Below, one piece after another: positions 1-64,000 of a DNA stretch of 64,000 bases. The stretch comes from Leptolyngbya sp. NIES-2104. GTDB lineage: Bacteria; Cyanobacteriota; Cyanobacteriia; Leptolyngbyales; Leptolyngbyaceae. Location of the stretch: the NCBI RefSeq assembly GCF_001485215.1, contig NZ_BBWW01000001.1, positions 2,914,001-2,978,000 on the forward strand, read 5' to 3'. Below the pieces are notes generated by a model. The model was given only the letters and a program-made list of their open reading frames with translations. It had not been told where the DNA came from and searched no databases. Position 1 is the stretch's first letter; each line of letters starts with the position of its first letter. Position numbers and translations under genes: made by a program.

Positions 1-1
1 G

Positions 2-34
2 ATCGTGGCAATTGCGATCGGACTGGTGCTTTAG
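2..34 (+). CDS. Possible C-terminal end of a truncated upstream gene
   Basis: One open frame entering from the left edge encodes a hydrophobic tail (IVAIAIGLVL) before a TAG stop, which could be the end of a membrane protein. A second open frame ends at 39 with a hydrophilic peptide. Too little is present to choose between them or name a product. Confidence 0.25.
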   Translation: MVAIAIGLVL

Positions 35-64
35 AATAAGAACAACCTTTCTAGAGGTTTCATC

Positions 65-928
65 ATGCAGCCGAACTTGAGATTTCCTCCCGCGAATCAG
101 AAGCTTCTGACCATGTATGATTTGCCGAGTGAAGATCCAATGGAGTCCGGTTTGCCCGACGAATTTCATGACATTCAACCGCAATTACTCAGTCAAACGC
201 TTCGATTAGCGGATTATGACAGCGATCGCATTTTCACAGGCACAGATATCAATCTCTACTACGCGCCCGATCATCCTCGCTGGCATAAACGCCCGGATTG
301 GTTTCTTGTCGTGGATGTGCCGAGATTGTACGCGCAGGAAGATCTTAGATTGAGCTATGTCGCGTGGGATGAAGGTCGATCGCCCAGTGTCGTTGTTGAA
401 CTGCTTTCACCCGGTCGAGAGTTTGAAGATTTGGGCGCGTTTACCGATGAACTGATTGAGGAGGACATCCCGCACGATTTGCCGCCTTATACGATCGAAG
501 ACGATGAAACGGGCATCAAACCGCCCCACAAATTGCAAGTGTACGGGGAGATTTTACAAATTCCGTACTACTTTGTATTTAGTCGGTACAGCAATCGTTT
601 ACGGTTTTTCCAGTTCATCGACGGACGCTATCAGGAACAGCGAGTCGATCGAGAAAATCCGCGAGTCTGGCTCCCATTACTGGGAATTGGTTTAGGCGTT
701 TGGTACGGCAAATTTGAGAGATTTACACGCTCTTGGATTCGTTGGTACGATGCTGAGGGGAATTGGATTCCATCCTATCCAGAACGAATCGAGCAAGAGC
801 GACAAGCACGAGAACAGGCGGAATCTCAACTGAGACAGGTTGTGGTGAATTTATTGCGATCGGGAATGTCGATCGACCAAATTGCTCAAATCACTGGAAT
901 TTCTGAAGCTAAAATCCGCGAATTCTAG
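65..928 (+). CDS. Uma2 family (DUF820) endonuclease-like protein
   Basis: A 287-residue Uma2/DUF820 protein, a PD-(D/E)XK nuclease-fold family greatly expanded in cyanobacteria and of unclear role. The fold signature is visible as Pro77-Asp78 ahead of a hydrophobic strand, Glu112 in VVVELLSPGRE, and Lys156/Tyr160 before the strand IPYYFVF. Residues about 240-265 form a charged Gln/Glu/Arg-rich coiled coil, followed by a short helix-turn-helix-like tail (GMSIDQIAQITGISEAKI), an arrangement seen in the longer Uma2 subtype. AGAGG at 53-57 precedes the ATG. No partner gene is adjacent. Family assignment is firm; function is not known. Confidence 0.88.
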   Translation: MQPNLRFPPANQKLLTMYDLPSEDPMESGLPDEFHDIQPQLLSQTLRLADYDSDRIFTGTDINLYYAPDHPRWHKRPDWFLVVDVPRLYAQEDLRLSYVAWDEGRSPSVVVELLSPGREFEDLGAFTDELIEEDIPHDLPPYTIEDDETGIKPPHKLQVYGEILQIPYYFVFSRYSNRLRFFQFIDGRYQEQRVDRENPRVWLPLLGIGLGVWYGKFERFTRSWIRWYDAEGNWIPSYPERIEQERQAREQAESQLRQVVVNLLRSGMSIDQIAQITGISEAKIREF

Positions 929-972
929 TTTGGAATCGTGGCTTTTGAGTGTAGCGGACTAGGAGATTAAAT

Positions 973-1668
973 GTGGCATTCAAGACAGTTCTTGTAGCGG
1001 GGGCGAGTCGTGGAATCGGGCTTGCCGTAGCAGAACATTTAGCACTGCAGACTGAGCGATTGATTTCGGTATCGCGATCGACCTCTTCGATCGGAGAATG
1101 GATTCAAGCTGATTTATCGAATTTATCGGGTGTGGAAACAGTGGCGAAAGCGATCGGCAATGATCCGTTAGATGCACTACTTTACATGGGCGGAACTTGG
1201 GAAACTCACGCTTTTACCGATCAGTACAAATTTGAAGACTGCTCAGATGCCGATATTGCAACTGTGATTGCAGTGAATTTAATCGCGCCGATTCGATTGG
1301 TGAAAGCCTTGTTGCCTGCACTACGGAAATCTGAGAATCCGAAAATTGTGTTTATGGGTGCGCTTTCGGGTTGTGAGAATGTTCCGGGGCGCGAAGTAGC
1401 GAATAGTGCTTCTAAGTTTGGATTGCGTGGAGTCGTGCATTCTTTACGGGAAGAATTGCGATCGCAGCAAATCGGCGTAACCGTAATCAATCCCGGCAAT
1501 ATTGGAACATCCGAAGTTTTAGCAGATTTGGCATCAGAAAATTTGCTCGGTGGTGAAGCGATTCCGCTCACTGATCTGCTGAAAATTATCGATTGCATTC
1601 TCTCAGTGTCAAGAGCAACTTGCATTAAAGAAATTGATGTGCCTGCAATGTTGGGAACTTGGGCTTAA
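973..1668 (+). CDS. SDR-family protein lacking the catalytic tyrosine
   Basis: A 231-residue short-chain dehydrogenase/reductase fold protein. The N-terminal nucleotide-binding motif is clear (GASRGIG, residues 10-16), and Ser132 and Lys148 are at the expected catalytic positions. The active-site Tyr of YxxxK is replaced by Asn144 (NSASK), so ordinary SDR chemistry is doubtful. The start is GTG at 973, with AGGAG at 961-965; an ATG at 971 is out of frame. The gene converges on exonuclease III and the stop codons overlap by 4 bases. It may be a divergent enzyme or a nucleotide-binding pseudoenzyme; the substrate is unknown. Confidence 0.85.
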   Translation: MAFKTVLVAGASRGIGLAVAEHLALQTERLISVSRSTSSIGEWIQADLSNLSGVETVAKAIGNDPLDALLYMGGTWETHAFTDQYKFEDCSDADIATVIAVNLIAPIRLVKALLPALRKSENPKIVFMGALSGCENVPGREVANSASKFGLRGVVHSLREELRSQQIGVTVINPGNIGTSEVLADLASENLLGGEAIPLTDLLKIIDCILSVSRATCIKEIDVPAMLGTWA

Positions 1669-2453
1669 GCGAGTTCCACGATTACAGGAGTATGATCGCT
1701 CGGTTGTTCGAGTTCACGAGGAGCACGATCGATCACACAACCAACCGCCCGATCGTATAAATCCGGTGTCAAATAGTGGTGATCAATCCGCCATCCCGCA
1801 TTCCGACGAAATCCAGCCGATCGATAATCCCACCAGCTATAGTGTCCGCCTTCGATCGTGAATTTCCGAAACGCATCAGACAATCCCAACTCTAAAACAT
1901 GACGCAACGCTTCACGCTCTACATCGGTTGCCATCACTTGTTTTTCACGTCCTTTTGAATTGTGAATATCGATATCTTCAAGTGCAATATTAAAATCACC
2001 ACAAACGAGAAGCGAAGGGGATTCTTGAAGCAATACTTGTAGATATTCGCGTAGAACTTTCAACCAACGTAATTTGTATTCGTATTTCTCACTGCCAACG
2101 GCTGAACCATTCGGAACATAAAGATCAACAATCCGAACACCATTGAGAACAGTACTGATGACACGCTTTTGGTCATCTAAATCGCCTACAGTTTCAGCAG
2201 GGAGAATTGCACTGAAACCCATATCTACTTTTTGTAGCGGCGATCGACTAATCAACGCAACGCCGTTGTAGCTCTTTTGCCCGAACGCATAAGCGTAATA
2301 GCCTACTTCTGCGATCGCAGCATGAGGAAATAATTCATCGATCACCTTCGTTTCTTGCACACATAAAAGATCGATCGGGTTTTGTTTCAGCCAATCCGTA
2401 ACATGAGAAAGGCGCGTCCGAATCGAATTGACATTCCAAGTTGCAATCTTCAT
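1665..2453 (-). CDS. xth: Exodeoxyribonuclease III
   Basis: A 262-residue exonuclease III / AP-endonuclease (EEP superfamily), which cleaves DNA at abasic sites and degrades 3' ends in base-excision repair in the cytoplasm. Catalytic residues are all visible: Asn7 in TWNVNSIR, Glu34 in CVQETK, Tyr112, Asp153 and Asn155 in GDFN, Asp224 and the C-terminal Asp253-His254 pair in PSDHTP. Length is normal for the family. Transcribed towards the SDR gene, with a 4-base tail-to-tail overlap. The ATG lies at 2451-2453; the upstream ribosome site is weak. Confidence 0.95.
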   Translation of the reverse strand: MKIATWNVNSIRTRLSHVTDWLKQNPIDLLCVQETKVIDELFPHAAIAEVGYYAYAFGQKSYNGVALISRSPLQKVDMGFSAILPAETVGDLDDQKRVISTVLNGVRIVDLYVPNGSAVGSEKYEYKLRWLKVLREYLQVLLQESPSLLVCGDFNIALEDIDIHNSKGREKQVMATDVEREALRHVLELGLSDAFRKFTIEGGHYSWWDYRSAGFRRNAGWRIDHHYLTPDLYDRAVGCVIDRAPRELEQPSDHTPVIVELA

Positions 2454-2488
2454 AGGTGAGATGAAATCAAACGGATTCCATCATCTCA

Positions 2489-3754
2489 CTAAATTAGCGA
2501 TCGTAATGCGGTTGCGACTTCTCGTGCGGATTGATAGCGATCGCTTGGATTCGGTTCGGTTAACTGATATAAAACTTCGATCAATTCAGGCAGTAATCCC
2601 GGAATCAAATCGGGACTGAAGCGATAATCCTGCCGCCATTGACGATAAAACAGACGCGGTTGTTGAGCGGAAATTAAGAAGGCTAACGTTGTCCCGATCG
2701 CATATAAATCTGATAGATAAGTCGCCTGTCCATTCTTCTGTTCAGGAGCAAGATAAGCGGCAGCAGTTTCATCGAGATCGAGTCCCCGGACGCTTCCGAA
2801 ATCTACTAGCGCTAACTCATAAGAAGAAGTGGAATGAGCGCGATGGATCAGATTTTGAGGGCGGATGTCTTGATGCAGAACAGGCGGCGATTGAGTGTGA
2901 AGATAATCGAGAATTTCGCACACCTCGATCATCCAGGCGATCGCTTGTTTGAGATCAACTTTTCCATGATCGAGAATGTGCTGATCTAACGTCTTGCCCT
3001 CGATCATTTCGGTGACGAGAAACGGCTGCCCATCAATGCGAAAAAAATCGCGCCACCGAGGAAGACCAGGATGATTCAACTGTTTGAGCATTTTCGCCTG
3101 ACGTTCAAACAGAGAAAGCGCCTGCGGATGATTGATCCAAGTGGGATTTAGCGTTTTGAGTAAAACTGTTTCGCCCGACCGCTGACCGAGATAAGTCATG
3201 CCCACTTTTCCCTGACTCAGAAGCTCGATCGAGTAATAGTTTCCAATCACCGAATCGTCTTGCTTGCGAATCCATTCTTCGCTGGGTCGCCCCGCTGACG
3301 TATCCATCGTGGTTTTAGAATCGGTCACAATCGTCTGCATTTTTAGCAACGGTTGAGTTTTTTTATCCTCTTCCGCATCATTGAATGGAAGATTGAGAGC
3401 TGGAACGCGGACAGATTCTAGCGTTCGCTTCATGTTGAGCGTATCAGAACGATCGAGATGAATTTGGAGATTCGGACCCGATCGCGCTAACCGAAAAATC
3501 ATGCCATCGCGCACAGGTAACTGAGAAATTCGTTTGCCTTCAAAGTACGTCCCATTTGCGCCGAGGCTGACCAATTCCCAAGACGAATTCACCCGCCGAA
3601 GTTCGGCATGGTAGCGAGACACCACGGCACTATAGAGCACGACTTGATTATCCGTTGATCGACCCACACGAACGATCGTGGATTCGTCAAAAGTCCAGTG
3701 CTGGACGGGCGTTAGTTGGACTGGATGTAAGAGAGTTAAAGTAATCACATTCAC
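2489..3754 (-). CDS. FHA domain-serine/threonine protein kinase
   Basis: A 421-residue signalling protein. Residues about 1-105 form an FHA phosphothreonine-binding domain (Gly31-Arg32, Ser46-Arg47-x-His49, Asn68-Gly69). After a linker of about 60 residues comes a Hanks-type kinase domain (about 170-421) with ATP-binding Lys200, likely helix-C Glu217, catalytic HQD at 294-296, Asn301, Asp318-Phe-Gly and an APEQ segment. The catalytic loop reads HQDIRPQN instead of HRDLKPxN, so the loop Lys is Arg. No membrane segment is seen, so it is probably cytosolic. It starts at GTG. The linker is Thr-rich and could be autophosphorylated and bound by the FHA domain (inference). Substrates are unknown. 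Confidence 0.92.
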   Translation of the reverse strand: MNVITLTLLHPVQLTPVQHWTFDESTIVRVGRSTDNQVVLYSAVVSRYHAELRRVNSSWELVSLGANGTYFEGKRISQLPVRDGMIFRLARSGPNLQIHLDRSDTLNMKRTLESVRVPALNLPFNDAEEDKKTQPLLKMQTIVTDSKTTMDTSAGRPSEEWIRKQDDSVIGNYYSIELLSQGKVGMTYLGQRSGETVLLKTLNPTWINHPQALSLFERQAKMLKQLNHPGLPRWRDFFRIDGQPFLVTEMIEGKTLDQHILDHGKVDLKQAIAWMIEVCEILDYLHTQSPPVLHQDIRPQNLIHRAHSTSSYELALVDFGSVRGLDLDETAAAYLAPEQKNGQATYLSDLYAIGTTLAFLISAQQPRLFYRQWRQDYRFSPDLIPGLLPELIEVLYQLTEPNPSDRYQSAREVATALRSLI

Positions 3755-4011
3755 GCCACAGAAGCTTGGACGAAATAGAACACAGAAATGACATTGCTTT
3801 CAGGAATTTGGTACGGATGAAAACCTAAGAAAAAGATGTAATCAATGTAACTCAGAGCTTCAAAACTGATGCAGAAATTATTTGAAATCGAGCGATCGAA
3901 CTGGTTTCAAAATTCCCAGAAATTCCCTGCTTTCTAACGCCCGCGCTCCATCTTTGCCGTGACCCCCTATACTGTACATTTGGGATTTGAGCAGAAAATA
4001 GGGAGACTGGT

Positions 4012-5469
4012 ATGGCATCCATTCGCGAGTTGCATCAACAACTCATCCGCAAAGAGCGATCGGCAGTAGAAATTGTGCAAGAGTCACTCAATCAGATTCA
4101 GGCACTCGAACCAAAGCTGCACAGTTTTTTGCAGGTGACGGGCGATCGCGCTTTGGAACACGCGAAACAAATCGATGCCAAAATTGCCGCAGGTGAGGAA
4201 ATCGGATTACTGGCAGGAATTCCGATCGGAATTAAAGATAATCTCTGTACTCAAGGCGTTCCGACCACTTGCGCTTCTAAAATTCTGCAAAACTTTGTGC
4301 CCCCGTATGAGTCAACCGTGACGCAGAAATTGATCGATGCGGGTGCGGTGATGGTCGGCAAAACGAATCTCGATGAATTCGCAATGGGCGGATCGTCTGA
4401 AACTTCCGCGTTTGCGAAAACAGCGAATCCTTGGGATACGTCACGGGTTCCAGGCGGATCGTCTGGGGGATCAGCGGCGGCGGTTGCGGGGGGAGAATGT
4501 CCGATCGCATTAGGGTCTGATACAGGTGGATCAATTCGTCAGCCTGCTTCGTTCTGCGGCATTGTCGGAATGAAGCCAACTTACGGACTGGTTTCGCGAT
4601 ACGGATTAGTCGCGTTTGCGTCGTCGCTGGATCAGATTGGACCATTTGCGCGATCGGTAGAAGACACAGCGATTTTGTTAAATGCGATCGCAGGTTACGA
4701 TCCCAAAGATTCCACCAGTCTGAAAGTTGAAATTCCCGACTACACGCAGTTTCTGACTTCTGACCTCAAAGGAAAGCGCGTTGGAATTATCAAAGAAACG
4801 TTTGGCGAAGGGCTTGATCCAGAAGTGGAAAAAGCAGTGAGAAGCGCGATCGATCAACTCAAAGCGCTAGGAGCCGAAGTTAAAGAAATTTCCTGTCCTC
4901 GATTCCGCTATGGAATTGCAGCGTATTACATTATTGCGCCTTCGGAAGCTTCCGCGAATTTGGCTCGATATGATGGCGTGAAATATGGAGCGCGGATCGA
5001 AGAGGCTGAGAATTTAATGGAAATGTATACGAAAACGCGATCGCAAGGATTCGGTGCAGAAGTCAAACGCCGGATCATGATTGGAACGTATGCGCTGTCT
5101 GCTGGATATTACGATGCGTACTATTTGAAGGCGCAGAAAGTGAGAACCCTGATTAAACAAGATTTTGAAGCGGCGTTTGAGCAAGTGGATGTGTTAGTTT
5201 CACCGACTGCACCGACGACCGCATTTAAGTTAGGCGATAAGTCGCAAGATCCACTCAGTATGTATCTGATCGATTTGATGACGATTCCGGTGAATTTGGC
5301 GGGACTGCCGGGGATGAGTGTGCCGTGTGGATTTGATTCGCAGGGTTTACCGATCGGGCTTCAAATTATCGGCAATGTGTTGCGCGAGGATCAAATTTTT
5401 CAAGTGGCATCGGCGTATGAGCGATCGACGGATTGGCATACACGATCGCCCAACAGGTTAACAGCCTAG
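4012..5469 (+). CDS. gatA: Asp-tRNA(Asn)/Glu-tRNA(Gln) amidotransferase subunit A
   Basis: A 485-residue amidase-signature enzyme: the glutaminase subunit of GatCAB, which converts Glu-tRNA(Gln) (and Asp-tRNA(Asn)) to the amidated form. The Ser-cisSer-Lys triad is complete: Lys75 in PIGIKDN, Ser150 in the glycine/serine loop and Ser174 in TGGSIR, with the same 75- and 99-residue spacing as characterised GatA. Length is normal. gatB and gatC are not in the window, usual for cyanobacteria where the subunits are scattered. GGGAG at 4001-4005 precedes the ATG. A TATACT at 3968-3973 might be a -10 element, without a convincing -35. Confidence 0.96.
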
Positions 5470-5502
5470 AATCAAAGCAGCGCTTTCAGAGGTACACCAA
5501 GA

Positions 5503-5703
5503 ATGTCAACGCTCGAACAAATCGAAGCCGCAATTCTAACGCTGCCAGCCGAAGAGTTTCAGCGGCTTCGGCAGTGGTTCTTTGACTTGGATTATCAGCG
5601 ATGGGATGAGCAGCTAGAACAAGATATTGCAGAGGGCAAGTTAGATGCTTTAGCAGAAGAAGCGATCGCTGAGTTTAAAGCGGGGCGCTATCGAGAAATC
5701 TAA
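5503..5703 (+). CDS. Small antitoxin-like protein (RelB/ParD type), apparently orphan
   Basis: A 66-residue acidic protein whose start (TLEQIEAAILTLPAEEFQRLRQWF) and end (AEEAIAEFKAGRYREI) match small cyanobacterial type II antitoxins usually followed at once by a RelE/ParE-family toxin. Here the stop overlaps an ATG (TAATG, 5701-5705) that opens a frame of only 8 codons (MHYATRMN) before TGA at 5727-5729. Beyond it lies the convergent MFS gene, leaving no room for a toxin. It lies 33 bases after gatA and may be cotranscribed with it. Family assignment is by pattern only. Confidence 0.7.
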   Translation: MSTLEQIEAAILTLPAEEFQRLRQWFFDLDYQRWDEQLEQDIAEGKLDALAEEAIAEFKAGRYREI

Positions 5704-5745
5704 TGCACTACGCAACTCGCATGAACTGAGATCAACACTGTTAAT

Positions 5746-7419
5746 TCACGCATTTCTTTTACTCCCACTCGATGGATATTTGGGCAGTGTGATGGTTAGT
5801 AGAAAACACGCACCAGTAAACAGCAGCGCAACCATTAAAGAGGTCTGCATTCCCGAAGTGGTCGCTTCCTGACTAATCCGGTTGAGGGCAGGCACGATCG
5901 AGGGTGGCACTTTGTTCACTACGGCGGCGGTCAATTCTTGCCGAGAAAGCGTCTGAATCATTTCTTGCAGTGTCGCAATCAGCCGCGCTCTTTGAGCCGG
6001 CTCAACCGTCTGCCCCATCTGTTGCAAAACGCCATCTACCACATCTCGCGACGCATAAAAAATCAGCGATGTCCCTAGAATGGCTCTGCCGAGCGAATTG
6101 CCCAAATTTTGCACCGGATTGTAGATTCCGGTTCCTTCAATTCGATCGTTCTCGGCGGCTGAATAAGTCAAGCGGCTAATCGGTGGCGTAAATAATCCGG
6201 AGCCGATGCCCATTACCACTAGCCCTGGCAACAGATCAACGGGTGTCACTTGAAGCGTGAGACTGCGATATAACATGAAGATTCCAGTCGCCAAAAGCGC
6301 TAATCCTCCAAAGACAATAAACTTGGGCGGACACCGCTGAAATGCAGTCGCTCCATTACGATCGCTCCCCAGTCCTAGCAGTTTGAGCGACCCAATCACG
6401 ACTACAGTTTTTGTGAGATTGAAAGGCACGATCGTCAATGCTGTCCGATACGGATCAAGCCCTAATGCCAAAGGCACATACTGAAACAAATTAAACTGCA
6501 CTCCAGCTGTAATCAGCGTGTGCAGCATCGCCGCCAACATTCCCAAGACAAATGCTGGCTTTCGTAGCAGTCCAGCCCGCAGAATTGAAGCGCCCCCTTT
6601 TCTCGCTTGTCGTCGCTGCCAAAAGCCAAAGAAGCCTAGAAGAATCAAGCCCACAGCGATCAGTGGGGGCACGATCGACAATGGAAACGGCGGCACAACG
6701 AATTCCCCGATCGTCAATACGCGCTTTGGCTCCCACCAGCCAAACTCCATCGACAGACTCACCCCGCTGAGAATTAATCCTAATCCTAGAAACGAAAGCA
6801 GTCCGCCAATCCAGTCGATCGGTTGGTCACAGTACACACACAGTTGAGGCAGAGATCGCCGTCGAAACCAAATCGCAATCAGCGCCAACAGCGACGGTGC
6901 AAACGCCCATCGCCACCCGATCCAAGACGCAAGAAAGCCACCCAACAGCGACCCCATCAAGCTTCCTACTGTCGATACCACGATCAGTCCGACGGTCGCC
7001 TGCTCTACGGTTTTCCCTCGATAAACGAGATCGACGAATGTCCAAGGTGTACTCACTAACGGAGTCGCTGCCATGCCAGTGAGCACCGCGAAACTAATCG
7101 CCAGAATTGCGATCGAAGGACTCAGAGCCGTGATACCAATTCCCGTGCCATAAAGCGCCAACCCTCCTAAAAAAACGCGTGTGCGCCCGAAATAGCGGCA
7201 GAGATTTTCAGTCGTGGGCGCAAACGCGGCGGTCGTCAACGAAAACAGCACCAAAACGGTCTGAATCGCTCCGATGCTCGACTCAAAATCACGCACGATC
7301 GCGGGCATGATCGCAGGCAATACGCCCACATTGTACGAAACCATCCAGACCGTTAAGCCGATGACTCTGAATGGGGACGTTCGGCTTAACAGCGGATCAG
7401 TGTGCGTCGTCTCAGTCAT
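5746..7419 (-). CDS. MFS transporter, DHA2-like drug/solute exporter
   Basis: A 557-residue polytopic inner-membrane protein of the major facilitator superfamily. The N-terminal part shows the usual series of helices, with motif-A-like ENLCRYFGRTRVFLGG after helix 2 and a motif-C-like glycine-rich helix (VGSLMGSLLGGFLASWIGWRWAF). The length suits a 14-helix DHA2-type proton antiporter. A long soluble-looking stretch lies before the last helix. The choloylglycine-hydrolase gene ends only 6 bases upstream on the same strand, so the two are probably cotranscribed. Substrate cannot be told from sequence. Confidence 0.88.
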   Translation of the reverse strand: MTETTHTDPLLSRTSPFRVIGLTVWMVSYNVGVLPAIMPAIVRDFESSIGAIQTVLVLFSLTTAAFAPTTENLCRYFGRTRVFLGGLALYGTGIGITALSPSIAILAISFAVLTGMAATPLVSTPWTFVDLVYRGKTVEQATVGLIVVSTVGSLMGSLLGGFLASWIGWRWAFAPSLLALIAIWFRRRSLPQLCVYCDQPIDWIGGLLSFLGLGLILSGVSLSMEFGWWEPKRVLTIGEFVVPPFPLSIVPPLIAVGLILLGFFGFWQRRQARKGGASILRAGLLRKPAFVLGMLAAMLHTLITAGVQFNLFQYVPLALGLDPYRTALTIVPFNLTKTVVVIGSLKLLGLGSDRNGATAFQRCPPKFIVFGGLALLATGIFMLYRSLTLQVTPVDLLPGLVVMGIGSGLFTPPISRLTYSAAENDRIEGTGIYNPVQNLGNSLGRAILGTSLIFYASRDVVDGVLQQMGQTVEPAQRARLIATLQEMIQTLSRQELTAAVVNKVPPSIVPALNRISQEATTSGMQTSLMVALLFTGACFLLTITLPKYPSSGSKRNA

Positions 7420-7425
7420 TTTGTT

Positions 7426-8526
7426 CTAAGCCTTGAGAAACCTCATCGGTTCAGTGGGTTGAAACTGGGCTGACGTATCACCCGCGAAAATTGCTCCGTC
7501 GGTCAGCGTCAGTTTTTTAACGGGACTGCCTTCTGTAAAATCCAGGTTATCCAGATTGACCCAAAAAACATTCGGACTGCGGACGGACTCGAAAAAGAAG
7601 CGTTTGTTGGTGTGATCTGCAACAGTGCGCCAAATCGTTGAGGAAATATTAGGCTGACTCGGTGTACTAATGCCCATCGGTACAGACGCATTGCGAATCA
7701 CCGAAAAGACAGCGGCGACTCCTTCGATCGCATTCGCCGTTTTTGGAATCACATTGATGTAGAACGAGGCACGAACAAATCGATCGGCGGCGCGATTCGT
7801 ACCGGGAAGCATGGTTGTTCCCCCGATCGATTGCCAATATTCATTCAACGCTAACTGCTTACTATAGGTCGGAGAGTTGGTCATTACCCGATAATCCGGG
7901 CTGTGGTGAATCGTCAACTTACCTTCCACATATTCAAAGATGGCTGAATCGCCTGTTGGATCTGAGATTGAAAGATGAATTGTTCCAGGTTTACCATCGG
8001 GTGAGGTTACAGGCACGACGTAAAAAGATTCTTGCTCGATCGCGCTAACCGCCTCACTTACAGTGGCGAAATTATCCAGTACATACTGCGCCCATAGCGA
8101 TAATGATAAAGGCTGACAAGTCTCGCTAACCGGAGCAATTGGATACTGAGTTTCGGGAAGGTATAGCAAGTTCGCAAACAGTCCTTGCTCGTTCATGCCG
8201 TCTGCGATGCCCACGTCCCAACCTGAAACGCCGACACTACCATGTTTTGAAACCCAGCGAATCGAGTTTTCCCCTGCTGCCCCATCGCGCTCAATGCCCC
8301 GTGGGAAAGCCCAGAGATTGCTCTTCATATCGTTGAGCCAGTCCATCGTGCGCCCGGTGATAACGAGATCGTCAAGTCCTCGATAGATGGCACGAGTACA
8401 ACCGATCATGATTGGGATAGATAGCAGTCCTGTGAAATCCTCGATCGAGAAACTCAATCGCTCCTGAAAGCTAGACACAAATTGCAGCAAAAAAGAACCG
8501 ATCGTATTGCAAAGATCAGGATACAT
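7426..8526 (-). CDS. Linear amide C-N hydrolase, choloylglycine hydrolase/penicillin V acylase family
   Basis: An Ntn-hydrolase of the choloylglycine hydrolase family that cleaves linear amides such as bile-salt conjugates, penicillin V or acyl-homoserine lactones. Family landmarks are clear: CTRAIYRG with candidate nucleophile Cys43, TGRTMDW (Arg59, Asp62), DGMNEQGL, TNSPTY and PGTNRAADRFVR. The enzyme needs Cys at the mature N-terminus, yet 42 residues precede it here and they do not look like a standard signal peptide. An in-frame ATG at 8407-8409 would put only Met-Ile-Gly before the Cys and may be the real start. Six bases separate it from the MFS gene. The natural substrate is unknown. 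Confidence 0.88.
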   Translation of the reverse strand: MYPDLCNTIGSFLLQFVSSFQERLSFSIEDFTGLLSIPIMIGCTRAIYRGLDDLVITGRTMDWLNDMKSNLWAFPRGIERDGAAGENSIRWVSKHGSVGVSGWDVGIADGMNEQGLFANLLYLPETQYPIAPVSETCQPLSLSLWAQYVLDNFATVSEAVSAIEQESFYVVPVTSPDGKPGTIHLSISDPTGDSAIFEYVEGKLTIHHSPDYRVMTNSPTYSKQLALNEYWQSIGGTTMLPGTNRAADRFVRASFYINVIPKTANAIEGVAAVFSVIRNASVPMGISTPSQPNISSTIWRTVADHTNKRFFFESVRSPNVFWVNLDNLDFTEGSPVKKLTLTDGAIFAGDTSAQFQPTEPMRFLKA

Positions 8527-8591
8527 AAAATGATGCTTGGTAGTCGTAGAAGAAATTCTACAGCAAGCAGAAGGTATGAGAAGGTGTAGTC

Positions 8592-9248
8592 TTATTGCTT
8601 CGATCGCACTTCAAAACTCGGTTTCGCCACGACCGCAATTCCTAACACTCGAATTTGATGACGATGTAACACTTGAATGGCGGCGCGGGCGGTGGCTCCA
8701 GTGGTGTAAATATCGTCAATTAAAAGCACTTGACGATCGCGGCAAATTTTTCCAATCTCAAATACTTGAGATAGCATTTGTTCTCGTTGTTTTGGCGATA
8801 GATTAAACAAAGCTTCGGTGGCTCGAATTCGCTGTAATCCTTGGGGTTGATGCAGATCGCCACTGAGATTACAAAAGGCGCGAGAAATTAATTCTGCTTG
8901 GTTGTATCCGCGTTGTTTTTGTTTCTCAGTGTGTAGCGGAATTGGAACGACTGTCAGCTTATTTTTAGTTAAACCTGCTTCTAACCACGATCGCGCTAAA
9001 GCTTCTCCAAGCGGTACGGCAAGTTCTGAATATTGATCGTATTTCAATCTTGAAATTGTGCGTTTCAGCGTATCGGTATAGCTTCCCCAAGCAAAAAGTT
9101 TTGGCTGTTGATTCCAGAATTGTGTGGGGTTGGGAAAACGATCGCGCTCTAAACGGCGTTGGCAATCGAGACAAAACGGCTCAGAGGTTGGGCGATCGCA
9201 TAATGCACATGATTTTTGCAGAACGAAATTGAAGAAATTGCCGAACAT
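8592..9248 (-). CDS. comF: ComF family protein (phosphoribosyltransferase-like)
   Basis: A ComF/GntX-type protein. An N-terminal zinc ribbon (Cys14, Cys17, Cys26, Cys29) is followed by a type I phosphoribosyltransferase domain with the PRPP-binding motif VLLIDDIYTTGATA. ComF proteins are needed for DNA uptake in transformable bacteria, including some cyanobacteria; the biochemical reaction is not settled. I chose the ATG at 9246-9248 (218 residues); an in-frame TTG 42 bases upstream would give 232 residues with an untypical N-terminus. Confidence 0.9.
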   Translation of the reverse strand: MFGNFFNFVLQKSCALCDRPTSEPFCLDCQRRLERDRFPNPTQFWNQQPKLFAWGSYTDTLKRTISRLKYDQYSELAVPLGEALARSWLEAGLTKNKLTVVPIPLHTEKQKQRGYNQAELISRAFCNLSGDLHQPQGLQRIRATEALFNLSPKQREQMLSQVFEIGKICRDRQVLLIDDIYTTGATARAAIQVLHRHQIRVLGIAVVAKPSFEVRSKQ

Positions 9249-9370
9249 TTGAAGCGACCAGAATCTTAACGTTAAGATGCCCGATCCCAAACATTCATTT
9301 ATTCTGAGGAATTCCAGATTGCCCGATCGCGTCTCCTACAATCAGAAATCATTCTGGTGAACTGCCAAAC

Positions 9371-11560
9371 GTGGATACACTTTTTTCTCTAGAGCGAATT
9401 GAATCGCAACATCAGTCGCAGGTCGGAGAACAAGCGCTTCAACTCAGTGTGTTCGCTCAGAAAGGCTTTCCAGTTCTACCCAGTGTAGTGCTGTCTGCCG
9501 TTCGATTTCGCAACTTCCTCGAAACAATTCACTGGATTCAGCCCCTGTTTGCCGATTTGCCGTATTCATCATTGCGGTTGAATCTTGAAGACTCACAGCA
9601 GCTTCAAACGATCGCTCGCCAAATTCGCCAAACGATTCAGCACGCAGAACTGCCGAAGGAATGGCTTTCAGAAATTCAAGCTGAAATTGCGAAAATTCCA
9701 AATCTTGGATCAGCTTTAATTCTGCGTCCGTCGATCGCAATTCAAACCGAATTACCGACGCAAGAACTCGCGGATTTAATCGAGCCGCAGATTTGCAGTA
9801 CTGAGATAAATTCACTTGCGATCGCGCTTAAACAACTGTGGTCAGAACTCTTTCGAGCAAGGAATCTCGTCTATTGGCAGGGCGCAAAAATTGAACTACA
9901 TCAGATTCATTTTGCGGTGTTGATTCAGCCAATTGGAAGCGCGATCGCATCCGGTTCACTCCAAGGCAATCCGCCAAACTGGGAACTGGTTGCAACTCGT
10001 GGATTGGATGTCGCGATCGCTCGTGGGGAAGTCTTGCCAGAGATTTATAAAATTTCTGAAGACCAGATTCAGTTTCAGCGAGCAGGGCGACAAACGATCG
10101 CGTACGAGATTCAATCGGGAAGTGAACCGTTAACGCGATCGCCCATTCGCGAAACTGCTCCGGTTTTGAATCCTCAACAGCGAGAAGTTCTACTTTCTCT
10201 CGCTCAGATGCTGCAATTTCCGGCTGCTTTAGACTGGCAATTTTATGACTCGGAACTCTACGTCACAACAGTACGCTATGGCAGTTTCAGTCAAAATTCT
10301 CAGACCGTTACCCAGTCGGAAGACTCGATCGTATCTGGATTAGGTGCGGCTCCGGGACAAGCGATCGCGCCTGCGTTTGTGCTTACTGACCCGAATCCGC
10401 CAAAGATTCCAGCGGGTTCGATACTCGTTACTTCGATGATTTTGCCGAGTTGGATTCCGTGGCTCAAGCAGATTGCTGGAATCGTTTCAGAGCAGGGAGG
10501 GATGACGAGTCACGGCGCGATTTTGGCGCGAGAAATGGGAATACCCGCGATCGTGGGAGCGGAACAGGCAACTCGGCGGATTCAAACCGGAGAAACGATC
10601 GCAATCAATGGCGATACAGGCTCTGTCACGATCGCGTCTCAGATTTCTAAATCAACATCAGAACCAAAACAAATGAATACGGTTTGGAATACGAATGCAA
10701 CTCAGTTGATGATTAATCTGAGTCAAATCGATTCAACTTCGGCAGCAGTCGAAATGAATGTGGATGGAGTTGGATTACTCAGATCAGAATTAATGCTGGG
10801 AGGAATGCTGGAGAAGATTAATTCTGCTCAATTAGCAAAGCAGCTTCAAAAATTTGCTGAGTCGTTTGCGCCACGTCCGGTGTTTTATCGAAGTTTGGAT
10901 GTGCGATCGCATGAGTTTCAAACCGCGTCCGAAGTCAATCCGATGCTTGGTATTCGAGGCACGTTCAGCTATCTGCAACATCCAGAGCGATTTGATCTTG
11001 AACTTGCCGCACTCGAACAAGCGATCGAAGCAGGATGCTCAAATTTGCGATTAATTCTGCCGTTTGTGCGAACGATCGAGGAATTCGTTTTCTGTCGTCG
11101 GCGGGTCGAACAAGCCGGACTATTCAATCATGCTCAATTTCAACTGTGGATCATGGCGGAAGTGCCTTCTGTGTTATTTTTGCTGCCTGAATATGTCCAA
11201 GCGGGTGTTCAAGGAATTTGTATTGGTACAAGTGATTTAACACAGTTGATTTTGGGAGTAGATCGCGATCAGAGTGCGATGGCGAAAGTATTCGATGAAA
11301 GCCATCCAGCGGTGATGAATGCAATCGCACAATTGATCCAATCCGCGCATCGATTGAAAATTCCGTGTTCGATTTCCACGCAGGCGACGATCACATCAGA
11401 ATTAATCGATCGTTGGGTCGAATGGGGCGTAGATGCGATTTCGGTGAATTTGTCGGTGGTGGAAACGGTGAATCGAGCGATCGCACGAGCGGAACAACGA
11501 TTGTTATTGAATGAGGTGCGTAGATCAAAGGCTGAAAAGCTGCCGAACTTCGATCTGTAA
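9371..11560 (+). CDS. PEP synthase/PPDK-like protein with degenerate active sites
   Basis: A 729-residue protein with the three-part layout of PEP synthase and pyruvate phosphate dikinase. The swivelling phosphohistidine domain is intact (TSHGAILARE, His381). The C-terminal PEP/pyruvate TIM barrel retains GLLRSE, FYRSLDVRSHE, NPMLGIRG and SDLTQ motifs. The N-terminal ATP-grasp part is poorly conserved: the usual AVRSSATAED-like motif reads LILRPSIAIQ. The catalytic Cys of the barrel CGE/CGQ motif aligns with Ser669 (CSISTQ). Either it runs a modified phosphotransfer or it has lost catalysis. Translation starts at GTG. No related genes are adjacent. Confidence 0.8.
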   Translation: MDTLFSLERIESQHQSQVGEQALQLSVFAQKGFPVLPSVVLSAVRFRNFLETIHWIQPLFADLPYSSLRLNLEDSQQLQTIARQIRQTIQHAELPKEWLSEIQAEIAKIPNLGSALILRPSIAIQTELPTQELADLIEPQICSTEINSLAIALKQLWSELFRARNLVYWQGAKIELHQIHFAVLIQPIGSAIASGSLQGNPPNWELVATRGLDVAIARGEVLPEIYKISEDQIQFQRAGRQTIAYEIQSGSEPLTRSPIRETAPVLNPQQREVLLSLAQMLQFPAALDWQFYDSELYVTTVRYGSFSQNSQTVTQSEDSIVSGLGAAPGQAIAPAFVLTDPNPPKIPAGSILVTSMILPSWIPWLKQIAGIVSEQGGMTSHGAILAREMGIPAIVGAEQATRRIQTGETIAINGDTGSVTIASQISKSTSEPKQMNTVWNTNATQLMINLSQIDSTSAAVEMNVDGVGLLRSELMLGGMLEKINSAQLAKQLQKFAESFAPRPVFYRSLDVRSHEFQTASEVNPMLGIRGTFSYLQHPERFDLELAALEQAIEAGCSNLRLILPFVRTIEEFVFCRRRVEQAGLFNHAQFQLWIMAEVPSVLFLLPEYVQAGVQGICIGTSDLTQLILGVDRDQSAMAKVFDESHPAVMNAIAQLIQSAHRLKIPCSISTQATITSELIDRWVEWGVDAISVNLSVVETVNRAIARAEQRLLLNEVRRSKAEKLPNFDL

Positions 11561-12076
11561 GTCTGGAAATGCTAAGGGCGCGATCGTACCTTCGCTCAAA
11601 TTGAATTCCGTTTCATAGCCTGTTGCAGTTGGATCGCGAAATACAGTTAGTTGTAAATTTTTCAAATCCACGACCCAATATTCTCGAATTCCTGCTTCTG
11701 CGTAAATTTTCGCTTTAACCTCTAAATCTTTTTTTAACGTGGTGTTGGAATATTCAATCAGCCAAAAAATGTTTTCTGGATAAGGATGATGCTCTAGATA
11801 AACGGCATCAAGGGACTGAACGACTGCAATATCCGGTTGTGGCTCCGAATGATTGGGGAGAACAATCGGTCTTCCCTCCCGAATCTGAGCTAAATCGCCC
11901 AATCGTTTCTGTAATCGCTTAGAGAAGCGATCGCTAAAATAGACGTGCGGTTCCCCTTCTGGAGGCATAACAACGATTTCACCTCGTAGCAATTCCACAT
12001 TCTGATCATCGAAAACGCCCGCCTCGATCGCTTGATGATAACGATCCAACGTCCATTTGTAGCGAGTAATTGTCAT
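11525..12076 (-). CDS. Uma2 family (DUF820) endonuclease-like protein
   Basis: A 183-residue Uma2 protein of the short subtype. Recognised by the opening helix (WTLDRYHQAIEAGVF), ELLRGEIVVMPPEGEPH, the strand PQPDIAVVQSLD, WLIEYSNTTLKKDLEVKAKIYAEAGIREYWVVDL, and a final LFSL. The PD-(D/E)XK candidates are the Asp in PQPDI, the Glu in LIEYS and the Lys residues after it. The ATG at 12074-12076 is chosen because an upstream in-frame start would run into the end of the Fur-family gene 3 bases away. The 3' end overlaps the end of the PPDK-like gene by 36 bases, tail to tail. Confidence 0.88.
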   Translation of the reverse strand: MTITRYKWTLDRYHQAIEAGVFDDQNVELLRGEIVVMPPEGEPHVYFSDRFSKRLQKRLGDLAQIREGRPIVLPNHSEPQPDIAVVQSLDAVYLEHHPYPENIFWLIEYSNTTLKKDLEVKAKIYAEAGIREYWVVDLKNLQLTVFRDPTATGYETEFNLSEGTIAPLAFPDLQIEVRQLFSL

Positions 12077-12078
12077 AG

Positions 12079-12474
12079 TTAGGCTTCCTCTGCTTTGGCT
12101 TGACAGCGATCGCACAATCCGAAAAATTCCAGCATGTGATAGTAAATTTTGAAGCGATGCGATCGGTTTAACTGCTGTTCAAGATCATGAACCGGACATT
12201 CATCAATCGCGATCGAATCCCCGCACTGCAAACAGGTTAAATGATGCCGATCTTCTTGAATGAGTCCGTAGAGGGCTTCACCGTTTGGCAATGTTCGAGC
12301 TTGAATCATGCCTTCGAGCTTCAAAGCTTCTAAAGCGCGATACACCGTTGCCAAACCCATACTCTGGTTTCGACTTCGCAACTCAACGTAAAGGTCTTGA
12401 GCAGAAATCGATCGATTGAGGCTCTTGAGAATTGTCAGAATCCGGTCTTGGCTACGGGTACGTTGTGCTTTCAT
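12079..12474 (-). CDS. zur: Fur-family regulator, Zur/FurB type
   Basis: A 131-residue Fur-superfamily metalloregulator. The winged helix spans about residues 1-80 (SMGLATVYRALEALKLEGMI recognition region). RHHLTCLQCG supplies regulatory His and the first Cys pair, and CDRCQ near the C-terminus the second Cys pair of a structural zinc site. The opening MKAQRTRSQDRIL and overall pattern resemble cyanobacterial FurB/Zur more than FurA, so zinc-responsive repression is inferred. The ATG at 12472-12474 is preferred over a start 105 bases upstream that would overlap purS. It is divergent from purS with an 87-base spacer holding an inverted repeat. Confidence 0.86.
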   Translation of the reverse strand: MKAQRTRSQDRILTILKSLNRSISAQDLYVELRSRNQSMGLATVYRALEALKLEGMIQARTLPNGEALYGLIQEDRHHLTCLQCGDSIAIDECPVHDLEQQLNRSHRFKIYYHMLEFFGLCDRCQAKAEEA

Positions 12475-12490
12475 ATCAATAAATTGTAGA

Positions 12491-12511
12491 GATTCAATGC
12501 TGTTTTGAATC
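12491..12511. promoter_or_regulatory. Inverted repeat in the zur-purS intergenic region, candidate operator
   Basis: GATTCAA and TTGAATC form perfect 7-base arms around a 7-base centre, 16 bases upstream of the zur start and about 50 bases upstream of purS. Its place between divergent promoters suggests an operator. It does not match the usual AT-rich Zur/Fur box, so the binding protein is uncertain. Confidence 0.35.
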
Positions 12512-12561
12512 ACCGCAGTCTTAGAATAGATAGGCTTTGAACCATCAGTCGGGAGGCGGTC

Positions 12562-12828
12562 GTGACTCAAAAATTTCAAGCTCAGATCTATGTTACTCTT
12601 CGCCCTTCGGTCTTAGATCCTGCCGGAACAGCGGTACAGTCGGGATTGGCACACATGGGCTACTCAAATGTTGAACAAGTCCGCATCGGCAAATATGTAG
12701 AACTCTCGCTCACTGCCGAAAACGAAGCCGCAGCACGAGAACAATTAGATGTAATTTGTGATCAGTTGTTAGCCAATCCAGTGATTGAAAATTATCGCAT
12801 CGAACTTCAAGCACTGGTACAAGTTTAG
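12562..12828 (+). CDS. purS: Phosphoribosylformylglycinamidine synthase subunit PurS
   Basis: An 88-residue PurS, the small bridging subunit that joins PurQ and PurL in the three-part FGAM synthase of de novo purine synthesis (step 4, FGAR to FGAM). The family pattern is plain: VTLRPSVLDPAGTAVQSGLAHMGY, then VRIGKYVEL and CDQLLANPVIENYRIE. Translation starts at GTG 12562 with GGGAGG at 12550-12555. It is followed 15 bases later by purQ, so the two form an operon; purL is elsewhere. Confidence 0.95.
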   Translation: MTQKFQAQIYVTLRPSVLDPAGTAVQSGLAHMGYSNVEQVRIGKYVELSLTAENEAAAREQLDVICDQLLANPVIENYRIELQALVQV

Positions 12829-12843
12829 AGGGGAAAATCGGCG

Positions 12844-13542
12844 ATGAAATTTGGCGTGTTAGTGTTTCCAGGATCGAACTGCGATCGCGATATTGTCTGG
12901 GTGACTCAAGGGTTACTCAACCAGCCGACCCGCATGATTTGGCACGAAGATAGTGATCTGTCAGATATCGATGTCGTGGTCGTTCCAGGTGGTTTTAGTT
13001 ACGGGGATTATCTGCGCTGTGGTGCGATCGCTCGTTTTTCTCCAGTGATGCGATCGACGATCGAACATGCCAACGCTGGAAAGCTCGTTCTCGGAATCTG
13101 TAACGGCTTCCAAGTGTTAACCGAAGCGGGATTATTACCCGGTGCATTGGTGAGAAATCGAGATTTGCATTTTATTTGCGATCGCGTTCCGCTCCGAGTC
13201 GAGCGCAATGATTTAATCTGGACGCAGAACTATGAGAAAGGGCAAGTGATCGAAATCCCGATCGCGCATGGAGAAGGAAGCTATTACGCCGATGCGGACA
13301 CGCTGAAATCGATCGAAGATCACGATCAAATTCTGTTTCGCTACTGTGACCCGAATGGAAATCTGACTCCTGAAAGCAATCCGAACGGCTCCTTAAATCA
13401 CATTGCTGGAATTTGCAACCGTCAGGGGAACGTGTTAGGAATGATGCCTCACCCAGAACGCGCTTCCGATCGAGCACTCGGCTGCGTCGATGGACTGGCA
13501 CTGTTTGAAAGCATTCTCAAAGCGGTTCCTGCCTTGGTATAG
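12844..13542 (+). CDS. purQ: Phosphoribosylformylglycinamidine synthase subunit PurQ
   Basis: A 232-residue class I glutamine amidotransferase that supplies ammonia to PurL in FGAM synthesis. The nucleophile Cys86 lies in LGICNGFQ, and the His203/Glu205 pair in MPHPERAS completes the triad. The N-terminal [16 protein letters not shown] is the standard PurQ start. Length is normal. Encoded directly after purS, as in many cyanobacteria and Gram-positives. Confidence 0.97.
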
Positions 13543-13619
13543 AACTCCATCTTTATAAAGACGCGATCGAATTCACACCTTCCTAGCATGACAGTAACAG
13601 TGTGAAGCAGGAATTTAAC

Positions 13620-14411
13620 ATGAATACCGATCGTTCATTCGCAGTCGTGACCGGAGCTTCTAGCGGCATCGGTTACGAACTTGCAAAACAATTTGCCGAA
13701 AACGGCTTCGATCTTTTAGTCACCGCAGACGATTCAAAAATCAACGAATTGGCTCCTTCTTTCGAGTTCTTTGGTGCGAAAGTTCAAACCGTCCAAGCCG
13801 ATCTAGCCGAATACGAAGGCGTTGAGAAACTCATTCAAGCGATTCAGGCAACGGGAAAACCTGTTGAAGCGATCGCAATTAATGCAGGTTTTGGTGATAA
13901 CGGAAAATTCACCCAAACCGACTTGCAAAAAGAACTGAAGATGATTGACCTCAATATTTCTTCTTCAGTGCATCTCGCGAAATACATTACACAAGCGATG
14001 GAGCAGCGGCGTAAAGGTCGAATTCTGTTTACGTCCTCGATCGCGGCAATGATGCCCGGACCGTTTGAAGCGGTGTACGCGGCAAGCAAGGCATTTCTGC
14101 GATCGTTCTCTCAAGCTCTGCGCGAAGAATTAAAAGATTCAGGTGTCACCGTTACCGCACTAATGCCAGGACCGACTGATACGAACTTTTTCCACACCGC
14201 CAATATGGATGACACGAGAGCCGCAGCAAGCAAGAAAGACGATCCAGCTCAAGTGGCAAAACAAGGCTTTGAAGCGCTGATGGCTGGTAAAGATGAAGTG
14301 GTTGCCGGATCGATCATGAATAAAGTTCAGGCGGCAGTCATTCAAGCGATGCCCGAACCGATCAAAGCAGCGGCGCATCGTCAACTGAGCGAACCGGGTT
14401 CGGGCAACTAA
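13620..14411 (+). CDS. Short-chain dehydrogenase/reductase
   Basis: A 263-residue classical SDR oxidoreductase. The NAD(P)-binding motif GASSGIG is at residues 12-18, NAGFG follows as the NAG motif, and the catalytic Ser (FTSSIAA), Tyr153 and Lys157 (YAASK) are all present, unlike the SDR at 973. The ATG at 13620 is preferred to the upstream in-frame GTG (13602) because AGCAGGAA lies 6-13 bases before it. The substrate is unknown. A strong hairpin follows the stop. Confidence 0.92.
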   Translation: MNTDRSFAVVTGASSGIGYELAKQFAENGFDLLVTADDSKINELAPSFEFFGAKVQTVQADLAEYEGVEKLIQAIQATGKPVEAIAINAGFGDNGKFTQTDLQKELKMIDLNISSSVHLAKYITQAMEQRRKGRILFTSSIAAMMPGPFEAVYAASKAFLRSFSQALREELKDSGVTVTALMPGPTDTNFFHTANMDDTRAAASKKDDPAQVAKQGFEALMAGKDEVVAGSIMNKVQAAVIQAMPEPIKAAAHRQLSEPGSGN

Positions 14412-14420
14412 AAACAAAAC

Positions 14421-14449
14421 TGCCCTGAACTCGAATGAGTTACAGGGCA
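14421..14449 (+). terminator. Hairpin after SDR gene
   Basis: TGCCCTGAACTC pairs with GAGTTACAGGGCA around a GAAT loop, with one bulged A. It begins 10 bases after the SDR stop. There is no T-run on the plus strand, so it may stabilise the transcript end rather than act as an intrinsic terminator. Confidence 0.5.
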
Positions 14450-14654
14450 AGGGACAGTTAAACGCTATGTTCATTATGGCGAGGGAAAATCAAGATCAGG
14501 CGGGAAGTCTGGGACGGTTGTTGGAGTGTCCATTCTGGTTCTGCGATCGCATTTTTAGCAAGCACACTAAGAAAACCAGTGTGGGCTGGAGTCCTGATTA
14601 TTTCTTGTTCGCGTATTGAGCAGTGTGCAGATAACCCCTTCGTATCTGAAATTG

Positions 14655-14677
14655 AGCAGCTTCCGGGCTGCTTTTTT
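14655..14677 (+). terminator. Rho-independent terminator of unknown transcript
   Basis: AGCAGC and GCTGCT form a 6-base stem around TTCCGG, followed by a run of T (14672-14677). It is on the plus strand, 67 bases upstream of the MBOAT start and over 200 bases after the SDR stop, so it probably ends a separate short transcript or acts in the leader. Confidence 0.6.
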
Positions 14678-14743
14678 GTTGGCAATGGTACTGAGATCGA
14701 ATTTTCCCAGTACACTAGACGCGGAATCGAGTTTTTCCCCGTT

Positions 14744-16234
14744 ATGCAATTTCTGTCCCCGCTGTACGCCATTTTTCTGCTTTGTGTCATTGGGGTGTTC
14801 TGGTCGGTGCGATCGAACTGGCTACGATCGTGGCTGATTTTCCTCACGAGTTTGGTCTTTTATTCCTCGCTGCAAGCTCAATATGTTCCGCTGCTCTTAG
14901 TAGCAACGGTGATCAACTACTGGCTGGGAAAAGCGCTCGGAGTTCCGCCAGATTGGAGAATCGAGGATTGGCAATTTGCTCAAGCGGATTGGAATCAGCG
15001 GCGGTTGCGAGTGCTGAGCGGCGGGATTTTTCTCAATGTGCTGTTGCTGTTGGGATTTAAATATGTGCCGTTTATTTTTTCAACGATCGGCACAACTTTT
15101 AATTTGCCAAATCTACAACAGAGTGCGAATTGGGCAGATATTAACCTCATTGCGCCATTGGGTCTGAGCTTCTTTAGTTTTGAGTGCATTGCTTATTTAG
15201 TCGATGTTTACCGGGGTGCGCCTGCTGCACAAGGATTTCTCGATTTCGCGGCGTATAAATTGTTTTTCGCGAAATTAATCTCAGGTCCGATTACTCGTTA
15301 TCACCCGTTTGCCGGACAGTTTCAAGCAATTCAAGCGCCCCAAATGCCTCAGATTACTGAAGGGTTATGGCTCATTGCTTGTGGTGCGATTAAAAAAGGA
15401 CTCGTTGCCGATCGCTTAAACGGTTTGGTCAATCTCAGTTTCGATAACATCCAACGCGCCGGAAGCACCGATCTGTGGATTGCGATCGTCGCTTACGGTT
15501 TCCAGCTTTATCTCGATTTCAGTGGTTATGTTGATGTTGCCCGTGGAAGTGCATTGCTCCTTGGAATCGAGCTACCCGAAAACTTCAATTTTCCCTACTT
15601 GTCAACAAGTGTGGCGGATTTCTGGCGACGATGGCACATGACGCTGGGCGAATGGTTGCGGAATTATCTCTATTTTCCGTTGGGCGGTTCGCGTCAGGGA
15701 TTGATTCGGACGTGCTTCAATCTGATTCTAGTGATGCTGATTGCGGGAATCTGGCATGGGGCAGCGTGGGGATTCATTGCGTGGGGTGGAATTCACGGGA
15801 TCGGATTGGCGATTCATCGGGTGAATGATGCGATCGCGAAACGATTCGAGTGGATCGAGGTCTGCTGGTCGAGTTTGCCTGGATTGATCATCGGTTGGGC
15901 ACTCACTCAAGCACTCGTATTCGTCTCCTGGATATTTTTCCGCTTGCCGAATGTCGATTCTGCTTTCCAAGTGGTGCAGCGGTTGTGGGGAGCTTCTGCT
16001 GATGTGCAATATGCTCAAAAAGTTTACGGCGAAGGATTCGGGCTGTATCCTCCTCAGATCGGAATGCTGTTTGGTGCGATCGTCTTTGTGATGCTGTTGA
16101 CTTACATTTTCCAGCGCGGCTTGAAGCTAAATCTCACGTGGCATTTGAAACTCTTACTGATTCCGCTGTGCTGGTATGTGGTTTGGCAATTGTCACCTGA
16201 AGCGGGAAGCCGCTACATTTATTTCGATTTCTAG
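14744..16234 (+). CDS. MBOAT family O-acyltransferase (AlgI-like)
   Basis: A 496-residue polytopic membrane protein of the MBOAT superfamily, close in pattern to AlgI/DltB-type enzymes that pass acyl groups across the membrane to extracellular polysaccharides. The invariant His is His338 in GIWHGAAWGF; other landmarks are GPITRYHPF, LYLDFSGYVDVARG and FPYLSTSVADFWRRWHMTLGEWLRNYLYFPLGGSR shortened forms. The ATG at 14744 is preferred; an in-frame extension of 55 residues upstream is hydrophilic and would span the terminator hairpin. No AlgX/AlgJ-like partner is adjacent, so the acceptor is unknown. Confidence 0.92.
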   Translation: MQFLSPLYAIFLLCVIGVFWSVRSNWLRSWLIFLTSLVFYSSLQAQYVPLLLVATVINYWLGKALGVPPDWRIEDWQFAQADWNQRRLRVLSGGIFLNVLLLLGFKYVPFIFSTIGTTFNLPNLQQSANWADINLIAPLGLSFFSFECIAYLVDVYRGAPAAQGFLDFAAYKLFFAKLISGPITRYHPFAGQFQAIQAPQMPQITEGLWLIACGAIKKGLVADRLNGLVNLSFDNIQRAGSTDLWIAIVAYGFQLYLDFSGYVDVARGSALLLGIELPENFNFPYLSTSVADFWRRWHMTLGEWLRNYLYFPLGGSRQGLIRTCFNLILVMLIAGIWHGAAWGFIAWGGIHGIGLAIHRVNDAIAKRFEWIEVCWSSLPGLIIGWALTQALVFVSWIFFRLPNVDSAFQVVQRLWGASADVQYAQKVYGEGFGLYPPQIGMLFGAIVFVMLLTYIFQRGLKLNLTWHLKLLLIPLCWYVVWQLSPEAGSRYIYFDF

Positions 16235-16288
16235 CGGATGGAGCTATTTTTTCCTGCATGATTGAAGAGTGGAGTCACTGAAAGTTCT

Positions 16289-16669
16289 ATGAAAAACCAA
16301 CGATCGGAAGAAGTTCGCGCTCCGGAGGCGGATGTTACGGAGATTCGGCATTGGGGAACGGTCACACTGTTAGAAGATGCGAAGCGATATCGAATTAATC
16401 GGATTGAGATCAAGCCTGGAGCACACATTAGTACTCAGATGCACTATCACCGGAGCGAACACTGGATCGTGGTTTCAGGAACTGCGAAAGTGACCTGTAA
16501 CGGTGAAGAAAAAGTTGTGATGCAGAAACAATCGACGTATGTACCAATGGGAACGCCGCATCGGGTAGAAAATCCGGGCGTGATTCCGCTGGTGATGATC
16601 GAGGTTCAGAACGGTGAATATCTGGGTGAGGATGACATTGTTCGGTTTGAGAAAGATCCAAACGGTTGA
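16289..16669 (+). CDS. Cupin protein, mannose-6-phosphate isomerase type II C-terminal-like
   Basis: A 126-residue single-domain cupin resembling the isomerase part of bifunctional mannose-1-phosphate guanylyltransferase/phosphomannose isomerase. The metal-binding motif MHYHRSEHWIVVSG is complete (two His, Glu, His), and the second cupin motif PHRVENPG is present. The opening RHWGTVTLLEDAKRYRINRIEIKPG is typical for the family. It probably interconverts mannose-6-P and fructose-6-P, but stand-alone versions are not all proven enzymes. The ATG at 16289 is used; a TTG 27 bases upstream is also in frame. Confidence 0.88.
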   Translation: MKNQRSEEVRAPEADVTEIRHWGTVTLLEDAKRYRINRIEIKPGAHISTQMHYHRSEHWIVVSGTAKVTCNGEEKVVMQKQSTYVPMGTPHRVENPGVIPLVMIEVQNGEYLGEDDIVRFEKDPNG

Positions 16670-16679
16670 TGAAATTGGA

Positions 16680-16766
16680 AATTGTCGATCGTTACGCCAA
16701 TGGGATTGGGATTATCAATCGTGCCGTTACGTCGATAAAATTGGGAATTGTCGATCGTGCCGTTAC
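16680..16766. repeat. Short imperfect tandem repeat
   Basis: AATTGTCGATCG occurs at 16680-16691 and again at 16746-16757, and GTGCCGTTAC at 16721-16730 and 16757-16766. This looks like a degenerate tandem duplication in the gap between the convergent cupin and trmB genes. A frame open through it (16666-16932) is best explained by the repeats rather than a gene. Confidence 0.6.
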
Positions 16767-16771
16767 ATCGG

Positions 16772-16799
16772 GTAGAGACGCGATTAATCGCGTCTCTAC
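16772..16799. repeat. Perfect 28-base palindrome, dispersed-repeat-like
   Basis: GTAGAGACGCGATT and AATCGCGTCTCTAC form a perfect 14+14 palindrome. Sequences of this GTAGAGACGCGAT type are scattered in many cyanobacterial genomes. It sits between the convergent cupin and trmB genes, and its right arm supplies the TAG stop of trmB (16796-16798). As RNA it would fold into a long stem on either strand and could end transcription from both sides. Confidence 0.75.
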
Positions 16800-17446
16800 G
16801 TTATTGGATGAACGATTGATTTGCGAAAAACCGCCCGATAAATCGGCTCACCAAATGACATCACCATCAATTCGCGTTCGGTCGGAACGGGCATCGGATT
16901 ATCTGACAACCAATCGGAACCTTCACGGCTAAAATGCGGTGATTCGGTAAATCGATCGACCATTTTTCTCGCCACTTCCAAAATGTCCGATTGCAGAAAT
17001 ACGATCGCGTTTTCATTCATAAATTCCGCCAAGGTCGCGACCATTTCCGGCTGCACGACTCGACGCTTCTGATGTTTGCGCTTAAACCAGGGATCAGGAA
17101 ACTGAATCGACACCCGCGCCAACGTTCCCAGTGTCAATGATGCCAAAATTGGGTCCAGTGAATTACTCACATTGCAAAAAATGTAGTGCAGATTTTTTAA
17201 CCCTGCTTCGTCGCGCCATTCTAAAGCTTGATCGACGATCGGTTCTCGAATCTCCAACCCTAAATAATTCCAATCGAGTTCTTGCTCTGCCATTTTGAGC
17301 AAAAAGGCTCCCCGACCGCACCCGATATCCAAGTGCAGTGGACGAGTTGGATCAGCAAACACCTGACTCCAATCGGGCGGAGCCGTGGGCGTTTGATATT
17401 TGCGACTCAGCGGATTGACGTGCTCTCGAACTCGAACCAGTGCCAC
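16796..17446 (-). CDS. trmB: tRNA (guanine-N7-)-methyltransferase
   Basis: A 216-residue TrmB, the SAM-dependent enzyme that makes m7G46 in the tRNA variable loop. The SAM-binding motif LDIGCGRGAFLLKMA, the NYLGLEIRE segment and the tRNA-contacting FPDPWFKRKHQKRRVV motif are intact. The last residues (RKSIVHPIT) run into a palindromic repeat that contributes the stop codon, so the C-terminal tail may have been altered by repeat insertion. The FIST gene ends 3 bases upstream on the same strand, suggesting cotranscription. Confidence 0.95.
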   Translation of the reverse strand: MALVRVREHVNPLSRKYQTPTAPPDWSQVFADPTRPLHLDIGCGRGAFLLKMAEQELDWNYLGLEIREPIVDQALEWRDEAGLKNLHYIFCNVSNSLDPILASLTLGTLARVSIQFPDPWFKRKHQKRRVVQPEMVATLAEFMNENAIVFLQSDILEVARKMVDRFTESPHFSREGSDWLSDNPMPVPTERELMVMSFGEPIYRAVFRKSIVHPIT

Positions 17447-17449
17447 AGA

Positions 17450-18709
17450 TTATTCCTTCTCCCTACAAATTCCAAACACTGAAGTATAGCCGTGTAGAAA
17501 CGTACTGCCACCGACCGGACCGATTTCACCATTACAGAAAAATCCCGCGATCGGTAACGCTTCCAAATATTCATTCACTAATTGCGAATCAAAATTTGGT
17601 TCTCCGTACAGTCCTTCTCCACGTCCCAAACACGAAAACATTAAAGCACCAACCGGAGACGGATTTGCCTGACTCGCCTGCACATACCGCCGCAGTAAGA
17701 GATCTAAATCTTCCGCAGAAGTTTCTGCATCTCGAAGATGGAATTGAATCCGCTGACCCGGACGAATGAGATCGCCAATCGCAATTGCCCCCACTCGCGG
17801 ATCGACTCCGAGCAAATTCCGAATCAAGAAATCTCCCGGCTCCAGAGTTTGCTTGAATCCGTTCTGAGCCACTCCGATAAAAATATGATTTTGCTGCGCG
17901 AGTTGTCGATCGTCTTCGCTCAAATTTTGCACTAAGTCCTGTAGCTGCTCTAACGGGGATCGCTTCACTGCACACCGCTCCGACGGCAATCCTGAGCCAT
18001 CATCTTCCTGCATCGCCAGCAGAATATTACGATCGCCTTCTGTCACCCAGTACGGTTGCCCGATCGGACGACAGCCCTGAGCCACGATCGTATCCATCAC
18101 GATATTTCCGCTCAGTGCCACTCCGACCGCCCCTTCACGATAAAAGCGATCGAGACAAAACAACCCCGTCGCCCCACTGCCCAACATTCCCGAACTCGCC
18201 AATCCTCCAACCTTCGGCGCACCTGGATACGCAAAATCCAACCCTTGCAGTAAATCATTCACCCGCTGCAAATCGGCTAACAGCACAAAATTCGGTGACT
18301 CTTGCGGCGAAACTCCGACCAATTCTGTCCACGTATCCGGCGGACTATCGAGATCGGGTAAATCGGTCGCGGACACATAAAACGGCTTCACCGTCACATT
18401 CGGCAAATGCGCCAAAACTAGACTTAATGCGGGTTCTTCCTCAACTTCCCGCGCCTTTCCACGAGAAGTCATCCCGACAATTCCGCCTCCGCTGCAACCC
18501 ACGATCGACACTCCCGGCAACTTATCCCGCAGCAAGGGCAGCAACCGCGAATACTCACTTGCAAACGCCGACGAAATAAACACAAACCCCAAATCCGCCG
18601 AAGCGTCCAGGGTCGATCGTGCCTGAGACACCACCTCCTCGACTGCTGCTTCGAGAAATGGGCGCGTCGAAAGTGCGCTTGCCCACCGCATGTTTAAGGG
18701 TTCCGTCAT
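17450..18709 (-). CDS. FIST domain protein (FIST N and FIST C)
   Basis: A 419-residue protein built of a FIST-N domain (LGFVFISSAFASEY, PGVSIVGCSGGGIVG) and a FIST-C domain (ending FFCNGEIGPVGGSTFLHGYTSV). FIST proteins are proposed small-ligand sensors, often linked to two-component signalling, but no kinase is adjacent here. The ATG at 18707-18709 is preferred because GGAG lies 9 bases before it; in-frame starts 24-27 bases upstream have no clear ribosome site. The stop is 3 bases from trmB. The ligand is unknown. Confidence 0.88.
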   Translation of the reverse strand: MTEPLNMRWASALSTRPFLEAAVEEVVSQARSTLDASADLGFVFISSAFASEYSRLLPLLRDKLPGVSIVGCSGGGIVGMTSRGKAREVEEEPALSLVLAHLPNVTVKPFYVSATDLPDLDSPPDTWTELVGVSPQESPNFVLLADLQRVNDLLQGLDFAYPGAPKVGGLASSGMLGSGATGLFCLDRFYREGAVGVALSGNIVMDTIVAQGCRPIGQPYWVTEGDRNILLAMQEDDGSGLPSERCAVKRSPLEQLQDLVQNLSEDDRQLAQQNHIFIGVAQNGFKQTLEPGDFLIRNLLGVDPRVGAIAIGDLIRPGQRIQFHLRDAETSAEDLDLLLRRYVQASQANPSPVGALMFSCLGRGEGLYGEPNFDSQLVNEYLEALPIAGFFCNGEIGPVGGSTFLHGYTSVFGICREKE

Positions 18710-19026
18710 GTGCGATCGCTCCGTATTGGACATCAAAGATTCGCAGTAGTTCCAGTGTAGAACACCGTTGCGGATCAGAAGAAAGACGGATCGGAAGACC
18801 GCACTCTAGGTAGAGTCGTCAGCGGTCAGGTTCGCAGGTTAATATGGGTATACAAAACATGAGTCAGCGCTCTCGATGGAAATGTTTTCCAGTTAGCAGA
18901 ATAATAGGAGTCGATGTCCTAAGCTGATATGTTGGATAGTTCTGTGAGTCTTTCGAGATCAGCAGATCCTAGTTCTACTCTCTCACACGGCATTTAGTTT
19001 TTGATTTGAAAAGAGGACGGAATCCT

Positions 19027-19257
19027 ATGGCAATTAACGATATTGAAAAGCAAATTGAACTTGAGCGTCAAAATGCGCGTGAAACTTGTGATCTCAGCGG
19101 CTCAAATTCGGGCGAATGTGCTGCGGCTTGGGATGCTGTCGAAGAGTTGCAGGCAGAAGCATCTCACCAACGCCAAAGCGTCAAGCCGAAAACTTCGTTT
19201 GAAAAGTACTGCGACGATAACCCCGATGCGCTGGAGTGCCGCGTTTACGACGAATAA
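19027..19257 (+). CDS. cp12: Calvin cycle regulator CP12
   Basis: A 76-residue CP12, a redox-switch linker that binds GAPDH and phosphoribulokinase into an inactive complex in the dark. The N-terminal Cys pair (ETCDLSGSNSGECAAAW), the core AWDAVEELQAEASHQ and the C-terminal Cys pair (YCDDNPDALEC) are all intact, ending in the GAPDH-binding RVYDE tail. The ATG at 19027 has AGAGGA about 11 bases before it; an in-frame TTG 21 bases upstream is unlikely. A strong terminator follows, so the gene is probably monocistronic. The 290-base upstream gap presumably holds its promoter. Confidence 0.96.
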   Translation: MAINDIEKQIELERQNARETCDLSGSNSGECAAAWDAVEELQAEASHQRQSVKPKTSFEKYCDDNPDALECRVYDE

Positions 19258-19285
19258 GGCTTTCATTACGCCACATCTCTAATCT

Positions 19286-19318
19286 GAAAAACAAGCAGCG
19301 ATCGTTGCTTGTTTTTTT
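19286..19318 (+). terminator. Rho-independent terminator of cp12
   Basis: ACAAGCA and TGCTTGT flank a GCGATCGT loop, extended by A:T pairs on both sides, and end in a seven-T run at 19312-19318. It starts 29 bases after the cp12 stop and separates cp12 from larE. Confidence 0.85.
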
Positions 19319-19361
19319 GTGCGATAACGGAGATCGTTCTTCAAAAATCCCTTCCCCCACA

Positions 19362-20174
19362 ATGTACGAAAAGTTAGACCAATTAAAAGCTCTGTTTGTC
19401 GAACTCGATCAAGCCTTAATTGCTTACTCAGGTGGAATCGATAGTACTTTAGTGGCGAAAGTTGCCTTTGATGTGTTGGGAAATCGTGCGATCGCAATCA
19501 CCGCAGAATCACCTTCTCTTTTGCCCGAAGATCTCGAAGATGCGAAAGTTCAAGCGGCTGAAATCGGGATCATTCACAAAATCGTTCAAACTCACGAGTT
19601 AGACAATCCGAATTACGCCTCGAATCCGGTGAATCGCTGCTATTTCTGTAAAAGCGAACTCCACGATACCTTAAAACCACTCGCTCAAGACTGGGGCTAT
19701 CCGTATGTAATTGATGGCGTGAATGCGGATGATTTGCACGATTATCGTCCGGGAATTCAAGCGGCAAAAGAACGAGGAGCACGATCGCCGTTAGCCGAAA
19801 TCGGTATTACAAAAATGGAAGTCCGAGCGATCGCGAAACATTTAGGCTTACCGTATTGGGATAAACCTGCTCAACCCTGTTTAAGTTCGCGATTTCCGTA
19901 TGGTGAAGAGATTACGATCGCGAAACTTCAGCGAGTCGGGCGGGCAGAGGTCTATCTGAGAAAATTAGGTTGGCAAAATATTCGAGTACGATCGGAAGGT
20001 GACACGGCTCGGATTGAAGTTCTCCCGGATCAGGTAAAAGAATTTGTGATTCAAACTGATCTACCGAAATTAACCGAGGCGTTCCAGTCTTACGGATTTC
20101 TTTATGTCACCCTCGATCTAGAGGGGTATCGCAGCGGAAAGCTCAATCAAGTGCTGCAATTCAAGTCACCTTGA
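19362..20174 (+). CDS. larE: ATP-dependent sacrificial sulfur transferase LarE
   Basis: A 270-residue PP-loop ATP pyrophosphatase of the LarE family. LarE adds sulfur to the pyridinium biscarboxylate precursor of the nickel-pincer cofactor of lactate racemase. The PP-loop is AYSGGIDSTL. RCYFCKSEL is conserved, and the Cys in PCLSSRFPYG is at the position of the sacrificial Cys of characterised LarE (alignment by eye). The ATG at 19362 is used; an earlier in-frame start would overlap cp12 and its terminator. No larB, larC or larA is in the window, so the cofactor pathway here is unproven. Confidence 0.92.
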   Translation: MYEKLDQLKALFVELDQALIAYSGGIDSTLVAKVAFDVLGNRAIAITAESPSLLPEDLEDAKVQAAEIGIIHKIVQTHELDNPNYASNPVNRCYFCKSELHDTLKPLAQDWGYPYVIDGVNADDLHDYRPGIQAAKERGARSPLAEIGITKMEVRAIAKHLGLPYWDKPAQPCLSSRFPYGEEITIAKLQRVGRAEVYLRKLGWQNIRVRSEGDTARIEVLPDQVKEFVIQTDLPKLTEAFQSYGFLYVTLDLEGYRSGKLNQVLQFKSP

Positions 20175-20342
20175 TCCGTACAAACCAGATAATGACTGGC
20201 GCAGAGGTGACATCGTATCAACGGTTCGAGCTTGCGAATCAAAGTGAGGTAGAGGAAGAATCGCGGCAGATACACCCGTAATTGAGAGCAGGACGAAGAG
20301 CCGAATTAGCATTTGCCGTTTACAGCGATCGTGATACATCAT
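20166..20342 (-). CDS. Possible small exported protein
   Basis: A 58-residue frame on the minus strand with a plausible ribosome site (CGGAG 8-12 bases before the ATG at 20340-20342). After a basic start (MMYHDRCKRQ) comes a hydrophobic segment (MLIRLFVLLSITGVSAAIL) that resembles a signal peptide, then a short polar tail. Its 3' end overlaps the end of larE by 9 bases. No family is recognised; it may not be real. Confidence 0.4.
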   Translation of the reverse strand: MMYHDRCKRQMLIRLFVLLSITGVSAAILPLPHFDSQARTVDTMSPLRQSLSGLYGSR

Positions 20343-20440
20343 GAATTTGCTCCGTTCGGAAGGTACATTTTCGCCTGTAAGTGTACCGCGAAGTATTTTT
20401 CTCGATGTATTCGTTTTTGCCAATTTAACGATTGAAAAGT

Positions 20441-21283
20441 TCAGCCTTGTTTTTTGTCTTTCGAGGGTCGCTTTCTCGCGAACAGTCCACCTAGGGCGAT
20501 CGCCATTCCTGATCCCACGATCGTCATCGGTTCGGGTACAGAGGTTGCTGCAAGTCGAGCCGATCGGTTTGTTGAATTCGCAAACGGGAGCGCAGTATTA
20601 GACAGTGCCACTCGTGTAATTCGGACAGAGGCTTGGGCAGATTCCGTATTATCTCCAAGAAAAACGAAGTTCTGCCGATTGTAATAGAGTGGGGGTCCTA
20701 CTCGGCTATAGTCTCTTAGATTTCCGCTGAGGATCTGATTGCCGTTTGTGAACAAGCTGTATTGATTACCCTTAACGGATAAGTTATATCGCACGATCGA
20801 CCGAGACGGATCAAACGTTGTGCTTTCTGCACGAGTGAAGGGGATGGTTCTGGTGGTTCCGTCGTTTTGTGCCCAGATGCGATCTCTCACAGTCGGATCA
20901 CTTTTCCAAAAGCCCAGTTCGATTCCGCGTTTATCGTTGCCGAGAGCAATGATGCTAAATCCAGCACGATTGAGAGAGGCGTGACTTTCAGTAAGTAATC
21001 GTAAATCAAAACTTAATGTGTAGCCTGAGATTCGATTGAGGGGTCTAGAAATCGCGTATCCCACTCGTAGACTATTGGACGCAGTTGTATTCAGGGTTGT
21101 GCCGCCTCCAGAGACGCTTTCGGGCACAGGAGGCGGATAAGCAAGCCAGTTCTGAGCACTGAACGGTGTATTCCTTGAGCCGTCGTATAAGACTTGTGCG
21201 GATACGGGGAGAACTGCGATGCCTTCGGCACACGCAAGCGTGACCGTTAAACTAATTCCCGCGATGAAGCTTGCTTTAAGCAT
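20441..21283 (-). CDS. PEP-CTERM sorting domain protein
   Basis: A 280-residue exported protein. An N-terminal signal peptide (about 1-30) is followed by a beta-rich body (residues about 35-235) resembling the choice-of-anchor domains found with sorting signals (SGYTLSFDLRLLTESH, FVFLGDNTESAQASV). The C-terminus is a classic PEP-CTERM signal: VPEPMTI, a hydrophobic helix and a basic ARKRPSKDKK tail, processed by an exosortase. It is probably anchored or released at the cell surface. The exosortase itself is not in the window. Confidence 0.85.
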   Translation of the reverse strand: MLKASFIAGISLTVTLACAEGIAVLPVSAQVLYDGSRNTPFSAQNWLAYPPPVPESVSGGGTTLNTTASNSLRVGYAISRPLNRISGYTLSFDLRLLTESHASLNRAGFSIIALGNDKRGIELGFWKSDPTVRDRIWAQNDGTTRTIPFTRAESTTFDPSRSIVRYNLSVKGNQYSLFTNGNQILSGNLRDYSRVGPPLYYNRQNFVFLGDNTESAQASVRITRVALSNTALPFANSTNRSARLAATSVPEPMTIVGSGMAIALGGLFARKRPSKDKKQG

Positions 21284-21374
21284 GATTGATTGCCCTCTAA
21301 TTCCAAATGTTTGTGGAATAGAAGCGCCCTGCTAGTAGCAAACTATACCCGAATTAGAAACGGATCACTAGCGC

Positions 21375-22028
21375 TTAAAACACTAATTTACGACTATAAA
21401 ACGCTTCTGCAAATTTGCTAGGAGAATTTGCTTCGATCCCGCGTAATCTCAAAATCGCCTGAAACGTATCTTCAGTAAACCACTGCCGATTTTTCTGAGT
21501 TTCAAACATACCCATCAAAGTTTGAATCTTCCGCTGACAAATCGCTTCGCTGAGCGGCACATAAAAGTTCGGATTGCCAATATCACCATCGTATTTTGGA
21601 ATTTCGTATTCCAGCACTAAGTGATTTCGATAGCTATTCCAGGTCAGATCAGAAATTACCCGATGATCTTGGTGAGCATCGTGCTTGTAGTGCGTCAGAA
21701 TCAAATCTGGTGAAAATGCTTGGCTGAGTTCATTAAAGTACTCTTTGATTTCCGTTCCCACAAACGGGAAAAAGCTATTGCGAAAGTTCTTCACAACGAT
21801 GTTTTCAACTTTCGCGCCTGCTAGAAATCGATCGGCACTCTCGAATGCTTCTTTCGATCGTACTTCACTAGAGCTAAACACCACCCAGTAAAATACTGCA
21901 TTCGGATACTCTTCGATCAGTCGTAGAATCGTTCCACCACAACCAATCTCGATATCATCACAATGAGCACCGAGACATAGAATTCGGTATTCTGCGTCTT
22001 TTCCTCGATCGAACATCAGTTTCAGCAT
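21375..22028 (-). CDS. PIG-L family deacetylase
   Basis: A 217-residue zinc-dependent N-acetyl-sugar deacetylase family protein (PIG-L/LmbE). The metal motif is AHCDDIEIGCGG (variant of HPDD), and the second part THYKHDAHQDHR holds the distal His residues. The ATG at 22026-22028 is supported by a perfect AGGAGGTGA 5 bases upstream; an in-frame start upstream would overlap rfbF. It is last in the minus-strand sugar operon, 14 bases after rfbF, so it probably deacetylates an N-acetylated sugar intermediate or the finished glycan (inference). Confidence 0.9.
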   Translation of the reverse strand: MLKLMFDRGKDAEYRILCLGAHCDDIEIGCGGTILRLIEEYPNAVFYWVVFSSSEVRSKEAFESADRFLAGAKVENIVVKNFRNSFFPFVGTEIKEYFNELSQAFSPDLILTHYKHDAHQDHRVISDLTWNSYRNHLVLEYEIPKYDGDIGNPNFYVPLSEAICQRKIQTLMGMFETQKNRQWFTEDTFQAILRLRGIEANSPSKFAEAFYSRKLVF

Positions 22029-22042
22029 TTTCACCTCCTCAC

Positions 22043-22831
22043 CTAGAGCGTTTTGCGAGTCTTCCAAACTTCCCAAGGCGGATTTCCTTGAGAATACAGA
22101 TCATCCAAGTTTTGCTTGTCTCGAAATGTATCCATACAAGTCCAGAAGCCGTCATAGTTGTAAGCAAGCAATTGCTCTTTCTCGATCAATCGTTGGAACG
22201 GCTCCAGCACCAATTCCTCACCTGACTGCATATATCTGAAAATCTCAGTTTTGAGGGCAAAGAAACCCCCATTGATCCGCAGATCCGCATTGTTGACGTG
22301 TTCAATGCTCGTGACCAAACCATCTTCCTGCGAAGACACAACGTGAAAGGTCTGAGTCGGCTTCACTGACAGGAAACTAGCGATTTTGTCATGCCGCATG
22401 AAGTGATTGATAAAGTCATCGAGTGGCAAATTGCTCAAACCATCACTGTAGTTAGCCAGGAACATTTCTTCGCCTTCGAGGTACTTTTCAACCGCTTTCA
22501 GGCGTTGTCCAATGTTCGAGTACAATCCCGTGTCAACAAAGGTGATTCTCCAATCGTGAATGTCACTGCCAATCATTTGAACTTGCTTACCGCCTGCCGA
22601 CAGTACAAAGTCATTGGAAAGACATTCGTTGTAGTTCAAGAAGTACTCTTTGATGTAGTCCGCTTTGTAACCGAGACACAGAATGAAGTCTTTGTGACCG
22701 TAGTGCGCGTAATACTTCATCAAGTGCCACAAAATCGGGCGATATCCGATGTTGACCATTGGTTTCGGAATCTTTTCCGAATAGTCTCTCAATCGAGTGC
22801 CTAGACCGCCACAAAACAATACAACTTTCAT
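22043..22831 (-). CDS. rfbF: Glucose-1-phosphate cytidylyltransferase
   Basis: A 262-residue nucleotidyltransferase making CDP-glucose from CTP and glucose-1-phosphate. The start MKVVLFCGGLGTRLRDYSE and IPKPMVNIGYRPILWHLM are characteristic of RfbF, including the GGxGTR nucleotide loop and the PKPM motif. The ATG at 22829-22831 is chosen. The usual next enzyme, CDP-glucose 4,6-dehydratase (RfbG), is not adjacent, which is unusual; the sugar made from CDP-glucose here is therefore unclear. It lies inside the seven-gene operon between the DUF4910 gene and the PIG-L gene. Confidence 0.92.
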   Translation of the reverse strand: MKVVLFCGGLGTRLRDYSEKIPKPMVNIGYRPILWHLMKYYAHYGHKDFILCLGYKADYIKEYFLNYNECLSNDFVLSAGGKQVQMIGSDIHDWRITFVDTGLYSNIGQRLKAVEKYLEGEEMFLANYSDGLSNLPLDDFINHFMRHDKIASFLSVKPTQTFHVVSSQEDGLVTSIEHVNNADLRINGGFFALKTEIFRYMQSGEELVLEPFQRLIEKEQLLAYNYDGFWTCMDTFRDKQNLDDLYSQGNPPWEVWKTRKTL

Positions 22832-22907
22832 GCAGATTATCCCTCTCAATGAATTGCTCTTAGACTTCCCTCAGTGGATTGAGTAACGTTCGCCTTTTTG
22901 GTTAGCT

Positions 22908-24227
22908 TCACAAATCGATCGCGTCTTTCAACAAGTCGGTTTCGATCAGCGCTTCTGCAACTCGTCTAATTGCATCAAACTCAAACCCCGATCGCTCTGC
23001 AATATCCAACAATGAATGCTGTCCATCTGATAGATTCAACGTCCACAGCAGCGCGAGTTCATTTAATCCGGTTCCCGATGCTCCTCCTATCGATCGATAA
23101 AGCCCTCGTCGTCCCAGTTGTGGTTCACACTTCGGATTTTGGTTGACATACACTCGGTTATGTTCCAACACCGACAATACGTTTACGCATTTCAAAAACG
23201 AATCTGTGAGATGTTCAGGTTGAATGAAATCGAGATTGTCCGCTGAAGTGTGATACTCCGGAAACTTACTGTTCGGCGATCGCATAAAACACCCAACCGG
23301 TAAGTTGAATCCAGGTGAACAAAACTGTCGCTCATCGTAGCCATACGGAAAGAAATCAATGAGGTTGTAGTCCTGCTCTGAGTGTTGGAGCACATGACTT
23401 ACAGCACGATCGATTTCTGCATCGCCTTGACGACTTTTCTTGTAGGTCGATTTTCCAGGATCACCCAAGCAGCTTAACACCAAACCATGCTTGATTCGGT
23501 GAACTTGGTCTTCATTTTGACTCAGCCAAGTGATTGACCCGATCGTCGCTGGAATGAAGATGAAACGGTACGAATAGCGATGAGCAATTTCGCTCAGGGA
23601 TTTGGCGAGATGAACTGCGATCGCAATTCCCGATAGGTTGTCATTCGCCAAAGATGGATGGCAAGCATGACAAGAAATCAGCACTTCATCTTCAATCTCA
23701 CCCGGCAAGTAATACTCACCGTACGTTAGATTTCCAGCTTCTAAAGTCGAATCAATGCAAACTTCGTACTGATCCTCTGGCAGTTCTAGTAACTGCTTAT
23801 GAGTCAGACAGAATCCCCAAGTATCTTTGTAGTAAGACGTGCGATAGGGAATCCAATCGGGATGATGAGGCAAGCTAAATAGATGCGGCTTTAGCTCTTC
23901 TAGAGACATCGTTTGATGCACTGGAATGCTGTAATTGACAATGTGAAGATTGTGCTGCTGGAAATCGATAATGCGATCGTCGTTTGAGTTCTTCACATAC
24001 GCATCCCGAATGTTCCACTCACGCGGCACCGTCCAATCAAACACTTGTGTCCCCGTTGGCACTTCAAACCGCTTCAGTGGAATAAAGCGCTCAATCTGAC
24101 GCAGTGTTTCCCGAAATCCATCGCCTGTGATGCTGCGACAAATCGGATAGAGTTCGGCAGCAAAACAATGGAGATCTTGACCGATCGCTTCAGGATTTAG
24201 AACTGTCTTGAGGTCAGTGATGTTCAT
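22908..24227 (-). CDS. DUF4910 aminopeptidase-like protein
   Basis: A 439-residue protein of the DUF4910/DUF2172 group, which has a zinc aminopeptidase-like (M28-type) fold with an inserted domain and a C-terminal winged-helix part. Zinc ligands are likely in SCHACHPSLANDNLSG (His and Asp) and later around PEYHTSADNLD. The N-terminal AELYPICRSITGDGFRETL segment is characteristic. Such genes occur mainly within bacterial surface-polysaccharide clusters, as here, so a hydrolase or amide-transfer role on an aminoacylated or N-acylated sugar is possible, but no reaction is established. Confidence 0.85.
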   Translation of the reverse strand: MNITDLKTVLNPEAIGQDLHCFAAELYPICRSITGDGFRETLRQIERFIPLKRFEVPTGTQVFDWTVPREWNIRDAYVKNSNDDRIIDFQQHNLHIVNYSIPVHQTMSLEELKPHLFSLPHHPDWIPYRTSYYKDTWGFCLTHKQLLELPEDQYEVCIDSTLEAGNLTYGEYYLPGEIEDEVLISCHACHPSLANDNLSGIAIAVHLAKSLSEIAHRYSYRFIFIPATIGSITWLSQNEDQVHRIKHGLVLSCLGDPGKSTYKKSRQGDAEIDRAVSHVLQHSEQDYNLIDFFPYGYDERQFCSPGFNLPVGCFMRSPNSKFPEYHTSADNLDFIQPEHLTDSFLKCVNVLSVLEHNRVYVNQNPKCEPQLGRRGLYRSIGGASGTGLNELALLWTLNLSDGQHSLLDIAERSGFEFDAIRRVAEALIETDLLKDAIDL

Positions 24228-24232
24228 TGTTC

Positions 24233-25168
24233 CTAGTAGGAAGACAGTACGGCAGCAGGCGGTTGAAACACTAAGTCACCTTCAGGAGGTGGCGTATCTT
24301 CATAGAGTGCGACGACTTCTTCAGGCAATCGAGCTAGGTCGCTTCCTCTCATAAAATCTCTCAGTGCAGTTCCAGTCGAAGCATTATCGATATTCAGTGC
24401 ACCTTTTTTAGCAATCAAATCATCAATGTGAACTGTTCTGAAATCGATACTAAAGCGAGTTCGTCCAGAGGTATTCGGAACGGTTGAGTGCATCTGTGCA
24501 CCAGAGAACAACATCACACCACCGACTTCACACACCAATCGAACTTGAGGATCAATCTCTACAGGTTCTTCTGCACGAGGCTGGAATCGCGTATCTTTCT
24601 TGATGTGTTGAGCCGCATTCTTGCGCCCTGTATTGTTGTAATCATAATAGTTGAAGTCGCTCGAACTATTCTTGACTCCTTGGCTCCAGTAATTCGGGTG
24701 GAATGCCATCGAGCTTTCTGACTCAAACTCATACACAGGAAGCCACCAATTGACTTGGCTTGGAGGCGCACAGTACCAAGTATCTCGATGCGGATGGAAT
24801 GGATAACCAACGCCTGCGGTGAGATAAGCGTGGCTGGTGATTATCTTCAGGCGCGGAACATCGAAATAAGTTTTTTCTAAGTCGTAGCCGTATTCTTCAA
24901 GAATTTTTTGAATCAGTTGTTTTGATTTAGGGTGATGAATAAAGCCGGGTTTCAGAGGAGCCGCGATCGCAACAAATTCCTCAACGCTTAATTCATGCTG
25001 TGCCATTGTCGGATCAAGGGGAGCAAACGCCGCCTCGATCATTTCACGCGCATGTTCACAGAGTGCCAACATACTTGGACGGGGCGAAAAGAGAAAAAGC
25101 TGACCGTCGTAAATTCGCTCACGTCTAACATCGTCACGAACCGGGGAATCAAAGAAAACAGTGTGCAT
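24233..25168 (-). CDS. 2-oxoglutarate/Fe(II) dioxygenase, phytanoyl-CoA hydroxylase-like
   Basis: A 311-residue enzyme with the non-haem iron facial triad of the PhyH-like family: His127 and Asp129 in HPHRDTW, and His227 in GAQMHSTVPN, with Arg236 or Arg238 as the likely 2-oxoglutarate anchor. It starts 60 bases after ugd and ends 5 bases before the DUF4910 start, so it is part of the sugar operon. Hydroxylation or oxidative modification of a nucleotide sugar or glycan is inferred from context only. Confidence 0.85.
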   Translation of the reverse strand: MHTVFFDSPVRDDVRRERIYDGQLFLFSPRPSMLALCEHAREMIEAAFAPLDPTMAQHELSVEEFVAIAAPLKPGFIHHPKSKQLIQKILEEYGYDLEKTYFDVPRLKIITSHAYLTAGVGYPFHPHRDTWYCAPPSQVNWWLPVYEFESESSMAFHPNYWSQGVKNSSSDFNYYDYNNTGRKNAAQHIKKDTRFQPRAEEPVEIDPQVRLVCEVGGVMLFSGAQMHSTVPNTSGRTRFSIDFRTVHIDDLIAKKGALNIDNASTGTALRDFMRGSDLARLPEEVVALYEDTPPPEGDLVFQPPAAVLSSY

Positions 25169-25228
25169 AGCTTCCTAAATTGAAAATGGACAATCATCGA
25201 TCGAGCATTTCACCCGATCGATGTCTTG

Positions 25229-26590
25229 CTACAGTCCAATGCCTTCGTAGCGCTCGATCGAATGTTTATCCAACATCCGACGACCATCGACAAACACAGG
25301 CTGTGGATTGAGTTGAGCAATTAAATCAGGAACGGATCGGAATTCATCCCAACGGGTTACAAGCACGATCGCATCCACGCCTTCGATCGCGCTTTGTAAG
25401 CTATCGCAGAGTTCTACTTCATCGGGAGCGAGTAGCTTTGCTGCTTCTGAGTTCGCAACCGGATCGTAGGCTTTAAGTGTTGCATTTTGTGCTTTCAATG
25501 CCTTGATCAAGGGAATCGCTGGCGTTTCGCGCATATCATTCGTATTCGGTCTAAAAGATAGACCTAAGATTGCAATTTTCACGCCATCAAGTGACGGAAA
25601 ATGCTTGTTTAACCGAGCAATCACTTGCTGAGGTTGAGATTGATTGACTCGGATCACAGCATCTAACAAGGGCATCGGACTTTGATATTTCTCACCATGA
25701 GCAATCAAAGCTTTCACGTCTTTGGGTAGGCAGCTTCCTCCAAATCCGCAACCAGCGGCAAGGAAGCTCGTAATCGGGGGAACAACGCGGACAGGTTCAC
25801 CTGAGCCAGAGGCACCGCCATTCGGTAATACAGTCGTCAAATAGCGGCTGTTGTGTACACCCTTCATCACTTCTACGATGTCGGTGTTTCCAATTGCTGC
25901 ACAGAGATTACCAACCTCATTTGAGAAGGAAATCAACAGTGCCAACAACGAATTCGAGGTGTACTTAATCATCTCAGCGGTGGAATTGTTCGTTCTGAGT
26001 CGATCGACTCCCTCAAATCCGGTGTAGAGTGCATCCAACTGATCAATACTGCGTTCATCAATGCCGCCAAGCACAATGCGATCGGGATACATAAAATCAT
26101 CGATCGCTTCTCCCTCGGTGAGAAATTCCGGATTCATTCCCACACCGAAGTCAACGCCCGCTTTCTTGCCTGAAGCCGCTTCTAGAATCGGTAGAACAAC
26201 CTGGTCTGTCGTTCCAGGAACTACAGTACTTTTCACCACAACCAAGTGGTAGGTTGATTTCTCTCTCAGTGCTTCACCAATTTGCTGAGCAACTTGCTTG
26301 ACATAAGTGAGATCAACCTCTTTTCCATCAAACGGAGTTCCAACAGCGATCAAAGAAAGCTCAGTATCAAGAATGGCTTGACGGAAATCAATCGTTGCTT
26401 TAAGACCCGAATGAATGTTGCGCTCTAACAGTTCATTCAGTCCAGGCTCATAGAACGGAGAAATGCCTTGATTGATCTTGTCTACCTTCGATTGATCAAC
26501 ATCAACACAGACCACTTCGTGCCCTTTCTCAGCAAAACAAACCCCTGAAACCAAACCCACATAGCCTGTTCCAATGATTGAAACTCGCAT
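25229..26590 (-). CDS. ugd: UDP-glucose 6-dehydrogenase
   Basis: A 453-residue UDP-glucose/GDP-mannose dehydrogenase family enzyme that oxidises UDP-glucose to UDP-glucuronate with two NAD+. The N-terminal Rossmann motif is GTGYVGLVSG; the central FGGSCLPKD motif holds catalytic Cys287 with Lys close behind; the C-terminal UDP-binding domain is complete. The neighbouring SDR gene starts so close (stop and start are adjacent at 26590/26591) that they must be translated together. It supplies UDP-GlcA to the adjacent decarboxylase-like SDR (inference). UDP-glucose is favoured over GDP-mannose by overall pattern. Confidence 0.93.
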   Translation of the reverse strand: MRVSIIGTGYVGLVSGVCFAEKGHEVVCVDVDQSKVDKINQGISPFYEPGLNELLERNIHSGLKATIDFRQAILDTELSLIAVGTPFDGKEVDLTYVKQVAQQIGEALREKSTYHLVVVKSTVVPGTTDQVVLPILEAASGKKAGVDFGVGMNPEFLTEGEAIDDFMYPDRIVLGGIDERSIDQLDALYTGFEGVDRLRTNNSTAEMIKYTSNSLLALLISFSNEVGNLCAAIGNTDIVEVMKGVHNSRYLTTVLPNGGASGSGEPVRVVPPITSFLAAGCGFGGSCLPKDVKALIAHGEKYQSPMPLLDAVIRVNQSQPQQVIARLNKHFPSLDGVKIAILGLSFRPNTNDMRETPAIPLIKALKAQNATLKAYDPVANSEAAKLLAPDEVELCDSLQSAIEGVDAIVLVTRWDEFRSVPDLIAQLNPQPVFVDGRRMLDKHSIERYEGIGL

Positions 26591-27769
26591 TTATGCGTCC
26601 TCCGCTTCTTGGTTGTCTTGATACCAAATCAGCGATCGACGAAGCCCTTCTTCGATCGAGATCGTTGGATTGTAACCCAAATGAGTTCTCGCTTTCTCAA
26701 TCACTGGACAACGACGATTCGGATTATCAATGAGATAGTCTTTGTCCTCGCTGACTTTGCGAACTACTTTGCCTTGGTATCCGAATAGTTCTTTCGAGAA
26801 TGCAACGACTCGTTCTGCTAGTTCTGCAACTGAGATTTCTGGAGTTTCAATCCCAATGTTGTAAGCTTCTCCCGGATGACCTTTGACTAGCACTTTGTAG
26901 TAGCCTGTGATCGAGTCCGCTGAATAGCAAAAGGTTCGTTTGGGTGAGCCATCAGACAGCATTGTAATATCTCTACCGCTGAACACATCACGAGCAAAAT
27001 CAGGCAGCAAACGTCGATCGGTAATTTTCAATCCAGGTCCGTAGTTATTAAACGGACGAGCTGATTTAATTGGTAAATCATACTGCTGAGCGAAGTTCAC
27101 ACACAGCGTTTCACCATACCGTTTTGCTTCGTCATAGCAAGCACGAGGACCTGTACAGGAAACATTGCCGCGATAGTCTTCAGGCGTGGGAATGTTTTCG
27201 GGTGTGGGGTCGCCGTAGATCTCGCTGCTAGAGAAGAACAAGAAACCGCCGACTTCTTTACCCTGATCGCGCTGATTTTTGAAATATTCCAGGAGATTGC
27301 GAAGCCCGTTCACATTGGCATCCATTGTGCCGATCGGGTCTTTGCGGTAGAACGTCGGAGACGCGATCGAGGCTGCATGAATAATGTACTGAAAGTCTCC
27401 CATGTCTGACGGTAACGGGTGTCTCAGATCATGCTTTAACAATGTCAAAGTCGGATCGTCTTTCAAATTCGTCAACCAAGTGGGAACACCCCGCGAATAG
27501 TTATCGTAAACCGTGACGCGAATCTGTTGAGCAGAATCGTGCTTTTGGTTCCAGTGCAAGACAGAGAGTACAAAGTAGTAGCCTAGAAAACCTGCACCAC
27601 CTGTAATCAGCAGATTCTTGCCTGCCATTGCTCCAAACTCTTCTGCTAAGTTGCCGCAGATATAGTCTAGGTCTTCAGCAATAATGTCTTTTGCGCGTTG
27701 TTGAGTCTTGGTTTGGGTCATTAAATTCTCTTCGTTGAGGCTTACACCTACACTACTCGTTGCACTCAT
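26591..27769 (-). CDS. NDP-sugar epimerase/dehydratase, UDP-glucuronate decarboxylase-like
   Basis: A 392-residue extended SDR. The NAD motif is TGGAGFLGYYF, the catalytic pair is Tyr/Lys in CYDEAKRYGE, and FNNYGPGL and RTFCYSADSITG are typical of nucleotide-sugar enzymes. It is 40-60 residues longer than usual, with an N-terminal extension, and resembles UDP-GlcA decarboxylase (UXS) type enzymes. Next to ugd, a UDP-GlcA to UDP-xylose (or related 4-keto sugar) step is the simplest reading. An in-frame ATG at 27719-27721, with GAAGAG before it, may be the true start (376 residues). Confidence 0.88.
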   Translation of the reverse strand: MSATSSVGVSLNEENLMTQTKTQQRAKDIIAEDLDYICGNLAEEFGAMAGKNLLITGGAGFLGYYFVLSVLHWNQKHDSAQQIRVTVYDNYSRGVPTWLTNLKDDPTLTLLKHDLRHPLPSDMGDFQYIIHAASIASPTFYRKDPIGTMDANVNGLRNLLEYFKNQRDQGKEVGGFLFFSSSEIYGDPTPENIPTPEDYRGNVSCTGPRACYDEAKRYGETLCVNFAQQYDLPIKSARPFNNYGPGLKITDRRLLPDFARDVFSGRDITMLSDGSPKRTFCYSADSITGYYKVLVKGHPGEAYNIGIETPEISVAELAERVVAFSKELFGYQGKVVRKVSEDKDYLIDNPNRRCPVIEKARTHLGYNPTISIEEGLRRSLIWYQDNQEAEDA

Positions 27770-27838
27770 AAGTTCGTTTCCACAACATCAAAAATCGAGA
27801 GCTTCATCATCAAGAACACAAGACTGGCAACACACGCA

Positions 27839-29083
27839 CTAGGCGTAGACTTTAACTTCAGGGATAGGAACCACGAACTGACCGCCCCACTCACGAATGT
27901 AGGAGACTTGCTCCATAATTTCGTCTTTGACGTTCCAGGGAAGAATCAACAGATAGTCTGGTTTTGTTTCTCGGATCTTGTCCGGAGAATAGATGGGAAT
28001 GTGAGTTCCGGGAGTGAACTTGTTTTGCTTGTAAGGATTGCGATCGACCGTGTAATCGAGAAAATCCGTCCGAATTCCACAGTAGTTCAGCAAGGTATTG
28101 CCTTTTCCGGGTGCACCATAACCCGCGATCGTTTTCCCTTTCTGTTTCGCTGTGACCAAGAACTCTAGCAATTTTCGCTTAGTCTCTTTCACTTGCTCAG
28201 TGAAGTTCGCATAGGTTTCGAGTTTGTCGAATCCTGCTGCTCTTTCACGCTCTAGCAGTTCAGTGACGCGATCGTCGATCGGCTTCGATTCATCCTCGGT
28301 GTGACGAGCATAAATCCGCAGAGAACCCCCATGAATCGGAATCTCCTGCACGTCGAACAGCGTTAAACCATGATGTGCAAAAATCCGGTTCACTGCCATA
28401 AATGACAGATAAGAGAAATGCTCGTGATAGATCGTATCGAACTGGTTTTCTTCCATCAGGCGCATCAAATGGGGAAATTCCATCGTGATCACCCCGTCAG
28501 GCTTCAGCATAATCTTCATGCCACCAACGAAATCATTGATGTCTGGCACATGAGCAAGGACATTGTTACCCAGCAGCAAATCTGCCTTACCATCGGCTGC
28601 TAGTTCCGTCGCTGTTTGCACTCCAAAGAACTTGTTGACGACTGGAATGCCCTTATCTTTAGCGACTTGGGAAACATTCACCGCAGGTTCAACGCCTAAT
28701 ACCGGAATGCCTTTCTTGTGGAAGTACTGCAACAAATAACCGTCATTACTTGCAATCTCAACCACTTTGCTGTGAGATCCGAACCCGAACCGCTCCACCA
28801 TCAGATCGCTGTAGTCACTCGCATTCTTCAGTAGCGCATCCACATACGAGGAAAAATAAGCGTACTCAGTAAAGATGTCTTGGGGACTGACAAACTCCTG
28901 TAATTGCACCAAAAAGCAATTCTCACAAACATAAGTATGGAGTGGATAGAACGGCTCCATCTCATTTAATTGCTCTGGAGTAATATGGGTTTGGCACAGC
29001 GGTGACATTCCCAAGTCAACAAATGTATGATGCAGCGGTGAGCTACAAAACCGACAATTTGAACCACTCATAAATTTATGCAC
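27839..29083 (-). CDS. Sugar C-methyltransferase (three-domain SAM-dependent type)
   Basis: A 414-residue enzyme with the layout of NDP-hexose C-methyltransferases (TylC3/TcaB9 type): an N-terminal zinc-binding domain (CRFCSSPL, YVCENCFLVQ), a central SAM methyltransferase domain (VVEIASNDGYLLQYF) and a C-terminal domain (KGKTIAGYGAPGKGNTLLNYCGI). It is the first gene of the minus-strand sugar operon; a branched, C-methylated sugar is the likely product. An ATG 12 bases inside (MSGSNCRF) is an alternative start. Its promoter should lie in the 524-base gap upstream. Confidence 0.9.
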   Translation of the reverse strand: MHKFMSGSNCRFCSSPLHHTFVDLGMSPLCQTHITPEQLNEMEPFYPLHTYVCENCFLVQLQEFVSPQDIFTEYAYFSSYVDALLKNASDYSDLMVERFGFGSHSKVVEIASNDGYLLQYFHKKGIPVLGVEPAVNVSQVAKDKGIPVVNKFFGVQTATELAADGKADLLLGNNVLAHVPDINDFVGGMKIMLKPDGVITMEFPHLMRLMEENQFDTIYHEHFSYLSFMAVNRIFAHHGLTLFDVQEIPIHGGSLRIYARHTEDESKPIDDRVTELLERERAAGFDKLETYANFTEQVKETKRKLLEFLVTAKQKGKTIAGYGAPGKGNTLLNYCGIRTDFLDYTVDRNPYKQNKFTPGTHIPIYSPDKIRETKPDYLLILPWNVKDEIMEQVSYIREWGGQFVVPIPEVKVYA

Positions 29084-29607
29084 CTCACAGCATCAGGACG
29101 CTGAAACGACAGCGCAGCAAGCCTTGAATCGTGTTTGGGGTCAGGGGACAATGACGATTGCAGATTCGATGGACTGGGGCAGACATTCCTGCACATCGAC
29201 ATCGAATTTCGTCTGAAAGTTCGATGAGTCAAGTCTCTACTATCTCTGCATAATTTTCCAGTATTTCTACGTAATCTTTATCGAAATCCCCGCATCTTTA
29301 CTTAAACAAAATAGAGCTACGGAGAATCTCAGTCGAGTGCTCAAGACTACTGCGATGACAGCGTTTCGGTGAATCCTGCATCGAATTGAGTCAATCCAAT
29401 CCTATGAAATGTAGCGATAAATCACTGCTTTTGGCGATTGCATCCGTACAAATCATATGTTTAGTGTTTTTATTTATTCAAGTTTCGCTACAGTAGACGA
29501 AATCTAATCTCGACATTCACGGAATGATCAAAACCGAGATTGAAGCAAGTTTAGGCTATTTTGAGTGCAACGCCTGAGAGATTCTGTCATCTGTTCGCTT
29601 TGAGACC
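29084..29607. other. Intergenic region between the sugar operon and vanZ-like gene
   Basis: A 524-base AT-rich gap between divergent genes, which should hold the promoters for both sides. It encodes no recognised RNA. The only notable open frame is a 30-residue hydrophobic peptide at 29404-29496. I cannot assign promoter elements with confidence. Confidence 0.5.
29404..29496 (+). CDS. Possible 30-residue single-span membrane peptide
   Basis: A short frame (MKCSDKSLLLAIASVQIICL continuing to a TAG) encodes a charged start and one continuous hydrophobic stretch of about 20 residues, like small cyanobacterial membrane subunits. There is no clear ribosome site and no family match that I recognise, so it may be chance in an AT-rich gap. 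Confidence 0.25.
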   Translation: MKCSDKSLLLAIASVQIICLVFLFIQVSLQ

Positions 29608-30417
29608 ATGAGCTATTCTTCGCCCCGTCGATCGAGTTTTATCACGTTCAGCAGTATTCTACTGATTGTGCTGGTGACGCTACTGCCGTTTAACTTCACC
29701 GCAGAAGGTGTAACGCTTGGATTTGCCATTCGTAGCTTTTTCTACCACGCCAGCGGATTTAGCGATATTGTTGGAAACGTTTTTCTTTTCCTACCGTTTG
29801 GGTTGGATGTCGCTTACGAACTTCGCCAACGACGGGTGAAAAAGCGATCGACAATTTTCCTAGTGGCTGGATTAAGTTTGCTGCTTTCTCTCACGGTAGA
29901 AACTTTACAGGTGTTTTTGCCTTGGAGGGCTTCGAGCTGGATTGATCTCTGCACGAATACCACAGGCGGCACATTAGGAGCAATTCTTTATTTATTGTGG
30001 TGTCACTTCTTCCCGAATGCAGCCCGAATTATTCCGAATTGGATTCGTCGTTTGTCTCCTCAGTTATTAGCGAGTTTATTAATTCTGTGGATTGTTTTTG
30101 TATTCGGAATTTGCTTTGTGCTTCAGCAGAGATTGAAGTTTGGAACCTGGGACTTTTCGATCGCTTCTCTATTCATGATTTACGGATGTTTCTTTGTTCC
30201 GCTCGGAATCTTACTTGCACTGATTTTTACTGTGAGGCGCAGAGATATAAAGTTTTATCTGGTTCTATCTGCAATGTCGATCGTGCTTCCAGGAATCATG
30301 ATTGAGGTATTTCTAAGAGGAACAGAAATCAGAGAAACGAATGTTTTAGTCAGTATGATGATTCCATTTTTTACAATGCTGGTGGTTCGGAGTCGTCTCA
30401 TTTATTTGTTTGAATAA
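29608..30417 (+). CDS. VanZ-like family membrane protein
   Basis: A 269-residue membrane protein with a VanZ-like domain in the first 140 residues (helices around 15-35, 50-70, 85-100 and 115-135; motifs DIVGNVFLFLPFGLD, ETLQVFLP and DLCTNTTGGTLGAILY). The rest has four more hydrophobic segments. VanZ proteins confer low-level teicoplanin resistance in enterococci, but most bacterial homologues have no known role. The gene converges on the CysQ-like gene and the two overlap by 20 bases at their 3' ends. Confidence 0.88.
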   Translation: MSYSSPRRSSFITFSSILLIVLVTLLPFNFTAEGVTLGFAIRSFFYHASGFSDIVGNVFLFLPFGLDVAYELRQRRVKKRSTIFLVAGLSLLLSLTVETLQVFLPWRASSWIDLCTNTTGGTLGAILYLLWCHFFPNAARIIPNWIRRLSPQLLASLLILWIVFVFGICFVLQQRLKFGTWDFSIASLFMIYGCFFVPLGILLALIFTVRRRDIKFYLVLSAMSIVLPGIMIEVFLRGTEIRETNVLVSMMIPFFTMLVVRSRLIYLFE

Positions 30418-31330
30418 TCGCATTTAATACTGCTTCGTGAATCGCTCTATTGCTTGCTACGATTCCGCGATTTTCAATAAGTTGAGCAGCGATCGAGAAA
30501 TTGAGCGGATCTCCATTCATATCACTGACCCGTCCGCCCGCTTCCTCAACAATGATTGCCCCCGCTGCATGATCCCAAATATTTTCTCGATAGTACGGAT
30601 TCTCTACCCAAGGTAATCGCATATAAAGAGCAGCGTGACCGGATGCGATCGCGCCATATTTTGCTTGACTATCCATCGGCAGCCGCGATGTGATTCCAAT
30701 TTCTTGAGCAATCGATCGCTGTCGATCGAGATCGCCATGACTCGTCTCCACACTTTCAGCTAAACAATTTCCTACCGATACGCGAATCGTTTGAGACTCA
30801 CCCGTTTTGAGTGAAATTCTTCGCGTTCCTTGTCCTCGAATCCCCACAAATAAGCAACCTTCTTTAAACGCGGGACAAGCCATCACACCAAGTTTCACTT
30901 CTCCAGATTCAATCAAGGCGATCGCGATCGCATATTGATCTCCTCTCAAAAATCCCTTCGTTCCATCAATTGGATCAAGCGTCCAAAAGCGCTCTTCCAC
31001 TTTGCCTTGACCGAAATCAATCCAAGCCGTCACTTGTTCAGGCGTTGCATCAGAAATTAGAGCCTGCACCAGTTCAGTGACTTTCGCGAGTTGTGCAGGA
31101 GATTTGTACAGCAAAGCGGCGCTTTCTTCTGCCACGATCGCATCTTCAGGAAAAGCCTTTTTTAACTGATGACAAATCACGGCTTGGGCAGCGAAATCCG
31201 CGATCGTCACTGGAGAGCGATCGGGTTTATCAACGCTTGCGAATTCTAAAGAGTGACGTACGGATTCACACAGAGAAGCGGCTTGTTTGGCGGCAGCGAT
31301 CGCGATTTCAGCCTCGTAAATGTACTGCAT
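30398..31330 (-). CDS. 3'(2'),5'-bisphosphate nucleotidase / inositol monophosphatase family
   Basis: A 310-residue Mg-dependent, Li-sensitive phosphatase of the FIG superfamily, resembling Hal2/CysQ enzymes that hydrolyse PAP (3'-phosphoadenosine 5'-phosphate) left from sulfate assimilation. Metal-binding motifs are intact: VAEES, DPIDGTKGF and WDHAAGAIIVEEAGG. The ATG at 31328-31330 has AGGA upstream; an in-frame extension of 25 residues is not typical. PAP is the likely substrate, inositol phosphates an alternative. Confidence 0.88.
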   Translation of the reverse strand: MQYIYEAEIAIAAAKQAASLCESVRHSLEFASVDKPDRSPVTIADFAAQAVICHQLKKAFPEDAIVAEESAALLYKSPAQLAKVTELVQALISDATPEQVTAWIDFGQGKVEERFWTLDPIDGTKGFLRGDQYAIAIALIESGEVKLGVMACPAFKEGCLFVGIRGQGTRRISLKTGESQTIRVSVGNCLAESVETSHGDLDRQRSIAQEIGITSRLPMDSQAKYGAIASGHAALYMRLPWVENPYYRENIWDHAAGAIIVEEAGGRVSDMNGDPLNFSIAAQLIENRGIVASNRAIHEAVLNAIIQTNK

Positions 31331-31663
31331 ATCTTTTTTCCTAATCCGTATTACTGTCCGCTGAAATTCGCAGTTCAAATCGGAGCTTAGCAAAAAACTC
31401 ATCAAATTCGACGTTTACTTGGATTAAATTACTCGTACTCGTGCGGAAATCATGCCTTTCTCCTAACAGTAACTCTAGAAACTCTTACCGTTCGCTCCGT
31501 AGAAGCCGCAAATTTTCTCTAATCGGATAAAGAGTAAGAGAAGTCCGCAAAAACCCCCAGGATGTTCAGCATTCCACCTTGTTAGAAGTATTAGAAGTTA
31601 CAAGCAACCGATTTTCGGGAGCCTGAACTTCTAGAGTTAGCTGCACTTCATCTTGACTGCCAA

Positions 31664-32464
31664 ATGAAAAGCAAATTTTTGACTGGTTTCGCCGTGACTG
31701 CTGCCACAATGACTGGAGCTTTGATTCATGCTCCTTCTGCGTCTGCGTTTAATTGGAGTAGCTCCTGGACGCAGCCCACCATCTACAGCAAAGAGCAAGC
31801 CGGATTCGATGACGCTCCTTATCAAAAATACGTTCAGCAAGAGCGCGTCGCGATTCCAAACAGCGAACAATTTCTGCTTGATCCCACCAAATTGAATCTG
31901 AAATTTGCTCATGATGTGAGCGTTTCTTTCATTAATGAAGGGGCTGGATTCCGCAACCAACTCGCTTTCACTTCCACCGGAACCACAAACACATCAGGGC
32001 TGATCTTCAACGATATTTCCTGCTCAGGTGCAGGCTGTGTCGGTGCTTGGGGCGGTAATGCTCTCAAACTGGGCGACACTGTGAAACTGGGCAACATTAA
32101 CGGCGGATCTCTGCTTGATTTCGGATTGAAAGCTAATGGTTTTAGCGGCGGAACCAACATTTTCGGTACACAGACCGGTCAGAACGCAGACGGACTGCAA
32201 CACGTTGTAGCGTACGCGATCGGTACTCGTCACATCCTGCTGGGCTTTGAAGACCTGTACGGTGCATTGGGCGCGACGGGTGGCAAAAATCAGAACTCCG
32301 ATCGCGATTTCAATGATGCAGTCTTCGTTGTGGATGTTGGTGAGAAAAACTTGAGAGTGCTCAAGGGTGAAAAAGTGCCTGAACCGTCGATCGTTCTTTC
32401 GCTGCTTGGTCTGGGTGCTGCGGGTCTGGTGGCTCGTCGTCGTCAAAACAATCCCGCTGAGTAG
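31664..32464 (+). CDS. DUF4114 domain PEP-CTERM protein
   Basis: A 266-residue exported protein with signal peptide (about 1-28, ending in SASAF), a body with a DUF4114 domain carrying the calcium-like signature DRDFNDAVFVVDV near residue 215, and a PEP-CTERM sorting signal (VPEPSIVLSLLGLGAAGLVARRR). It is probably a cell-surface or extracellular matrix protein handled by an exosortase encoded elsewhere. A terminator at 32497-32527 makes it a single-gene transcript. Confidence 0.88.
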   Translation: MKSKFLTGFAVTAATMTGALIHAPSASAFNWSSSWTQPTIYSKEQAGFDDAPYQKYVQQERVAIPNSEQFLLDPTKLNLKFAHDVSVSFINEGAGFRNQLAFTSTGTTNTSGLIFNDISCSGAGCVGAWGGNALKLGDTVKLGNINGGSLLDFGLKANGFSGGTNIFGTQTGQNADGLQHVVAYAIGTRHILLGFEDLYGALGATGGKNQNSDRDFNDAVFVVDVGEKNLRVLKGEKVPEPSIVLSLLGLGAAGLVARRRQNNPAE

Positions 32465-32496
32465 ATTTTTTTGCAGGCTTTCCTCTGTCCAATCTC

Positions 32497-32527
32497 GGTA
32501 GTTCACAGGTCGTGGACTACCTTTTTT
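32497..32527 (+). terminator. Rho-independent terminator
   Basis: GGTAGTTCAC pairs with GTGGACTACC around AGGTC, followed by six T at 32522-32527. It ends the DUF4114 gene transcript 49 bases before the alpha/beta hydrolase start. Confidence 0.82.
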
Positions 32528-32575
32528 GTTGCACAATGGGGGACTGAATGAGATCTCCAGACTGAGGAAACCGAC

Positions 32576-33511
32576 ATGAGCCAAGATTCTCCTATTCCTG
32601 TGATTGAGTCGTTGATCGGAATCGGTGGCACAATTCGTGAACATCACTGGAGTTGGAAGGGGAAACCGCAAACTCTGGTGTATGAAGTGATGGGGGAGGG
32701 AAAGCCGATTCTGTTACTGCCTGCTCTGAGTTCGGTATCGAGTCGATCGGAGATGCGAGGATTGGCGAAAGAGTTGGCGGATCAGTATCAGGTTTATGCG
32801 ATCGATTGGGTGGGTTTCGGAGATTCGTCACGTCCAACCGTTCAATACACGCCTGCACTGTATGAAACTTGTTTGCGGAGTTTTGTTCAGACGATGTTTT
32901 CTGAACCTGTCGTCGTCATCGCGGCGGGACACTCGGCAGGGTACGTGATGGAGTTGGCTCAAAAACAGCCGCCTTGGGAATGGGTTGTGCTGGTGTGTCC
33001 GACTTGGAGAGGTCCTTTACCGACGGCGATGGGCGAGCACCGTTGGGCTTATGGAATATTGCGGCGACTGATTGGATTGCCGATCGTGGGACAGTTTCTC
33101 TATATCTTGAATACGACTCGCCGCTTTTTGAAATTCATGTACAGGCGGCATGTTTTCGCGGATCAGCAGAATATTACGCCTGAACTGATCGAGCAAAAAT
33201 GGAAAACGACAAAGAAAAAAGGAGCGCGATTTGCTTCAGCCGCCTTCGTGACGGGGGGATTGGATCGAGTGCGATCGCGTCAAGATTGGTTTAACTGGTT
33301 TCAGCCACTCCCAGTGCCCGTAATGATGGTAATTGGTGAACAGATGCCACCGAAATCGCGTCAGGAAATTGAAGTGTTAGCGCATTTTTCTGGGGTGCAG
33401 GTGTATCGGATGCCCGGATCGCTCGGATTGCATGAGGAATATCCAGAGCAGTTGGCAGCGGGAATTTTAGGATTTCTGGAAAAATATCGATCGAGAAAAC
33501 GCAGGTTCTAA
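32576..33511 (+). CDS. Alpha/beta hydrolase
   Basis: A 311-residue alpha/beta hydrolase fold protein. The nucleophile elbow is GHSAG with Ser120; the oxyanion region follows ILLLPALSSVSSRSEM; the acid is probably the Asp/Glu after VMMVIGEQ and the His is in GLHEEYPEQ near residue 290. It resembles chloroplast and cyanobacterial hydrolases of unknown substrate. ATG at 32576. It converges on hfq with 56 bases between them. Confidence 0.88.
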   Translation: MSQDSPIPVIESLIGIGGTIREHHWSWKGKPQTLVYEVMGEGKPILLLPALSSVSSRSEMRGLAKELADQYQVYAIDWVGFGDSSRPTVQYTPALYETCLRSFVQTMFSEPVVVIAAGHSAGYVMELAQKQPPWEWVVLVCPTWRGPLPTAMGEHRWAYGILRRLIGLPIVGQFLYILNTTRRFLKFMYRRHVFADQQNITPELIEQKWKTTKKKGARFASAAFVTGGLDRVRSRQDWFNWFQPLPVPVMMVIGEQMPPKSRQEIEVLAHFSGVQVYRMPGSLGLHEEYPEQLAAGILGFLEKYRSRKRRF

Positions 33512-33567
33512 GAAAAATGGGAGCCAGACTTGCATCTTGCCCCCATCGTCTCGTCAGAAAAGAACAT

Positions 33568-33783
33568 CTATATCTTAGGTTTGACAAAAACGATCGATTG
33601 TCGCCATACGATCGTTGCTTGGTCATAGTGATCCATGATGCAGATACAATGAGGGTCTTGCCAGCGGACTTTCCCAGTGAGCAAATCACCTGTGGAAAGC
33701 TTCATCTCGATTTCTTTTTCATCGCGAATAATCGTCTGAATTTGACGAGTACTTGGCAATCCGGTATCTAGTTCAATACTCAT
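33568..33783 (-). CDS. hfq: Hfq, cyanobacterial type
   Basis: A 71-residue Sm-fold protein. The Sm1 region (TGLPSTRQIQTIIRDEKEIEMKL, then TGDLLTGKVRWQD) and the short Sm2 region (ATIVWRQSIVFVKP) match the divergent cyanobacterial Hfq, which lacks the canonical KH motif. In Synechocystis the homologue is needed for type IV pilus motility and binds the pilus ATPase rather than acting as a classic sRNA chaperone. GAGGA precedes the ATG by about 9 bases. It is divergent from dapF, a gene neighbourhood seen in many cyanobacteria. Confidence 0.9.
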   Translation of the reverse strand: MSIELDTGLPSTRQIQTIIRDEKEIEMKLSTGDLLTGKVRWQDPHCICIMDHYDQATIVWRQSIVFVKPKI

Positions 33784-33868
33784 TGGGGGAAGTCCTCGAT
33801 CGAAACCGTTCTAACCTACTAGAGTGCCTCAATTCCCCAAAATTCACACACTTCTGTAACTGTTCATC

Positions 33869-34714
33869 ATGACGATCGAATTCACAAAGTATCACGGACT
33901 GGGCAACGACTTTATTTTGATCGATAATCGCGACTCAACTGAGCCAAAACTCTCACCTGAAGAGGCAGTGGACTGGTGCGATCGACATTTCGGGATCGGG
34001 GCGGATGGCGTGATTTTTGCGCTTCCGGGTCAAGATGGAACCGATTACACAATGCGAATTTTTAACTCTGATGGGTCAGAGCCGGAAATGTGCGGCAATG
34101 GAATTCGTTGCTTGGGTCGATTTATTGCGGATTTGGAAGTTGCGGATACTGGACGATCAAAAGAACAGTATCGGATTCATACCCTTGCGGGTGTGATGGT
34201 TCCGAAGTTTGAATCGAACGGACAAGTCACGGTCGATATGGGTGAACCTCGGTTATTGGCTGGAGAAATTCCAACGACGTTAGCGGCTCCAGATCAGAAA
34301 GTAATCAATCTGCCACTTGAAGTCGCAGGACAAACTTGGAATGTGACGTGTGTCAGTATGGGCAACCCGCACTGCATTACGTTTGTTGACAGTGTTGCAG
34401 CGATCGAGCTTGAAAAAATTGGACCGTTGTTCGAGAATCACACCGTTTTCCCACAGCGAACCAATACCGAATTTATTGAAATTGTGCGATCGGACTACCT
34501 GAAAATGCGAGTTTGGGAGCGAGGAGCCGGGATCACGCTTGCTTGCGGAACGGGAGCTTGTGCGTCGTTGGTCGCAGGAGTGCTAAATCAGAAATGCGAT
34601 CGACGAGCCACGATCGAATTACCCGGCGGCTGTCTCCAAATCGAATGGGCAACCGATAACAGAATCTATATGACCGGAAGTGCGGATAAAGTCTTCGCTG
34701 GGAGTCGAGACTAA
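33869..34714 (+). CDS. dapF: Diaminopimelate epimerase
   Basis: A 281-residue PLP-independent epimerase that turns LL-diaminopimelate into meso-diaminopimelate for lysine and peptidoglycan synthesis. Both active-site Cys are present: [13 protein letters not shown] and [13 protein letters not shown]. The start [15 protein letters not shown] is diagnostic. It is divergent from hfq, with 85 bases between the starts, and is followed by an inverted-repeat terminator. Confidence 0.97.
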
Positions 34715-34721
34715 TCTTGGG

Positions 34722-34759
34722 CGAGAATCAGACAGGTTTCAAAAAGCGTCTGATTCTCG
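34722..34759. terminator. Long inverted repeat between convergent dapF and DUF4327 genes
   Basis: CGAGAATCAGAC and GTCTGATTCTCG form a perfect 12-base stem around a 14-base loop. It sits between convergent genes and could stop transcription from both directions, though T-runs are lacking. Confidence 0.65.
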
Positions 34760-34771
34760 GTGCATCTTTCC

Positions 34772-34993
34772 CTAGTCGTTGTCCCAGCATTCCTGGCACA
34801 TCAAATCGCCAATGCGATCGCGCAGCAGGAAATCATATCGCTCTAATTCGGTTTCAAAGCGCATCCATTCACGGGCTGGGATGTGCTTGCATAACGTATA
34901 AATCGGCTGTTGTCGGCTGACAAGTCCGCTGTCAATGAGATGTCGTACTTCGTCTTGAATCATGCCAAGCGAGTACTGTGCAGTCTGAAGCAT
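34772..34993 (-). CDS. DUF4327 family protein
   Basis: A 73-residue protein of the cyanobacteria-specific DUF4327 family, recognised by YSLGMIQDEVRHLIDSGLVSRQQPIYTLCKHIPAREW and the ending YDFLLRDRIGDLM. It is likely soluble and helical. Function unknown. The 288-base gap upstream (to pdxA) should carry its promoter; I see nothing else there. Confidence 0.9.
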   Translation of the reverse strand: MLQTAQYSLGMIQDEVRHLIDSGLVSRQQPIYTLCKHIPAREWMRFETELERYDFLLRDRIGDLMCQECWDND

Positions 34994-35281
34994 GGGTCTA
35001 CCTTCCTGAGAAATCTGGGAATCGAAGATATCAACCTAATTAACAAATTAAGAAGTCCAAAGCCTTTCGCCGTCTGTCTCCTCCAAACAGCGTAACTTTG
35101 TAGTGAGATATACTGAATTCTTCTTATTTTCTACCTCATTTCTGAGCTAAAAATTTAAGATGTATTGCCAAAGTCAACAACCCCTAACATTCAACCTCAC
35201 TGCAAATTGTAGTGAATTTAGCAAAATTTTGTTGTCTTCCCTAAGTTTGACAGATGAAGGTCCGGAACAAGCATTAGAGAA

Positions 35282-36301
35282 TCAAATTGCTTTGATTGGT
35301 AAGAATGATGACCGACGCTGAACAAGTTCGATCGCGAAATCGATCGCGGCTTTCATACTGGTTGCATCAGCAATTCCCTTTCCAGCGATGTCGAATGCGG
35401 TTCCATGATCCGGAGAAGTCCGCACGAAGGGAAGCCCGATCGAGGTATTCACAGCGCGATCGAACGCCATCAATTTTACCGGAATTAATCCCTGATCGTG
35501 ATACAGCGCTAGATAAGCATCATGAGCCGAACCACGACCGGAACCAAACCAGGCTTGACCTGGTTTAACCCACATCGTATCAGGTGGCAATAACCCATCC
35601 AATTGAACGTGAGGAAATTGTTTTCTCATCGATTCCAGCCAGGGAGACAACCAATCGATTTCTTCGCGTCCGAGTTGTCCCTGTTCGCCGCTGTGGGGAT
35701 TCAGTCCTGCGATCGCAATTCGCGGCTGATCGATTCCAAACGCCTCCTCAAGGCATTCGATGAGTAATTCCAACTTCTGAGTCAGTCCGTCAAAGGTGAG
35801 CGCTTCTGGAACTTGCTTGAGTGGAATGTGGGTTGTTGCCAAGAGTGCGCGTAATGTCCAGTCGGTGTGAGGCGATCGAGCAACAAACATCATGCCAAAG
35901 CGATCGATTCCAGCTTTTTCGGCTAAGAGTTCGGTTTGTCCTGGATAAATGTGACCTGCGGCTTTCCAAGCAGATTTTGCGATCGGAGCCGTGACAATTC
36001 CATCAAATTCGCCTGCTAATGTGCGATCGATTGCCGTTTCTAAATATCGAAAACTCGCTTCACCGCTGATTGCACTTTCCTTGCTGAGCGTGATTTCTCC
36101 AGGAAGATCGAGATCTAGAACGTTCAGATCGTTTGGATTTGCAAGATTTGAATCGGAGCGGAGGCGATCGTAGAGTTCGTTCAAATAAGCGCGATTTCCA
36201 GCGATCGTAATATCAGTAGTTGGGCGATCAAATAACGCTTTGAGAATGACCTCTGCACCGATTCCGGCAGGATCACCCATTGAAATGATTAAACGAGTCA
36301 T
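35282..36301 (-). CDS. pdxA: 4-hydroxythreonine-4-phosphate dehydrogenase
   Basis: A 339-residue PdxA, a metal- and NAD-dependent enzyme of pyridoxal phosphate synthesis by the DXP-dependent route. Landmarks are [45 protein letters not shown] and [13 protein letters not shown] (metal-binding His). The ATG at 36299-36301 is chosen over an in-frame start 81 bases upstream that would abut petM. It is divergent from petM with 80 bases between them. Confidence 0.95.
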
Positions 36302-36381
36302 GATGTGAAGAGAGGGTGACTGAACTGCTTTACAATACGTAAATTGATGATTCGATCGCTGTTTAAGAGGAGAATTGCACA

Positions 36382-36486
36382 ATGGCTGGAGAAATTTTTA
36401 ACACCGCAATCCTAGCGTTCACCCTGATTTTGGTTGGGTTGTCGCTTGGCTTTTTGCTGCTCAGATTGCAAGGTGGCGAAGAGTAA
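36382..36486 (+). CDS. petM: Cytochrome b6f complex subunit PetM (subunit VII)
   Basis: A 34-residue single-span thylakoid protein, [20 protein letters not shown] followed by [14 protein letters not shown], a near-textbook PetM, one of the four small subunits of cytochrome b6f. The membrane helix covers about residues 6-28. A strong AGGAG at 36367-36371 lies 10 bases before the ATG. It is flanked by pdxA (divergent) and a SmtB-type gene (convergent), with ycf39 beyond. It is easily missed because of its length. Confidence 0.95.
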
Positions 36487-36520
36487 TTTCAAGAAAGCGA
36501 GAGTGGCGGATCGATTTCCT

Positions 36521-36904
36521 TCACTCTTCTTCGTCTAAATGTTCAGCGACTTCACGATACAGATTGAAAACGTGATGGTCTTTGAGCGAATAGAACACGT
36601 TGCGTCCTTGTTTGCGATATCCCACCAATCGCATCGATCGTAAAGCTCTTAATTGATGTGAAACCGCAGATTCGGTCATTTTTACCGCAGCCGCGAGATC
36701 ACACACACACAATTCCTGCACCGAGAGCGCAGACAGAATTCTGAGGCGGTTCGCATCACCGAGCAGGCTAAAAAATTCCGCCATTCGCTGTGACTTTTCG
36801 ACACTCAAAAGGTCACGCTGCAACGATCGAACATTATTTAAATTCACCGGATGAGAATCAGCACACTGCTCAACCGTAGAAATTGCAACATCAGGATTGG
36901 ACAT
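36521..36904 (-). CDS. ArsR/SmtB-family zinc-responsive repressor
   Basis: A 127-residue winged-helix metalloregulator. The helix-turn-helix is DLAAAVKMTESAVSHQLRALRSM. A Cys-x-Cys motif ELCVCDL in helix 3 and the helix-5 pattern DHHVFNLYREVAEHLDE match the SmtB/ZiaR alpha-5 zinc site (Asp, His, His, Glu), so zinc sensing is inferred. ATG at 36902-36904, with an in-frame start 57 bases upstream unlikely. No zinc ATPase or metallothionein gene is adjacent, and I did not find a clear 12-2-12 operator. Confidence 0.88.
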   Translation of the reverse strand: MSNPDVAISTVEQCADSHPVNLNNVRSLQRDLLSVEKSQRMAEFFSLLGDANRLRILSALSVQELCVCDLAAAVKMTESAVSHQLRALRSMRLVGYRKQGRNVFYSLKDHHVFNLYREVAEHLDEEE

Positions 36905-37146
36905 AGATATCGACTCAGAACGCAACCTGCCACGATCGTAGATATTCTCAGCGTAGCGCACTCACCCAGACAACATAAATGAGAATTTCACCTTGAGCAA
37001 AGAAATCCGTTACATTCCTTGACCTACGCTACGATAAGGGATGTTCGATTTTAGAGATCAGAAACTCGATCGCGCTTACTGCGCTTTAGATGCGTGATTT
37101 CTGATAGAATCTAGCGAAAAGTTAACAATTTGTCACATAACTCCTC

Positions 37147-38130
37147 ATGAGCGTATTGATTGTGGGTGCGACTGGCACCTTGGGAAGACAGATTACTCGT
37201 CGCGCATTAGATGAGGGATACAAGGTTCGCTGTCTAGTCCGTAGCCCCAGAAAAGCCGCCTTCTTAAAAGAGTGGGGAGCCGAACTCGTCACCGGAAATA
37301 TCTGCTATCCAGACACGTTGCCCGCAGCGTTTGAGGGTGTGACAGCGGTGATTGATGCTGCGACTGCGCGTGCGACTGATTCACGCAGCATTAAGGAAAT
37401 CGACTGGACTGGCAAAGTTAACTTAATTCAAGCAGCAAAAACGGCAGGAGTCGATCGCTATATTTTCTTCTCGATCCTTGATGCCGAGAAATTTCCACAG
37501 GTTCCGCTAATGGAAATCAAAACCTGCACCGAGAAATTCTTAGCGGAATCAGGGCTAAATTACACAATTCTGCGCCCCTGTGGATTCTTACAAGGCTTAA
37601 TCGGGCAATACGCGATTCCGATTCTCGAAGGGCAAAGCGTCTGGGTGATGGGAAATACTGCCCCGACTGCTTACATGGATACGATCGACATCGCAAAATT
37701 CGCCGTTCAAGCGCTCAAAGCACCGGACTCGATCGGAAAAACGCTTCCGGTCGTTGGGTCGAAAGCTTGGAGTTCAGACGAAATTATCAAGCTTTGCGAA
37801 CGGCTATCGGGTAAAGATGCCAAAGTGATCAAAACCCCGATCGGAGTTGTTCGGGCTTCTCGAAAGATTGCTCAATTCTTTCAGTGGACTTGGAATATTG
37901 CCGATCGACTTGCTTTTACTGAAGTGGTCGCGACTGGAAAATCGTTGACGGCTTCGATGGATGAGACTTATCAAGTTTTGGGCTTGAATTCGCAGGAGAT
38001 GACTACGCTGGAAGCCTATATGCAGGAGTATTTCAGCCGGATCATGAAAAAGCTCAAAGAAGTCGAATATGCCCAAGAGCAAGCCAAGAAAAAGAAAGAG
38101 CGCACCAAGAAAGCGTATCCTCGATTCTAA
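37147..38130 (+). CDS. ycf39: Ycf39, NmrA-like photosystem II assembly factor
   Basis: A 327-residue atypical SDR of the NmrA type. VLIVGATGTLGRQITRRALDEG binds NAD(P); catalytic Tyr is not in the usual place, as in the family. Ycf39 binds high-light-inducible proteins and delivers chlorophyll to D1 during photosystem II assembly. The Lys-rich C-terminus (EQAKKKKERTKKAYPRF) is typical for cyanobacterial and plastid versions. The 242-base divergent gap to the SmtB gene contains its promoter. It is followed 39 bases later by the NAD kinase gene. Confidence 0.94.
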   Translation: MSVLIVGATGTLGRQITRRALDEGYKVRCLVRSPRKAAFLKEWGAELVTGNICYPDTLPAAFEGVTAVIDAATARATDSRSIKEIDWTGKVNLIQAAKTAGVDRYIFFSILDAEKFPQVPLMEIKTCTEKFLAESGLNYTILRPCGFLQGLIGQYAIPILEGQSVWVMGNTAPTAYMDTIDIAKFAVQALKAPDSIGKTLPVVGSKAWSSDEIIKLCERLSGKDAKVIKTPIGVVRASRKIAQFFQWTWNIADRLAFTEVVATGKSLTASMDETYQVLGLNSQEMTTLEAYMQEYFSRIMKKLKEVEYAQEQAKKKKERTKKAYPRF

Positions 38131-38169
38131 GATGAGAAATCACATGATTATTTAGGATAGGTTTTTGTT

Positions 38170-39084
38170 GTGCCGAAAGCTGGCATTATCTACAACGACG
38201 GAAAAGAAGTTGCTTGTCGGGTTGCGTCTGAGATTGAAGACAAGTTAGTTTCGCTTGGCTGGGAAGTCGTCTTGGCTCCCGGTGCAGGTGGAATTTTAGG
38301 CTATGCCTCACCGGAAAGCCCAGTCTGTCATACCCCGATCGATCGATTAGTTCCGCCTGGGTTTGATGCAGAAATGAAATTCGCGATCGTCCTCGGTGGC
38401 GATGGTACGGTTCTTTCTGCATTTCGCCAGGTTGCGGCTTGTCATATTCCCCTGCTGGCGGTCAATACCGGACACATGGGATTTTTGACCGAGGTATTGC
38501 TTGATCAATTACCAAGTGCGATCGAGTCTCTTTTAGCCGGAGAGTACGAAATCGAAGAACGAACGATGCTGTGGGTGCAGATCGTCCGCGATGATGTGAT
38601 GTTCTGGGAAGCGCTTTGTCTGAACGAAATTGTGATTCACCGCGAACCGCTGACCAGTATGTGCCACTTTGAAATCGAAGTTGGACGGCATACTCGTGTA
38701 GACATTGCTGCTGATGGCATTATCGTCTCGACTCCTACGGGTTCGACTGCTTATTCGCTCTCGGCTGGCGGTCCGGTGATTGTTCCAGGTGTGCCCGTGA
38801 TGATTCTGGTGCCGATCTGCCCGCATTCTTTGGCATCACGGGCACTTGTTTTTACCAATAGCGAACCTGTGACAATTTATCCAGCGATTCCGAATCGATT
38901 AGTTTTAACCGCCGATGGAAATGCTGGGTGTTATGTTTTGCCAGACGATCGCGTTTGTATCCAAAAAGCCCCTTATCCCGCTCGATTTGTCAGATTGAAA
39001 CCGCCTGAATTCTTCCACATTTTGAGAGAAAAACTCGGTTGGGGTTTACCGCATGTCGCGAAACCTTCCGCTGAAGAATGCTAA
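38170..39084 (+). CDS. nadK: NAD kinase
   Basis: A 304-residue ATP-NAD kinase that makes NADP. The GGDGT motif (Asp78) is complete, followed by the LNEIVIHR and [22 protein letters not shown] region of the family. Cyanobacteria usually have two such enzymes with different roles; this one cannot be assigned to a class here. Translation starts at GTG 38170. It is probably cotranscribed with ycf39 and the response regulator that follows. Confidence 0.95.
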
Positions 39085-39156
39085 GAAATTGCGGCACTTT
39101 AGACGATTTGCGCGTCTATGGTTAGAATGACGGCGTGAATTAAACCCGAACGATTT

Positions 39157-39846
39157 ATGAGTATTGCCGATGCCACTCCGTGCGTTCTAATCGTTGAAAC
39201 CGATCAATCTCTTGCTCATCATGTCAGTCTGGATTTACAAGAATCAGGCTATGACACGATCGTGGTTCATGATGCGCGTGCTGGACTCAGACAAGCGATC
39301 GAGAAACATCCCTCGCTGATTGTGGTCGATCGCTTACTCGATGGCGATTCTGGCTTGACGTTTTGCCACGATTTACGAACGACAGGCGCTCGGACTCCGG
39401 TATTGCTCTTAATGGCGCGGGATACCGTTGACGATCGTGTCGCTTGCATTGAAGCGGGAGCAGATGATTATTTTCTCAAACCTTATCGCTCTGAGGAATT
39501 CTTGAGACTGGTGCGGATGTATTTGAAGCCAGATATACCCAGCAGTGAGCAACTCCGGTTTGGGGATTTAGTTTTAGATCTATCGACTCGTCAGGCATTG
39601 CGAAATGGAAGAGCGATCGATTTAACGATGAAAGAATTCGAGTTGCTTAAATATTTGATGGAACATCCTCGCGAAGTTCTGACACGAGAACAGATTCTAG
39701 AAAATGTTTGGGGTTACGATTTTGTAGGCGAATCGAATGTGATCGAAGTTTACATTCGATATTTGCGTTTGAAGATTGAAGATGAAGGCGAAAAACGTCT
39801 GATTCAAACCGTTCGTGGCGTTGGTTATGTTTTGAGAGAGTCATGA
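39157..39846 (+). CDS. OmpR-family response regulator, NblR-like, atypical receiver
   Basis: A 229-residue response regulator: receiver about 8-122 and winged-helix DNA-binding domain about 130-229 (LTREQILENVWGYDF, QTVRGVGYVLR). Phospho-acceptor Asp58 and Lys108 are present, but the acidic pair at the start of the fold reads Glu14-Thr15-Asp16 and the switch Thr/Ser is Met86. Such departures are reported for NblR, the cyanobacterial regulator of phycobilisome breakdown, and the genomic place after NAD kinase fits. NblR identity is an inference. Its stop overlaps the ATG of the DUF192 gene (ATGA). Confidence 0.82.
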   Translation: MSIADATPCVLIVETDQSLAHHVSLDLQESGYDTIVVHDARAGLRQAIEKHPSLIVVDRLLDGDSGLTFCHDLRTTGARTPVLLLMARDTVDDRVACIEAGADDYFLKPYRSEEFLRLVRMYLKPDIPSSEQLRFGDLVLDLSTRQALRNGRAIDLTMKEFELLKYLMEHPREVLTREQILENVWGYDFVGESNVIEVYIRYLRLKIEDEGEKRLIQTVRGVGYVLRES

Positions 39847-40349
39847 AGTGTCAAATTCTGTGTTTAAGCTTGGGAGTCTTGCTACTCGGTTGTTCTGGAC
39901 TTGAAGCCAAACCCTCCCCGTCTGAATCTCCAGCCCCGATTACGACTCCTTCTGCAATGGGACAAGTTCTACCGCTGACCGCATCGTTTAAGGCTGGCGA
40001 TCAAGTGATCAAGCTAGAAGTTGCGAAAACGCCCGATGAACAGGCGACAGGCTTAATGTTTCGGACGAGTTTGGCAGACGATCGCGGAATGCTTTTTCCG
40101 TTTAATCCGCCGCGTCCCACTCAGTTTTGGATGAGAAACACCCTGATTCCGCTCGATATGCTGTTTCTGCGAAAAGGTGAGGTTCGATTCATCGCGGCAA
40201 ATGTGCCACCTTGTAAAGCTGATCCTTGCCCCACTTATGGATCTGCGACTGAAGACATCGATCAGGTGATTGAACTTCGGGGAGGCAGAGCCGCAGAACT
40301 GGGATTAAAGGTCGGCGATCGCATTACGATTCAGCAAATTCGCAACTAG
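39843..40349 (+). CDS. DUF192 family lipoprotein
   Basis: A 168-residue exported protein with a lipobox (LLLGC, Cys17), a Pro/Ser-rich linker (about 20-45) and a DUF192 domain (VAKTPDEQATGLMFRTSL, MLFPFNPPRPTQFWMRNTLIPLDMLF, VIELRGGRAAELGLKVGD). DUF192 proteins are common in bacteria and archaea, and no activity is established. It starts inside the stop codon of the NblR-like gene, so translation is coupled. A hairpin follows the stop. Confidence 0.9.
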   Translation: MKCQILCLSLGVLLLGCSGLEAKPSPSESPAPITTPSAMGQVLPLTASFKAGDQVIKLEVAKTPDEQATGLMFRTSLADDRGMLFPFNPPRPTQFWMRNTLIPLDMLFLRKGEVRFIAANVPPCKADPCPTYGSATEDIDQVIELRGGRAAELGLKVGDRITIQQIRN

Positions 40350-40385
40350 AAGAACGTTTGAAAATGTCGTTCGTTGCCAGATCCC

Positions 40386-40403
40386 GCCCTGCCATTTCAG
40401 GGC
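40386..40403 (+). terminator. GC-rich hairpin after DUF192 gene
   Basis: GCCCTG and CAGGGC pair around CCATTT, 37 bases after the stop. No T-run follows, so terminator activity is only possible. Confidence 0.35.
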
Positions 40404-40447
40404 AAGAAGCAATCGAAGCGAAAAGACTTTCTATACCTAAATATTGA

Positions 40448-40472
40448 GTGTTTCTATTTCCGATAGAAACAC
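40448..40472. repeat. Perfect 10-base-stem inverted repeat
   Basis: GTGTTTCTAT and ATAGAAACAC enclose a TTCCG loop. Not followed by a T-run. It could be a regulatory or RNA-structural element in the gap between the DUF192 and DUF2949 genes. Confidence 0.5.
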
Positions 40473-40888
40473 AGCGTCCAATTCTTAATTTTTTTGGAAT
40501 AAGTTAGATTTTATTTGTATCTTGGCTTACGCTCTGCACTTAATATTAATATTAATTATATAGAAAGAAATAGCAAGCCCCTAGGGTGGATGACATTTCA
40601 CAACCAAACTTTAGATAGAGACGCTTTCGGTAACCAGAAGCTAAATTAATGTTCCAGCTTAATTACAGAAAGAATTGCACGTTTCTCCCTAGTAAAACAG
40701 GCTTCGGCAGAATAGAATTAACCTGAATTTTTGTTTTCAACTTAGAACTTGCCCCCCGAATCGAATGATTCGAGTTCTTTGCCGCCGTAGTCCACCTTCT
40801 GTACTGGCTACTCACTGCTTCCAAGCTCAATTTGCTTACCCATAATTGGGTGCGTTTGCTCCCCTATTGACCCGGAGGTGACTGTCTG

Positions 40889-41086
40889 ATGCTCGCTGCT
40901 ACCCATTCAAAGTTTATTCGCTTCCTTCAAGAAGAACTCTCGCTTTCGACATCCTCGATCGCGCTTGCTCTGCGCTACCGTGAACAGAATCCAGGACCCT
41001 TGCCAATGATTCTTTGGCAGTATGGACTGGTTACTATTGATCAGCTTGACAGAATCTATAGTTGGCTTGAATCATCCGATAGGTAG
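40889..41086 (+). CDS. DUF2949 family protein
   Basis: A 65-residue protein of the cyanobacterial DUF2949 family: FIRFLQEELSLSTSSIALAL, then LPMILWQYGLVTIDQLDRIYSWLE. It is small, helical and soluble; function unknown. GGAGGTGA at 40874-40881 is an almost perfect ribosome site 7 bases before the ATG, implying strong translation. It precedes the exopolysaccharide genes by 60 bases. Confidence 0.88.
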   Translation: MLAATHSKFIRFLQEELSLSTSSIALALRYREQNPGPLPMILWQYGLVTIDQLDRIYSWLESSDR

Positions 41087-41146
41087 ATTTTCTACAGCCA
41101 ATTAGATTTCACAGTGGGTTGCTCGTAGCAGCACGAGGATTATGGA

Positions 41147-42292
41147 GTGAAGCTTCTATTTCTAGATCAAACGGGTAAATCTGGTGGTGCTGAACTTTGC
41201 CTGCTTGATATTGCCGCAGCTTACCGAGAGTCTTGTTTGGTTGGCTTGTTTGAAGATGGGGATTTTCGGCAGCGTTTAGAGCAGCGAAAGATTCCGGTTC
41301 AGGTTTTGGCGCAAAAAGCGATCGCAGTTCGGAAATCGAGCGGCGCGATCGCTGGCTTACTCAGTCTCAGCCAGTTGATTCCTTTAATTAATCGCGTCGC
41401 TGTCCTGAGTCGTCAGTACGACGCAATTTATGCCAATACTCAAAAAGCCTTGGTGGTTGGCGCGATCGCAAGTTCGATTTCTCGCTGTCCGCTCGTTTAT
41501 CATTTGCACGATATTCTTTCTCCCGACCACTTCAGCAACACGAATCGCCGATTAGCCGTTCTAATGGCTAATCGAGCGAAGTTAGTGATTGCGAATTCTC
41601 AGGCGAGTCGAGATGCCTTTATTAAAGCAGGCGGAAATTCAAAATTGGTTGAAGTGGTCTACAACGGATTTGATCTTGAACCGTATGAGAACGAGATTGA
41701 TACAACAGAATTGCGATCGTCTCTCACTCTGGAAAACCGCTTCATCGTTGGACACTTCAGCCGTCTATCGCCCTGGAAAGGACAGCACGTTTTACTCAAA
41801 GCTCTACAGTATTGCGATCCTACGGTTTGTGCGATCTTCGTGGGCGATGCTTTGTTCGGAGAGCAAGAATACGTTCAGCAATTAAAACAACAGGTCGATC
41901 GATTAAATCTGCACGATCGCGTTAAATTTCTCGGCTTCCGTGATGATGTCATTCCGTTAATGAAACTGTGTGATGTCGTCGCTCATACTTCTACTGCCGC
42001 TGAACCGTTTGGAAGAGTGATTGTAGAATCGATGCTTTGTGGAAAACCAACGATCGCCGCAAAAGCTGGAGCCGCGATCGAGTTAATCGATCCAGAAGTG
42101 ACCGGATGGCTCACGACCCCGAACGATCCGAAAGAATTAGCAAATGCGATCGAACTGTGCCGCCAATTACATACCGAAGTATCTAAAGTTGCGATGACTG
42201 CCCAACAGCGAGCACGCGAAAAGTTTCATCTAGCTAAAACAAATGCTCAAATTCAACAGCATTTACAGAAACGGTTGGCTGAGTCGTTCTAA
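41147..42292 (+). CDS. Glycosyltransferase family 4
   Basis: A 381-residue GT-B glycosyltransferase of the GT4 type. N-terminal acceptor side begins KLLFLDQTGKSGGAELCL; the C-terminal donor side has HFSRLSPWKGQHVLL and the E-x7-E motif (EPFGRVIVE) followed by MLCGKPTIA. It starts at GTG. First of three consecutive glycosyltransferase genes that end in an export gene, so it probably builds an exopolysaccharide repeat unit at the cytoplasmic face. Sugar donor and acceptor are unknown. Confidence 0.9.
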   Translation: MKLLFLDQTGKSGGAELCLLDIAAAYRESCLVGLFEDGDFRQRLEQRKIPVQVLAQKAIAVRKSSGAIAGLLSLSQLIPLINRVAVLSRQYDAIYANTQKALVVGAIASSISRCPLVYHLHDILSPDHFSNTNRRLAVLMANRAKLVIANSQASRDAFIKAGGNSKLVEVVYNGFDLEPYENEIDTTELRSSLTLENRFIVGHFSRLSPWKGQHVLLKALQYCDPTVCAIFVGDALFGEQEYVQQLKQQVDRLNLHDRVKFLGFRDDVIPLMKLCDVVAHTSTAAEPFGRVIVESMLCGKPTIAAKAGAAIELIDPEVTGWLTTPNDPKELANAIELCRQLHTEVSKVAMTAQQRAREKFHLAKTNAQIQQHLQKRLAESF

Positions 42293-42410
42293 AGAGATAG
42301 TTCGATCGACATATCGAATCGTTACGGATAGTTCCGTGTCTTCCAAACTACAGAGAGAAGCGCCAATTTAAGAATTGCCTCATGCTAGAGTTTTATTCTT
42401 CGTTTGAAGT

Positions 42411-43547
42411 ATGACCGCTCATCAGTCTAGACCCAAGCCGTTAATTAGCATTTTTCTGCCTACTCTTGCAGGTGGTGGAGCCGAACGCGCCATGCTGTAT
42501 TTAGCGATCGGACTTGCAGAGCGGGGTTGGCGGGTTGATCTAGTTCTTGCTGAGGCAAGAGGAGAATATCTCGATCATATTCCGCTCGAAATTCGGTTAA
42601 TTGATTTACGGGCGACTTTTCCGATCGTGGTGACGAAAACGATCGCACTTCGTCGGTACCTAGAAAAAGAACAGCCCGCGATCTTGTTCTCCGCGTTAGA
42701 CATTCTGAGTTCTGCATATTGGGCACGACCCGCAACGGTTTCCACTCAAATTGTGATGTGTGTCCAGACTTATCTATCTGAGCAATTTAAGAATCACCAG
42801 GGACGGACTTTTGGCAAGGCGCGATCGCGAATGGTGCGCTGGCTGTATCCCAAATGTGACGCAATTGTGGCAGCTTCGATCGGAACAGCGGAAGATGTGG
42901 CAGGATTAACTCGGCTCCCGGTCGATCGCATTCAAGTCATTTACAATCCGGTGGTCACACAGGAAGTTTTTCAGAAAAGTGAAATCTCGATCGATCATCC
43001 TTGGTTTAATTCTGGAGAGCCGCCCGTAATTTTAGGAATTGGGCGATTGGTCAGCCAGAAAGATTTCCCCACCCTGATTACAGCATTTGCGAAAGTGCGA
43101 GAAAACCGTCCGGCTCGATTGATGATTTTGGGAGAGGGAGACGATCGAGCCGCCCTAGAAGCCCTGATTCAGAAATTTGGACTCGAATCGGATGTAGCAC
43201 TGCCCGGATTTACTGAGAATCCCTATGCTTATTTATCTAAAGCATCGTTATTTGCGCTATCCTCTCGATTTGAAGGATTCGGAAACGTGGTTGCGGAAGC
43301 ACTCGCCTGTGGTGCCCCTGTTGTTTCTACGGATTGTCCTAGCGGACCTGCCGAAATTCTCGATCACGGAAAATACGGTAGGCTAATTCCAGTTGCAGAT
43401 CCCGCAACGATGGCGATCGCCATTTTAGAAATGCTTGATTCACCTGTCGATCGTGCTGCGCTCAAACGTCGTTCTCTTGAATTCGAGCGCGATCGCATCG
43501 TTGACCAATACGTTGATCTCATCGAACGCTTACTTGTCGAACGCTGA
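42411..43547 (+). CDS. Glycosyltransferase family 4
   Basis: A 378-residue GT4 enzyme. It begins ISIFLPTLAGGGAERAMLYLA, contains GIGRLVSQKDFPTLITAFA and the donor motif EGFGNVVAEALACGAPVVST. The stop overlaps the start of the next glycosyltransferase (TGATG, 43546-43549), so translation is coupled. It lies 118 bases after the previous glycosyltransferase. Pattern matches N-acetylgalactosamine- and galactose-type transferases loosely; specificity is not assignable. Confidence 0.92.
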   Translation: MTAHQSRPKPLISIFLPTLAGGGAERAMLYLAIGLAERGWRVDLVLAEARGEYLDHIPLEIRLIDLRATFPIVVTKTIALRRYLEKEQPAILFSALDILSSAYWARPATVSTQIVMCVQTYLSEQFKNHQGRTFGKARSRMVRWLYPKCDAIVAASIGTAEDVAGLTRLPVDRIQVIYNPVVTQEVFQKSEISIDHPWFNSGEPPVILGIGRLVSQKDFPTLITAFAKVRENRPARLMILGEGDDRAALEALIQKFGLESDVALPGFTENPYAYLSKASLFALSSRFEGFGNVVAEALACGAPVVSTDCPSGPAEILDHGKYGRLIPVADPATMAIAILEMLDSPVDRAALKRRSLEFERDRIVDQYVDLIERLLVER

Positions 43548-44629
43548 TGCGAATTCTCCACGTCCTTAACCACGTTCAAGATATCGGAAATGGAATTGTC
43601 AACGCCGCGATCGATCTCGCTTGCTATCAAGCACAGGCTGGGTTCGAGGTTGCGATCGCGTCCAGCGGCGGTGAGTATGAATCTTTGATGAAGCAATATG
43701 AGATCCGGCATTTTACGATCGCAAATCCACGATCGCCGTTTGAAGTGCTAAATATTACTCAGAAATTTAGAGACATTACGCAAGTATTTTCACCGGATGT
43801 TGTCCATACGCACATGGTGACAGGTGTCATTCTTGCCAAGCTACTACGCGGAAATGCAAGCTATGTCTTGGTTTCAACCGTTCACAACGAGTGGCAATCT
43901 CACGCGGTTTTGATGGGAATCGCTGATAGGGTCATCGCCGTTAGTCGCTCTGTTGCGCGATCGATGCAACATCGCGGTATTCCTGTACGGAAACTGCACG
44001 TCGTCGCTAACGGCACGATCGGAACCCCTAGACACCCATCGCTTGATCACGTCAAACCTTTGCCACTCCAGCATCCTGCCATTACAACCGTAGCCGGACT
44101 GTATCACCGCAAAGGAATATATGACTTAATTGAAGCCTTTGTGCAGGTAGCTGACGAACATCCAACTGCCCATCTATATTTGGTAGGAAACGGTCCTCAT
44201 CGAGCAGCGTTTGAGCGGCAAGCCAAAGACAGCCCTCATCGATCGCGGATTCATTTTGAGGGATTTCAAACTGAACCGCAACGCTATCTCATGTCAACGG
44301 ACGTATTTGTCCTCGCCTCGCGTCAAGAGCCGTTTGGACTGGCGCTCTCTGAGGCACGGGAAGCTGGATGTGCGATCGTTGCCAGCGACGTAGACGGTAT
44401 CCCGGAAGTCCTCGATGGAGGACAGGCAGGGCAACTCGTTCCCGTCGGAGATGTAAAGGCGCTTTCAAGAGCGCTTTCGATGCTCTTGAAATGTCGGGAA
44501 GACCTGGAAGCCTGGAAAATTCGCGCCCGGACTAATATAGACTGGCTGCGAGTCGAACGAGTGCATCAGGAAACGCTAGGGGTGTATCAGGCTGCGATCG
44601 CAGAAATGAATCGGACTGTTTGTGCTTAG
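43547..44629 (+). CDS. Glycosyltransferase family 4
   Basis: A 360-residue GT4 enzyme with start RILHVLNHVQDIGNGIVNAA, nucleotide-binding VAGLYHRKGIYDLIEAF and E-x7-E in EPFGLALSE followed by AREAGCAIVASD. Its ATG overlaps the stop of the previous glycosyltransferase. The SLBB export gene begins 16 bases after its stop (or overlaps it if the upstream GTG is used), so the four genes 41147-46106 look like one transcription unit for exopolysaccharide synthesis. Confidence 0.92.
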   Translation: MRILHVLNHVQDIGNGIVNAAIDLACYQAQAGFEVAIASSGGEYESLMKQYEIRHFTIANPRSPFEVLNITQKFRDITQVFSPDVVHTHMVTGVILAKLLRGNASYVLVSTVHNEWQSHAVLMGIADRVIAVSRSVARSMQHRGIPVRKLHVVANGTIGTPRHPSLDHVKPLPLQHPAITTVAGLYHRKGIYDLIEAFVQVADEHPTAHLYLVGNGPHRAAFERQAKDSPHRSRIHFEGFQTEPQRYLMSTDVFVLASRQEPFGLALSEAREAGCAIVASDVDGIPEVLDGGQAGQLVPVGDVKALSRALSMLLKCREDLEAWKIRARTNIDWLRVERVHQETLGVYQAAIAEMNRTVCA

Positions 44630-44645
44630 GAGACTTAAGAGATCT

Positions 44646-46106
44646 ATGGATTTGAATTCAGCAGTTAGAAAGGTTCAGCCTAACCCGCTGATGCTGGCAA
44701 CACTACTCGGATTGATGGCAACCGCGACTCCTGTGATGGCGCAAAATGCCGGAAGTCGCCCCCCTGCCCAACAATCCGCGCCTTCTGTGCGAGTCGATGA
44801 AGGCTATTTACTCGGCTCTGGCGATCGTGTCCGCATCGATATTTTTGGAGTACCAGAGTACACCGGTGAATATCAAGTGATGGCGGATGGTTCGATTAAC
44901 TTGCCATTGGCTGGAGGAGTCGCCGTCCAAGGACTCACATTACGGCAGGCTTCGGATACGATTTCTCGCCGCTACAGTGAATATTTAACTCGTCCTGTAA
45001 TCACCGTGACGCTTTTGGCGGCTCGTCCGATTCAGGTCGCAGTCTCTGGAGAAGTGGCACGTCCTGGAACTTATACAACCCCGCTAGGCGACACTGGAGT
45101 TCCAACGCTGAGCCGCATGGTGCAAATGGCAGGCGGCATCAAGCAGTCCGCAGACCTTAAACAAGTCGAAATCATTCGTCGTCGTCCAGGCGGCGGTGGG
45201 ACGCAAAACTTCAAAGTCGATCTCAGCCGCTTGCTGACGGGTGGAGATCTCTCGCAAGATGTCCAACTGCGAGACGGCGACACTGTTGTGGTTCCGGCTG
45301 CAACGACCTTGAATGCAACACTCGGCGCTGAACTGTCGAACTCCAGTTTAGGCGCGAGTTTCGATCGAGCAATCAGCGTGATCGTGGCAGGCGAAGTCAA
45401 CCGTCCCGGACCTCAAACCGTTCGCGGTGAGACTATTTCTCAACCCGATCCGAGCGCAACGCCCGCCGCTCCCGGAGCCGCTCCGGTCACCACCGTGACT
45501 CAACGCCTGAGAGCACCCACGGTCACACGGGCACTTCAGCAAGCAGGCGGCATCACGCAACGTGCGGACATTCGCGATATCGAAATTCGCCGAACCGTCT
45601 CGAACGGCAATGAGCAAGTGATTAAAGTCAACTTGATGAGCTTGTTGCGGGAAGGTGACGCGAAACAAGACCTCATCTTACAAGAAGGCGATCGCGTGAT
45701 CGTGCCGATGGCAACCGCAAGCGTGACTCCAGAAGATGCCGCGATTATGGGTCGGGGTGTAATTTCACCCGAACTGATCACCGTTAACGTGGTTGGTCAG
45801 GTGGAACGACCCGGAGCCGTACAGGTCGCGCCTTACACCACCATGAACCAAGCTATCTTGGCAGCAGGTGGATTTGCGCGAGGTGCAAAACGCAATCAGG
45901 TCGAATTCATTCGACTCCAGCCCAATGGAACCGTCGATCGTCGAAGTGTCGATATCGATTTCGCACGCGGCATTGATCAAGCGAAAAATCCTCCGCTGCA
46001 AGCAGGCGATACGATCGTGATTCGGAAGACTGGCTTCCAGAGCTTTACTGAAGGCATTGGAGGTGTCTTAGGTCCTGCCCTTGGCATCTTCGGAATTTTC
46101 CGTTAA
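44646..46106 (+). CDS. Wza-like polysaccharide export protein with SLBB domains
   Basis: A 486-residue outer-membrane export protein. Signal peptide about 1-35 (MLATLLGLMATATPVMAQ), a polysaccharide-export domain about 45-130 (YLLGSGDRVRIDIFGVPEYTG), then several SLBB beta-grasp domains (starting VAVSGEVARPGTY, VAGEVNRPGPQ and VVGQVERPGAVQ) and a C-terminal hydrophobic region. Wza homologues form the outer-membrane channel for capsule or EPS. The ATG at 44646 is preferred; AGGAG at 44628-44632 is 13 bases away. A strong terminator follows. Confidence 0.93.
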   Translation: MDLNSAVRKVQPNPLMLATLLGLMATATPVMAQNAGSRPPAQQSAPSVRVDEGYLLGSGDRVRIDIFGVPEYTGEYQVMADGSINLPLAGGVAVQGLTLRQASDTISRRYSEYLTRPVITVTLLAARPIQVAVSGEVARPGTYTTPLGDTGVPTLSRMVQMAGGIKQSADLKQVEIIRRRPGGGGTQNFKVDLSRLLTGGDLSQDVQLRDGDTVVVPAATTLNATLGAELSNSSLGASFDRAISVIVAGEVNRPGPQTVRGETISQPDPSATPAAPGAAPVTTVTQRLRAPTVTRALQQAGGITQRADIRDIEIRRTVSNGNEQVIKVNLMSLLREGDAKQDLILQEGDRVIVPMATASVTPEDAAIMGRGVISPELITVNVVGQVERPGAVQVAPYTTMNQAILAAGGFARGAKRNQVEFIRLQPNGTVDRRSVDIDFARGIDQAKNPPLQAGDTIVIRKTGFQSFTEGIGGVLGPALGIFGIFR

Positions 46107-46125
46107 CTTTCCGTTCAGTCCGATC

Positions 46126-46175
46126 AAAAGGGAATGAGGCTTGATTACCATGAAGAAAGCCTCGTTCCCTTTTTT
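46126..46175 (+). terminator. Rho-independent terminator of EPS operon
   Basis: AAAAGGGAATGAGGCTT pairs with AAGCCTCGTTCCCTTTT around a short loop, continuing into a T-run. It starts 20 bases after the SLBB gene stop. The stem is 17 bases with one G:T pair. Confidence 0.88.
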
Positions 46176-46352
46176 GATTGATTTAAAAAGCTAATCGTTT
46201 AGTTAACGAGATTAAATCACTCTTTATTCTGAGGCAGGAAGCAGAAGAACCCGGTAGACTGAATCAAAGCGGACTTTCTACTTCATTCCAGGAGAATGAG
46301 TGAGTGAGTAATCACAGACGTTACAAGTCGATCGCGCAGGATGGTGAAGTAG

Positions 46353-47369
46353 ATGGGCGAGATTGAGCGCTGCTATCAAGTACTAGGACTAGAGTCTGGG
46401 GCAACACTCGAAGAGGTGAACCAGGCGTATAAAGACCTTGTGTTTATTTGGCATCCCGATCGTGTGCCTAAAGACAACCCGCGCTTGGTGCAAAAAGCCG
46501 AGGCGAAAATCAAGGAACTGAATCACGCACGGGATATTTTACGATCGCATTTCAAAAACGGCACAGCGGCGAAACCTGCTGCGGCTCAACCGAAACCTTC
46601 CTCGCAAACTTACTATCAGTCCTACTATTACCGTCCCCCGACTTCATCCCCGAACGGACGGCAAGCTTCTAATGGACATTCGTCGAATGGTCATTCTAGT
46701 AACGGTCACTCGACGAACGGTCATTCTAATAATGGGCACTCGAATGGTCATTCAACAAACGGACATTCTGATCGGACTCGACCGAACTATCAAACGTATC
46801 AGCCTTATCCCCGTCCGAACTATTCACAGCAGTCGAACGGGCAGAATCGGTCGGCAGACAACAATCACAAATCAGAGCCGAATCCCAAAGCCGAGCCACC
46901 GAAATCGACTGACAACACTCAAAATTACTATCGTCAGTCACACTACCGGGCGGAATACCATCATCCACCGAAATCCCCTGCCCGTCCTCAAATGCCGGAC
47001 ATGACCGGAAAAGATTTGAGCGGACAGAACTTAAAAGAAAAAGATCTTTCTGGGTATAACTTGAGTCGAGCGAATCTGTCTCGTGCGGATTTGAGCGATA
47101 CATTTATGCACAAGGCAAATCTTGAAGGCGCGAAACTAGAGAGAGCAAATCTGTTTCGGGCGAATTTGCTAGAGGCAAATTTGTGTGGGGCTGATTTGCG
47201 AGAGGCGAATTTGATCGGGGCGGATTTGAGTGGAGCCGATTTACGGGGGGCGGATTTACGGGGGGCGAAAGTGGGATTTGACGATCGAGTGATGGTCAAA
47301 CTCACCGGAGCCAATCTCCAAGGTGCAATCATGCCGAATGGCAAGGTTCACGGTATGCCCGCCTCTTAG
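46353..47369 (+). CDS. J-domain protein with low-complexity linker and pentapeptide repeats
   Basis: A 338-residue fusion. Residues 1-68 are a DnaJ domain with HPD at 34-36, expected to stimulate an Hsp70. A linker (about 70-215) is rich in Asn, Gly, His, Ser, Pro and Tyr and includes tandem NGHS units at about 107-140. Residues about 218-330 are pentapeptide repeats (A(D/N)LxxANL type), which fold as a right-handed beta-helix. Substrate and localisation are unknown; the linker may be phase-separating or adhesive (speculation). A fused J-domain/pentapeptide layout is known in cyanobacteria, but the function is not established. Confidence 0.9.
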   Translation: MGEIERCYQVLGLESGATLEEVNQAYKDLVFIWHPDRVPKDNPRLVQKAEAKIKELNHARDILRSHFKNGTAAKPAAAQPKPSSQTYYQSYYYRPPTSSPNGRQASNGHSSNGHSSNGHSTNGHSNNGHSNGHSTNGHSDRTRPNYQTYQPYPRPNYSQQSNGQNRSADNNHKSEPNPKAEPPKSTDNTQNYYRQSHYRAEYHHPPKSPARPQMPDMTGKDLSGQNLKEKDLSGYNLSRANLSRADLSDTFMHKANLEGAKLERANLFRANLLEANLCGADLREANLIGADLSGADLRGADLRGAKVGFDDRVMVKLTGANLQGAIMPNGKVHGMPAS

Positions 47370-47486
47370 AATTGAACGGCATTCATCCAGTAGTTGAACG
47401 TTTCGCCATCGATTTGATCGGATTCTCAGTGATAAATTCAGTGTGAATCCGATGGAATCGAAGCGGAAAGACTCGTTGAACCCAAG

Positions 47487-47972
47487 TTAATTAAAGCCGC
47501 AATCCTTCGGGGCGACCGCGAATTTGGTAACAGGTAGCTTATCCTTGCCCACGTAGGAATAGTAGAAAGAATAACCATCCTTCAAATTTGCTTTGGTAGC
47601 AGGATCGGCGCAAACTCGCTCTTTAACGACATTGCGGATGATTTCTTTGGCATCTGCATTCAGGTCAGCAGACGTTTTGGTGACAAGCTGGAAGTTATAG
47701 AGAAGTCCGTCTTCTTGAACATCCACCCTGGTCAGCGTTGTTTCTTCGTCGATCTGCTGTGGAACAGAGCGATTGAGTTGAGCGGCAGTGACACGCAGCA
47801 CGGTTTGATCAACTTTGCTTTTCTTGGGTTCAGGCTTCGGTTCGCTGGCTGGACTGCTTGCAGGACTGGCTGGTGTATTATTTTCTGTCCGATTAGAAGG
47901 AAGGAAAGGAGCGACGGGAAGACAGCCCGTAAACAAAACCAGAATTGCAGACAAGTAGAAAAATCGTTTCAT
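47487..47972 (-). CDS. Putative lipoprotein of unknown function
   Basis: A 161-residue protein with a lipobox (LVLFTGC, Cys17), then a Pro/Ser/Glu-rich linker (about 25-55), then a small domain (about 60-161) with the pattern LRVTAAQLNRSVPQQIDEE, VDVQEDGLLYNFQLV, VCADPATKANLKDG and a final KDCGFN. The Cys residues may form a disulfide in the periplasm. No function is assigned; similar domains occur in uncharacterised lipoproteins. Confidence 0.72.
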   Translation of the reverse strand: MKRFFYLSAILVLFTGCLPVAPFLPSNRTENNTPASPASSPASEPKPEPKKSKVDQTVLRVTAAQLNRSVPQQIDEETTLTRVDVQEDGLLYNFQLVTKTSADLNADAKEIIRNVVKERVCADPATKANLKDGYSFYYSYVGKDKLPVTKFAVAPKDCGFN

Positions 47973-48012
47973 AATCCAGTGACTCGCTAAAAGTGAAAAC
48001 GCTCGGAAAGGT

Positions 48013-49035
48013 TTACCATTTGAACTTGTGCGCTCGCAGTTGTCCCAGTTGTTCTGTCAAATAATCTTGCTCTCTCGTTGCATTTAATCGTTGAGCGACT
48101 GAAAACGCCTGTTGATAGTAGGTTTCAGCCATCGTCAATTTACCCGTTTGCTGTTGGTGTTGTGCCATCATCTTCAGCGAAGTTAACATCTGCCAAGCAT
48201 CATTCTTCTGAGTTGCCATTGCAATCCGCTGATTCAACATTTCGACAAAGCGATTTTCTTGTCCTATGCCGCGATACGCCAGCATCAACCCGTCAAATGC
48301 TCGAAACTGAGCCGATTGATTGCCGCTTTGTTGTGCTAGGGTCATCGCTCGATCGTGAGCGCTATAAGCCGATCGAGCATCACCGATCGCTAAATACGCC
48401 TCACCTAAATGATTCAAAGTGTTTGCCGCTCCGACCGGATCTTTTGCTTGATCTCGAAAGGTGCGGGCTTGTTCGAGAGACGCGATCGCTTCTCGATACT
48501 TGCCCTGAGCATAATTCGCAAACCCCAGATTACTCAGTGATAATCCTTGTCCGGCTTGATGTTTGATGCTCCGCGCCACACTCAATCCTTCCTCAAACGA
48601 TTTTGCCGCTTCGCGAGTTTGACCGCGTTGGAGAATCACTTGTCCAACGTTGTTGTATCCGTAGATTTGGCTAATCGAGTTATTCAAATCTCGTGCAACT
48701 CCCAAACTGCGACGAAAGGCATCTTCAGCTTCATTTAGGCGACCGAGATGAATATAAGTCATGCCGAGAAGATCATATGCACGACCTTGAGCCGGAACTT
48801 CTCCGACATGGCGATAAATGTCGATCGCTCGTTGCCAATTCGCGATCGCTTGCTCTGGCGATCCGTTTTGTTGCGCTTGAATCCCGGTTTCGACTAAGCG
48901 ATCGGCAGTTTCTCTGGTTTCGTCTTGAGTCCGAACGGGCGCGTGTAACTGGCGCGTCAGACTAGAGGCAAACGTAGGCGTTCCGGTGAGCAGTAAAATT
49001 CCAGCAATCGATCCAATCAGTTTGAGAGTCAACAT
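48013..49035 (-). CDS. Exported tetratricopeptide repeat protein
   Basis: A 340-residue TPR protein. A signal peptide (about 1-23, ILLLTGTPTFAS) precedes six to seven TPR units, clear ones being AIANWQRAIDIYRHVGEVPAQG, GRLNEAEDAFRRSLGVARDL and GQTREAAKSFEEGLSVARSI. TPRs mediate protein binding, probably in the periplasm. Its ATG overlaps the TAA stop of the sigma-like gene (TAATG), so the two are translationally coupled; the pair may be a sigma factor-like regulator with an envelope partner (inference). Confidence 0.88.
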   Translation of the reverse strand: MLTLKLIGSIAGILLLTGTPTFASSLTRQLHAPVRTQDETRETADRLVETGIQAQQNGSPEQAIANWQRAIDIYRHVGEVPAQGRAYDLLGMTYIHLGRLNEAEDAFRRSLGVARDLNNSISQIYGYNNVGQVILQRGQTREAAKSFEEGLSVARSIKHQAGQGLSLSNLGFANYAQGKYREAIASLEQARTFRDQAKDPVGAANTLNHLGEAYLAIGDARSAYSAHDRAMTLAQQSGNQSAQFRAFDGLMLAYRGIGQENRFVEMLNQRIAMATQKNDAWQMLTSLKMMAQHQQQTGKLTMAETYYQQAFSVAQRLNATREQDYLTEQLGQLRAHKFKW

Positions 49036-49724
49036 TAGAAAAATTCGAGTTCTTCTAGGCTTGCGTCGTCAGCCTCCAACTCGGAAACCGACTCTTGCTC
49101 TCTAGAATTCCCACCGAGATAGATCGTTCTAATGTCTTCGGGCAAAAGTTTTTCTAGCAGTCGATATCCTTCTTGCAACTGCGCTTTGATTTCGTCGGGG
49201 CTAATCTGTTCGCCTTCTGCCTGTAAATAGGCTGCAATCCGGGTTTCGCTCCAGTGGAACGTCTGCGACATCACAACCATAAATCGAGTTGCAGGCGGCA
49301 ACTGTTCCAAAGTACGATCGAGATAACACCAGAACGGCGGCGACATCGATCGAATATCGTAATGAATATCCTCAACCGCAGGCAGTTCGGCTTCATTGAT
49401 CCCCGATGCCGTGACTGCTAAGAGCCAAGTTTGAAACGTTGAGCCGCTTTGACTAAATGCCCGAAGATCGACTCCGGCTAATTCGTGAAAAACGTGTCGC
49501 CAGATTAACGCCAGCAGATATTCAGACTGCACCGGAGAACGGGCAGATCGTGAAATCAGTGAATATACGATCGGGCTGTAGCGACAAAACAGCGCGACAA
49601 AGAACTGCCCCGAATCAGGATAGCGCTGAAACAGCGTCAGGAGTTCTTGATCGCTGTGATGAAACAACGCTTTAACGATCGGGTGATGTGCCTCTGGAAA
49701 GGTTGGAATCGCTACAGCTTTCAT
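49035..49724 (-). CDS. Sigma-70-family-like protein
   Basis: A 229-residue protein whose first half (HSDQELLTLFQRYPDSGQFFVALFCRYSPIVYSLI) resembles ECF sigma region 2, with a weaker region-4-like helix later (PPATRFMVVMSQTFHWSETRIAAYLQAEG). It lacks the typical QEVF-like core motif, so promoter binding is uncertain. The ATG at 49722-49724 is chosen over an in-frame extension. Its stop is fused with the start of the TPR gene. It is an atypical sigma-like regulator candidate. Confidence 0.7.
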   Translation of the reverse strand: MKAVAIPTFPEAHHPIVKALFHHSDQELLTLFQRYPDSGQFFVALFCRYSPIVYSLISRSARSPVQSEYLLALIWRHVFHELAGVDLRAFSQSGSTFQTWLLAVTASGINEAELPAVEDIHYDIRSMSPPFWCYLDRTLEQLPPATRFMVVMSQTFHWSETRIAAYLQAEGEQISPDEIKAQLQEGYRLLEKLLPEDIRTIYLGGNSREQESVSELEADDASLEELEFF

Positions 49725-49905
49725 AAATAGTGTCAGAGTCGAATTAATTACTATATACAGTCCTGAAGCAAAACGGCACACTTTTTTTATGGATGTGTCC
49801 GAGAAAACGTTGTGATTTTCTAAAGCTTGCGGATGCTCTCGCTTGAGTGTTGATAGAATAAATGGACTTCTTTAGGCAGCCCGTTGCATTAGTCACTTTT
49901 TATCT

Positions 49906-50424
49906 ATGGATAGCTTGTTTTCCACTCAAGGCATTATGGTTATGTTGCTCGGCGCGTACGCTGTAGCGATGTGGCTCTTCCTGACGAGCGCCCCGAAAGT
50001 TCATACGGTTATGGTTTCTGATCTCGAAAGCGCCCGCGATTTTTATGGCGGAATGCTGAAACTAGCGGTTGCTGAAGTGCCGTTGCACTATTACTACAAC
50101 TACGAACAGTCGCTAGGAACGGCAGGCGTGAATCCCATGTATTTGTCGGGTTCGATGGGCAGTACGACCGCACGCGGGAACGGCAATGACGGGCTGTGGT
50201 ATCAACTGAAGAAAAATACCCAGCTTCATGTGATTTCTGGAGCAACGATCGGTGAAAAGGATCGTCAGCGTCATGTGTGCTTCGATCGAGATTGCTTGGA
50301 TCAAATTCTGCTGCGGGTTCAATCTCGCGGCATCAAGCACAAAATCCGTCGTGAGAAACCGCTGAACTTCTTAGTGAAAGACTATCACGGACAAGTGGTA
50401 GAACTTGCAGAAGTCATCAATTAG
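49906..50424 (+). CDS. Glyoxalase/VOC-fold protein with N-terminal membrane helix
   Basis: A 172-residue protein. Residues about 8-27 form one hydrophobic helix (GIMVMLLGAYAVAMWLFL); the rest is a VOC-type beta-alpha-beta-beta-beta domain beginning KVHTVMVSDLESARDFYGGML and ending DYHGQVVELAEV. Metal ligands are not all clear. This arrangement is typical of a cyanobacterial glyoxalase-like protein family of unknown function. It is followed by a strong terminator. Confidence 0.82.
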   Translation: MDSLFSTQGIMVMLLGAYAVAMWLFLTSAPKVHTVMVSDLESARDFYGGMLKLAVAEVPLHYYYNYEQSLGTAGVNPMYLSGSMGSTTARGNGNDGLWYQLKKNTQLHVISGATIGEKDRQRHVCFDRDCLDQILLRVQSRGIKHKIRREKPLNFLVKDYHGQVVELAEVIN

Positions 50425-50445
50425 CAAGATTGATTCTATTTCCCG

Positions 50446-50483
50446 GACGAGGAGTGAGGCATGGGTCTTGCTCCTCGTCTTTT
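50446..50483 (+). terminator. Rho-independent terminator
   Basis: GACGAGGAG and CTCCTCGTC form a 9-base GC-rich stem, ending in TTTT. It starts 22 bases after the VOC gene stop. Confidence 0.8.
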
Positions 50484-50496
50484 GTTTGATTCTAGG

Positions 50497-51001
50497 TCAA
50501 CAACCCGCTTTCTTAGCTGCCTTAAATTTTGCCTGATACCAGAACCTATATTGTTCTAGAGGTCTTGAAACGCCAGTCTGCTGGTTTTCTCTTTGGGCAA
50601 CACGAGCAATCTCATCTACATCTCCATGCCATTCCTTCAGATCAGAACAGGCACTTGAAAGAGCAGATTCATAGACCTGAGATCTACTACAACCGTGCTG
50701 TCTGCGCCTTCCAAGCTTCAACTACTTCTCTCGCATAGCTCTTTTCTGAGTCAACCTGATTGCCGATTAGGTCGGCTTTTAGTTCTTGCTCAAAAATCTC
50801 GGCGGATGTACTTATTTGAGGAGATCGGTCTGCTTGGTATACGGGCGGAGCTTTCGGCAGCATTCTCAGAGGACTCGTGTAAAGCGAGAAAACAAGTAAA
50901 CCTTTGAATATTTTCCCTGGAATAGTCTTCGCTCGAAAAGCCCATTTTGCAGGAGCAATCGCAGCTTTTCTAGCTATTCGCCACATCGAATTTCTGGTCA
51001 T
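50497..51001 (-). pseudogene. Unknown gene, possibly split by a frameshift
   Basis: Two overlapping minus-strand frames together look like one protein. The first (50687-51001) has a start at 50999-51001, a basic N-terminus with a hydrophobic stretch, then ISTSAEIFEQELKADLIGNQ and ends in EAWKAQTARL. The second (50497-50721), in another frame, continues with a plausible helical sequence (YESALSSACSDLKEWHGDVD, later RFWYQAKFKAAKKAGC). A one-base change in about 50690-50720 would join them into about 170 residues. No family is recognised. They may instead be two unrelated chance frames. Confidence 0.4.
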
Positions 51002-51207
51002 TGTTAAACATCAGGCATAAACTTGTTTCATATATTTACTTAGTCAAATTAAGTCCAGCCTATATAAAATTATTATCTTCTGTAACTTCATGTGCGTAAA
51101 GCTACAACAAACTAGTTCAACGATTTCGGAGAAATGGGGGCATCGTTTCCTCTATCTTTGGAAATTTGAAACTGACAGCAGAACAAATTTTCCGAGCGGA
51201 AGCGTAA

Positions 51208-51822
51208 TTATTCGGCTGAAAATATCTGTTCGGCAGTTAGGGCAAAATCTGGAAAAGTTAGGGAAAGAATACGATCGCTTCCTCGAAACTGTCGAATCTC
51301 ATATTCCCCGTCGATCAATTCGCAAACAGAAAGCGTTGGTTGCTTTGGATTCCCGATAAATCTTCGACCACCTAAACCTGCATAATCAACAATCCAATAT
51401 TCTTGGATACCTAACGCTTCATATTCTGCTAATTTTGTCAGATAGTCATCGCGCCAATTTGTACTCACGACCTCAACGATGAGCCGAACCGATGAGCCGT
51501 TTTCGATCACTGATGATTTCTCCCAGCGAGGTTCATTTGTCAAGGCAGCACTATCTAGAACAATTACATCAGGTTCATAGGCAGAATCACCATCAAGAGA
51601 GCGAACGACGCATTCTTTCGGAATGATATACGGAAGGCTTAAGCGTCGAATTTCAATAAACGCCTCACCGCTAATCGCTCCTGCAACGACAGAATGCTTC
51701 CCTCTTGGTTTTGGCATTTCGATAATTGATCCTCGACGTAGTTCGTAATGAGTCGCTGAGTTCTCTGGATACCAATCGATGAACTCGTCGAAGCTGACAG
51801 GTTTCTTTAATGCTTGAATCAT
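51208..51822 (-). CDS. Uma2 family (DUF820) endonuclease-like protein
   Basis: A 204-residue Uma2 protein, third in the window. Recognised by FDEFIDWYPENSATHYELRRGSIIEM, YEPDVIVLD (PD motif), VRLIVEVVSTNWRDDYLTKLAEYEALGIQEYWIVDY and the closing LTAEQIFSAE. The Glu in LIVEV and Lys in TKLAEY complete the PD-(D/E)XK-like set. The ATG at 51820-51822 is used; a GTG 27 bases upstream is in frame, and neither start has a strong ribosome site. No partner gene is adjacent. Confidence 0.88.
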   Translation of the reverse strand: MIQALKKPVSFDEFIDWYPENSATHYELRRGSIIEMPKPRGKHSVVAGAISGEAFIEIRRLSLPYIIPKECVVRSLDGDSAYEPDVIVLDSAALTNEPRWEKSSVIENGSSVRLIVEVVSTNWRDDYLTKLAEYEALGIQEYWIVDYAGLGGRRFIGNPKQPTLSVCELIDGEYEIRQFRGSDRILSLTFPDFALTAEQIFSAE

Positions 51823-52052
51823 GGCAAAGTTCGATCGCGCCACTTTCACTTTAAGACTTTCGCTTTAAAAGAGAAATAGCCCCCTTGCGGGAGCCGAGTT
51901 ATGGTGATTTGACTCTAGGACACATCGTAATTCTGCCGGGATTCGGTGCGGAAATCTGTATCGAAGATTGCTCAAATCGTTGATTGATGAAAATCACAGA
52001 CAGGAAAAGCACGATCGAGCATTTTAGAAAGGCAGTTCGATCGAGATCAGTC

Positions 52053-52232
52053 ATGATTCGACTTAACCAATTAATGATGGGCGTTTCCGTAGGAGTCGGT
52101 TGCTTGATCCTCGGCATTCAGAATAGTCCGAAACTCTGGCATCAATTCCAACTTTGGCAGCATTCCGGCGTTTCTTGTGAGCAGTCTACAGACGATGGGA
52201 AAGCGACGTTCTATGGAAATGATTGCCGCTAA
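52053..52232 (+). CDS. Possible small exported protein
   Basis: A 59-residue frame starting MIRLNQLMMGVSVGVGCLIL, which resembles a signal peptide or anchor, followed by a polar tail with two Cys (SCEQSTDDG, FYGNDCR). No good ribosome site and no family recognised; it lies in the 379-base gap between the third Uma2 gene and the serine hydrolase gene and overlaps the latter's 3' end by 4 bases. Otherwise this gap holds nothing I can name. Confidence 0.35.
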   Translation: MIRLNQLMMGVSVGVGCLILGIQNSPKLWHQFQLWQHSGVSCEQSTDDGKATFYGNDCR

Positions 52233-53164
52233 ATTTCTTGCATCGCCTCATTAATTTGTTGAGTCACGAAGGGGAGAATTTCTTCGTTTGCGCTGTGTGA
52301 TTTGCCTTCGGTAAAGACAACGAGAAGATAAGGCTGGAGATTTGGCAGTTCGACATAAGCCGCATCGTGTCGGACTCGGCTCATTAAACCTGCTTTTGAC
52401 CAGACTTTTGCTACTGGGGGAACGCCGCCACCGATAAAGCCGACGACTTGATTTTCAGCGTCAGCTTCGAGATCGATTGGATTTAGCGATCGCTGCATTA
52501 ATTCCATCATGGATTGCGATCGTTCGGGTGTCACCGCAACACCACCCACAACACTATGAAGCAATTTTGCAGTTGCATTTGTGGTTAACATATTGCGATT
52601 GTCGAAATCTTCGCCGTAGAAGGCGCGTTCTCGTCCGTAAGGTCCATCACACCAGGTTTTTTGGTTGACATTAATCGTGGCGAATTCTGACCAGTTCAAC
52701 GATTGAAAATAGCGGTTGACGATGTTGCGCTGATATTTCCAGGTTTCAAACGGTCCGGGCGGAAGTTCGGGTCCGCCTGTGGTTCCGCTCAGGACATCTA
52801 CGACAAGCCCAGTGGCATCATTGCTCGAATCGACAATCATGTCGCGCATTGCTCGATCGAGTTCTGCCGAAGGTGAAATCATGCCGCGTTCTAACCATTC
52901 GTGTGCCGCGACTAGATAAAATAACTTGACCACACTGGCGGGGTAAATATTTTCAACGCCGCGATAAGCGAAACCTCTGGGCGATCGCTGCCAAAATTCT
53001 TCGGGGCGAATGGCACCGCCAGTATTAACGAACACGGGCGAGTCATACACAATCCAGGTCATTGCAATTTGATTTGGGGCAAGTCCCCCAAACTGTGCCC
53101 AAGTCGCTTGTAAGACTCGATCGCCCAAGGTTTCTAACCGTTCGTCTTTGTGGAAAAAAGTCAT
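52229..53164 (-). CDS. Serine hydrolase, class A beta-lactamase fold
   Basis: A 311-residue penicillin-recognising serine hydrolase. The motifs are SxxK (Ser77-Val-Val-Lys80), SxN (Ser113-Ser-Asn115) and a KTG equivalent KAG in WSKAGLMSR. A true beta-lactamase would have a KTG and an omega-loop Glu; this could be a D-alanyl carboxypeptidase-like or esterase relative. No signal peptide is seen with the ATG at 53162-53164, so localisation is uncertain. The start lies only 21 bases from the start of the divergent NlpC/P60 gene; an in-frame start at 53191 would overlap it. Confidence 0.85.
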   Translation of the reverse strand: MTFFHKDERLETLGDRVLQATWAQFGGLAPNQIAMTWIVYDSPVFVNTGGAIRPEEFWQRSPRGFAYRGVENIYPASVVKLFYLVAAHEWLERGMISPSAELDRAMRDMIVDSSNDATGLVVDVLSGTTGGPELPPGPFETWKYQRNIVNRYFQSLNWSEFATINVNQKTWCDGPYGRERAFYGEDFDNRNMLTTNATAKLLHSVVGGVAVTPERSQSMMELMQRSLNPIDLEADAENQVVGFIGGGVPPVAKVWSKAGLMSRVRHDAAYVELPNLQPYLLVVFTEGKSHSANEEILPFVTQQINEAMQEI

Positions 53165-53185
53165 AGTTCGTGAAATCTCTGTCTT

Positions 53186-53827
53186 ATGCAATATCGCACG
53201 ATCGCGAATCTCAATCTCTACGATTCACCGGATTTAACTCGATTGGCAACGCAAGCTGCAACAGGTCGCTATCTTAAAATTTTGTCAGAGTCACCGCTGC
53301 AAGTGATGACTTGTGAAGATGATTATCCGGGATACCTTGATCCGAAAGATTTGCAGTATTTGAAAGAGGTAGAGATTCCCTATCAAGCTCCGGTTTGGAC
53401 GGGAGAGGAAATTCGCGATCGTATTCCTGAAATCATTGCATTTACTCAGGCGGCGATGTCGGTTCCGAATGAATATCTCTGGGGCGGAACGGTTGCACCG
53501 AACTATGATTGTTCAGGCTTGATGCAGGCGGCGTTTGCGTCCGTTGGTGTTCGACTGCCTAGAGATGCCTATCAGCAAGAAGCATTTTTACAGCCCGTAG
53601 AAGCTTTGATTCCAGGTGATTTGGTGTTTTTTGGGACTCCTGAGAAAGCGACGCATGTGGGACTGTATCTCGGTAATCAGCAGTATATTCATAGTTCAGG
53701 AAAAGATCGAGGACAGAATGGAATTGGAATTGATCAGCTTTCGGCAGAGGGCGATTTGGTTAGCCAGTATTACCATTCAATCTATCGAGGAGCAGGAAGA
53801 GCGATCAAGAGCTATATTCCCCACTAA
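53186..53827 (+). CDS. NlpC/P60 cell-wall endopeptidase (C40)
   Basis: A 213-residue cysteine peptidase resembling the cyanobacterial gamma-D-glutamyl-diaminopimelate endopeptidases. Residues 1-75 form an SH3b-like domain; the catalytic domain follows with Cys109 (APNYDCSGLMQAAF), His157 (ATHVGLYLG) and His169 (YIHSSG). It cleaves stem peptides during peptidoglycan turnover. It has no signal peptide, as in the characterised Anabaena/Nostoc proteins. It is divergent from the serine hydrolase gene with 21 bases between starts, and the alpha/beta hydrolase gene follows after 3 bases. Confidence 0.92.
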   Translation: MQYRTIANLNLYDSPDLTRLATQAATGRYLKILSESPLQVMTCEDDYPGYLDPKDLQYLKEVEIPYQAPVWTGEEIRDRIPEIIAFTQAAMSVPNEYLWGGTVAPNYDCSGLMQAAFASVGVRLPRDAYQQEAFLQPVEALIPGDLVFFGTPEKATHVGLYLGNQQYIHSSGKDRGQNGIGIDQLSAEGDLVSQYYHSIYRGAGRAIKSYIPH

Positions 53828-53830
53828 GTT

Positions 53831-54970
53831 ATGACTGTGTTGATTTTGCTATTTAACGCGGTTAGCTTCTTTCTGTCGCTTTGGATTGTGATTCCAGCAC
53901 CGATTTTTTCATTGTTGCCGCTGAGTGTTGGCGCACCGGAGATTAGTCACTGGCTGGTTTTGACCAATACGATTGCGCTTTTATTCACAGTGTTTCGTCT
54001 CAAATCTCTGCCAATTCTAATCGGAATGATATTTGCACTCAGTTTGAGCTTGATACCGATCGCACAATTTCCAGCAACCGCACAACAAGCAAGCAGTGCA
54101 ATGAAATCGAGCTTAGGTGAGCAGCGCGTTTTACCTGGTTTTAGATCTGCACCGTTTGTTTTATTAGATGCGTTTCGCGGCATTCCCAAAGCTGAAATTC
54201 GTCAAACGTTAAACATTCCTGTTGCACAGTCGGACAATGTACCTTTGACAATGAATGTTTATCGTCCGATGCGATCGGGCAAGAATCCAGCGATCGTGAT
54301 GATCTACGGAGGTGCTTGGAGAGCGGGGAATCCTAACTCGAATGAGGAATTTAGTCGGTACATGGCAGCCCAGGGTTATACCGTTTTGGCGATCGACTAT
54401 CGACACGCGCCACGGTATCAGTTTCCGACTCAGCTTGAAGACATTAGAACTGCATTAGAGTTCATTCAGCAGAATGCAGATCAGTATGAAGTGGATGTCG
54501 ATCGAATGGCAATCATGGGACGTTCCGCAGGCGGACATTTAGCAATGCTGACTGCTTTCGCAACTGATGCTTTTCCCTTTCGTGCGGTTGTCAATTACTA
54601 CAGTCCGGTTGAACTCACTGAAGGCTATAACAATCCACCGTTTCCTGATCCGATCGACAGTCGCGACGTGCTGCGGAATTTTCTAGGAGGAACCCCGATC
54701 GAGCGATCAGATCTCTATCGGCAAGCATCGCCTCACCAACAAGTGCGATCGAACTTGCCGCCGATTTTATTGATCTATGGAGGGAAGGATCATATTGTAG
54801 AGTCGAAATTTGGTCGGGGTTTGTATGAGAAATTGAAGCAGAACGGTAACAATGCAGTCTTGATTGAAATTCCTTGGGCGGAACATGCTTTTGATGCAGT
54901 GTTTAACGGTGTGAGCAATCAACTATCGCTTTACTACACCGAGCGTTTTCTGGCATCCACGCTGAAATAG
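53831..54970 (+). CDS. Membrane-anchored alpha/beta hydrolase (BD-FAE-like esterase)
   Basis: A 379-residue protein. The first about 90 residues have three hydrophobic segments, then an alpha/beta hydrolase domain with an oxyanion motif VMIYGGAW, nucleophile Ser232 in MGRSAGGHLAML, an acid near LLIYGGKDHIVE and His in WAEHAFDAVF. It resembles BD-FAE/carboxylesterase-type enzymes that deacylate carbohydrates or lipids. It lies 3 bases after the NlpC gene, so it shares its transcript. Substrate unknown. Confidence 0.86.
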   Translation: MTVLILLFNAVSFFLSLWIVIPAPIFSLLPLSVGAPEISHWLVLTNTIALLFTVFRLKSLPILIGMIFALSLSLIPIAQFPATAQQASSAMKSSLGEQRVLPGFRSAPFVLLDAFRGIPKAEIRQTLNIPVAQSDNVPLTMNVYRPMRSGKNPAIVMIYGGAWRAGNPNSNEEFSRYMAAQGYTVLAIDYRHAPRYQFPTQLEDIRTALEFIQQNADQYEVDVDRMAIMGRSAGGHLAMLTAFATDAFPFRAVVNYYSPVELTEGYNNPPFPDPIDSRDVLRNFLGGTPIERSDLYRQASPHQQVRSNLPPILLIYGGKDHIVESKFGRGLYEKLKQNGNNAVLIEIPWAEHAFDAVFNGVSNQLSLYYTERFLASTLK

Positions 54971-55072
54971 AGCGATCGAAGTTGATGAGTTTAACCTAAA
55001 TTCCTATTTTCAAGGAGAGGAACTACGAGAATGTTTGGAAAGCATAGGAAGTCTTTCCGCTATTGTTGCTGA

Positions 55073-55203
55073 CCCGCCCCGGAATGAAATTCGGGGCTAA
55101 TTGAACGAAGTCCACTGAAGGGGACTGAAGAGCCTGGATAGAGTTCTTTAGTCAGTTTCAACTGACTTCGCACGGTTAGCCCCGAATTCTATTCCGGGGC
55201 GGG
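55073..55203. repeat. 131-base MITE-like inverted-repeat element
   Basis: The ends are 28-base inverted repeats with 26 matches: CCCGCCCCGGAAT at 55073 and ATTCCGGGGCGGG at 55191-55203 are the outer parts, and TTCGGGGCTAA / TTAGCCCCGAA the inner. Inside are further nested repeats: CGAAGTC/GACTTCG, AGTCC/GGACT and AGTCAGT/ACTGACT. Very similar elements recur in cyanobacterial genomes (from memory). It has no gene and would fold as one long RNA stem. It lies in the 323-base gap between the convergent esterase and GH65 genes, where nothing else is seen. Confidence 0.85.
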
Positions 55204-55293
55204 TGATGCAACAAACGATCACTTCTCAAATACCCTCTAGATTTGAGACTATTGGAAACGTTTTCTAAAACGCTTACTTCCTGCTTTCTAGAG

Positions 55294-58191
55294 CTATCGA
55301 ATCAATTCTGCTTGTCTATCTCCTGTCGCGACTTGCTGCAACCGAGAAAGCAAATCTGTCCAGCGAATTTCAAGACTCGATAAAACAATGTGCGCTTCGC
55401 CCACACGCTCTTCTGGACCTAATCCGACTGCCCACATCTGTCCTGCTAATGCAGCTTCAATTCCAGCAGCAGCATCTTCAAAGACAACACACTGTTCTGG
55501 AGCGCATCCCAGTTCTCTTGCAGCAAAAAGAAACAGGTCAGGAGCAGGTTTCGGACGATCGACACTGTGACCATCCGCGATCGCATCAAACAAATCTGCA
55601 ATCCCTAGCTTTTCAATCACCGGACGGGCATTCTTACTTGCTGAACCTAAAGCGATTTTGATACCTGCATCTCTCAGTTCTTTGAGCAATTCCCTAGCTC
55701 CAGGAAGCAGATCATCGGGTGAAATCGCTTCGATCGATTCGACATAGTAATGGTTCTTGCGCTCCATCATTTCTTGGATTTGTGCTTCGCTGTAAGAGCG
55801 ATCGCCAATGATTTTCATCAGCGATTCGCGGCGGGAAATGCCTCTGAGGGCTTCGTTCGCTTGTCGATCGAAGGGCAAACCTTCCTCATCCGCGAGGCGT
55901 TGCCAAGAGCGGTAATGATATTCAGCCGTATCTGTGATGACCCCATCGAGGTCAAAAATCGCGCCTTGAATGTTAAAAGAATCAGTCATGATAGGTTTAG
56001 ATGAATCAGGTCTTAGATCAAACTCGTGCCATTTGCCGCGCCAGTGTAGGCGGAATTTTAGCCGCGTCCAACCGGGGGGAAGATGCGGATGGGCAAAGGG
56101 TTCATCGCCAAATTGGACACCGCCAAAGCCAAGGACAACGGCTTGCCAGATGCCTCCTGCGGACGCGCCATGGATTCCCTCATGAGCATTGCCGCGAGTA
56201 TCTTCTAAATCAACTAATACAGCCTGCATGAATCGCTCATACGCTTCAACTGTCATATTGAGATCTGAAGCAAGGATTGCATGAATCGCAGGACCTAAAG
56301 ATGATCCATAAGTAATATCAGTTCGAGGTGCGTAATAGTTCCAATTCGTTTCTAGAGACTCTTTCGAGTAAGGAAACTCGTCAGATTGCCGCATTAGATA
56401 CAGCAACATTAATACATCCGGTTGCTTCAGAACTTGAGCTTTATCTGCTCCATCAATTCCGAGAATTGCCTGCATCGATTTAGTGCGCGGCTCATAGTCT
56501 TCAAGGTTGATGTCTTTGAGCTTGAAGAAGTCTTCTGATTGTTCGATCAATCCGGATGGATGATACGGAATCCAAATGTTTGTAGCAATGTCTTGCCAAC
56601 GCGATCGACGTTCTGCGGTAATCTTCAATCGATCGCACAAGTTCTTTAATCGGTCTGGATAGCACTCTTTTAACCAATCATAGATATAAATGGCTTTTTC
56701 TAGATGCCACTGCGCCATTCGGTTTGTGAACGCATTGTTATCGACATGCTCATGATACTCATCTGCACCAATGACTTCCCGAATTTCAAAGCGTTCATAG
56801 CGCGTACTCCATTCGGTGCGGCTCATCCAGAAAACGGCTGTATCGAGAATGATTTCGCAACCATAATCGCGCATCCATTCATCGTCTTCGGTTGCTTGCC
56901 AGTAGTACCAGGAGGCATAAGCAATGTCAGCACTAATATGAATTTCGCGATCGCGACACCAGATCCGAATATCTTCACCGTACGGATCTTTCGGTAATGC
57001 CCATCTTGGCGTGACTTCATCGCCTGTGTCCGCACTTTCCCAGGAGTACATCGCACCTTTATAGCCATAGTAGGCAGCTTTGCGACGTGCGCCCTCGATC
57101 GTGTGATAGCGATAGCTCAGTAAGTTTCGAGCGAGATGCGGTTGAGTAAAGGTAAAGAACGGCAGAATAAAGATCTCTGTGTCCCAAAAGACGTGACCGC
57201 GATAGCCAAATCCAGACAGTGTTTTAGCGGGAATGCTGACTCGATCGTTATGTCGAGCCGCAGCGATTAACAACTGAAATAAGTTATATCGAACCGCAAA
57301 TTGAGCGCGGAGATCGCCTTCGATCACAATGTCGCTCTGTTCCCAAGTTTCCGCCCAGCTTTGTTCGTGAGCCGCAAACAGGGTTTGATAGTCCGGTAAT
57401 GCTGCGAGTTTAGCTTGAGCTGCTTTTACTGGAGATTCGGCATCGTGGGACGTGTAGATCGTGATTAGATTTTCGATCGTAATCGTCTGACCCATCGGAG
57501 CCATGAAGGTTGTTGTTAATGTCGGATAGCCTGGAACATTTGTGATTTGCACTGCTCCTTCTGCACCGATCAAAGACAAGCTCGAAGCCATTGCTAACTC
57601 AACATGAGAAGTCCGTGTCCGAACCTGTAACCAAACCCCATGCTCGGTTTTTCCTTGTCCTAGCTGTTCCCAATGGTTAAAGCCCTGATTTTCTGGATAA
57701 CCGTTGATGCTAGCTTGCACTTCTACGATCGCATCTTGCTCTGTCGTAATCTGACAGCGCAATCCGACGACGTGTTCATCCGCAAGACTTGCAAACCGTT
57801 CAAAGTGCAATGAGAGTGTTTTCCCGTTCGGACTGCGCCATTTTACCGATCGACTTAACACCGCTCGTTTGACATCTAACTGGCGTTCGTAGCTCAGAAT
57901 TTCACCCTGATCGAGCCGAAAGCGTTCCCCATCGACAATGATCAACAGCGGCAACCAATCCGGACAATTCACCAGTTCGGTATAAACGACAGGCACATCG
58001 TCATACACGCCGTGAATCAGGGTTGCTGCTTGAGATTGAGAAAATCCTTCTTCAAAACTGCCGCGTGTCCCCAAATAGCCATTTCCGATCGTAAAAACGG
58101 TTTCGCGGGTGTTGAGCAGTCTCGGATTGAATTCAGTCTCGATCGCAGTCCAGTCTGTGTAGATTAGCGGGGAACGGTCGGTCTGGGTCAT
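55294..58191 (-). CDS. GH65 disaccharide phosphorylase fused to beta-phosphoglucomutase
   Basis: A 965-residue fusion. Residues 1-about 730 are a glycoside hydrolase family 65 phosphorylase (maltose, trehalose or kojibiose type): GYRGHVFWDTEIF lies in the sugar-binding site and Glu478 in GADEYHEHVDNNAF is the likely catalytic acid. Residues 735-965 are a HAD beta-phosphoglucomutase (FDLDGVITDTAEYHYRSW, with nucleophile and acid Asp; GSASKN; VFEDAAAGIEAA). An inverting phosphorylase gives beta-glucose-1-P, and the fused mutase turns it into glucose-6-P. Which disaccharide is used cannot be read here. The sucrose synthase gene lies 19 bases upstream. Confidence 0.92.
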   Translation of the reverse strand: MTQTDRSPLIYTDWTAIETEFNPRLLNTRETVFTIGNGYLGTRGSFEEGFSQSQAATLIHGVYDDVPVVYTELVNCPDWLPLLIIVDGERFRLDQGEILSYERQLDVKRAVLSRSVKWRSPNGKTLSLHFERFASLADEHVVGLRCQITTEQDAIVEVQASINGYPENQGFNHWEQLGQGKTEHGVWLQVRTRTSHVELAMASSLSLIGAEGAVQITNVPGYPTLTTTFMAPMGQTITIENLITIYTSHDAESPVKAAQAKLAALPDYQTLFAAHEQSWAETWEQSDIVIEGDLRAQFAVRYNLFQLLIAAARHNDRVSIPAKTLSGFGYRGHVFWDTEIFILPFFTFTQPHLARNLLSYRYHTIEGARRKAAYYGYKGAMYSWESADTGDEVTPRWALPKDPYGEDIRIWCRDREIHISADIAYASWYYWQATEDDEWMRDYGCEIILDTAVFWMSRTEWSTRYERFEIREVIGADEYHEHVDNNAFTNRMAQWHLEKAIYIYDWLKECYPDRLKNLCDRLKITAERRSRWQDIATNIWIPYHPSGLIEQSEDFFKLKDINLEDYEPRTKSMQAILGIDGADKAQVLKQPDVLMLLYLMRQSDEFPYSKESLETNWNYYAPRTDITYGSSLGPAIHAILASDLNMTVEAYERFMQAVLVDLEDTRGNAHEGIHGASAGGIWQAVVLGFGGVQFGDEPFAHPHLPPGWTRLKFRLHWRGKWHEFDLRPDSSKPIMTDSFNIQGAIFDLDGVITDTAEYHYRSWQRLADEEGLPFDRQANEALRGISRRESLMKIIGDRSYSEAQIQEMMERKNHYYVESIEAISPDDLLPGARELLKELRDAGIKIALGSASKNARPVIEKLGIADLFDAIADGHSVDRPKPAPDLFLFAARELGCAPEQCVVFEDAAAGIEAALAGQMWAVGLGPEERVGEAHIVLSSLEIRWTDLLSRLQQVATGDRQAELIR

Positions 58192-58210
58192 GGCGCAAGA
58201 ACTCCGGGAG

Positions 58211-60616
58211 TTATTGGTTTTGGTGTTGTTCTAGAATGAGTTCGGCTCTGGGTTTGTACATGAGATGGAACAAAGCATCGAGATAATGTAAAAGGGATTC
58301 TCGGCTGTCGCGGTGGACATAGTTCCAGAAGCTATACAGTTTTGTCAGCAATAAAAGTCGCTGCGTATGTCGTGTCCAATTGTACTCATCCAGGATTCGG
58401 TGAATGCTGCGATTTGACATCTTATGCCAATAATCTGAATCCGCATCGGCTCGATCGAGAAACTCTAGAATCTTCCGCGCTGAGCCTTGTAAATCCGTGG
58501 GATTGATTAAAAATCCGTGTCTGTCATCTTCGATAATCTCCGTAGTTCCTCCGAACGCGGTTACAAACGATGGTAGTCCAGAAACCATCGCTTCGAGCAA
58601 TACTCTGCCAAATGCTTCAAACCGAGCAAAATGAACAAAAATCCCTTGGCGATCGGCAATGCAGCGATACATTTCTCCGAGATCGGGATTAGACAGGCGT
58701 TCACCAATCCAGCGAATGTGATTATGCAATTGGTAATGGTCAATCAAGCGATGTATTTTTTCAATCTCTTCGGCTTCTTGAGCGTTAATCGCATCTTCAA
58801 CGCGAAGATTATTAGTGACAAGAATTAAATTACAACGCTGCTGAAGTTCCAGATTGCGTCCAAAACATTCGACGAGTCCCGCTAAATTTTTGACAGCGGT
58901 TAAGGGTGAAACGGCAAGTAGGGGGCGACGTTGCGGATCAGCGAGTTTGCCGAAGATCGTCGGATCTTCCTGCTCGAAAATCAGATGCGTGATGCGATCG
59001 CGATCTTGAGTTGATCGCTGATTCGTATACGGAAAAAAGACCCGCTCATCGACTCCCGGCGAAACCCGATTAAATTTTGGATTAAATAATTCAATTCCAT
59101 TAATCACATGATAAAGCTGTGGCATCGTGAAACATTTGTAAGATTCGTACTGTCCGACCGTCTCCGGAGAACCCACGATTTCTTGATACGACGAAGTGAC
59201 AATGAAATCAGCCGCATTCATGCTGATTAAATCTGCGGTAAATTGCGCGGAAAAATGATATTGCGGTTCTAAGTCTTGCCAGTACAGATTACTAAATAGG
59301 TGTTTCGGCTTTTCTAGCGAGTGAGCAATATTGCAATGTGTCACGTTTAGCTGACGTGCCATTAATGAAGCGACTAAATTTCCATCACTATAGTTACCAA
59401 TGATTAGATCAGGCTTGCCGCCCATTTGCTGTATCAATCGTGCTTGAGCATCGATCGCATAAGTTTCTAAATAGCCCCAAATGTCATATCGAGAAATCCA
59501 GTTATCGGTCACTTTCGGGTTAAATTCTCGAAATGGAACCCGCAAAATCCAAGCATTTTCAGTGTCATCAATCTTTTCGAGCGGCAATGCACACTGAGTA
59601 CCTTCACAGTTCGGAATCAAGCGCGTCAGCACAACGACTTGAGCCTGGATATTGAGCATTTTCAATCCAGCGAGTTCAATGTTTTGCTGCAATTGTCGAT
59701 CGAGGTTTCTTGCCTGATCCAGCACATACGCCACTTGTCCGAGCGTTTCCGGTCGTCCTAGCTCTTCTTGCCCGACCCAACCATGAATTGAAATCGAAGC
59801 CACTCGAAACACCGATGGAAATCGTGCCACAAATGCCTCTAAAATCGCGCTCTGAGGCATCGTAATCATCTGCTCCAACAATTCCATCATTTCTCTAGCG
59901 CGTTCAGCAGTATTGCCCCATCCCGGCTCAAATCCCATCCGCTGTAAGTCTGGGTGAATCGATTCGTATGGCTCCTCAGGAGGACGCGATCGTAAAATCT
60001 GAATTCCGTGTTTAATCTGTTGAGCTAACTGTTCAGCCGATTGAATTTGATCATTAATCAACAATGGAACGCCTTCGTAATCATGCCGATGCAGCACATC
60101 AAACAAGACATTGAGCCAATAATCGCGATCGTCTACCACTTCATTTGTGAGATAGCGATTTAGAAATGCAAGTCCTTCTCCAATGTTGCGCGGATCATTA
60201 ATCGTCGGGCTGTTTTCATAAAATGGCGTAACATCGATTTCAAACAGATTCGACTGAGCACGATCGACAAAGCGATCGCGAGCTTCGAGCATTGATTTCG
60301 GTGACATGGCTTCACAGCCTGTTAACCCTGGATCAAATGCCCAAGTTTCCTGACTGCCAATCCACGGACGCAGCACTAACCAAATGCGATCGTCTTCCAG
60401 TAACAATTCATGACTGTACTGAATCAGATGTGCAATGTGCGAGGAATGTAGAAAATGTGCAGGCTTATGAGTTTCTTCACAATATTCAGCAAAAGCTTGA
60501 AAAATCTCATTTTTTAGAACGTATCGCTGATTCGATCGACGAAAGCGATCGATCATCTGCTGAAGGACTAACTTCTCTTCAAAGTGTTGTAAAACGGTTG
60601 CAATTAGTTGATTCAT
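58211..60616 (-). CDS. susA: Sucrose synthase
   Basis: An 801-residue sucrose synthase, length as in cyanobacterial and plant enzymes (about 800). It cleaves sucrose with UDP or ADP to NDP-glucose and fructose, reversibly. The N-terminal regulatory part is followed by a GT-B core with ILVVTNNL-type elements, GNYSDGNLVASLMARQL (acceptor side), SPLTAVKNLAGLVECF and E-x7-E (EAFGRVLLE) followed by GLPSFVTAFGGTTEIIED. It lies 19 bases before the GH65-mutase gene on the same strand. ADP preference is known for cyanobacterial enzymes but not shown here. Confidence 0.95.
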   Translation of the reverse strand: MNQLIATVLQHFEEKLVLQQMIDRFRRSNQRYVLKNEIFQAFAEYCEETHKPAHFLHSSHIAHLIQYSHELLLEDDRIWLVLRPWIGSQETWAFDPGLTGCEAMSPKSMLEARDRFVDRAQSNLFEIDVTPFYENSPTINDPRNIGEGLAFLNRYLTNEVVDDRDYWLNVLFDVLHRHDYEGVPLLINDQIQSAEQLAQQIKHGIQILRSRPPEEPYESIHPDLQRMGFEPGWGNTAERAREMMELLEQMITMPQSAILEAFVARFPSVFRVASISIHGWVGQEELGRPETLGQVAYVLDQARNLDRQLQQNIELAGLKMLNIQAQVVVLTRLIPNCEGTQCALPLEKIDDTENAWILRVPFREFNPKVTDNWISRYDIWGYLETYAIDAQARLIQQMGGKPDLIIGNYSDGNLVASLMARQLNVTHCNIAHSLEKPKHLFSNLYWQDLEPQYHFSAQFTADLISMNAADFIVTSSYQEIVGSPETVGQYESYKCFTMPQLYHVINGIELFNPKFNRVSPGVDERVFFPYTNQRSTQDRDRITHLIFEQEDPTIFGKLADPQRRPLLAVSPLTAVKNLAGLVECFGRNLELQQRCNLILVTNNLRVEDAINAQEAEEIEKIHRLIDHYQLHNHIRWIGERLSNPDLGEMYRCIADRQGIFVHFARFEAFGRVLLEAMVSGLPSFVTAFGGTTEIIEDDRHGFLINPTDLQGSARKILEFLDRADADSDYWHKMSNRSIHRILDEYNWTRHTQRLLLLTKLYSFWNYVHRDSRESLLHYLDALFHLMYKPRAELILEQHQNQ

Positions 60617-60913
60617 AAAAACGTACCATCAAGCGTCTAGAGTTTGACTCACTTCAGGCGACTCGATGGATGAAAAATCATCAACTCCGATTACACCAAC
60701 ACAAGCGATCCCATCAAGTCACATTTTGCCTGATCGAACTTATAGAATTTCATTCAGAGAAATTCACCTGGCTAACGGTAGAGATTCATCAGCGAGGCTA
60801 AGCAGAGTCGATTCGCGTAAAGTAGCGATCGCACTTCTACATCAATCTTTTTACATCAGCAACGAACTGTACAAGTCGAGCATTTTTGCCGCCAACCTGA
60901 TACCATAAGCAAT

Positions 60914-60990
60914 CAAGCTAGGGGTGCCCCACCGGGCTGAGAACAAACCCTTAGAACCTGAGACTGGGTAATGCCAGCGAAGGGAAGCTA
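60914..60990 (+). promoter_or_regulatory. TPP riboswitch (THI element)
   Basis: The conserved elements are plain: GGGGTGCC, GGGCTGAGAA, ACCCTTAGAACCTGA and GGGTAATGCCAGCGAAGGGAA. It lies just upstream of thiC (its start is 20 bases further), so it should repress thiC when thiamine pyrophosphate is high. Since the ribosome site AGAGG (60997-61001) follows directly, translational control is more likely than termination. The 297-base gap before it, back to the divergent sucrose synthase start, holds no gene I can support. Confidence 0.95.
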
Positions 60991-60991
60991 A

Positions 60992-62380
<1,389 letters not shown>

Positions 62381-62403
62381 TTCTGCTTGACACTTCAATG
62401 TCT

Positions 62404-62438
62404 ATCCCGTTTCTCTTCGTGAAAGGCGGGATTTTTTT
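62404..62438 (+). terminator. Rho-independent terminator of thiC
   Basis: ATCCCG and CGGGAT form the outer stem with partial pairing inside, then a seven-T run at 62432-62438. It starts 24 bases after the thiC stop. Confidence 0.82.
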
Positions 62439-62472
62439 GAATTAGAATTTAAGAGAAACACGATCGACATTC

Positions 62473-63087
62473 ATGACTCAAACTCTCGGCATCAGAAAAG
62501 CAATTACAAACCTCAATGAAGCACATCGACGATTTGAGGTACGTCCGGCTGTTGATCCGAATTTCTTTTCAGAATGGCAGGCTGAATTTCCAGAGTTGAG
62601 CGCGATCGAGCAAGCGACCTGCGATCGATTAAAAATTCGCTACCAATACTATCAAGCAGAAGGCGCAATCACAGAAAGCACCGTGAATCTGATTGTGATT
62701 GCACCGCTGTTAGAAGCCCTAGGACTATTTGATCCACCGTACAAAGTTCGAGGCGAGAAGTACGTCAGAATCGAGATTGAAAATGGAGAAACGATTTTAG
62801 AAGGATTGATCGATGTCTTGCTCGTGCAAGATTCACTCTGGCTCATTCTGCTTGAAACAAAGCGCTATGGATTTAGCGTGATGCAAGCATTACCGCAGAC
62901 ATTAGCGTATATGATGTCACACCCGAATCCAGAATCGTTTGCACTGATCACAACAGGTGAAGATTATCTGTTTGTGAAACTCGATCGACAAACTCAACAG
63001 TACGATATCTCAGATAAATTCACCCTTTCTACTCGACAAGGCAATCAGCTTTATCGAGTGGTGCAAATCCTCAAATCGTTCATCTAA
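62473..63087 (+). CDS. Type I restriction R-subunit N-terminal-like protein (HSDR_N)
   Basis: A 204-residue stand-alone protein with a PD-(D/E)XK nuclease-like core: Asp114 in EGLIDVLLVQD, Glu128 and Lys130 in LLETKRYG. Such short proteins are often annotated as restriction endonuclease subunit R, but there is no helicase, methylase or specificity subunit nearby, so a restriction role is unlikely or at least unproven. The 3' end overlaps sipA by 4 bases, tail to tail. ATG at 62473. Confidence 0.85.
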   Translation: MTQTLGIRKAITNLNEAHRRFEVRPAVDPNFFSEWQAEFPELSAIEQATCDRLKIRYQYYQAEGAITESTVNLIVIAPLLEALGLFDPPYKVRGEKYVRIEIENGETILEGLIDVLLVQDSLWLILLETKRYGFSVMQALPQTLAYMMSHPNPESFALITTGEDYLFVKLDRQTQQYDISDKFTLSTRQGNQLYRVVQILKSFI

Positions 63088-63296
63088 ACCGATTCTAAAT
63101 ATTGATCATCCATCAAGAACGCACCCGTGGGAAATCGAACGCCCCAATATCCGCCGGGTCGTCGATCGAGCACCGTTCCTTCATCTCCCACCTGCAAAAG
63201 ATCCGCTGGACGCAACATCGGCATCGTCTCAGCCGTTTTCAGATACGGCGGCAGGGAAACAATGCGGACTTTTTCACCGATCGAGAATTCTTTCAT
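63084..63296 (-). CDS. sipA: SipA, NblS-interacting regulatory protein (DUF3148)
   Basis: A 70-residue protein of the cyanobacterial SipA/DUF3148 family, an SH3-like fold. FSIGEKVRIVSLPPYLKTAETMPMLRPADLL, GDEGTVLDRRPGGYWGVRF and LMDDQYLESV match family landmarks. SipA binds the histidine kinase NblS and affects its activity, linking to the NblS-RpaB high-light regulon. The start is ATG at 63294-63296. No kinase is adjacent; the NblR-like regulator is 23 kb away. Confidence 0.9.
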   Translation of the reverse strand: MKEFSIGEKVRIVSLPPYLKTAETMPMLRPADLLQVGDEGTVLDRRPGGYWGVRFPTGAFLMDDQYLESV

Positions 63297-63380
63297 AACT
63301 TTGGATTATCACTCTAACTTTTACTCTACCGCACAGGATCATAAGGCTATACTCGTTCAATATGACTCTAAGGATTGCAC

Positions 63381-63626
63381 ATGACTATCTCCAGAATCAC
63401 AAATGAAGGGCAGGTGACAATTCCGCCAGAGATCCAGGCACATCTTAAGCTGCAACCTGGAAGCCGTGTTGAATTTATTATTGATGGTTCTGGAGCGGTT
63501 AAAGTTCTTCCACTGGATATCTCAGTTGCCAATCTTGCAGGAATTTTGCATCGACCAGATACACCGACCGTTTCAATCGATGAAATGAATCAAGCAATTC
63601 AAGACGAAATTAATCATCGGGCTTGA
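63381..63626 (+). CDS. AbrB/MazE/SpoVT-type DNA-binding protein
   Basis: An 81-residue protein with a swapped-hairpin AbrB domain in the first 45 residues (RITNEGQVTIPPEIQAHLKLQPGSRVEFII) and an acidic tail that resembles toxin-binding antitoxin tails (VSIDEMNQAIQDEIN). In type II systems it would be the antitoxin, followed by a PIN toxin; here the next gene is a sigma factor start, so no toxin is paired. The ATG at 63381 has AAGGA 6-10 bases before it. Could be an orphan antitoxin or a transcription regulator. Confidence 0.85.
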   Translation: MTISRITNEGQVTIPPEIQAHLKLQPGSRVEFIIDGSGAVKVLPLDISVANLAGILHRPDTPTVSIDEMNQAIQDEINHRA

Positions 63627-63763
63627 ATCAAAAGTTTCGAGGGTAAGCAGGCTTTCGGGTATTGGGTGAGTAGAGCCTAACTTCGTAATTTGGCATTCCA
63701 ATGAGTAACCTTTTGTCTTCGCTTTGCCACTAATCATTAGTAGAGTGATTCAACGAGGAAAGC

Positions 63764-64000
63764 GTGTCGGAACAGAGCGATCTGGAGTTAGTTCTTCTGT
63801 CACAACAGGGAAACAAGGCGGCATTCGGTCAGCTTGTGTTACGTTATCAGCCGATTGCACAACGGCTGGCGATGCGAGTGGTTAGCGATCGAGATTTGGC
63901 TCAAGAACTGGTGCAAGAAGCCATGCTGCAAGCCTATCTTTCACTGGGGAAACTGAATGACCCGAATCGCTTCAAGAGTTGGCTCTATGGAATTGTGCTT
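63764..64000 (+). CDS. ECF sigma factor, start only (cut by window end)
   Basis: The first 79 codons of a sigma-70 family ECF factor, open to the window end. GTG start at 63764 with GAGGAA upstream. The encoded sequence contains the region 2 pattern: ALxFGQLVLRYQP-like start, then RDLAQELVQEAMLQAYLSLGKL (region 2.2-2.3-like) and FKSWLYGIVL (region 2.4). Rest unseen. Confidence 0.85.
   Translation, partial: MSEQSDLELVLLSQQGNKAAFGQLVLRYQPIAQRLAMRVVSDRDLAQELVQEAMLQAYLSLGKLNDPNRFKSWLYGIVL

Follow-up and report, generated by a model that had tools for sequence, protein, structure and literature searches.

A kojibiose phosphorylase-type/beta-phosphoglucomutase fusion encoded beside sucrose synthase in cyanobacteria: a candidate enzyme of glucosylsucrose breakdown

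Introduction

What is the substrate of a cyanobacterial protein that joins a GH65 phosphorylase to a beta-phosphoglucomutase (bPGM), and why does its gene directly follow that of sucrose synthase (SuSy)? GH65 phosphorylases produce beta-glucose-1-phosphate, bPGM converts this product to glucose-6-phosphate, and SuSy splits sucrose into UDP-glucose and fructose. The GH65 phosphorylase reaction is reversible, and the kojibiose phosphorylases (KPs) cut alpha-1,2-glucosidic bonds. The original prediction for this locus, made from a single stretch of DNA, coupled phosphorolysis of an alpha-disaccharide to sucrose metabolism, with substrate channelling and perhaps a role in the use of compatible solutes.

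Cyanobacteria have been known to contain glucosylsucroses since the 1960s. Their synthase (GSS) was reported in 2022; the proteins described, Tll1591 and Alr1000, use sucrose and UDP-glucose to form glucosylsucroses with alpha-1,2 linkages (PMC9909042). A term search of that paper returned no named breakdown enzyme for these compounds, Table 1 of PMC8537180 does not list glucosylsucrose as a GH65 substrate, and among the open-access papers searched we found no publication linking GH65 to glucosylsucrose. We propose that the two genes form a module for mobilising sugar, in which the GH65 half is an alpha-1,2 phosphorylase with the cell's own glucosylsucroses as its main substrates in vivo, a reading to which we assign a probability of roughly three in four. 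The assignment of the physiological substrate, glucosylsucrose turnover, is the new part, and is proposed from genomic association only. The locus thus supplies one candidate glucosylsucrose breakdown enzyme, with its gene, residues and gene order.

Results

Architecture of the gene pair

The window is the whole 64,000-nucleotide stretch analysed, from Leptolyngbya sp. NIES-2104, whose 6.4 Mb genome has three genes for GH65 proteins and two for SuSy. The fusion gene lies at 55294-58191 on the minus strand and, as called from its open reading frame, begins with ATG and encodes 965 aa. Pfam models matched Glyco_hydro_65N at residues 17-249 (216 bits), Glyco_hydro_65m at 301-683 (369 bits), Glyco_hydro_65C at 701-730 (30 bits) and HAD at 742-916 (106 bits). 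The first three matches represent the N-domain, catalytic barrel and C-domain of a GH65 part that extends, by Pfam and alignment, over residues 12-730 (56002-58158, minus strand). An interdomain linker of residues 731-740 (55972-56001, minus strand), variable in length among homologues, leads into the bPGM part at residues 741-925 (55417-55971, minus strand), which is assigned by alignment and by the NCBIfam beta-phosphoglucomutase equivalog TIGR01990, with a score of 245 bits against a cut-off of 189.4. The fusion point, at about 731-740, agrees with the predicted position near residue 735 and falls within a low-confidence stretch, 730-738, of an AlphaFold model of the protein (mean pLDDT 72, pTM 0.65). 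Confidence is also low in the GH65 active-site loops (27-76, 374-420 and 472-486), and the model was therefore used for fold assignment only.

Upstream of the fusion gene, at 58211-60616 on the same minus strand, lies the SuSy open reading frame. Its 801 aa comprise an EPBD domain and two GT-B halves, and score 1032 bits to the NCBIfam equivalog TIGR02470, above the cut-off of 810. Open reading frames, Pfam and NCBIfam together bear out the predicted GH65-bPGM fusion next to sucrose synthase, as well as the predicted gap of 19 bases, which runs from the SuSy stop to the fusion ATG (58192-58210, minus strand) and has GGAG 10 bases before the ATG. A transcription break between the genes would have told against the pairing, but a scan of 54900-61100 found no terminator-like hairpin in the gap; the only two terminator-like sites, at 57992-58011 and 55390-55406 on the minus strand, are both inside the fusion gene, and their number is below the 5.6 expected by chance. 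A promoter scan returned 6 sites against 8.6 expected by chance; promoter-like sites being no commoner than chance, we claim no promoter.

Conservation of the fusion and of its linkage to SuSy

Homologues in named genomes were surveyed over the best 80 of 170 loci. The closest of these are cyanobacterial, with Pseudanabaenaceae LEGE 13415, Phormidium tanganyikae and Leptolyngbya Prado105 as examples, and are 84-95% identical to the fusion. In 78 of the 80 a single frame, counted from where the match begins, stays open beyond 880 aa, and SuSy, detected with a limit of 300 bits, stands directly upstream on the same strand in 72. Of the eight without it, six have less than 250 bases of sequence ahead of the gene. 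L117, with some 1.6 kb upstream, shows no SuSy, and the 8.2 kb upstream in L084 contain no SuSy match above that limit. The frames of L073 and L134 stop at 741 and 747 aa, and these two loci were left out of the residue counts given below; L117 and L129 stayed in the counts; measured from the beginning of the match, their frames are 957 and 966 aa long, though the match range overruns the stop. Because the frame is open in 78 loci and SuSy is upstream in 72, neither the fusion nor its linkage to SuSy is a product of chance or mis-assembly. Both the families that make up the protein and this kind of fusion are already known, and the fusion is widespread.

For wider sampling, 194 cyanobacterial genomes were drawn evenly from the class, with KP, GSS and SuSy counts taken as coming from the same draw and with genomes absent from the match lists counted as lacking the gene. 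KP-type GH65, for which we required an identity of 55% or more across the GH65 part and E <= 1e-60 (1e-100 in the second set of genomes described below), occurs in 40 of the 194 genomes, with 49 genes in total. In 27 genomes one such gene follows SuSy, which is always upstream, with 23-293 bases between match ends; the remaining 22 genes do not adjoin SuSy, and include a second, unfused KP in the window genome. SuSy itself is present in 38 of the 40 KP genomes, counting a partial match with stops in G056, versus 42 of the 154 KP-less genomes. The two KP genomes with no SuSy match are G130 and G131.

The same homologues bear on the suggestion of substrate channelling, which gains no support from them. 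The interdomain stretch ranges from 8 to 75 residues, in G130 (L152) the mutase and the phosphorylase are separate neighbouring open reading frames, and the frames of L073 and L134 end, as noted, at 741 and 747 aa. Linkers so variable, together with split homologues, make it more likely that fusion serves equal dosage and proximity, and the probable arrangement is a loose tether rather than a built tunnel.

Active-site residues and specificity signature

De Beul et al. (PMC8537180) describe six specificity positions in GH65, numbered 64, 392, 394, 402, 416 and 585 in CsKP, at which KPs read EEAPxx, maltose phosphorylases KV[MF]NES and trehalose phosphorylases a TRIGPP-type motif; the general acid and four phosphate-site residues of GH65 phosphorylases are described in PMC8626586. 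Residue roles were transferred from these two sources by alignment. In an alignment with CsKP, the window protein has EEAPWG at these positions, which is the KP signature; its first five residues are E72, E385, A387, P395 and W411. The general acid is E478 and the phosphate site is formed by K323, S630, S631 and H674. All of these residues, with EEAPW as the conserved part of the signature, are identical in 78 of 78 fused homologues. The unfused second KP copy of the genome also reads EEAPWG, and its third GH65 protein reads ERIA-H. At the position of CsKP T417, in the +1 subsite, the window protein has C412, and Cys rather than Thr is found there in all 78 homologues; Thr at 417 is not known to be a defining residue of KPs.

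For the mutase half, the nine positions compared were those of the catalytic residues of Lactococcus lactis bPGM. All nine are present (D747, D749, T755, H759, R787, S850, K881, E905 and D906), and all 86 fused homologues compared share them, a count that leaves out G130 and an unfused copy in G109. Loss of active-site residues from either domain would have spoken against the original prediction; on alignment both are intact, which supports a predicted activity in which the mutase uses the beta-glucose-1-phosphate made by the phosphorylase to which it is joined.

By its signature, the GH65 half is predicted to be of the KP (alpha-1,2) type, and among solved structures the kojibiose phosphorylase 3wiq/3wir is its closest match in sequence as well as in fold. 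Three other assignments were considered at the six specificity positions and rejected: EEAPWG differs from the maltose phosphorylase motif and from the row KVFN-S of the maltose phosphorylase LbMP, from the TRIGPP-type motif of trehalose phosphorylase, and from the row EIGPHK of the glucosylglycerol phosphorylase BsGGP. A small tree of 35 of the 94 aligned sequences, with three characterised references, pairs the cyanobacterial clade (support 0.98) with BsGGP (support 1.0) and not with CsKP, whose joining node has a support of 0.32. Descent alone, therefore, does not settle the substrate.

Co-occurrence with glucosylsucrose synthase

The window genome encodes a GSS orthologue (523 bits to TeGSS, 7fg9) located 23 bases from an orthologue of the SPS Tll1590; in PMC9909042, tll1591 is said to lie close to the SPS gene tll1590. 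A second GSS-like gene is present as well. Across the even draw, with GSS called at E <= 1e-60 (12 of the 112 positive genomes having homologues under 55% identical), a GSS homologue is found in all 40 KP genomes versus 72 of 154 KP-less genomes (Fisher p ~1e-11, ignoring relatedness). A stricter definition that drops those 12 gives 39 of 40 versus 61 of 154; the sole GSS homologue of the KP genome G131 is 46% identical. Counted by genus, all 27 genera with KP also have GSS, against 38 of 80 others, and among SuSy-positive genomes only, GSS occurs in 38 of 38 with KP versus 26 of 42 without. Genomes having only other types of GH65 contain GSS in 2 of 7 cases. If KP-bPGM breaks down glucosylsucrose, KP is not expected without GSS, and the result of 40 in 40 agrees. 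KP-type GH65 is absent from 72 of the 112 GSS-positive genomes, and another breakdown route must therefore exist there.

Gene clusters containing GSS

Only one of the 40 KP genomes of the even draw, G069, has its GSS and KP genes no more than 5 kb apart; there GSS, a debranching-enzyme-like gene and KP-bPGM stand in a row on one strand. The next nearest pair is 48 kb apart, and in the window genome the distance is 215 kb. A second set of 60 relatives of G069 was picked after that cluster had been seen, and shares 12 of its 60 genomes with the first draw. KP is present in 24 of the 60 and GSS in 39, GSS being found in 23 of the 24 KP genomes versus 16 of the 36 others. The one KP genome lacking it, G219, is 73% complete. 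Restricted to the 48 new genomes, the counts are 20 of 21 versus 11 of 27.

Clusters with GSS 0.5-3.4 kb from KP-bPGM were found in 16 of these 24 KP genomes; the other eight have no cluster. Fourteen of the 16 repeat the order GSS, debranching-like gene, KP-bPGM on one strand. In G231 (L170), GSS, SuSy and KP-bPGM are in a row on one strand, and in G256, GSS is convergent to SuSy and KP-bPGM. Twelve of the clustered genomes belong to the family of G069, and the remaining four (G227, G231, G243 and G256) represent four other families. Tight linkage to GSS is confined to part of the class.

Discussion

A proposed cycle of glucosylsucrose synthesis and recovery

From the architecture, residues, signature, linkage and co-occurrence read in the sequences, we infer the substrate, the direction of breakdown, the physiology and a handover of sucrose to SuSy. 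Under stress, GSS would build (alpha-Glc-1,2)n-sucrose from sucrose and UDP-glucose. The inverting GH65 half, using phosphate, would later remove glucose units one by one as beta-glucose-1-phosphate, the fused mutase would convert these to glucose-6-phosphate, and the last product, sucrose, would be split to UDP-glucose and fructose by the co-directional SuSy. Carbon would in this way return to metabolism with bond energy kept in sugar phosphates and UDP-glucose. The excess of phosphate in cells and the removal of beta-glucose-1-phosphate by the mutase favour the breakdown direction. According to a review (PMC4336185), the acceptor glucoside of a Thermoanaerobium KP may be of either anomer and may carry various substituents at the anomeric position, a tolerance that is compatible with a fructose-capped substrate such as glucosylsucrose.

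The predicted tie to sucrose metabolism is supported by these results, and a compatible-solute setting is likely. Of the predicted alpha-disaccharide, the alpha-glucosidic linkage stands; EEAPWG, the co-occurrence with GSS and the clusters sharpen the substrate, most likely, to the alpha-1,2 glucosylsucrose series rather than maltose or trehalose. A stronger version would make the KP-bPGM fusions dedicated glucosylsucrose phosphorylases for non-reducing, fructose-capped chains, with Cys412 perhaps as the basis of the specialisation, so that together with GSS and SuSy they form a full synthesis-and-recycling cycle; we hold this version tentatively, with the balance tipped very slightly against it.

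Alternative readings

The best of the alternatives is a plain phosphorylase of kojibiose or alpha-1,2-oligoglucans, with kojibiose taken up or freed from other glycans and the links to GSS and SuSy reflecting shared stress regulation only. The KP signature and the Nostoc listings would fit it, characterised KPs act on free kojibiose, and 39 of the 40 KP genomes in the even draw do not have GSS next to the gene. We consider it unlikely, since all 40 of those genomes have a GSS homologue and since 16 genomes of the second set do keep GSS beside KP-bPGM; in one of the 16, SuSy belongs to the same row of genes.

The pair might instead run in the synthetic direction, bPGM making beta-glucose-1-phosphate from glucose-6-phosphate and the GH65 half extending sucrose, adding to the glucosylsucrose made by GSS. 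Reversibility of GH65 phosphorylases would allow this, but the phosphate excess and the drain through the mutase point the other way. HoGP, a KP, does build alpha-1,2-glucans to DP 6 in vitro (PMC8537180), but GSS already supplies the glucosylsucrose series, starting from UDP-glucose (PMC9909042), and we regard the synthetic direction as improbable. Slightly less probable still is action on another alpha-glucoside, whether glucosylglycerol, trehalose or maltose: the clade does pair with BsGGP in the small tree and glucosylglycerol is a cyanobacterial compatible solute (PMC3899277), but EEAPWG departs from the BsGGP residues and from both the maltose and the trehalose phosphorylase motifs.

Should the glucosylsucrose reading be right, it would explain why SuSy adjoins a GH65-mutase fusion in many cyanobacteria, and would make a phosphorylase for alpha-1,2-glucosylsucroses available to carbohydrate engineers. 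The cycle, if it exists, would serve a little-studied class of cyanobacterial stress carbohydrate, and in heterocyst formers it may also feed nitrogen fixation.

Comparison with known systems

CsKP (3wiq/3wir, EC 2.4.1.230, GH65) shares with the window protein its fold, general acid, phosphate site and EEAPW, at 37-38% identity. The solved CsKP chain has 764 aa and no bPGM part, it carries T417 where the fusion has Cys, and the physiological substrate proposed here, glucosylsucrose, is different. BsGGP (2-O-alpha-glucosylglycerol phosphorylase, 4ktp/4ktr) is likewise an inverting enzyme of the GH65 fold and the nearest reference in the small tree, but it is 34% identical and reads EIGPHK in place of EEAPWG.

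Table 1 of PMC8537180 lists a Nostoc sp. KP, and PMC3899277 (legend to Fig. 1) names All1058 and All4989 of Nostoc 7120 among the characterised GH65 enzymes of its tree; the listed KP presumably corresponds to these proteins. Both are presumably orthologous to the fusion, judging from other Nostoc loci (63-69% identical) and from gene order: all1059 is susB (PMC3610870), and SuSy and GH65 (all1058) therefore have consecutive tags in Nostoc 7120. A table in PMC10811720 reports, for the phage-resistant Nostoc substrain RD3, a change in a gene named "Trehalose and maltose hydrolase, and beta-phosphoglucomutase", which is probably all1058. Growth and heterocyst figures are given there for RD3, but the culture held phage and the identity of the changed gene with all1058 is presumptive, and we do not treat these figures as evidence.

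Lactococcus lactis bPGM (1lvh) has nine catalytic residues identical to those of the mutase half and a matching fold (TM 0.89 over the target); it is a stand-alone enzyme, whereas here the mutase is a C-terminal domain. TeGSS (Tll1591) and Alr1000, which differ from the fusion in being biosynthetic glycosyltransferases, with the gene of the orthologue in this genome located outside the window, would provide the other half of the proposed cycle.

Paralogs and separate domains of the phosphorylase-mutase fusion

The genome of Leptolyngbya sp. NIES-2104 encodes an unfused kojibiose-phosphorylase-like GH65 protein (C1:363168-365339; L154:10118-12385) with the residues EEAPWG at the six specificity positions, as in the fusion of GH65 phosphorylase and beta-phosphoglucomutase (KP-bPGM). 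No match to sucrose synthase or to glucosylsucrose synthase (GSS) was found in the 19 kb surrounding this gene. A third GH65 gene (C1:1458950-1461178; L155:6822-9227) shows about 31-33% identity to the fusion and carries ERIA-H at the specificity positions, a pattern without a match among the motifs taken from PMC8537180 for this comparison.

Stand-alone bPGM domains with 58-61% identity to the fused bPGM occur at L156:9258-9962, L166:9757-10488 and L163:8779-9471, all in genomes that lack a kojibiose-phosphorylase-like GH65 (at least 55% identity over the GH65 part of the fusion). In L156 and L166, a 1041-residue ORF lies upstream of the stand-alone bPGM; the L156 copy holds HEAT repeats. At loci L073 and L134, the frame ends at residues 741 and 747, respectively, from the start of the match, near the domain boundary, and owing to the stop the bPGM part falls outside the GH65 frame. 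These stops may represent a natural split or a sequencing error.

Neighboring genes

In the window, thiC (61010-62380), directly preceded by a TPP riboswitch (60910-61002, plus strand; Rfam RF00059, 65 bits), is oriented divergently from the sucrose synthase gene.

The same genome has a second GSS-like gene (C1:2335258-2336301; L158:8657-9844), 70% identical to the first; no orthologue of SPS, the gene adjoining the first GSS, was seen in the surrounding 19 kb.

In 14 genomes, a gene for a debranching-enzyme-like glycoside hydrolase is placed between GSS and KP-bPGM. The NIES-2104 copy, 72% identical, is located at C1:4816025-4818298, away from the KP-bPGM of the window. The representative at L151:10377-12692 (minus strand) has GDE_N_bis and MGH1-like domains and scores 311 bits to 7vma.
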